From a virus: 24,022 bases of DNA. Positions 1 through 24,022 of this stretch are shown here, one piece after another; within the stretch, counting starts at the first letter, position 1, and each line of letters begins with the position of its first letter. A program made the position numbers and the translations under genes. The stretch covers positions 1-24,022 of IMG/VR virus record IMGVR_UViG_3300042453_004544; one strand, written 5' to 3'. The notes below the pieces were generated by a model. It had not been told where the DNA came from. It did no database searches and saw only the letters and a list, made by a program, of their open reading frames with translations.

Positions 1-1
1 A

Positions 2-607
2 TCCCAAGAGCTTGTGACTCTAACATATACCGGAACCGGGACTGCACCTACTTTTTCTAGCATGCAGTCTGGCGATGGCGTAACCCTTGACGCCCCATTC
101 AGCTCCCTTAATAGGGGAGACTTTACTGTTGTTAAGGTAGGATCTAATTACATTCAGTTTGTTAATCCTATTGGAGCAGGAGAAACTATCGTAGGTCAAG
201 TTGAAGTTTATAGTTCGGGCCCTGTGCAAAAGGGCGATACCCTTGATTTAACATCCCCTGCTTTTGCCTACCCGAATAAGGGCCAGTTTGTTTTGACTCG
301 AGTTACGGATAGTTTTGTAGAGTTTTCTAATCCGGATGCCGTCCCAGAATCAGGCATTTCTGGAGTGCTAGCTGGCGAACTGAATGTATATAAAGATGCA
401 TTCTTATGGATGCTTGCAGCCGTTGATCGCAAAGCCATAATCAGACTAAATGGATCTACCAATGACTCTATCGAAGTTGCCCCACCAGTAGAAGGCGACC
501 TCACTAACAATCCAGGCCTCATGCTAAAGAGAGGTAGGGTTTATCATGTTCAAATTCAAAATCCCACAAACTGTAGTTTAAAAGGATTCCTTTTCCTAGC
601 GGAGTAA
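2..607 (+). CDS. Repeat-containing virion-like protein, 5' end outside window
   Basis: The reading frame is open from the first bases of the window, so the true start lies upstream; a GTG at 14 is internal and has no ribosome site. The visible part is about 200 residues, rich in Gly, Thr, Val and Asn with beta-strand spacing. It contains two tandem copies of a roughly 50-residue unit, each with the order GD-x3-L-x2-P, then NRG or NKG, then F-S/V-NP, then E and a closing VY. A different C-terminal part ends in a strand-rich segment containing RGRVYHVQIQNPTN. This composition is usual for phage tail, decoration or fibre proteins, but I recognise no specific family. It is followed after 2 bases by the HNH gene. 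A structural role is inferred from composition and neighbours only. Confidence 0.6.
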   Translation, partial: SQELVTLTYTGTGTAPTFSSMQSGDGVTLDAPFSSLNRGDFTVVKVGSNYIQFVNPIGAGETIVGQVEVYSSGPVQKGDTLDLTSPAFAYPNKGQFVLTRVTDSFVEFSNPDAVPESGISGVLAGELNVYKDAFLWMLAAVDRKAIIRLNGSTNDSIEVAPPVEGDLTNNPGLMLKRGRVYHVQIQNPTNCSLKGFLFLAE

Positions 608-609
608 AA

Positions 610-1038
610 GTGGATAACCCTAGGATAACAGCCAAAGAAAGAGGGTTAATAAAAGGAGCAATACGAAGAGCATTTAGTCGAAGCGAGTTGCGACAAAAAA
701 TAATGGCTCGAGCCAGAATAGAACACTCGGACCCATCAAAGCCACGATGCAAAAAATGGATTAGATGCGAAGTATGCAAACAGCCTTCGCCCGAATGGAG
801 TAGCGATGTTGATCATATTGATCCGTTAATACCCATTGGCAAAACTATGGCAGAGATGAGCATGGATGAATTAGTCAACAGAACATGGTGTCCAGAAGAA
901 AATTTACAAGCAATTTGCTTGACTTGTCACGATGCTAAGACTAAAATAGAACGAGAAGCAAGAACAATTGCAAATCGTGCAAAAAAGCCACCCAAGCCAA
1001 AAAGTAAAAGAGGTAAAAAAGATGCAAGTAAGGTTTAA
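610..1038 (+). CDS. HNH endonuclease
   Basis: Predicted metal-dependent DNA-cutting enzyme of the HNH (beta-beta-alpha-metal) superfamily, 142 residues. The core is visible: DVDHIDP with His69, Asn98 in NLQAICLTCH, and His107 as the final HNH histidine. Cys53/Cys56 and Cys103/Cys106 form two CxxC pairs that probably bind a structural zinc. The first 50 and last 25 residues are Lys/Arg-rich and could bind DNA. The start is GTG, chosen because GGAG lies 5 bases upstream; the gene overlaps the dUTPase start by 17 bases. In cos phages an HNH protein encoded close to terminase and portal genes assists packaging; this one is two genes from the portal, so that role is possible. A homing endonuclease is the alternative, but no intron or split gene is seen next to it. 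Confidence 0.85.
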   Translation: MDNPRITAKERGLIKGAIRRAFSRSELRQKIMARARIEHSDPSKPRCKKWIRCEVCKQPSPEWSSDVDHIDPLIPIGKTMAEMSMDELVNRTWCPEENLQAICLTCHDAKTKIEREARTIANRAKKPPKPKSKRGKKDASKV

Positions 1039-1447
1039 AAAACTAGATCCAAAAGCAGTTATTCCTTCCTATGCAAAGCCTGGCGATGCAGGGCTAGATC
1101 TTGTTGCTACATCGAAAGAGTTTGATGTAGAAAAAGAAAAGCTGGTTTTTGGTACTGGATTGGCAATCGAAATACCAGAGGGGCATGTTGGCCTACTTTT
1201 TCCAAGAAGCTCTATTGTCAAAACCTTACTAACTATGGCAAACTCTGTTGGTGTTATCGATAGCGGATACCGAGGAGAAGTTAAGGTCGTATTCGATCCC
1301 GGGTCTAGGCCCAAAAAAAATTATGAGGTAGGTGATAGGGTTGCCCAGCTTATCATTATGCCGTTTCCGAAAGTTGAACCAGTAGAAGCAGTTGATCTAT
1401 CTGATACAGATCGTGGCTCTGGTGGATTCGGAAGCACTGGAGCTTGA
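1022..1447 (+). CDS. dut: dUTPase (dUTP diphosphatase)
   Basis: Hydrolyses dUTP to dUMP and diphosphate, keeping uracil out of phage DNA and feeding dTMP synthesis; cytoplasmic and normally a homotrimer. All five conserved motifs are present in order in 141 residues: AGLDL (23-27), PRSS (61-64), GVIDSGYRGEV with the nucleotide-binding Asp80 and Tyr83 (77-87), RVAQLI (106-111), and the Gly-rich C-terminal RGSGGFGSTG (131-140). The length fits the trimeric family. The ATG at 1022 is chosen over longer in-frame starts because AGAGG lies 8 bases upstream and the protein then begins at the usual family position. The gene overlaps the HNH gene by 17 bases and ends one base before the portal start, so the three are probably co-transcribed. 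Confidence 0.95.
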   Translation: MQVRFKKLDPKAVIPSYAKPGDAGLDLVATSKEFDVEKEKLVFGTGLAIEIPEGHVGLLFPRSSIVKTLLTMANSVGVIDSGYRGEVKVVFDPGSRPKKNYEVGDRVAQLIIMPFPKVEPVEAVDLSDTDRGSGGFGSTGA

Positions 1448-1448
1448 T

Positions 1449-3446
1449 ATGAGTATTTTTGATAAAACACTTAAGGTAATAGAAGCCAATTTAGACAAGA
1501 GACTAAATGAGCTTCAAAAAACAGAAGAGACTCTTGAAAAGAGAGAAAAAGAAGGCGGTATTGGTCGTAAGGGCCTTATTTTCGATCCGTTTGTAGAAAA
1601 CGCAAATAACCAGGGGCTATTTCGCCCAAAGACTGGCTTCATTACAAATGCCCTTCTAAAGCAAGTCTCAAGGCGTACCCCTGCAGCCTCAATCATCATC
1701 CACACCAGATCCAGCCAGGTTCAAAGCTTCTGCCGTCCACAATCAAATCGATTTGATACTGGCTATAAATTTCAACCAAGAGATAAATCCCAAGATCCTA
1801 ATCCTGAAGAAATTGCTCAATTAGAAGACTTTATAAACAATTGCGGAATCAAAGAAGAGCGAGCCCCAGAAGATAAGCTGACTTTTGATCAGTGGGGATA
1901 TATGGTCACATCCGACATGCTTCGCTACGGTCATTGTGCAATTGAACGAATCCCCCGTAAGGATGGTGGATTATATGCATTTTTGCCATTGGCTGCAGAA
2001 GGCATTTATTATGCCAACCCAAAAGCAGACTCAAAAGACATCAATGCCCAAAGGAATCTTTGGAGAGAAAGAATGGACGAAGAGGGAGAGGTAGAGCCTT
2101 CTCCGGGCGATGTCATGTTTGTCCAGGTAATGGATAACAAGGTCATTGAAGAGTTTACAAGGGAAGAGCTTGTTTTTGCCAAGCTAAACCATGAAACAGA
2201 TACAGATCTTTCTGGCTATTCGATCAGCCCTCTTGAGCGAGCCCTAAGCATGCTTACGGCCCAGCTTCAGATCGAAAATCATCAGAGAGGATTCTTTACT
2301 CATGGGGTCGCATCTCGAGGCATTCTTGTAATTCAAGGGGACATGACCCCTAACCAGCTTCGAGTGCTTCAGTCTCAGTGGACTCAACAGACCACCGGGC
2401 CTCTTAATTCTTGGAGGACCCCAGTCCTTGCAGGCATCAAAGGCGTACAGTGGGTCCCCCTTACTGCAGGAAACCGAGACATGGAGTATGCGGCTTATCA
2501 GGACCATGTACTTAGGACCGTCCACGGATGCTTTACCATTGATCCTGAAGAGACCGGATTTGGTTATCTGTCTCGAGGCACAGAGCAAAGAAGCCTTGGA
2601 GAGTCATCAAACGAATACAAGATCCTTGCTTCCCAGTCCCGAGGTCTTCGCCCCATCCTTTCTCGCATTGAATCTATCATGAATGAAGAGATTCTTCCTG
2701 GATTTAACGAGGAACTCTCAGAGAAGTATGAATTTTGCTTTGTCGGACTAGATGCCGAAACCCGCCTTGAAGAAACACAGCGTTTAACTGGCGAAGTATC
2801 TCTTCACACCAGCATCAACGAGGCCAGGTCTCAGGCAGAATTAGAGCCCCTAAAGATTGGCGGAGAGCTAATTTTAAATCCTCTACTTTTAGCTACTCTG
2901 CAGTCCAATCTTCCCAAGGGCGTTTTCATGGAAATATTTATGGGATTCGAAGGCGCTTCTCAGCGCCCAGACCTTCAATATATTCCTGATCCAATGTGGT
3001 TCCAGTATCAGCAGATGCAGATGCAGTTGATGCAACAGCAGGCGATGGCAATGCAACAGGGCCAGCCTGGACAAGAAGGCCAGGAAGGACAGCCTCAAGA
3101 GCAAGAGGGTCAAGGACAAGAGAGCGAACAGCAAGAGGGTGGAGATCAGGCGCAGGCTCAGCAAGATCAAGCCCAGGCTCAGGCTCAATCTAGCGCAATG
3201 GCTGCCCAGATGTTTATGGAAGCTAATCCAGAAATATTCAAATCACTCAGGAATACTCTCTATGCAAATCGTATCGAGTCTCTTACAAAAGGACAGGTAG
3301 GTCGCCCTAACGATAAGCATGTCGATCAATTGCATAGCAAGCTAATGAAAGACTATGAAATGGCCTCAAAGAAAATGATGGAAGAAGTCATGCAGGCTAT
3401 TAAAGAAGATCTTGAAGATAAAGATCATGACCATGATGATGATTAA
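1449..3446 (+). CDS. Portal protein
   Basis: Predicted portal, the ring at the unique capsid vertex through which DNA is packaged and ejected. It has 665 residues. The start ATG has GGAG six bases upstream and follows the dUTPase stop by one base. The N-terminus is a charged helix, followed by a long mixed alpha/beta body of the kind seen in SPP1/HK97-type portals. A low-complexity tail of about 65 residues (roughly 517-580) is dominated by Gln, Gly and Glu (QQMQMQ, GQEGQ), and the last residues are acidic with HDHDDD. Assignment rests on overall character, length and the neighbour: a MuF-type minor head gene directly downstream is the SPP1/Mu order. No terminase gene is visible in the window. 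The long Gln-rich tail is unusual and may face the DNA or the head interior. Confidence 0.8.
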   Translation: MSIFDKTLKVIEANLDKRLNELQKTEETLEKREKEGGIGRKGLIFDPFVENANNQGLFRPKTGFITNALLKQVSRRTPAASIIIHTRSSQVQSFCRPQSNRFDTGYKFQPRDKSQDPNPEEIAQLEDFINNCGIKEERAPEDKLTFDQWGYMVTSDMLRYGHCAIERIPRKDGGLYAFLPLAAEGIYYANPKADSKDINAQRNLWRERMDEEGEVEPSPGDVMFVQVMDNKVIEEFTREELVFAKLNHETDTDLSGYSISPLERALSMLTAQLQIENHQRGFFTHGVASRGILVIQGDMTPNQLRVLQSQWTQQTTGPLNSWRTPVLAGIKGVQWVPLTAGNRDMEYAAYQDHVLRTVHGCFTIDPEETGFGYLSRGTEQRSLGESSNEYKILASQSRGLRPILSRIESIMNEEILPGFNEELSEKYEFCFVGLDAETRLEETQRLTGEVSLHTSINEARSQAELEPLKIGGELILNPLLLATLQSNLPKGVFMEIFMGFEGASQRPDLQYIPDPMWFQYQQMQMQLMQQQAMAMQQGQPGQEGQEGQPQEQEGQGQESEQQEGGDQAQAQQDQAQAQAQSSAMAAQMFMEANPEIFKSLRNTLYANRIESLTKGQVGRPNDKHVDQLHSKLMKDYEMASKKMMEEVMQAIKEDLEDKDHDHDDD

Positions 3447-3449
3447 GGT

Positions 3450-4292
3450 ATGGCACTAAAACCAAAAACAGCCAAGGCCATAGATAAAGCTTCCGAGAGG
3501 TTTATTAACTTCTTGAAGTATCGAGCCATAGGCCCGCACATCTTAACGAAGGCCCAGCTTAAGGACCTTATCCGGGCCGGGTGGATTTCTGATTTAGCTC
3601 CAATATCTGCAGTTTCTTCAGCGTACTCCCTTACTCATGCCAAGGTAGCAGAAGCCCTTGCCCCTATGAGTCAAAGAGAAGGCGCACTGGCATTCCTTGA
3701 AAGAATGTTCTCAAGGTACGCCGAAAAAGCAGGAACTGAATTAAAACACGATGTTGCAGGCATACTTGAGAGCAACATTATGCCTTTTGTAGACAGGCGA
3801 GAAGGAGAACTGATATACGGTCTCCTAAAAGATCCTAAAAATAGAGGTAAATATCTCGGTAGTGCATTGCATGGCAAGGTAGATAATTGGAGACATAGGT
3901 GGTCAACAATTGTAAAGACCGAATTATCAAGAGCATCAAACTGGGGCGCAGTAGATGCTATTCTCCATAACAATAAAGACAAAGACCCCAAAGACATTCT
4001 TGTCTTTAAGGCTGGCCCAAACGACGACCGCACTTGCCCGCACTGTAGAAAGTTTTGGTTTACAGAAGATGGTAGAACACCAAAAGTCTATAAACTATCA
4101 GAGTTGATGGCTAATGGTTCTAATATTGGTAGAAAAACCAAAGAATGGCTTGCCACAGTTGATCCAACACACCCACATTGTAGACACCTTATGGTCCAGC
4201 TCCGCCCGGGATACGGGTTTGATTCCAAGGGAAATTTAGAGTACAAATCTAAAGAGTATAATGAGCTTGACTTGCAATCAAAAAAGAAGTAG
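3450..4292 (+). CDS. MuF/SPP1 gp7-like minor head protein
   Basis: Minor head morphogenesis protein that in SPP1 and Mu relatives binds the portal or DNA inside the prohead; 280 residues. The family signature is in the C-terminal third: DDRTCPHCRKFW with Cys196 and Cys199, followed by HPHCRH with His241, His243 and Cys244 and then LRPGYGF, a probable zinc-binding cluster. The upstream part is helical, and a run rich in Trp/Arg (DNWRHRWSTIVKTELSRAS) matches the usual segment before the cluster. It starts 3 bases after the portal stop; the AAGG just before the ATG is too close for a good ribosome site, so translation is probably coupled to the portal. No C-terminal toxin or protease fusion of the kind carried by some MuF proteins is present. 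Confidence 0.85.
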   Translation: MALKPKTAKAIDKASERFINFLKYRAIGPHILTKAQLKDLIRAGWISDLAPISAVSSAYSLTHAKVAEALAPMSQREGALAFLERMFSRYAEKAGTELKHDVAGILESNIMPFVDRREGELIYGLLKDPKNRGKYLGSALHGKVDNWRHRWSTIVKTELSRASNWGAVDAILHNNKDKDPKDILVFKAGPNDDRTCPHCRKFWFTEDGRTPKVYKLSELMANGSNIGRKTKEWLATVDPTHPHCRHLMVQLRPGYGFDSKGNLEYKSKEYNELDLQSKKK

Positions 4293-4355
4293 AATTTACT
4301 AATGAGGGTCCCAAAGGATGGCCCCGGCGCAACCCACCTAATGACTACAATATGG

Positions 4356-4431
4356 AGGCGAGAGGTGTATCGGTTTGCATGGGGGTCTTATAAGCCTTTG
4401 GTAGTGGGTTCAATTCCCACCTCGCCTACCA
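4356..4431 (+). tRNA. tRNA-Ile (anticodon UAU), CCA encoded
   Basis: A full 76-base cloverleaf can be folded by hand. The acceptor AGGCGAG pairs with CTCGCCT. The D stem is GTGT/GCAT with GG in its loop. The anticodon stem GGGGT/GCCTT has three wobble pairs, and its loop CTTATAA gives anticodon TAT at 4389-4391. The T arm is GTGGG-TTCAATT-CCCAC. A discriminator A and an encoded CCA follow. The A1-U72 pair and A73 agree with isoleucine identity. The RNA would read AUA codons. Oddities are A instead of the near-universal U at position 8, T at 21, and a T15-A48 pair. Bacteria mostly read AUA with a lysidine-modified CAU anticodon, so UAU is uncommon. It lies between the MuF and ClpP-like genes in the same orientation. 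Confidence 0.88.
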
Positions 4432-4444
4432 TATTGGTTTAATT

Positions 4445-5044
4445 ATGAGTAAAATTGTTCGAGAATCTATAGACCGCTTTTTCGACTATGGAATACATGT
4501 CGAAACTCGAACCGTTTATATGGGCTCCGAAGAGTATGACATGGACGGCCTCGAGACCGGAACTGATCATCGAATGGCGGAAAAAATCATCAAGGCAATT
4601 CACATCCTCGGCACTACGCCCGATAAACCAATTAAGATTATCATGAACAATCTTGGCGGAGACTGGTATCACGGCATGGCCATCTACGATGCGATAAAGG
4701 CATGTCCATGCCATGTGACGATTGAGGTCATGGGCCACGCTATGTCTATGGGGTCTATTATTTTGCAGGCTGCAGACGAAAGGATCATTCATCCAAATGC
4801 AACCATAATGGTTCATGATGGATCTGACTCGTTTTCTGGTGATGCAAAGAATTTTGAGTCGTGGGCAAAACAGAGTAAAAAATTACGACAAAAAATGTAT
4901 AAAATATACGCAGAAAGAACAAAGAAAGATAAGAAATACTGGGAAAAGAAATGTGCCATGGATTTTATCATGGATGCAGAACAGGCGATATCCGAAGGAA
5001 TTGCAGACTCTATTGCAGGACTAGAAGATGGAACTGACAGATAG
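4445..5044 (+). CDS. ClpP-like serine protease (candidate prohead protease)
   Basis: A 199-residue ClpP/crotonase-fold serine protease. The nucleophile is Ser101 in GHAMSMGS, the catalytic His124 is in IMVHDG, and Asp173 in MDFIMDAEQA aligns with the ClpP catalytic Asp. The oxyanion-type NNLGGD segment (68-73) is also present. ClpP-like proteins encoded beside portal genes in many phages act as prohead proteases that trim scaffold and head proteins; ClpP-type proteolysis of host or phage proteins is an alternative. The context (portal, MuF protein, scaffold-like protein, capsid) favours head maturation. The ATG lies 13 bases after the tRNA CCA end and has no Shine-Dalgarno sequence, so the message may come from tRNA 3' processing. 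A second, unrelated candidate prohead protease occurs at 8113. Confidence 0.85.
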   Translation: MSKIVRESIDRFFDYGIHVETRTVYMGSEEYDMDGLETGTDHRMAEKIIKAIHILGTTPDKPIKIIMNNLGGDWYHGMAIYDAIKACPCHVTIEVMGHAMSMGSIILQAADERIIHPNATIMVHDGSDSFSGDAKNFESWAKQSKKLRQKMYKIYAERTKKDKKYWEKKCAMDFIMDAEQAISEGIADSIAGLEDGTDR

Positions 5045-5062
5045 TGCTTGCATAATGATACT
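5034..5062 (+). promoter_or_regulatory. Sigma70-like promoter upstream of gene 5107
   Basis: CTGACA (5034-5039), a 17-base spacer and GATACT (5057-5062) give a good sigma70-type match overlapping the last codons of the protease gene. The predicted start, about 5069, leaves a leader of about 38 bases that carries GAGGA (5098-5102) before the ATG at 5107. Unlike several other promoters in the window, this one would make an mRNA with a conventional ribosome site. Confidence 0.55.
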
Positions 5063-5106
5063 TTTTTTGGTAATATTTTATCTGATATTTACACTTTGAG
5101 GAAAAT

Positions 5107-5535
5107 ATGGACGCAAATAAAAAAATCGATCTAATCAATGCCTACAGACAGCTAAGCGATCTGACTTTAAAATTGTCAAAACACACAAACGAAGAAACAG
5201 CCAATACGGTTCAAAAAGAATTCCAAGAATTTGTATCCTCTCGAATCGATCAGCTTCTTAATGGCGGAACAGAAAAAGATGCCCCGCAAATTCCGGCAAG
5301 CCAATTAACCGATGATGATGTCCATGTATTGCTGGCTTTGGTCGAGAATGTTCGCAGTAAACAAAGGCTCAACGAGGCGGTCGCAAGTCCTCCGGCCAAG
5401 ACCCAACAAATTCGTAGCAGTTCCGGCGCAAGGCCCCTAAAGGACCCAGATCCTACTGGGGAGAAACATCGGAGTGCAAACGAATCTTTGCTAAACAGGT
5501 TAGCGAAGATGGACAGTCAAGGGCCTGAATTTTAA
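5107..5535 (+). CDS. Unknown helical protein
   Basis: A 142-residue soluble protein I do not recognise. The first 95 residues are charged and predicted helical, with heptad-like Leu/Ile spacing (residues 8-55). The last 45 are rich in Pro, Lys, Arg and Ser and probably disordered. There are no cysteines, signal peptide or membrane segment. GAGGA stands five bases before the ATG, and a promoter-like sequence ends 44 bases upstream. It is followed by another helical protein 12 bases later. Lying between two protease genes in the head block, it could be an assembly or internal head protein, but this is inference from position only. Confidence 0.7.
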   Translation: MDANKKIDLINAYRQLSDLTLKLSKHTNEETANTVQKEFQEFVSSRIDQLLNGGTEKDAPQIPASQLTDDDVHVLLALVENVRSKQRLNEAVASPPAKTQQIRSSSGARPLKDPDPTGEKHRSANESLLNRLAKMDSQGPEF

Positions 5536-5547
5536 GGAGGTATCCCT

Positions 5548-6153
5548 ATGAGTAAAGCAGTAGAGTTCAATAAGCGCAATTCAAAACTGGCTGCAGCGCA
5601 ACAGCAATCAAACGCCGATAGCATTAACATGCTACGCCAAGCATTGTCTGGAATTTACCAGAAGATGTTTGAGTTACAAAACAAACTAGAAGGCCTAACC
5701 GGATCTGCCAAGGCTGCCGACTGGCGGTCTCTGGCAATTATGAAACTTCTTAGTAAGGCTGGTATTTCAGAAGATGAAATTACAGCAAAAGCAGAAGAGC
5801 TTCAGGTGTCTGCATTTGAAAAAGAAAGCGATCTCGATGACGAGGCCAAGGGTCTTGAATCTCATGACGGAACAGCAGAAAATGGCCTAACGGCTATTGC
5901 TCAGATCAAGCTATTCAAAGACGGAGTAGAACTTCCAGAAAGTCAAGTAGTTAGGTCTAAGTTTGAGCTTGGCAAATCAGAGCTATTGCCAGAAATCGAC
6001 GAAGCAGTTATTGGCATGAAGCCTGGGGAAAAGAAGAAAATCCCACTAGCTTTGTCAGGAAAAACAGACGAAGCTGAAATATCACTCATTTCTTTACGCA
6101 AGCCAAAAAATAGCACCTCTGATAATACACAAGGAAATGCCAGCTCTAATTGA
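5548..6153 (+). CDS. Protein with C-terminal FKBP/trigger-factor-like domain
   Basis: A 201-residue protein. Residues 1-105 are helical and charged (a Gln-rich stretch at 17-21, then a long amphipathic helix). Residues 113-187 resemble the FKBP-type peptidyl-prolyl isomerase domain of trigger factor: a strand AQIKLFKDG, then KFELGKSELLPEIDEAVIGM and PGEKKKIPLAL, closing with AEISLISLRK. The order and the hallmark of a Gly pair around the LPxxxEAxxGMKxGE helix-loop are retained, but the domain is about 15-20 residues shorter than usual and lacks most aromatic pocket residues, so isomerase activity is doubtful. A folding or assembly-chaperone role is inferred. The start is firm: AAGGAGGT, a near-perfect ribosome site, precedes the ATG, suggesting high expression. 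Confidence 0.75.
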   Translation: MSKAVEFNKRNSKLAAAQQQSNADSINMLRQALSGIYQKMFELQNKLEGLTGSAKAADWRSLAIMKLLSKAGISEDEITAKAEELQVSAFEKESDLDDEAKGLESHDGTAENGLTAIAQIKLFKDGVELPESQVVRSKFELGKSELLPEIDEAVIGMKPGEKKKIPLALSGKTDEAEISLISLRKPKNSTSDNTQGNASSN

Positions 6154-6172
6154 TGTATAATCGGAGATTGAA

Positions 6173-7459
6173 ATGAAAAAGCCCAAGAAATCAGAAAAAC
6201 TAGGCGACAAGTTTTACAAATCAGTTTGCGATGTCGCTAACAAGGTCGGCAAGGAGCCAGCTCTGGTTTCTAGGACAGACTATTTCACCTCCGAAATTAA
6301 AACAACCTTGTCGGAGTGGGAGTTGAGGAAAGTTGGCGGATTTAAGAAGCTAATGGACCTCTACTTCCCTCCGGACAAGAACATCATTATTGACAGTGCG
6401 TCAAAATTGGTCAGGGGCTATAAAAACAAGCTTGAGTCCCAGTATGGTCGAGAGATCTTTTTCAAGGACGAATTCTTATCGGTATTTAAGGAAGTCATGG
6501 AAAAGAACCCCATGGCTATACATGCCCCAGCGTCCCCAAGCAAAAAAGATACAAAAATAGAAAGATCTCTAGTTGTCCACTTTTCAGATACGCACTTTGG
6601 ATGCAATATTGAGAAGTCCGAACTTAATGGAATCAATGAATACAACTGGACTATAGCTGCAAGGCGAACCGCACTCCTGATTGATCAGGTAGTGACATAT
6701 AAGCCCCAGTATCGCAAGAATACTGAGCTAGTAATCCTCATTAACGGCGATATCATTGCTGGTGTTATCCATGACCAGGAATGGGCCGTTGACCTTCTTA
6801 CTACCCAATTTGCCGGGGCAATTAGTATCTTTTCACAGGCAATTAGCTTTGCTGCACAGCACTTTGCCAAAGTACGAGTTGTATGTACCCCGGGGAATCA
6901 TGGTCGAGCCATGCATAAGGGAAGTAAAGACCGAGCCATGACCCATAAGTGGGACTCTTACGAGAACATGGTATATCTGGCCCTTCGTGAGATCTTTAAG
7001 ACTCGCCATAGCAATGTTGAGTTTACGATTCCAGAGTCTCCCTATGCCATCGTTGATATCCAGGGACATAAGTTTTTAGTTACTCACGGGGATACAGTTA
7101 TCAATGTAGGGAACCCAGGAAGAAACCTTAACATGAAATCGATCAATGAGCAGATTAACAAAGTCAATTCTCAGCTCATTAGGGGCGACGAGAACTTTGC
7201 AGCTATCGTTGTTGGACATGTTCATGTATCTACTATCCAGGAAACCGAATCCGGAACAATGCTTTTGATTAACGGGACTATGTCAGGCCTTGATGCGTAT
7301 GCCCAATCCCTCGGTATCTTCTCTAAAAATGCTACCCAAACTATCTTTGAGGTCGTGAATGGACATCCAGTGGGAGATATTAGGCTTATCCGGCTCAGAA
7401 AAGCTGACGACCGGACGGATTTGGATAAGATTATCAAGCCCTTCAAGGCTAAAATGTGA
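6173..7459 (+). CDS. Calcineurin-like metallophosphoesterase (Mre11-like candidate)
   Basis: A 428-residue protein. Residues 130-410 carry the metallophosphoesterase motif series: SDTHFG with Asp139 and His141, NGDI with Asp193, GNHG with Asn242 and His243, THGD with His305, and GHVH with His349 and His351. These ligate two metal ions for phosphodiester or phosphomonoester cleavage. The N-terminal 120 residues are basic (KKPKKSEK start) and partly helical, perhaps binding nucleic acid. In T4-like phages an Mre11-type nuclease (gp47) pairs with a Rad50-type ATPase (gp46); the candidate partner here is encoded 6.7 kb downstream, so the pairing is inference. GNHG replaces the usual GNHD, as in some family members. 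The start has GGAG six bases upstream. A different phosphatase or phosphodiesterase function remains possible. Confidence 0.85.
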   Translation: MKKPKKSEKLGDKFYKSVCDVANKVGKEPALVSRTDYFTSEIKTTLSEWELRKVGGFKKLMDLYFPPDKNIIIDSASKLVRGYKNKLESQYGREIFFKDEFLSVFKEVMEKNPMAIHAPASPSKKDTKIERSLVVHFSDTHFGCNIEKSELNGINEYNWTIAARRTALLIDQVVTYKPQYRKNTELVILINGDIIAGVIHDQEWAVDLLTTQFAGAISIFSQAISFAAQHFAKVRVVCTPGNHGRAMHKGSKDRAMTHKWDSYENMVYLALREIFKTRHSNVEFTIPESPYAIVDIQGHKFLVTHGDTVINVGNPGRNLNMKSINEQINKVNSQLIRGDENFAAIVVGHVHVSTIQETESGTMLLINGTMSGLDAYAQSLGIFSKNATQTIFEVVNGHPVGDIRLIRLRKADDRTDLDKIIKPFKAKM

Positions 7460-7464
7460 TCCTG

Positions 7465-7494
7465 CCCTTGGTCAGGGATAATTTCCCTATGGGA
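7465..7494 (+). promoter_or_regulatory. Overlapping alternating dyads with -10-like GATAAT at a gene start
   Basis: Four short segments alternate: CCCT (7465-7468), AGGGA (7474-7478), TCCCT (7484-7488) and GGGA (7491-7494). Each can pair with its neighbour, so the hairpins exclude one another, in the manner of an attenuator. GATAAT (7477-7482) sits in the second loop and ends six bases before the ATG at 7489. No convincing -35 is seen, so this could be a weak promoter, a translational switch, or chance. Confidence 0.25.
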
Positions 7495-7848
7495 AGGTAC
7501 TTGACCCAGAAACAAATAGAAGAGGCCAGCATCGCAATGGAAGCCAGCATGGAGCTTTCCGAATTGCAGGAATCTCTTCGCAATGTTCGGGAAAACCTAG
7601 AATATTTAAATACTTACGCAAAAAGCGTAGATCTCTCCATATACCGAAAGCTTGTGGCCGCAGAGCTGGCCGCAGTAAATGCTATTGAGCGTATAATAAA
7701 TTCAGAGAGGTCAAATGGACAATCGTTGCCCCAGAAAGCTAAAGCAAGCACCTTGCGAGTCATGTCCTTTAGGAAAGGAATCGGTCAGCCTTGTCAGGAA
7801 AGGTCAAAAGCCTTCTTGCGACTGGTTCGTGGCCGACGCCGAGGCTAA
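7489..7848 (+). CDS. Unknown coiled-coil protein with out-of-frame tail
   Basis: A 119-residue protein from ATG 7489. Residues 5-75 form an acidic, predicted coiled-coil or long helical region (repeated Glu/Leu/Ala spacing). The last 45 residues are basic, ending RLVRGRRRG, and are read in a different frame from the well-supported downstream gene, which they overlap by 134 bases. The ATG has no Shine-Dalgarno sequence but stands six bases after GATAAT. A longer form from GTG at 7456, with AAGG seven bases upstream and overlapping the previous stop, is the main alternative start. I do not recognise the family. The helical part looks genuine; the tail may be a by-product of lost termination. 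Confidence 0.6.
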   Translation: MGRYLTQKQIEEASIAMEASMELSELQESLRNVRENLEYLNTYAKSVDLSIYRKLVAAELAAVNAIERIINSERSNGQSLPQKAKASTLRVMSFRKGIGQPCQERSKAFLRLVRGRRRG

Positions 7849-8050
7849 TTATTGTTTTTGGAAGTTTATGGAAGACCACGGAGCTGGTCGCCCTATTTAT
7901 CCATCTAAAATAGCCAGGCTATTGATGGTCGATGACTCCGAAGTCAATAAGACTGTAAGTAAATTTAAATCAGAATTACACGACCTTGTAAGGCCTAATT
8001 CTGATGCAAATAAGTCTACAATTAAACAAGAAAAACCCAAAAATGAATAA
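7715..8050 (+). CDS. Cys-rich helix-turn-helix protein (candidate transcription factor)
   Basis: A 111-residue protein with a cysteine-rich N-terminal half (Cys5, Cys14, Cys17, Cys35 and Cys47), spaced as for a zinc or iron-sulfur site, followed by an aromatic block CDWFVADAEANYCFWKFM. Residues 61-92 (YPSKIARLLMVDDSEVNKTV and following) have the spacing of a helix-turn-helix similar to sigma region 4 or a winged helix. The C-terminus is polar. A DNA-binding or RNA-polymerase-related regulator is therefore likely, possibly a phage sigma-like factor; this is inference from pattern. GAGAGG four bases before the ATG supports the start. It begins inside the preceding ORF. Confidence 0.7.
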   Translation: MDNRCPRKLKQAPCESCPLGKESVSLVRKGQKPSCDWFVADAEANYCFWKFMEDHGAGRPIYPSKIARLLMVDDSEVNKTVSKFKSELHDLVRPNSDANKSTIKQEKPKNE

Positions 8051-8093
8051 ACTCTCAAACCTAACGAGGGCTTAACCCATCGTCTACACTTCC

Positions 8094-8104
8094 TATGGTA
8101 TATT
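8094..8104 (+). promoter_or_regulatory. Extended -10 element upstream of gene 8113
   Basis: TGG followed by TATATT (hexamer 8099-8104) is an extended -10 match; the overlapping TATGGT (8094-8099) with TTAACC (8072-8077, 16-base spacer) is an alternative reading. The predicted start, about 8106-8111, is only 2-7 bases before the ATG at 8113, which has no proper ribosome site, so a leaderless or nearly leaderless message is expected. Confidence 0.4.
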
Positions 8105-8112
8105 CATCAGAG

Positions 8113-8793
8113 ATGAGTAAGTTACAAAAAAGCACAGTTATTGAGGGTGTCGCCACCACAAAGGATAAGGACTCGCAAGGTGAGGTTCTTGACCTAGACG
8201 GAGCAGATATCTCTACCCTCGAGCGTGGGGCAGGATTCGTTAATTCTGATCATTCCGGGCGCTTTGAGCATTTGCTTGGCCGGGTAACTTATGCCAAAAA
8301 GATTATGAAAGCAGAAGACTGCGAGACTCCATACCAAGTTAAAGCCTGGTCAAAGTTGCGTAGGCCTTTTCTTGCTACTAAGATGGAACTTTGGGACGGA
8401 GTCGGCCATAAAGAGGCTGACGCAGTCGCTGCAATTTATCAGCACTTCGTCCAAAAGGGTGAAGAGCCACCCATTAAGATCAGCGTTGAGGGGAAGGTTC
8501 TCGAGAGAGATCCTAGAAACAAAGCTGTTCTCAAAAGAACCCTTATCAAGGGTTTGGCTCTAACTGTGCAGCCCGCTAACCAGCACACCATGACCGAAAT
8601 TGTAGGCATGGTGAAAAGTATGGGAGCAGATGCATTGATGAAGAGTGAATCACCCGCTTTTATCGAGTGCGAAGGCAATCCAACAGAAAAGCTGTATCAG
8701 CTTGCGTTGGTTGCTAAGCAGTTGCTAAAAGGGGCGGTGGAGGCAAGAGCCAACACCGTAAACCAAAAAGGTAAAAAGCCCAATAAGGGCTAA
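8113..8793 (+). CDS. S78-like prohead protease
   Basis: Predicted serine protease that cleaves scaffold and capsid proteins during head maturation; 226 residues. Its N-terminal half has the HK97-type layout: a GVATTKDKDSQGEVLDLDG strand pair, the catalytic His47 in NSDHSGRFEHLLGRV, the probable nucleophile Ser124 in IKISVEGKV, and the conserved GLALTVQPAN segment (147-156) that corresponds to the VSLVxxPAN region of the family. The C-terminus is basic. Gene order (protease, small head protein, scaffold-like protein, capsid) supports the role. ATG 8113 is chosen because a -10 element ends eight bases upstream; an in-frame ATG at 8095 would add six residues (MVYSSE) but also lacks a ribosome site. 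Confidence 0.78.
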   Translation: MSKLQKSTVIEGVATTKDKDSQGEVLDLDGADISTLERGAGFVNSDHSGRFEHLLGRVTYAKKIMKAEDCETPYQVKAWSKLRRPFLATKMELWDGVGHKEADAVAAIYQHFVQKGEEPPIKISVEGKVLERDPRNKAVLKRTLIKGLALTVQPANQHTMTEIVGMVKSMGADALMKSESPAFIECEGNPTEKLYQLALVAKQLLKGAVEARANTVNQKGKKPNKG

Positions 8794-8812
8794 ACCATAA
8801 GGAGAAACGAAA

Positions 8813-9253
8813 ATGGCACTTGCGAATAATCATCGTGAGCAGCTAATGAAGCGACTCAAGAGAGATGTTCAACTCTCTATTCCTTCACTGGCAATTGCTG
8901 ACGCTCCACTTTCTAGTGGAGATCCCGGAATCATGCTTAGCGTCGCTGGAGTCGATGTTGCTCATGTCGCTATCAAGCGTAAGAGCTTCAACGGCTTTCA
9001 AGTCGTAGCTGAACTATCTAATAGCGCTGCAGAAGGGCTTCCAGAACACGACGCCTTCCTTCAGCTTGACACCAATGCAGTTGGAATGGACCACAACATG
9101 GCAGCTCGTCTTGTTCATGCTGTATCCCGTCTTGGATGCGCCAGCCTCAAGCTTATCGCATCTACTGCATCCCCTGCGGCTGCAAATGCAGTTGACGCAA
9201 ATGTAACTGCGGAGATCGCCAACGACGCTCGTCTTGGTGCTGTTGGGGCCTAA
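8813..9253 (+). CDS. Small head protein, possible decoration protein
   Basis: A 146-residue protein, Ala-rich, with alternating strands and helices and a C-terminal Ala/Asn-rich segment; no motif I can name. The ribosome site AAGGAG eight to thirteen bases before the ATG is strong, and codon choice (CGT for Arg, CTT/CTC for Leu) resembles the capsid gene, both suggesting high expression. It stands between the S78-like protease and the scaffold-like gene, a common position for head decoration or minor capsid proteins. Function is inferred from position and expression signals only. Confidence 0.7.
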   Translation: MALANNHREQLMKRLKRDVQLSIPSLAIADAPLSSGDPGIMLSVAGVDVAHVAIKRKSFNGFQVVAELSNSAAEGLPEHDAFLQLDTNAVGMDHNMAARLVHAVSRLGCASLKLIASTASPAAANAVDANVTAEIANDARLGAVGA

Positions 9254-9274
9254 TAGGCTTCAAAGGAGGCTACC

Positions 9275-10060
9275 ATGTCATCTAGCGTTAAAAAAGACGA
9301 ATTGCTTAAGGCAGTAGCAGATGTCCTCGACGAGGCAATTGCTACCTATGAGCAACTCGAAAAAATGGATCTAGACATGAAAGAAGTCGAAGATCCTTCC
9401 AAGGCGAAGAAGTCTGAACCTGAAGCTTCTCCTATGGCCGTTGCTGATGAGGCAAAGGAAGAGGAAGAAGAAAAGGACGAAGACGAAAAAGAAAAAAAGG
9501 ACATGGACAAGGCTTCTCTTCAAATGAAAAAAGAAGAGGATGCCAAAGAAGAAGACAAAGAAGAAGAGCATGAGGATGAAAAGGATGATGAAGAATCAGA
9601 CGACAAACTCATGGCTACTTACAAGTCTTTGGTTTCCAAAATGGAAAAGCGTGGCTTGATCAAGCATCAGGCACAGGATTCCGATGGAAGCAAGTCCATG
9701 AAGAAATCTGAAGCAAGCGAAGAGAAAGAATCTAAGGGCGAAGAAAAAATCGAAGCTCTTAAGAAGTCTTTTGATGAGCGAGTCGAAGATCTTACCAAAA
9801 AAATCGAAGGGATTGCAAAGGCCGTGGAGTCTATCTCCAAGTCCCCAGCAACTACCCGTCGTGGGCTTTCGGGCGCAACTCCGCTTCGTAAGTCTGAAAC
9901 TGAAACCAAGCCTTCTGTATCTAAGCTTGAGGCGCTCGACAAACTTGTTGAGCTTCGCAAGTCTGGAGACCAGAGAGTCGATACCGGGCTTATCACTCGC
10001 CTAGAAATGGGCAAGCTAACCCGTAGCGACTATGAAAGACTAAACAGCATCCTAGGATAA
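9275..10060 (+). CDS. Acidic scaffold-like protein
   Basis: Candidate internal scaffold around which the capsid shell assembles and which is then removed by proteolysis. The 261 residues are extremely charged: residues 40-110 are nearly all Glu, Lys and Asp (for example EEEEEKDEDEKEKKD), then a helical, coiled-coil-prone region (150-190) and a more structured C-terminus ending RSDYERLNSILG, which could bind the shell protein. There are no cysteines or membrane segments. AAAGGAGG precedes the ATG. It lies directly upstream of the major capsid gene and downstream of a protease, which is the usual scaffold position. The charged DNA also yields long antisense open frames, which are shadows. Confidence 0.75.
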   Translation: MSSSVKKDELLKAVADVLDEAIATYEQLEKMDLDMKEVEDPSKAKKSEPEASPMAVADEAKEEEEEKDEDEKEKKDMDKASLQMKKEEDAKEEDKEEEHEDEKDDEESDDKLMATYKSLVSKMEKRGLIKHQAQDSDGSKSMKKSEASEEKESKGEEKIEALKKSFDERVEDLTKKIEGIAKAVESISKSPATTRRGLSGATPLRKSETETKPSVSKLEALDKLVELRKSGDQRVDTGLITRLEMGKLTRSDYERLNSILG

Positions 10061-10091
10061 TCTGGGAAAGCCAAGATAGGAGAAACAAACA

Positions 10092-11567
10092 ATGTTTGAA
10101 GATCTTTTCAATGTAGGGCTGAACACCGGGGCTTCACAGTCCATGGATGCTCAGCAAGCCGAGGAGCTAGTTAAGACGCTCCAGATCGGCCATGCCAATG
10201 GGCTTGCAGCCCCTGGCAGTCTAGTAGGTGGAGCTGCACTCGTTGCAGAATCCCTCGACTCGACTCTTAAATCAGTAACTTACGATGCCACTAACCTAGT
10301 GTTTTGGCCGTCTGTTGCTCAGGATCGTGCTTACTCTCTAACCGAGCAGTATGTTCGTACCAATAGCTATGGCGATGGCGGATCTCCGTACATCCCAGAA
10401 AGCGGATCACCCGCAATGAACGATAGCGAATTCAATCGCCATGCACAAAAGGTTGTCTTCATGTCAACCCGCCGTGGTGTGTCGCTTGCTTCTACTCTCG
10501 TTCGCCAGGCTCTCGGAGCCGATCCAGAAACCCGTGAAGCGCAAGCTGGGACTCTCTGGATTCTTGAGAAGCTTGAGCGTGAACTCTATAAGGGACTCGC
10601 TGACTTCTCTAATGCTGGTGAGCATGATGGTGCGATGAGTGCTATTCCTCTCAAGCTCCAAAACCTCAATCTCGCTGGTGCTGAGATCCAGATCGTCCAA
10701 GGCGATTCTGACTTCTCTGCTCAGTCTCGAGCATTTGACGGTTTCGGTGGAGACCGTTCTGTTCTTATCGATAAGGCTGGCGACATCCTCAACGAAGGTG
10801 ACTTCGAAGAGCTTGCCAACATTATCTCTGAGAACTTCGGTCGTCCTTCCGAGTGTCACATGGACCCTAAGACCATGTCTGACTTCATTCGCCAGTTCTA
10901 TCCAAAAGAACGGGTAAACCAACTTGGTGTTGCTGATGGCAAGGCCGGATATATCGTGCGTGAAATGATGACCACCGCTGGTGGCGTTCAGCTCAAGCCG
11001 AATGTCTTCCTCAAGCCGAAGCAAAAATCCAAGTCCCAATCTGATCGTGCAGGCGTTCCTGTCGGAGCCCTTGTACTTTCTGCAGCGGCTGCCGTTGGTA
11101 TTGGAAGCTCCATGAAGGCTGGCGAAAGCTATGCTTATTCTGTAGCTCTCTGCAACGAGCAGGGTGAATCTGTTGCTCAAGACATCGTAGCTCCAGTTGC
11201 TGTAGCTGCAGATGGCGATGGAGTTGATGTTTCTATTACCGATGCTTCCTCTAATGCTACTCACTACGCAGTATACCGTACTGCTGGTGCAGGAGCTGGA
11301 GCTAAGCTTTTCGTCGGTTATGTGAAGCGCACCTCTTCCGGAGCAACCGTTTTCCGTGACAAAGGCCGTAGGTCTCAAGGTGCAGCTCAAGCTTACATGC
11401 TTGATATGCGTCCAGAAATCATGGTATGGCGTCAGCTTGCTCCTCTCATGAAGATCAACCTTGCTCCTATTACGACTGCAAAAGAATTCTTGCTCTGGCT
11501 TGCCGGAACATTGATCATCTTTGCTCCTCGTAAGAGCGGTCTCTTCAAGAACATCGGTCGAGCATAA
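10092..11567 (+). CDS. Major capsid protein with Ig/FN3-like insertion
   Basis: Predicted shell-forming protein of the HK97 fold, 491 residues. An Asp/Gln/Ala-rich N-terminal region is followed by a core with long helices (around 140-170 and 235-275). Residues about 320-425 look like an inserted Ig/FN3-type beta domain: AGESYAYSVALCNEQGES, then NATHYAVYRT, the pattern seen in surface domains of other phage capsids. The C-terminus is hydrophobic (LLWLAGTLIIFAPRKSG). TAGGAG precedes the ATG. Codon use is the most biased in the window: Arg is mostly CGT or CGC, and I found no ATA and no AGA codon on reading the frame, as expected for the most abundant protein. A strong terminator follows 20 bases after the stop. 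Confidence 0.85.
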   Translation: MFEDLFNVGLNTGASQSMDAQQAEELVKTLQIGHANGLAAPGSLVGGAALVAESLDSTLKSVTYDATNLVFWPSVAQDRAYSLTEQYVRTNSYGDGGSPYIPESGSPAMNDSEFNRHAQKVVFMSTRRGVSLASTLVRQALGADPETREAQAGTLWILEKLERELYKGLADFSNAGEHDGAMSAIPLKLQNLNLAGAEIQIVQGDSDFSAQSRAFDGFGGDRSVLIDKAGDILNEGDFEELANIISENFGRPSECHMDPKTMSDFIRQFYPKERVNQLGVADGKAGYIVREMMTTAGGVQLKPNVFLKPKQKSKSQSDRAGVPVGALVLSAAAAVGIGSSMKAGESYAYSVALCNEQGESVAQDIVAPVAVAADGDGVDVSITDASSNATHYAVYRTAGAGAGAKLFVGYVKRTSSGATVFRDKGRRSQGAAQAYMLDMRPEIMVWRQLAPLMKINLAPITTAKEFLLWLAGTLIIFAPRKSGLFKNIGRA

Positions 11568-11587
11568 TCCTCTTAATATAGTTGCTT

Positions 11588-11627
11588 GAGGGGCTCACGG
11601 GAATTTCCCGTGGGCCTCTTGCTTTTT
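11588..11627 (+). terminator. Rho-independent terminator after the capsid gene
   Basis: CACGGG (11596-11601) pairs with CCCGTG (11607-11612), extended by AA/TT toward the loop. An outer GAGG (11588-11591) pairs with CCTC (11615-11618) across an internal loop. The T-rich tract TTGCTTTTT (11619-11627) follows. It ends the highly expressed head operon. Confidence 0.85.
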
Positions 11628-11647
11628 ATGGCCAATAATGATACTAT
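11619..11647 (+). promoter_or_regulatory. Promoter for gene 11654, -35 inside the terminator T-tract
   Basis: TTGCTT (11619-11624), a 17-base spacer and TACTAT (11642-11647) preceded by TGA (an extended -10). The -10 ends exactly six bases before the ATG at 11654, so transcription should start on the A of the start codon. The -35 box lies within the terminator T-tract, so one sequence ends one operon and starts the next. Confidence 0.55.
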
Positions 11648-11653
11648 AAAAAA

Positions 11654-11854
11654 ATGGAAGCTCTGTTAATCTTATTGGTTGTATTCTTTTTTCTGTCATT
11701 TAATTTTTTCTTGGGCACAATCGAGGACCTTGCTAGACAAAAAGAGCAAGAAGCCAAAAAGGCCGTTGAGAAGTGCCCGCCTCATGCCTGGTCTTACCAT
11801 CCCGAAACAGATCGCCTTACATGCATTAGATGTAATTATGTGGCAAATTCATGA
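11654..11854 (+). CDS. Membrane-anchored zinc-ribbon protein
   Basis: A 66-residue protein. Residues 3-23 are strongly hydrophobic with several Phe and Leu (one membrane helix, probably N-terminus out), followed by a charged helix (23-40). A small zinc-ribbon-like end has Cys41-x2-His44 and Cys57-x2-Cys60 in CPPHAWSYHP and CIRC. Such CxxH...CxxC mini-ribbons occur in small phage proteins of unknown function. The ATG has no ribosome site but sits six bases after a -10 hexamer, so it is probably translated from a leaderless mRNA. Its end overlaps the SprT-like gene by 17 bases. The function is unknown. Confidence 0.75.
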   Translation: MEALLILLVVFFFLSFNFFLGTIEDLARQKEQEAKKAVEKCPPHAWSYHPETDRLTCIRCNYVANS

Positions 11855-12152
11855 AAGAACTTGCCTAGAGATCTGGAGGCTTGCAAATTCCCAGGTCTTC
11901 GGGGGTAAGCTAAAAAAAGAACCGCAATTTAGGGTGTGGGATGCCGACAATTGCGCCGGACATTTCCATGCAATCTTTGACAATCCTGTTATTGAAATCC
12001 ATGAGGTTTTGTTTCAGAAGGGTCAAGATCATGAAATTATTGCAACAATTATTCATGAAATGATACATCAACTACAATGGGAATCCGGAAGGCCTATTGG
12101 CCATGATGATTTTTTTAAAGAAAACATCGAATCTGCCTGGTACAATATCTAA
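11838..12152 (+). CDS. SprT-like metalloprotease domain protein
   Basis: A 104-residue zinc metalloprotease-like protein. HEMIH (His73, Glu74, His77) is the HExxH motif, followed by GHDDFFKENI with His89 as the probable third ligand. The upstream part matches the SprT layout: IWRLANSQVFGGKL, then FRVW and AGHF strands. SprT/Spartan relatives cleave DNA-bound proteins; small phage versions are mostly uncharacterised. The C-terminal zinc ribbon of full SprT proteins is missing here, while a ribbon is encoded just upstream in the overlapping gene. I chose ATG 11838 because the family begins near there; longer in-frame starts would run in the other frame of the upstream gene. There is no ribosome site, so coupling to the upstream gene is likely. 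Confidence 0.75.
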   Translation: MWQIHERTCLEIWRLANSQVFGGKLKKEPQFRVWDADNCAGHFHAIFDNPVIEIHEVLFQKGQDHEIIATIIHEMIHQLQWESGRPIGHDDFFKENIESAWYNI

Positions 12153-12157
12153 AACAT

Positions 12158-12186
12158 TTGACTTTAAGCAATGTGTATGAGATAAT
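12158..12186 (+). promoter_or_regulatory. Strong sigma70-like promoter for the helicase operon
   Basis: TTGACT (12158-12163), a 17-base spacer and GATAAT (12181-12186) with TGA just before the -10 (extended). This is one of the two best promoter matches in the window. The predicted start, about 12193, is four bases before the ATG at 12197. It would drive the small membrane protein, helicase, unknown protein and Rad50-like genes. Confidence 0.7.
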
Positions 12187-12196
12187 TCTTTAGAGT

Positions 12197-12361
12197 ATGA
12201 ATAGGTCCCTTTCTTTGATAGCAACACTTCTAGAGTCATTCTTCGTAACCTCTTCATGCTTGGCGTTGTCTTATGTCTTTAAACTAGACCCAACCATTCT
12301 GCTTAGCTGTACTGTCGGCTATTATATTGCTGCAAAGAACAGCGCAAGGGATAGGCGATGA
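12197..12361 (+). CDS. Small membrane protein upstream of the helicase
   Basis: A 54-residue protein beginning MNRSLSLIATLLES. Two hydrophobic stretches (about 4-28 and 32-46) suggest one or two membrane helices, with a basic C-terminus KNSARDRR. It starts about four bases after the predicted transcription start and has no ribosome site. Its TGA overlaps the helicase ATG as ATGA, so it may couple helicase translation. Being short and unrecognised, it could also be just a leader, but codon choice is natural and the spacing to both neighbours is exact. Confidence 0.6.
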   Translation: MNRSLSLIATLLESFFVTSSCLALSYVFKLDPTILLSCTVGYYIAAKNSARDRR

Positions 12362-13791
12362 GCAAAAGACAAGGAAATATAACAAAATTTACAGTTGACT
12401 ACCAGTATCAAGTCATGAAAATGATGCTAGAGGATACGATGTTTGCCGTAAAGGTAAAGTCATATCTTCAGCCCGGGTACTTCTCGGGTCAACTACCCTG
12501 GATTTATAGGAAAATAGTTGAGCATATTGATCGGTACGGATACCCCCCAACAATCTCCTGGCTAGAACAAGAGACTATGCGATATAGCGATATCACGGAA
12601 AGAAATCAGCATATTGAAATAGTTCAAAACTTGGCGTCTGTTAGGATTGACTATTCCACAAATCAGGATCGAGCAATCCGGGATCATATCAAAAGATTCA
12701 TCGAGGTCAATACCGTTGTTGAAAGCGTCAAGGATATTGCAGATGAATACACAAACGGAGACTTTGACGAAGTTCTTCTAAAAGTAAATCGTTTACACAA
12801 TAAACTATCAGGCATCAATTTGGGGGCAGACAATCTAATTACAGTTAAGGATTATCGCCAAATCGTTGCCCTAAACTCCCAAAGCTACGCCAGAGCCTGC
12901 TGGCTTGGTGTTGACGCTATCGACAATGCGCTGGGGACAGAAAGATATGGCGGTCTCCTTCCACAAACCTGGACAACATATATCGGAGCCTCAAACTCGG
13001 GTAAGTCTATGATGTCTCCTACGATTGCATTCGTAAACGCAAAGCGTGGCAAGAACATCTACATTACAGTACATGAAGACGAAAAGTATCCCACCTTAAA
13101 TCGTTTCTTGGCTGCATTCTCCGGCGTCCCGCTCTCTCGTCTTAATATTCATCCAGATGCCTTTTCAGAAGATGAAAAAGCTGCACTCCTGCATGCACAA
13201 GAATTGTTAGATAAACATGTCAGAATTGAATTCATGTATGGTAAAGATGCAACCATAGAAAGAGTCTGCCAGCGTTTGCGGGAAGTAAAAATGGACTGGA
13301 ATTTTGACCTTTACATCTGCGACTATGGCCAGTGTCTTACATCCAGCGCCTTCAAGAGCATGGACGAGACATACCATATTATGGGTTATGTCTATGAACA
13401 ATTAAAGCAAATTTGTTGCGAATTAGATATTGCGGGATGCGGTGGGGCCCAAGCAAACAGATCGGCAAATACAGTAAATAAAAAAGGAACCGATTACCTC
13501 CGCACGACCGATGTTTCAGACTGCTTTACTATTATCAAGAAGTCGTCAAATGTAATAACAATTAACAGGTCGGATTCTGCTGCAGCCAATAACAGGATCG
13601 TCATTCTGCTAGACAAGGCAAGACAGGGTCGATGCCCTATCGCCGTAGAATGTGCTTCAGATTATTCTCGAGCCCGAGCATTCTATCCTTCTGGTAGACA
13701 TACATATGTCGCCCAGGAAACCCATGAATTGCAAGAGGGTCAATTTGATCAAAGAGAACTGAATGTCGCAGACGGTCTTCAAAGGGAATGA
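12358..13791 (+). CDS. dnaB: DnaB-type replicative DNA helicase
   Basis: SF4 hexameric helicase (DnaB/T4 gp41 type) that unwinds DNA ahead of the replication fork; 477 residues. The N-terminal domain (1-150) is helical. The RecA-like core carries Walker A GASNSGKS (210-217), a conserved glutamate segment ITVHEDE, Walker B LYICDYGQ with Asp322, the GGAQANRS sensor region, and the arginine-finger-like KARQGR near residue 420. Length agrees with the family. AAGGG lies seven bases before the ATG, and the start overlaps the previous stop. No primase gene is visible in the window; the Rad50-like ATPase is two genes downstream. Confidence 0.9.
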   Translation: MSKRQGNITKFTVDYQYQVMKMMLEDTMFAVKVKSYLQPGYFSGQLPWIYRKIVEHIDRYGYPPTISWLEQETMRYSDITERNQHIEIVQNLASVRIDYSTNQDRAIRDHIKRFIEVNTVVESVKDIADEYTNGDFDEVLLKVNRLHNKLSGINLGADNLITVKDYRQIVALNSQSYARACWLGVDAIDNALGTERYGGLLPQTWTTYIGASNSGKSMMSPTIAFVNAKRGKNIYITVHEDEKYPTLNRFLAAFSGVPLSRLNIHPDAFSEDEKAALLHAQELLDKHVRIEFMYGKDATIERVCQRLREVKMDWNFDLYICDYGQCLTSSAFKSMDETYHIMGYVYEQLKQICCELDIAGCGGAQANRSANTVNKKGTDYLRTTDVSDCFTIIKKSSNVITINRSDSAAANNRIVILLDKARQGRCPIAVECASDYSRARAFYPSGRHTYVAQETHELQEGQFDQRELNVADGLQRE

Positions 13792-13792
13792 T

Positions 13793-14176
13793 ATGAAAAA
13801 GAAACATGCCGGAGCAAACTATAAAAAGGGCGATGGGTTTGCTTTCGTTTTTCCTGAAATGAGCAAAAAAAGTAAGGACCTTGTACTGACATATATCGAA
13901 TGCTATTTTGATACGGCATGCGATGCAGACGAAATCGAAGCCAGACTTGATCAAAGGCTTCACCGCCATGCAATCAAGACATCGATTATCAAAATGATTC
14001 TTTTTATACCAGAATTCTTTTTGACCCTGATATTTCATGGCGTTGCAGACGCATACGCTAAGAGCGAATTGATGCTATTGCATTTCAACTTTTTATGTGG
14101 TAGGATTAGCGAGAGAGACATAAATGATGGGGCTTCTGTCCTTTCTCTTGAGCTTATTGAAAGACTAAAAAGATGA
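13793..14176 (+). CDS. Unknown protein with a hydrophobic segment
   Basis: A 127-residue protein, unrecognised. The start is basic (MKKKHAG), the middle holds an acidic helix, and residues about 70-90 (IIKMILFIPEFFLTLIF) form a hydrophobic helix that may be membrane-associated or buried. The ATG follows the helicase stop by one base, with AAAGGGA six bases upstream. A longer in-frame ATG at 13763 would overlap the helicase end and seems less likely. Its stop overlaps the next ATG as ATGA. Its position between helicase and recombination ATPase suggests a link to DNA metabolism; this is inference only. Confidence 0.7.
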   Translation: MKKKHAGANYKKGDGFAFVFPEMSKKSKDLVLTYIECYFDTACDADEIEARLDQRLHRHAIKTSIIKMILFIPEFFLTLIFHGVADAYAKSELMLLHFNFLCGRISERDINDGASVLSLELIERLKR

Positions 14177-16248
14177 AAATCTTATCCATAAAAGCAAACA
14201 ACTTTAGAAGCTTTGAGGAGCTGACTTGGGAGATCCCGTCCAGTGGATTGTCCTTACTTGATGGCAGAAATCTTGATACTGGCGGTAGCAATATGTCAGG
14301 CAAGAGTTCATTGCTTGATTCTGTGTTCTGGGCCCTATATGGGTGGCTTCCAAGATGGGAAGGCCCAAAAGGCGGTCCAGTAGATGCGGTTATTCGTCGG
14401 GGAGAAAAATCCTGTAGGGTAGAGGTCCAGGTAATGGTGGGGACGGATTTAATATCTGTGGAACGCCGTAGGCCATCATCTCTATCTCTTCGTGTCAATG
14501 ACCAGGAAGTCCATGGAAAGTCCGATGAGCTTCAAAAAGAAATTGAACGCAGGGTAATGACTCCGGCCAGGTTCCTCGCTTCCGTTTATGCAAGCCAAGA
14601 TCGTAAGACTTCGTTTTTTACCATGGGCGACTCGGACAGGACCGAATTGCTATCAATCGTTGCTGGCCTAGAAAAGTTAGACCGAGCCCTTTCCAGGGCA
14701 AAGACAGAACGGGATGCGATTGACAAAGATCTTATAGCATTAAATGCCAAGCTTGAGTCGCAAGAAGATAGGCTAAAAGAATTCCCTAGCATGATAGAGG
14801 ATTCTGCTAAACAGCTTAAGGATTTGGAGCAAGAAGTCAACCAGGCCAAGCTAAAGCTAGATAGTGTAACTCTGGCATCTGCCCAAGAAATATTGTTGGC
14901 CACAAATAAATTTAACAAAGAAAAAGACAAGGCCGAAAAAGAGTATCAAGACAGAGTAAGTGAGATTAACGATAGCAATAAAGGACTTGTAGAGTCGGCT
15001 AATCAAGCGATTGATCGCCTTGCCAAGTCTTATCAGGAGCTTCGACAAAAGCTAAATGACATTCCCCAGCCAGAGCCTCACCTGGCTTCAGCGGTAGATA
15101 TTGCCTTTAGAAAACTAGAAGAGGCCAAGGCATTCAATAAAAAAGTCGATGAGATTGCTAAGAAAAATGAAAAGATCATGGACAAGATCGAAAGACTTAT
15201 GGATGAGGCAGAAGCCCATTCAAACGGGTCTTGTAAAGCATGTAGTCAGCCATTGCCAGAATGGGACAGAGAAAGATCGGCCAAAGAAAAAATTGAACAG
15301 GCAAAAGCTCTTGAGGAATCTATTCAAGAGCTTCCAGAGAAAATGCCAGAAGATGAATCAGCACTTCGCAATGCAGAGATGGCACTGGCCAAGAGAAAAG
15401 CAGAGCTAGATGCAGAGCCCGCCAGAGTTAGGGCAGAGGTTAAGGCCATAGAGTCTCAGCTTAATGAAGCCAAGACATCGCTAAAATCTTTGGAGTCTCA
15501 AATGGCTCAGTATCGGGCAGAGGCTAATCACAAACTAAATAAGACAAAAACAGATCTTGAAAATGCCCTCAATGAAGTCAAGAAATCTAACGAGACAAGA
15601 ACAAAAGAAGCCAAGATGGCTTTTGATTCTGTTTCTACAAATCACCAGATGGCCGATAAGCTACACAGAAAGCTACTTGATGATCTTAAAAAACAGCAAG
15701 AGTCTGTCGTTGCTATGAAGTCCGAGATCGATACAAAAACAAAACAGCTAAATAGCTCATTGGATCTGATTGAGCTATTTGGACCAAAAGGATACAGATC
15801 CATCTGTTTTGATGGCCTGGTAGAGAGAATCAGTGCCCGGGCTGGACAGCTCTTGTCGATTATGACCGATGGCCTTTACTCGACCAGGCTCGAGCAGATG
15901 GGTAGTGATTCAAAGGGTAACGCCAAGATGATACTTCGCCCATTTGTGACTAAGGGAGGCCAGGATGTTCCCATGGACGACCTTTCGGGCGGGGCGAGAA
16001 AGCGTGTCATGCTTGCTTACGATGTTAGTGTTAGTGAGGCTGCAGGAGAAGGCGCCCCACTATTCCTCGATGAAGCACTCGACGGTCTTGATGTGGTAGG
16101 AAAGACCGAAGCTATGGCCCTGCTCGAAGAAGTCTCCAGATCAAGGCCTGTGATCGTAGTGGATCACGCCTCAGAGATGAAGTCAGCTTTTCAAAATGTC
16201 ATAACGGTAGAGTATAAACAAGGACTGTCAGTCCTGAAAGGAGAATGA
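14173..16248 (+). CDS. Rad50/SbcC/gp46-like recombination ATPase
   Basis: SMC-type ATPase subunit of a recombination nuclease (T4 gp46, SbcC, Rad50), which works with an Mre11-type nuclease on DNA ends; 691 residues. Walker A GSNMSGKS (38-45) lies near the N-terminus. A Q-loop-like SQDRKTSF follows. Two long coiled-coil arms flank a zinc hook SCKACSQP with Cys354 and Cys357. The C-terminal ATPase half has the signature LSGGA (604-608), Walker B LFLDEALDGLD with Asp633 and Glu634, and the H-loop VVDHASE. The start overlaps the previous gene as ATGA with no clear ribosome site, implying coupling. The only nuclease-like partner seen is the metallophosphoesterase at 6173. Confidence 0.92.
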   Translation: MKILSIKANNFRSFEELTWEIPSSGLSLLDGRNLDTGGSNMSGKSSLLDSVFWALYGWLPRWEGPKGGPVDAVIRRGEKSCRVEVQVMVGTDLISVERRRPSSLSLRVNDQEVHGKSDELQKEIERRVMTPARFLASVYASQDRKTSFFTMGDSDRTELLSIVAGLEKLDRALSRAKTERDAIDKDLIALNAKLESQEDRLKEFPSMIEDSAKQLKDLEQEVNQAKLKLDSVTLASAQEILLATNKFNKEKDKAEKEYQDRVSEINDSNKGLVESANQAIDRLAKSYQELRQKLNDIPQPEPHLASAVDIAFRKLEEAKAFNKKVDEIAKKNEKIMDKIERLMDEAEAHSNGSCKACSQPLPEWDRERSAKEKIEQAKALEESIQELPEKMPEDESALRNAEMALAKRKAELDAEPARVRAEVKAIESQLNEAKTSLKSLESQMAQYRAEANHKLNKTKTDLENALNEVKKSNETRTKEAKMAFDSVSTNHQMADKLHRKLLDDLKKQQESVVAMKSEIDTKTKQLNSSLDLIELFGPKGYRSICFDGLVERISARAGQLLSIMTDGLYSTRLEQMGSDSKGNAKMILRPFVTKGGQDVPMDDLSGGARKRVMLAYDVSVSEAAGEGAPLFLDEALDGLDVVGKTEAMALLEEVSRSRPVIVVDHASEMKSAFQNVITVEYKQGLSVLKGE

Positions 16249-16467
16249 ATGAAAGCTTTAATACTTATTCTTGGAGGAGCCCTGGCCATTGTAGCCATAA
16301 GTCTAGTCAGTACGAGGCCTACTACATATAGCGGTCAGTGTGGTCCATTGTATTTTGAATCTGCAGAATTAACCTTCACCATGAGTGGTCATGTTAAATC
16401 CATAGAAAAAGGCGGTAAAAAGGTCAACATTTCTAATGTTCCTTGTATGTATCGAGAAGATGAATGA
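16249..16467 (+). CDS. Small membrane-anchored protein with two cysteines
   Basis: A 72-residue protein. Residues 3-20 are a hydrophobic helix (membrane anchor or uncleaved signal), without a lipobox. The exported part, from about 24, has Cys31 and Cys66, which could form a disulfide, and a short strand-rich region. AAAGGAG precedes the ATG, which abuts the stop of the Rad50-like gene. Its end overlaps the deformylase start as ATGA. The family is not recognised; an envelope role (for example in lysis or superinfection exclusion) is only a guess. Confidence 0.65.
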   Translation: MKALILILGGALAIVAISLVSTRPTTYSGQCGPLYFESAELTFTMSGHVKSIEKGGKKVNISNVPCMYREDE

Positions 16468-16949
16468 AGCTTCCTGTAGTTAAGTACCCCGACCCGATAC
16501 TGAGTAGAAAATCTCTTCCGGTAAAAGAAATAGATGAAGAGGTAAAAAAATTGGCTCAGGATATGCTTGAAACTATGGTTGCCGAAAAAGGCATAGGCAT
16601 ATCGGCTGTCCAGGTCGGGGTACTAAAAAGAATCATGATTGTCTCTGTCAGAAAAGGAAGCTTTGATCCTAATCTATATCCAGAAATCATGGTCAATCCC
16701 AAGATCGTATCAAAAGATGGATTCCAATGTATTGGAGAAGGATGCTTAAGCTTCCCAGGTCTTTCGGTCCCAGTGCGAAGGTATGATACTCTTGAGGTTC
16801 AATATGAAAATCTTGATGGAGAAACTCAAAGAGCGATCTTGCAAGGATTGGAATCCATATGCTTTCAACACGAATTGGATCACCTTGATGGGGTTGTTTT
16901 CATTAACAAATCATCAGGCGGAGGACTCTCAGGTAAGATAAATATTTAG
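16464..16949 (+). CDS. def: Peptide deformylase
   Basis: Metal hydrolase that removes the formyl group from the N-terminal methionine of new proteins; phage versions are known, notably in cyanophages. The 161 residues carry the three motifs: GIGISAVQVG (43-52, with Ser for the first Ala of the common GxGxAAxQ and Val where Pro is frequent), EGCLSFPG with the metal ligand Cys94, and QHELDHLDG with ligands His136 and His140 and the catalytic Glu137. Length is close to that of bacterial enzymes with a short C-terminus. The ATG overlaps the previous stop as ATGA. It is the last gene before a promoter, so probably the end of the helicase operon. Confidence 0.93.
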   Translation: MKLPVVKYPDPILSRKSLPVKEIDEEVKKLAQDMLETMVAEKGIGISAVQVGVLKRIMIVSVRKGSFDPNLYPEIMVNPKIVSKDGFQCIGEGCLSFPGLSVPVRRYDTLEVQYENLDGETQRAILQGLESICFQHELDHLDGVVFINKSSGGGLSGKINI

Positions 16950-16970
16950 AATTATTAAACAATTCTTGTA

Positions 16971-16999
16971 TTTACAGGCTACCCCCAAAGAGAGATAAT
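16971..16999 (+). promoter_or_regulatory. Promoter giving a predicted leaderless mRNA for gene 17006
   Basis: TTTACA (16971-16976), a 17-base spacer and GATAAT (16994-16999). With the -10 ending at position -7, transcription would start exactly on the A of the ATG at 17006. No ribosome site precedes that ATG at a usable distance. Confidence 0.65.
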
Positions 17000-17005
17000 A
17001 GACAC

Positions 17006-19615
17006 ATGGATAACGAAGTCCAAGAGCTTTTAATTCGTTTGGCATCATCCCTCAAAGAAGAAGATCTTCTGGAAAATCCAGAACTACAAAAACAGCTAGA
17101 AGGCCTTCTTGATTCTGTAGACCCCCAGAATCAAATTCCGCAGGAAGTTGTAGAGCAACTTCAGCAAATTGATGACAAAAAGAAGAGATTCTTGTATGCA
17201 ATGAAAATGCTTCAGGTTACACCAGAGCCAGAAGCAATGAAGGCTTTGGTTGAAGCTATGCAACAGGCCAAGCTCTTGAATCCGGGCATGGTAACAATGC
17301 CTGGACAAGATGAAGAGCAACAGCCACAAGAAGGTGAACAGCCCCAAGAAGACCAACCACAATTTAGCAAATCAGATATATTTAATTTCATTGATTCTTG
17401 CGATCTTCTATTTAAATCATTTATCAACATTGATTTTGACTCAATTGATACTATAGAAGACAGAAATGATAATCTTATCAAGGCCTTTCGGGCCCCCAAA
17501 TTTATTGGCGAGCTTCATCCTCATGAGCCGGATAAAGTAGGCCGACAGCATCCCGGAAGCAAAATACTATCTTGGCATTTAACTCGTCAGGCAGCCGCTA
17601 ATACAGAACAAAGAATTAGCGACAGCATGTATAAGTTTTTGGGAACGATAAAAAGCCCTGTTCACAAAAAGATTCTTGAAAATGCTATATGGAATACATT
17701 GAATTCTCCGACCAGACACTTTACGATTGGCTGGGACAAAAACCCAAATCAGCAAGTTATTCGATCCCGACACATAAGAAACTTGATTGAGCAAATGCCT
17801 TCTGTTAAACTAGATCTATCAGACCCAAACAAGGTCACTATGATCGCTGATAGACATAGAGAGGCGGGTCCTGAAAAAACTAAATGGACCCTAACTGCCG
17901 AAGGAGGGCATCAAAATGGAGAAACCTTTTTTGACAATAACCCAAGTTTTCAAAAAGCAATATCAGGAAGAGGAGCTGGCTGGATTGATGAAATCCATGC
18001 AAGGGAAAGATCCCTGGGCAATGACTCAGGAGGAATTTGTTCTTTTCTTGCAGAGCTATTCAGACATCACAGAGACACAGGAGGAGTACAAAGCACTCCT
18101 GGCTCATCACAGAATCTCTTACTCTTAAAATCACCAGCAGAATTAGAAGAGGCATACTCTAGGGATATTGGCAAATTGCCTGCCTATGAATTTAATCCCA
18201 GAACTGATATTCATATAGCCTCAAACCCGCTCAAGGGCGGGCTATATCACCATGTCTTTAAGGACAAGTCGGATGATTCATTATATCTTCATGCTATCTC
18301 TGACAATCCAGACCACAAGTCTAGGGTTCTTTCTTCTGTCATGGGCAATATTGACGGCAATGCATTGAATGTTGGATGGGCTCATACTAGCAAAGAAAAT
18401 CAAAGCAAAGGCTATGGGCGCATGGCTTATCTTGCAGCTCTACTTCATCACGGAGCAATTCGATCAGACAATTTGGTTAGCAGTAGTGCCGATAAGGTTT
18501 GGAGAGGCCTTAAAGAGAAAGCCCCGGGCGTCCATGTTCGCTTGGGCTCAAAAGAAAGCTATGAAGATAGACATAGCGCAAAAATTTCCAACAAAGATGT
18601 CCTACAAGAATACCTTTCAAAATCCGATGGGAGCCCTAGAAAGCTAGTCCACTATAGCCATCTTCCCGGCCTTACTCGTCTTGACCCCAAATTTTATGGA
18701 ACAGGACATAGAGGTAAAGACTATGCAAGATCCCCAGTCATACCCCGAACATATTATTACCTAGAGGGGACCCAGCCAGAAGATGTGGTTACGAATCGAG
18801 CGTCATACAGATATACCGCTGATATCCCCGAAGGACACAAGGTTTACGATATAGGCGAAGATGCAGATGGGATTATTCGAGAAGCACAGCAAAAGGCAAA
18901 GACTAGGCAAGTAAACCCCGGAGTTTTGACCCCGGAAGAAAAAGAAGGCGCAGTTATGCAGGCCGGATACCACGGCTTTTTTGATTCAACGCACCCAAGC
19001 ATTCCAAATGTAGTGGCATATTTCCATCCTCTCGATGTTCAGCATGCCCCAGAGGAAACAAAGGCAGAATTGAATATGTCCAAATCTTTTTTTGATGAAG
19101 ATGGAGAGCCTCTCGAGAAAGTAGGCGAAGGCTATAAAAAGTTAATGGCAAATGGGATTGCCCTACTTCATCCTGTCACAATTGGTGGACAAAAGATGTC
19201 TCAAGATGGAATTCCATTCCATACGACTATTAAGGTTTTTCATCCAGAAGACGATAGCTTTAGCGAGGCGCATCAGGTAGCTAGCTCTTTAAATTTTGTT
19301 CCACCAGATCCTGAGAAGACTACCGTTAAGCCAATGATCTTCAAGGATCGATTTGGAGATGATGTCCATGTCCTCGAGCTTGGGGGCGATGCTGAAAGAA
19401 TCGTTGAGCATAATTCAGCATTTGCAAATATGGGCTTTCCTGTTAAATACAAGTTCAAACCCCATATAACAATTGACGAGCCAACATATAAAGCCGTTCT
19501 GGAGCAGAATCCTAAAGTGGCCGCAGATCTTGGAATAACCTTCCATGATGCAGAACTTCGCCACGGATACGATACAGTCCAAAACTACCCCTCACAACAG
19601 GCTGAAGAACAATGA
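17006..19615 (+). CDS. Multidomain (polyvalent-type) protein: GNAT-like, ART-like and 2H phosphoesterase-like domains
   Basis: An 869-residue protein, the longest in the window. Residues 1-95 are helical and acidic, followed by a Gln/Glu/Pro linker (99-119). Residues 410-510 resemble a GNAT acetyltransferase: Q466-S-K-G469-Y-G471 is the acetyl-CoA loop QxxGxG, followed by a long helix. Residues 545-680 begin LVHYSHLPGLTRLDP, continue with RTYYYLEG and YRYTADIPEG, and end AGYHGFFD, a layout I associate with ADP-ribosyltransferase-like (H-Y) domains of phage polyvalent proteins; this is the least certain part. Residues 715-855 carry two HxTx motifs, His739 in HTTI and His820 in HITI, the mark of 2H phosphoesterases. 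The promoter predicts a leaderless mRNA. Segment 301-376 overlaps a possible nested gene. A role modifying host RNA, proteins or nucleotide signals is inferred. Confidence 0.75.
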   Translation: MDNEVQELLIRLASSLKEEDLLENPELQKQLEGLLDSVDPQNQIPQEVVEQLQQIDDKKKRFLYAMKMLQVTPEPEAMKALVEAMQQAKLLNPGMVTMPGQDEEQQPQEGEQPQEDQPQFSKSDIFNFIDSCDLLFKSFINIDFDSIDTIEDRNDNLIKAFRAPKFIGELHPHEPDKVGRQHPGSKILSWHLTRQAAANTEQRISDSMYKFLGTIKSPVHKKILENAIWNTLNSPTRHFTIGWDKNPNQQVIRSRHIRNLIEQMPSVKLDLSDPNKVTMIADRHREAGPEKTKWTLTAEGGHQNGETFFDNNPSFQKAISGRGAGWIDEIHARERSLGNDSGGICSFLAELFRHHRDTGGVQSTPGSSQNLLLLKSPAELEEAYSRDIGKLPAYEFNPRTDIHIASNPLKGGLYHHVFKDKSDDSLYLHAISDNPDHKSRVLSSVMGNIDGNALNVGWAHTSKENQSKGYGRMAYLAALLHHGAIRSDNLVSSSADKVWRGLKEKAPGVHVRLGSKESYEDRHSAKISNKDVLQEYLSKSDGSPRKLVHYSHLPGLTRLDPKFYGTGHRGKDYARSPVIPRTYYYLEGTQPEDVVTNRASYRYTADIPEGHKVYDIGEDADGIIREAQQKAKTRQVNPGVLTPEEKEGAVMQAGYHGFFDSTHPSIPNVVAYFHPLDVQHAPEETKAELNMSKSFFDEDGEPLEKVGEGYKKLMANGIALLHPVTIGGQKMSQDGIPFHTTIKVFHPEDDSFSEAHQVASSLNFVPPDPEKTTVKPMIFKDRFGDDVHVLELGGDAERIVEHNSAFANMGFPVKYKFKPHITIDEPTYKAVLEQNPKVAADLGITFHDAELRHGYDTVQNYPSQQAEEQ
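17916..18128 (+). CDS. Possible nested gene in the +1 frame of the 869-residue gene
   Basis: A 70-residue frame wholly inside the larger gene. Support comes from AAGGAGG (17901-17907) eight bases before its ATG, and from a plausible amphipathic helical protein (MTQEEFVLFLQS, then TETQEEYKALLAHHRISYS) with natural codons. In the same stretch the host frame becomes rich in Gly, Ser, Arg and His, as out-of-frame reading often does. Both frames stay open for 213 bases, and the larger gene resumes its conserved domains in its original frame, so a simple frameshift error does not explain it. A spurious frame remains the main alternative. Confidence 0.4.
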   Translation: MEKPFLTITQVFKKQYQEEELAGLMKSMQGKDPWAMTQEEFVLFLQSYSDITETQEEYKALLAHHRISYS

Positions 19616-20076
19616 TCACAAAAGATGAGCTACTGATGGGCAGGGATAAATCCCACCCAAAAGAGTACACAAAAGAAATATCCGATAATTTAGATAATCT
19701 ACTCATTGCGATGAATCAGATAAGGTCTAAATACGGAAAGCCCATGAGGGTTACTTCTGGCTGGAGGCCATCGGCCATCAATCAATCTATAGCAGGAGCT
19801 GCAAAAAGATCCAATCATATGATGGGCTTAGCCGTTGACATTTCTGATAGAGATGGTGAGCTAAGGGAATGGGTTTTAGAAAATCTAGATCTGATGCAAA
19901 AACTTGGTGTTTATATTGAGGATTTTAGATGGACTCAGCGATGGGTGCATTTTCAGATTGTAAGGCCCAGGTCTGGTAAAAGAATTTTCTTGCCATATGC
20001 CGATACCTCAAGGTATCCTATGACTGCGCCTCAAGCGTGGAACGGCAATTATGAATCAAAATATGACTCCCCTTAA
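19612..20076 (+). CDS. M15-family peptidase, candidate endolysin
   Basis: A 154-residue protein of the M15 D-Ala-D-Ala carboxypeptidase / L-alanyl-D-glutamate endopeptidase family, which cuts peptidoglycan peptides, here probably for host lysis or local wall opening at entry. Visible are TSGWRPSAINQSI, the zinc ligands His69 and Asp76 in SNHMMGLAVDIS, an acidic ED pair (103-104), and the third ligand His113 in RWVHFQI. There is no signal peptide, so export would need a holin or the tail. No clear holin is adjacent. The ATG overlaps the previous stop as ATGA. Confidence 0.87.
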   Translation: MITKDELLMGRDKSHPKEYTKEISDNLDNLLIAMNQIRSKYGKPMRVTSGWRPSAINQSIAGAAKRSNHMMGLAVDISDRDGELREWVLENLDLMQKLGVYIEDFRWTQRWVHFQIVRPRSGKRIFLPYADTSRYPMTAPQAWNGNYESKYDSP

Positions 20077-20317
20077 AGTTACTCAAAAAGATCTAGAAAA
20101 GCTTACTCCTGGAAAAGATGGAACTTTTGCCCAAATGGTAGAAAAATTTCTTCAACAAAAAGGCTATGATACGCTTATGTCTCCAGAGCAAAGATCAAAG
20201 CTTGGATACTATGCTCTAATTTATTGGAAAGACCATAAGCACCCAAATGTTACCGAGGCATCTTGGCTATATGCCTACGCAAATATTCTTAAAATAGACC
20301 TAGACCTAAGCCTGTAA
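20051..20317 (+). CDS. Unknown small protein after the M15 peptidase
   Basis: An 88-residue soluble protein, predicted mostly helical, with aromatic residues concentrated in the second half (LGYYALIYWKDHKH, then SWLYAYANIL). It has no cysteines and no membrane segment, so a holin is unlikely. It overlaps the peptidase gene by 26 bases; GGAACGG upstream of the ATG is a weak ribosome site, and an in-frame ATG at 20063 is an alternative. The family is not recognised. Confidence 0.65.
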   Translation: MNQNMTPLKVTQKDLEKLTPGKDGTFAQMVEKFLQQKGYDTLMSPEQRSKLGYYALIYWKDHKHPNVTEASWLYAYANILKIDLDLSL

Positions 20318-20326
20318 TGGTATAGT
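20318..20326 (+). promoter_or_regulatory. Extended -10 promoter of the tail block
   Basis: TGG directly followed by TATAGT (20321-20326) is a good extended -10. No clear -35 occurs at 16-18 bases (TAGACC at 20295 and 20301 are badly spaced). The predicted start, 20333, coincides with an ATG. It lies just after the stop of the previous gene. Confidence 0.5.
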
Positions 20327-20332
20327 AAAACT

Positions 20333-20374
20333 ATGGTTTTGGCCGATGGAGGCCAATTGAGGATAGGACTATGA
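20333..20374 (+). other. 5' leader with hairpin and 13-codon mini-ORF
   Basis: The transcript predicted from 20333 would begin with an ATG opening a 13-codon frame (MVLADGGQLRIGL) whose TGA overlaps the next gene start as ATGA. Inside it, TTGGCC (20339-20344) and GGCCAA (20351-20356) form a perfect 6-base-pair hairpin with a 6-base loop. GAGGA (20359-20363) is a ribosome site for the ATG at 20371. The leader may act as a 5' stabilising hairpin or a translation-coupling mini-cistron; both are inference. Confidence 0.35.
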
Positions 20375-20982
20375 TTGAAAAATTATGGTCAGCCGTTGCT
20401 CCTGTGCAGCTTACAGCTCCAGGCAACTCTAGAGGGCTGATTGTCGTTACCAATACATCTGGATTCAAGGTCAAGATGACCGTGACTATTTCAGATGGCG
20501 CTAATTCAAGATCGCTTGAGGTCAAACGCATAGTTGGACCTAATCAAATGTTTCTTGGCGAAGATGGCGACATCAAGCTTCGAGCAGATCTTTCCGCCTT
20601 TCCTGCCGGATCTCTTGTTTGGGCCCTTGAACAGCCACGGAACTCTATCCCTCTTCAAGAGATTGAAAGAGCCACATATGATGAGGAGCCTGCAGTAGCT
20701 CGCCGGGTCATCAATGTAGATGAATTTGGGCGATACTACAATAACGATAATCCTCTTCCTGTTAGTGCTACGCTTGATTCTGTTCAACTATTTGACAAAC
20801 CTTATGATGCTGGAACAGAAGCCAACCCCAGCACAACTCAACAAATTTTTACAACTTTTATCGGCGGTTTATCAGGGACTCCCGTTCAGAGAGTCACTCT
20901 TAATTTTGTCGATGCCACCAGAGAGAACCTAATCAATTGGCAACGAGAATATTGGAATGGTTCAGCTTGGATAGTAGGGTAA
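20371..20982 (+). CDS. Tail-associated structural protein candidate
   Basis: A 203-residue protein with beta-rich, virion-like composition. Residues 1-90 look like a small beta domain (PVQLTAPGNSRGLIVVTNTS and following). Residues 110-140 contain INVDEFGRYYNNDNPLPVSA, a Tyr/Asn/Pro-rich strand motif often seen in phage tail proteins. The C-terminus has an aromatic end REYWNGSAWIVG. GAGGA lies seven bases before the ATG. It opens a run of tail-fibre-like genes ending at the window edge. Assignment as a tail or baseplate protein is by character and context. Confidence 0.65.
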   Translation: MIEKLWSAVAPVQLTAPGNSRGLIVVTNTSGFKVKMTVTISDGANSRSLEVKRIVGPNQMFLGEDGDIKLRADLSAFPAGSLVWALEQPRNSIPLQEIERATYDEEPAVARRVINVDEFGRYYNNDNPLPVSATLDSVQLFDKPYDAGTEANPSTTQQIFTTFIGGLSGTPVQRVTLNFVDATRENLINWQREYWNGSAWIVG

Positions 20983-20985
20983 TGT

Positions 20986-21303
20986 ATGGCATTTAAATTA
21001 AATGTATTTACCGGAACTTTCGACATAGTCAACAGACCAGACGGAATTGGTGTGACTAGATCGGGCCCTACCGGAGACCGCAATATTGCAATTTGGGCTG
21101 GCAATAGCGTTGACGCTATTCAAGACAGCAAAGCCCTAATTCAGCCTAGTGGTGTTATTGAGGCCCAGGGTTTTATTACAAATAGAAACTTAACTGAATC
21201 AGTTAATGTAAAATCAGGATATACATGGATAGCCCCAAGCCTAAATGTCTCTCCTGGAGTAACAATCTCACTCGAGCCAGATGCTCAACTAATCATAATT
21301 TAA
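20986..21303 (+). CDS. Small tail fibre/tail accessory protein candidate
   Basis: A 105-residue protein. The start MAFKLNVFTGTFDIVN follows a pattern common at the N-termini of phage tail-fibre proteins (aromatic, then TG-x-FD/LD-hydrophobic). The rest is beta-strand-like, ending SPGVTISLEPDAQLIII. The ATG is three bases after the preceding stop, with AGGG just upstream. It probably forms part of the tail adhesion apparatus with its neighbours. Confidence 0.65.
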   Translation: MAFKLNVFTGTFDIVNRPDGIGVTRSGPTGDRNIAIWAGNSVDAIQDSKALIQPSGVIEAQGFITNRNLTESVNVKSGYTWIAPSLNVSPGVTISLEPDAQLIII

Positions 21304-21312
21304 GGATAAAAT

Positions 21313-23499
21313 ATGACAGGATCAGTGCTTCAGATTTACCCATTTGACTTCAAGCCATCAGCACCCCCATCCGGCGCTTACTTGATCTATGCCAAGACTG
21401 ATAATAATCTTTATCTTCAGACTTCTGCTGGCGTAGAAATATCTCTAGGCTCTTCTAGTGCCATTACGACCTTGGCAGGCGAAGCTTCTGGATCAGGTAC
21501 AGGAACCATCACGGTAACTCTTGATAATAATGCCGTAATCGGAAAGGTATTAACCGGGTTTGTTCCAGGACCATCTAGCCCTATTGAGGCTTCCGATACT
21601 ATCCTAGAGGCTCTCCAGAAAGTTCAGTCTCAAATAGATTCTATTATATCTGTGTCTGTACCAGATGCGACTCCCACGGTCAAAGGAAAATTAAAACTTG
21701 CTGGAGACCTTGGAGGAAGTGCTGATAGTCCCACGGTTCCTGGGCTGGCCAATAAGGAAAATTTATCTAACAAATCTACCGATACGGCCCTTGGATCATC
21801 CGATACGCTTTATCCAACACAAAATGCTGTAAAGTCATATGTAGATACTGCCGTATCTGCAGCCACCATCCCGGATGCGACAGGCACTATCAAGGGAAAG
21901 CTAAAACTTGCAGGAGATCTAGGCGGAACGGCTGACAGTCCCACTGTCCCGGGATTGGCCAATAAGCTAGACATTCCAACAGGCTCATCTTCTGACTATA
22001 TTGATGGGACAGGAGCTGTCCAGCCATTTCCCGAAGTTGTATCTCAGTCTCAGTTTGACGAGTATAATCTACTTCAAAAAGAGCCGACCGGGTTTCCTAA
22101 CAGGACCGATTCTGTAACAAGTTTTAATAATAGTACAAGAGAATTTACTATTTCTCCTGCGGGAGCTTCCTTTGAAGTGTATGTCAAAGGCAAAAAATAT
22201 GTAAAAACAACCCCGCAGACTACGGTCATATCATCGTCTTCGGGCAATCATTATATCTATTTTGATGTCAACGGAAGCCTACAAAGCTCTTTAGTTATTG
22301 ACGCTAGCACTTTTCAAGACAATGCTTTTGTAGGAATTATTTATTGGAACAATGAGATAAGTCAACAGGTTTATTATGCAGAAGAACGACATGGACTGGT
22401 CATGGATGGTGCTACTCATGGCTACCTCCACACTATTTTCGGTGCTAGGTATTTGTCTGGCCTTGCTCTTCAGGGTTTTTCTGTAGATGGAACTGGAAAT
22501 CTTGCCGCAAATGCTCAATTTAATTCAGATTCAGGATCTATTCGAGATGAAGATCTTGTTATCCAAATTCCTGCCGAAATTCAAATAGCAATTCTATATC
22601 GTCAAGGAACTCTTTGGCGTAAAAAAACAGCCGATAGCTATCCGGTAATCTACAGTGGCACAGCAGGCTATGTTGGACTAAACGGCAGATTGCCATACAA
22701 TCTCTTGAGCGGTGGATCGTGGACGCTAGAAGAGGTTCCAAATAATAATTTTGTGTTAGTTCATTTTTTTGCAACTAACGATGTAAACAGCCCGGTTATT
22801 GGAATTCAAGGGATATCAACATACGGATCGATATCATCGGCCAGGACCGGAGCAAAAGAAGAAATCAGCACATTATCAGGTCTTCCATTTGCTGAATTTG
22901 TAGCAATTGGATCTGTTATATTTCAGACATCAACTGGATATACAAATATCCCTAAAGCAATAGTTAGATCTGCGGATACTGGGGTTAATTATGTAGACTT
23001 TAGGGGCACTCAGGCCTATGCTCCAGCCTCATTTACAGCAACTTCTCACAGCATACTTTCTAATCTATCAGCAGATGATCATCCACAGTATCTTAATCAA
23101 GACCGTGGTGATGCTAGGTATTATACCAAAACTCAAACCGATTCGTTGCTTGCGGGCAAATATGATGTATCAAACCCCGCTGGATATGTAAATGCTACCG
23201 AGGCAGCCAATGCTGCACCAGTTCAGTCGGTAAACGGTGAAGTCGGTGATGTAATTATAGATGCATCTGATATTGGACTAATTGGCGCAAATGGCGGTCT
23301 TCAAATTCCAACTCAGACTACCGCCCAAAGAGAATCGGCAATATTAGATGAGGGCGAAATTGTTTATGATTACGAACTAGATCGATTCTATGGCGGTGAC
23401 GGCATATCTTTTGGTGGAATGCAACTTAACTTAGAAGTAGTCATAACCGAATCTGGATTTAGTTTGACTACAGAAAATTCACAAACTCTAGAGGTTTAA
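21313..23499 (+). CDS. Tail fibre protein with internal repeats
   Basis: Predicted long tail fibre, probably trimeric, contacting the host; 728 residues. The N-terminal region has a YLIYAKTDNNLYLQTSAG virion-binding-like segment. Two copies of a roughly 33-residue unit (about 117-149 and 187-219) share KGKLKLAGDLGG, then ADSPTVPGLANK; their DNA differs at many third positions, so the duplication is old. Between them lies STDTALGSSDTLYPTQNAVK, shared with the next gene. The large middle part (about 250-570) is beta-rich and may be the adhesin domain. Near 587, ADDHPQYLNQDRGDARYYTK is a motif typical of fibre shafts. AAGGAT precedes the ATG. No chaperone or self-cleaving endosialidase-type tail is evident at the C-terminus. 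Confidence 0.85.
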   Translation: MTGSVLQIYPFDFKPSAPPSGAYLIYAKTDNNLYLQTSAGVEISLGSSSAITTLAGEASGSGTGTITVTLDNNAVIGKVLTGFVPGPSSPIEASDTILEALQKVQSQIDSIISVSVPDATPTVKGKLKLAGDLGGSADSPTVPGLANKENLSNKSTDTALGSSDTLYPTQNAVKSYVDTAVSAATIPDATGTIKGKLKLAGDLGGTADSPTVPGLANKLDIPTGSSSDYIDGTGAVQPFPEVVSQSQFDEYNLLQKEPTGFPNRTDSVTSFNNSTREFTISPAGASFEVYVKGKKYVKTTPQTTVISSSSGNHYIYFDVNGSLQSSLVIDASTFQDNAFVGIIYWNNEISQQVYYAEERHGLVMDGATHGYLHTIFGARYLSGLALQGFSVDGTGNLAANAQFNSDSGSIRDEDLVIQIPAEIQIAILYRQGTLWRKKTADSYPVIYSGTAGYVGLNGRLPYNLLSGGSWTLEEVPNNNFVLVHFFATNDVNSPVIGIQGISTYGSISSARTGAKEEISTLSGLPFAEFVAIGSVIFQTSTGYTNIPKAIVRSADTGVNYVDFRGTQAYAPASFTATSHSILSNLSADDHPQYLNQDRGDARYYTKTQTDSLLAGKYDVSNPAGYVNATEAANAAPVQSVNGEVGDVIIDASDIGLIGANGGLQIPTQTTAQRESAILDEGEIVYDYELDRFYGGDGISFGGMQLNLEVVITESGFSLTTENSQTLEV
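21772..21827 (+). repeat. 56-base perfect direct repeat, copy 1
   Basis: These 56 bases in the first fibre gene are identical to 23768-23823 in the second. Both are read in frame as the same peptide (KSTDTALGSSDTLYPTQNA), with identical synonymous codons. Confidence 0.9.
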
Positions 23500-23500
23500 T

Positions 23501-24022
23501 ATGGCGAATAGAAAGATTTCGGAATTAGATGAATTGGTCACGGCATCCCAAGATGATGCTTTGCCAATTGTTGATACCGTTAGTTCAGAAACCAAAAAAA
23601 TTAAAATCAGTGGCGTTAAGTCTTCTTTAAATCTTCAAAAATCCGATGTCGGACTATCTAATGTAGATAATACATCGGACCTGAACAAGCCCATATCAAC
23701 CGCTACTCAAACTGCTCTTAATGGAAAACAAAATACCTTAAGCTTTACTCCGGAAGATTCGGCAAATAAATCTACCGATACGGCCCTTGGATCATCCGAT
23801 ACGCTTTATCCAACACAAAATGCCGTTAAAACCTATGTAGATAATGGATTGGCAACCAAGCAAGATGCCTTAACCTTTACTCCAGAAGATGTAGCCAATA
23901 AAGATAATGGGGCTCTGTCCACTTCTACTACTTCTTATCCCACTTCCGGAGCTGTTAAAACCTATGTAGATAATGGATTGGCAACCAAACAAGACTCTCT
24001 TGGCTTTACTCCAGAAGATGTA
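23501..24022 (+). CDS. Second tail fibre protein, 3' end outside window
   Basis: Starts at ATG one base after the preceding stop, with GAGG about seven bases upstream, and stays open to the window edge (174 codons visible). The N-terminus MANRKISELDELVTASQDD resembles fibre or neck-fibre N-terminal domains. Residues about 50-75 (VGLSNVDNTSDLNKPIST) match the widespread fibre repeat of the VGLxNVDNTSDxxKPxS type. From about residue 82 a 43-44-residue unit repeats (FTPEDxANK, then YPTxxAVKTYVDNGLATKQD). Part of it is identical in DNA to the upstream fibre gene. Function: host adhesion or fibre shaft, inferred from these repeats. Confidence 0.85.
   Translation, partial: MANRKISELDELVTASQDDALPIVDTVSSETKKIKISGVKSSLNLQKSDVGLSNVDNTSDLNKPISTATQTALNGKQNTLSFTPEDSANKSTDTALGSSDTLYPTQNAVKTYVDNGLATKQDALTFTPEDVANKDNGALSTSTTSYPTSGAVKTYVDNGLATKQDSLGFTPEDV
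23768..23823 (+). repeat. 56-base perfect direct repeat, copy 2
   Basis: Second copy of the 56-base identity, about 2.0 kb downstream of the first. Flanking sequence diverges at the base immediately on each side. Confidence 0.9.
23825..24022 (+). repeat. 129-base-period tandem fibre repeats
   Basis: A 35-base block at 23825-23859 recurs exactly at 23954-23988, and an 18-base block at 23876-23893 recurs at 24005-24022, both at a spacing of 129 bases (43 codons). The array runs out of the window. Confidence 0.85.

Follow-up and report, generated by a model that had tools for sequence, protein, structure and literature searches.

We propose that the 869-aa protein P0001, encoded on a 24-kb sequence fragment from an uncultivated phage, is probably a polyvalent-type internal head protein, for which we predict packaging into the head, dicing in trans by the phrog_1028 prohead protease and ejection. 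The window, meaning the whole analysed stretch of 24,022 nucleotides, was compared with related phage genomes, and the parts of this proposal with direct support at the sequence level are the modular relatives in the same genomic slot, the GNAT homology, the association of a short motif with head proteins, and the placement of that motif between modules.

The cargo gene and its domains

The gene lies at positions 17006-19615 (+ strand) as a single intact frame, and we call it a cargo gene on the basis of this frame and its same-slot modular relatives. It begins 56 nt downstream of a peptide deformylase ORF and shares an ATGA overlap with the next ORF, an M15 peptidase gene (19612-20076, +; Pfam Peptidase_M15_3) that occupies the same neighbouring position in the relatives G003 and L013 and serves as a synteny marker. 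The window further encodes a portal protein, a head maturation protease (8095-8793, +; phrog_1028, E 8e-19), a scaffold-like protein (9275-10060, +, assigned by its position ahead of the capsid gene and by its motif count), the major capsid protein (10092-11567, +; phrog_752), a DnaB helicase, a metallophosphatase and an SbcC-like ATPase. The capsid protein belongs to the SPO1 class; the tblastn matches listed (SPO1-like Bacillus phages, an Exiguobacterium phage, Myxococcus phage Mx1 and Bacteroides phages) covered 94-99% of it at 28-30% identity. A second protease ORF, ClpP-like (phrog_94, head maturation protease), is located at 4445-5044 in the head gene cluster beside the phrog_1028 protease. 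The DnaB-type helicase genes of two relatives (L023:3025-5616 and L007:10577-11983) carry an apparent intein-like insert at the P-loop (…GKCLSADTLIH … FVANGLLTHNSML…), and the window copy is without it.

The sequence-only reading had described a single chain of 869 residues with an acidic helical N-terminus, a Gln/Pro linker and motifs suggestive of GNAT, ART and 2H domains, in an order not known from any described protein. The chain, the N-terminus and the linker were all found, as were the motifs QSKGYG (QxxGxG), LVHYS (from residue 547), H739-T741 and H820-T822, and the exact domain order (header, module X, GNAT, ART-like, 2H-like) had no second case in anything searched. The three domain names fared differently when each domain was taken separately: profiles supported the GNAT, the 2H name was left with motif conservation, and the ART name was not supported. 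The full-length protein had no useful match in Pfam, PHROGs, PDB sequences or 50,697 phage records, and PADLOC returned nothing for it. AlphaFold2 models of both halves had a mean pLDDT of about 48 and were not used as evidence, except for the header helices; Foldseek searches with these poor models gave meaningless matches only, and profile searches of PDB with the ART-like, 2H and GNAT sets gave no meaningful match.

The header comprises residues 1-95 (17006-17290, +), is modelled as helices with a pLDDT mostly of 55-88, and is 38-42% identical to the starts of three different cargo proteins; against the 992-aa protein of G003, the identity over about 95 aa is 42% (E 3.8e-15). We regard it as a predicted prohead-entry tag. 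It is followed by a linker rich in Gln, Glu and Pro (residues 96-119; 17291-17362, +), recognised from its sequence and modelled with low confidence, and then by module X (residues 138-375; 17417-18130, +), which is flanked by two predicted cleavage sites and had no relative in searches of Pfam, PDB sequences and other sequence sets. Module X, the motif sites between modules and the relatives with swapped cargo are additions to the sequence-only reading.

Residues 399-526 (18200-18583, +) are supported as a GNAT acetyltransferase domain by a chain of profiles. This region of P0001 had no direct Pfam match; it matches a protein of Mx1 by blastp (2e-4, against a small set), and the family that it forms with sequences from Mx1, G004 and L013 aligns by hhalign with the clearer GNATs of the same proteins at a probability of 95.7 (E 8.4e-9). 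The GNATs of Mx1 and G004 pass the Pfam cut-off, and the QSKGYG loop of P0001 aligns with RGKGLG of the Pfam-positive GNATs.

Residues 547-678 (18644-19039, +), putatively ART-like, are 40% identical to the corresponding domain of L013 and also have counterparts in G004 and L027; the H and Y are invariant in four relatives. The same domain ends a 1326-aa protein encoded between the terminase and portal genes of another phage, and it is also present in a 4012-aa Nostoc phage protein that is annotated as a 'lysin' and has a beta/gamma crystallin motif. A scan of genome contigs revealed no relative. Judging from these alignments, this is a real conserved phage domain for which the ART label is unsupported. 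The identification as an ADP-ribosyltransferase was dropped after PF18760 (ART-PolyVal) gave no match and hhalign a probability of 0.1.

The C-terminal domain (residues 717-858; 19154-19579, +) was delimited by alignment with a header-plus-2H protein of G004, to which it is 26% identical, with both HxT motifs (739-741 and 820-822) invariant in these two sequences. A search of P0001 with PF13563 gave no match, and hhalign aligned the KPHITI motif alone (E 0.028). The putative 2H identity rests on motif conservation. As in the 2H phosphoesterases ThpR and T4 57B/Acb1, the two HxT motifs are about 80 residues apart and the second has the form PHITI; P0001 differs from these enzymes in having no significant family or full-length profile match.

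Relatives and their cargo

The relatives were collected via the capsid protein first and then via the header; the three with a header protein in the corresponding slot all have SPO1-like capsids. In G003, whose capsid protein is 66% identical, the SbcC-like gene and the M15 peptidase gene flank a 992-aa ORF, and beyond the header its product differs from P0001, with a GNAT and, by eye, kinase-like and transglycosylase-like parts and a repeated small domain. The L013 protein encoded in this slot is 620 aa long; its header is followed by a pair of GNAT-type domains and by an ART-like domain that shares 40% identity with the one in P0001. In G004 (capsid 52% identical), a 251-aa ORF downstream of the SbcC-like gene encodes the header and a 2H-like domain only; G004 also encodes a 1585-aa protein (GNAT, ART-like, GNAT, NUDIX) without the header. 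Architectures are thus exchanged among the relatives, with four cargoes in four phages behind one header, which is the sole constant piece. Because the same header precedes different modules, we consider the header to be constant and the cargo exchangeable, in a comparison based on a small number of relatives. The packaging or delivery role that the sequence-only reading had suggested for the N-terminus is indirectly supported by this constancy, from which we predict such a function for the header.

Mx1 encodes, between its capsid and tail-sheath genes, a 1479-aa protein (WNM70333.1) that is annotated as a NUDIX hydrolase and contains GNAT, ART-PolyVal and NUDIX domains by Pfam; P0001 has blastp matches to two of its stretches (2e-4 and 0.002, in a small search set). 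The genomic slot, the domain swapping and these two shared stretches support well the earlier reading of P0001 as a polyvalent effector.

Several observations were made on the genes of these relatives. The Mx1 protein (L010:16405-20844) is a polyvalent protein with a GNAT, a second GNAT-like domain, ART-PolyVal and NUDIX, in addition to transglycosylase-like and ParB-like parts seen by eye, and next to it WNM70334.1 combines a kinase-type domain with a weak match to GNAT. The prohead protease of Mx1 (WNM70322.1; L010:5003-8722) is 1239 aa long, resembles phrog_1028 at its start only and has a weak kinase-type match near its end; it may itself carry cargo. The headerless 1585-aa polyvalent-type protein (GNAT, ART-like, GNAT, NUDIX) of contig IMGVR_UViG_3300010938_000004 (L026:2539-8249) has 10 [h]xKS sites; the ORF ahead of it, of 318 aa, shows weak matches to SAM-lyase and GNAT. 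Directly 3′ of the header cargo gene of L013 is a 635-aa ORF (L013:9818-11725) to which no family was assigned and which could encode another packaged effector. The 992-aa P0002 (L007:3287-6265, - strand) contains two copies, at about residues 455-570 and 880-990, of a small domain whose pattern resembles GW[IV]xPxG[DS][YF], and the domain recurs at the C-terminal end of the 1585-aa protein (L026:3492-8249).

The [h]xKS motif in head and cargo proteins

The motif [h]xKS, defined as [LIVMFYA]-x-K-S, was spotted by eye first and then tested. P0001 has five sites (1.5 expected), all of them between modules and all predicted from the motif tests to be head-protease sites: K122/S123 (FSKSD; 17369-17374), K137/S138 (LFKSF; 17414-17419), K375/S376 (LLKSP; 18128-18133), K539/S540 (LSKSD; 18620-18625) and K693/S694 (MSKSF; 19082-19087), each on the + strand. 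The scaffold-like protein of the window has six, compared with 1.3 expected. Over five contigs, comprising the window and relatives of it, 27 sites of the stricter form [h]xKS[ED] or the like were counted in head and cargo proteins vs 3.8 expected, and 5 in other proteins vs 3.6. Linkers are in general rich in K and S; nonetheless, the control motifs [h]xSK, [h]xRS, [h]xKA, [h]xES and [DENQ]xKS were near expectation in head and cargo proteins, and [h]xKT was mildly raised (26 vs 16.8 expected).

For a held-out test, we used the portal, protease, scaffold and capsid proteins of SPO1 and the Exiguobacterium phage, neither of which had been used in motif discovery. In these head proteins, KS ranked first among 303 dipeptides following [h]x (35 vs 5.3 expected, z 12.9), compared with rank 124 of 367, and no enrichment, in the other proteins of the same phages. 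By the same ranking, KS also came first in the head proteins of the window family (36 vs 9.2 expected) and in the cargo set (32 vs 12.2 expected); among the remaining proteins its rank was 64. The scaffolds of SPO1 (L037:8186-8920) and the Exiguobacterium phage (L038:8140-8949) have 11 and 13 sites, respectively, as if they were chopped small in head maturation. Among the larger annotated proteins of Mx1, the stricter form [h]xKS[ED] occurred 15 times vs 5.9 expected, 14 of these within the head/structural region at 8.6-39.3 kb, and was led by the scaffold-like protein (4 vs 0.10 expected), the NUDIX polyvalent protein (3 vs 0.32) and the portal protein (2 vs 0.08).

The position of the sites was also tested in six cargo proteins, in which 27 of the 28 [h]xKS sites fall outside recognised domains; these domains account for 44% of the residues, and they contain 30% of all [h]xK sites of the same proteins (P 7e-4 for the placement of [h]xKS against random [h]xK sites). 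Taken alone, P0002 and P0007 are near expectation (3 vs 2.0 and 2 vs 1.4). According to the record of Listeria phage A511, its mature major capsid protein begins at residue 24, after DALK, which is a K/S cleavage. The window capsid protein reads LVK-TLQIG at the aligned place, thus K-T and not K-S, and the head proteins of A511 as a set show mild enrichment (7 vs 4.1 expected). The family phrog_1028 is matched by the proteases of the window, its close relative L003, Mx1, SPO1, A511 and the Exiguobacterium phage; the candidate protease of G004 did not reach it at the cut-off used. Considering these motif statistics, [h]xKS looks like a head-protease cleavage signature of phages with SPO1-class capsids.

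Proposed processing, alternatives and known systems

According to the mechanism that we propose, the header, the only constant part, would direct the chain into the growing prohead, where the head maturation protease, with a predicted [hydrophobic]-x-K/S specificity, would cut at K122, K137, K375, K539 and K693. These cuts would free module X, the GNAT acetyltransferase, the ART-like domain and the 2H-like phosphoesterase inside the head, and the pieces would then exit via the tail with the DNA. By analogy with polyvalent proteins and T4 Alt, as infection begins they might break down RNA or nucleotide signals of the host or modify its proteins, which the GNAT piece could acetylate. We give slightly better than even chances to the broader view that this is a true phage polyprotein system, in which a constant header for capsid entry is joined to exchangeable enzyme modules and the maturation protease of the capsid, cutting in trans, releases these modules as individual effectors for injection.

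The chain might instead be packaged and ejected whole, with the K-S motifs being ordinary linkers or scaffold-binding spots. The virion RNA polymerase of N4 is packaged uncut (PMC5512222), and the header-plus-2H protein of G004, which has zero [h]xKS sites, also favours whole-chain packaging. However, the same motif is the annotated cleavage point of the A511 capsid protein and is enriched in SPO1-class scaffolds and proteases, and we consider packaging of the whole chain to be unlikely. It appears quite improbable that P0001 is an unpackaged, cytoplasmic multifunctional protein of the early or middle phase whose header is an assembly or localisation domain: the genes upstream are indeed replication and repair genes (DnaB, SbcC-like, deformylase), but those downstream encode the peptidase and structural-type proteins, and the head-protease motif and the pattern of header plus cargo better suit a virion protein. 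The slot near structural genes, and profiles that confirm neither ART nor 2H, would also suit a single structural virion protein, such as a neck or internal core protein, in which the enzyme-like motifs arose by chance; the GNAT homology argues against this explanation, as does the change of cargo from relative to relative behind an unchanged header, and we regard it as highly improbable.

Exit of large multi-domain effectors via a narrow tail is poorly understood, and dicing by the head protease, if true, provides an answer for SPO1-class phages. In that case, a header combined with between-module [h]xK/S sites would also be a signature for packaged and injected effectors that family searches have missed in these phages. 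Moreover, the dicing reading predicts the exact mature ends of the fragments.

Iyer et al. (2017; PMC5512222) described polyvalent proteins and likened them to viral polyproteins, crediting release to embedded peptidases of the chain itself; for the 2H domains of these proteins they proposed RNase action or degradation of defence nucleotides. T4 Alt is a precedent for an internal head protein (PMC5512222), and in SPN3US the prohead protease strips propeptides from internal head proteins (PMC10052503). Neither polyvalent proteins nor prohead cleavage are new as such. The literature searched contained no account of a head protease dicing a multi-effector chain, and only in PMC5512222 did the terms 'polyvalent protein' and 'prohead protease' occur together; because of this, cleavage in trans at head-protease motifs that separate effector modules, along with a header that stays constant while the cargo is exchanged, appears to be a new variation on what is known.

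P0001 resembles the polyvalent proteins (PMC5512222) in its putative combination of unrelated enzyme domains in one chain, with a GNAT beside a putative ART-type domain and a putative 2H domain, in its phage structural context with a portal, and in its exchangeable architectures. It differs from them in having no detected catalogued Pfam domain and no recognised embedded peptidase, in its constant header, and in its predicted processing by a separate head protease. The Mx1 protein WNM70333.1 shares with P0001 the GNAT domains, two homologous stretches, [h]xKS sites between domains and a gene position downstream of the capsid gene; it differs in its length of 1479 aa, in its ART-PolyVal and NUDIX domains and in that no header was found. 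T4 Alt and the other internal proteins of T4, in common with the ejection proteins of SPN3US, are located inside the head, are ejected or thought to be so, and are cut by the prohead protease, and the same is predicted for P0001. However, in T4 and SPN3US it is mostly N-terminal propeptides that are removed, whereas P0001 has several predicted sites between its effector modules.
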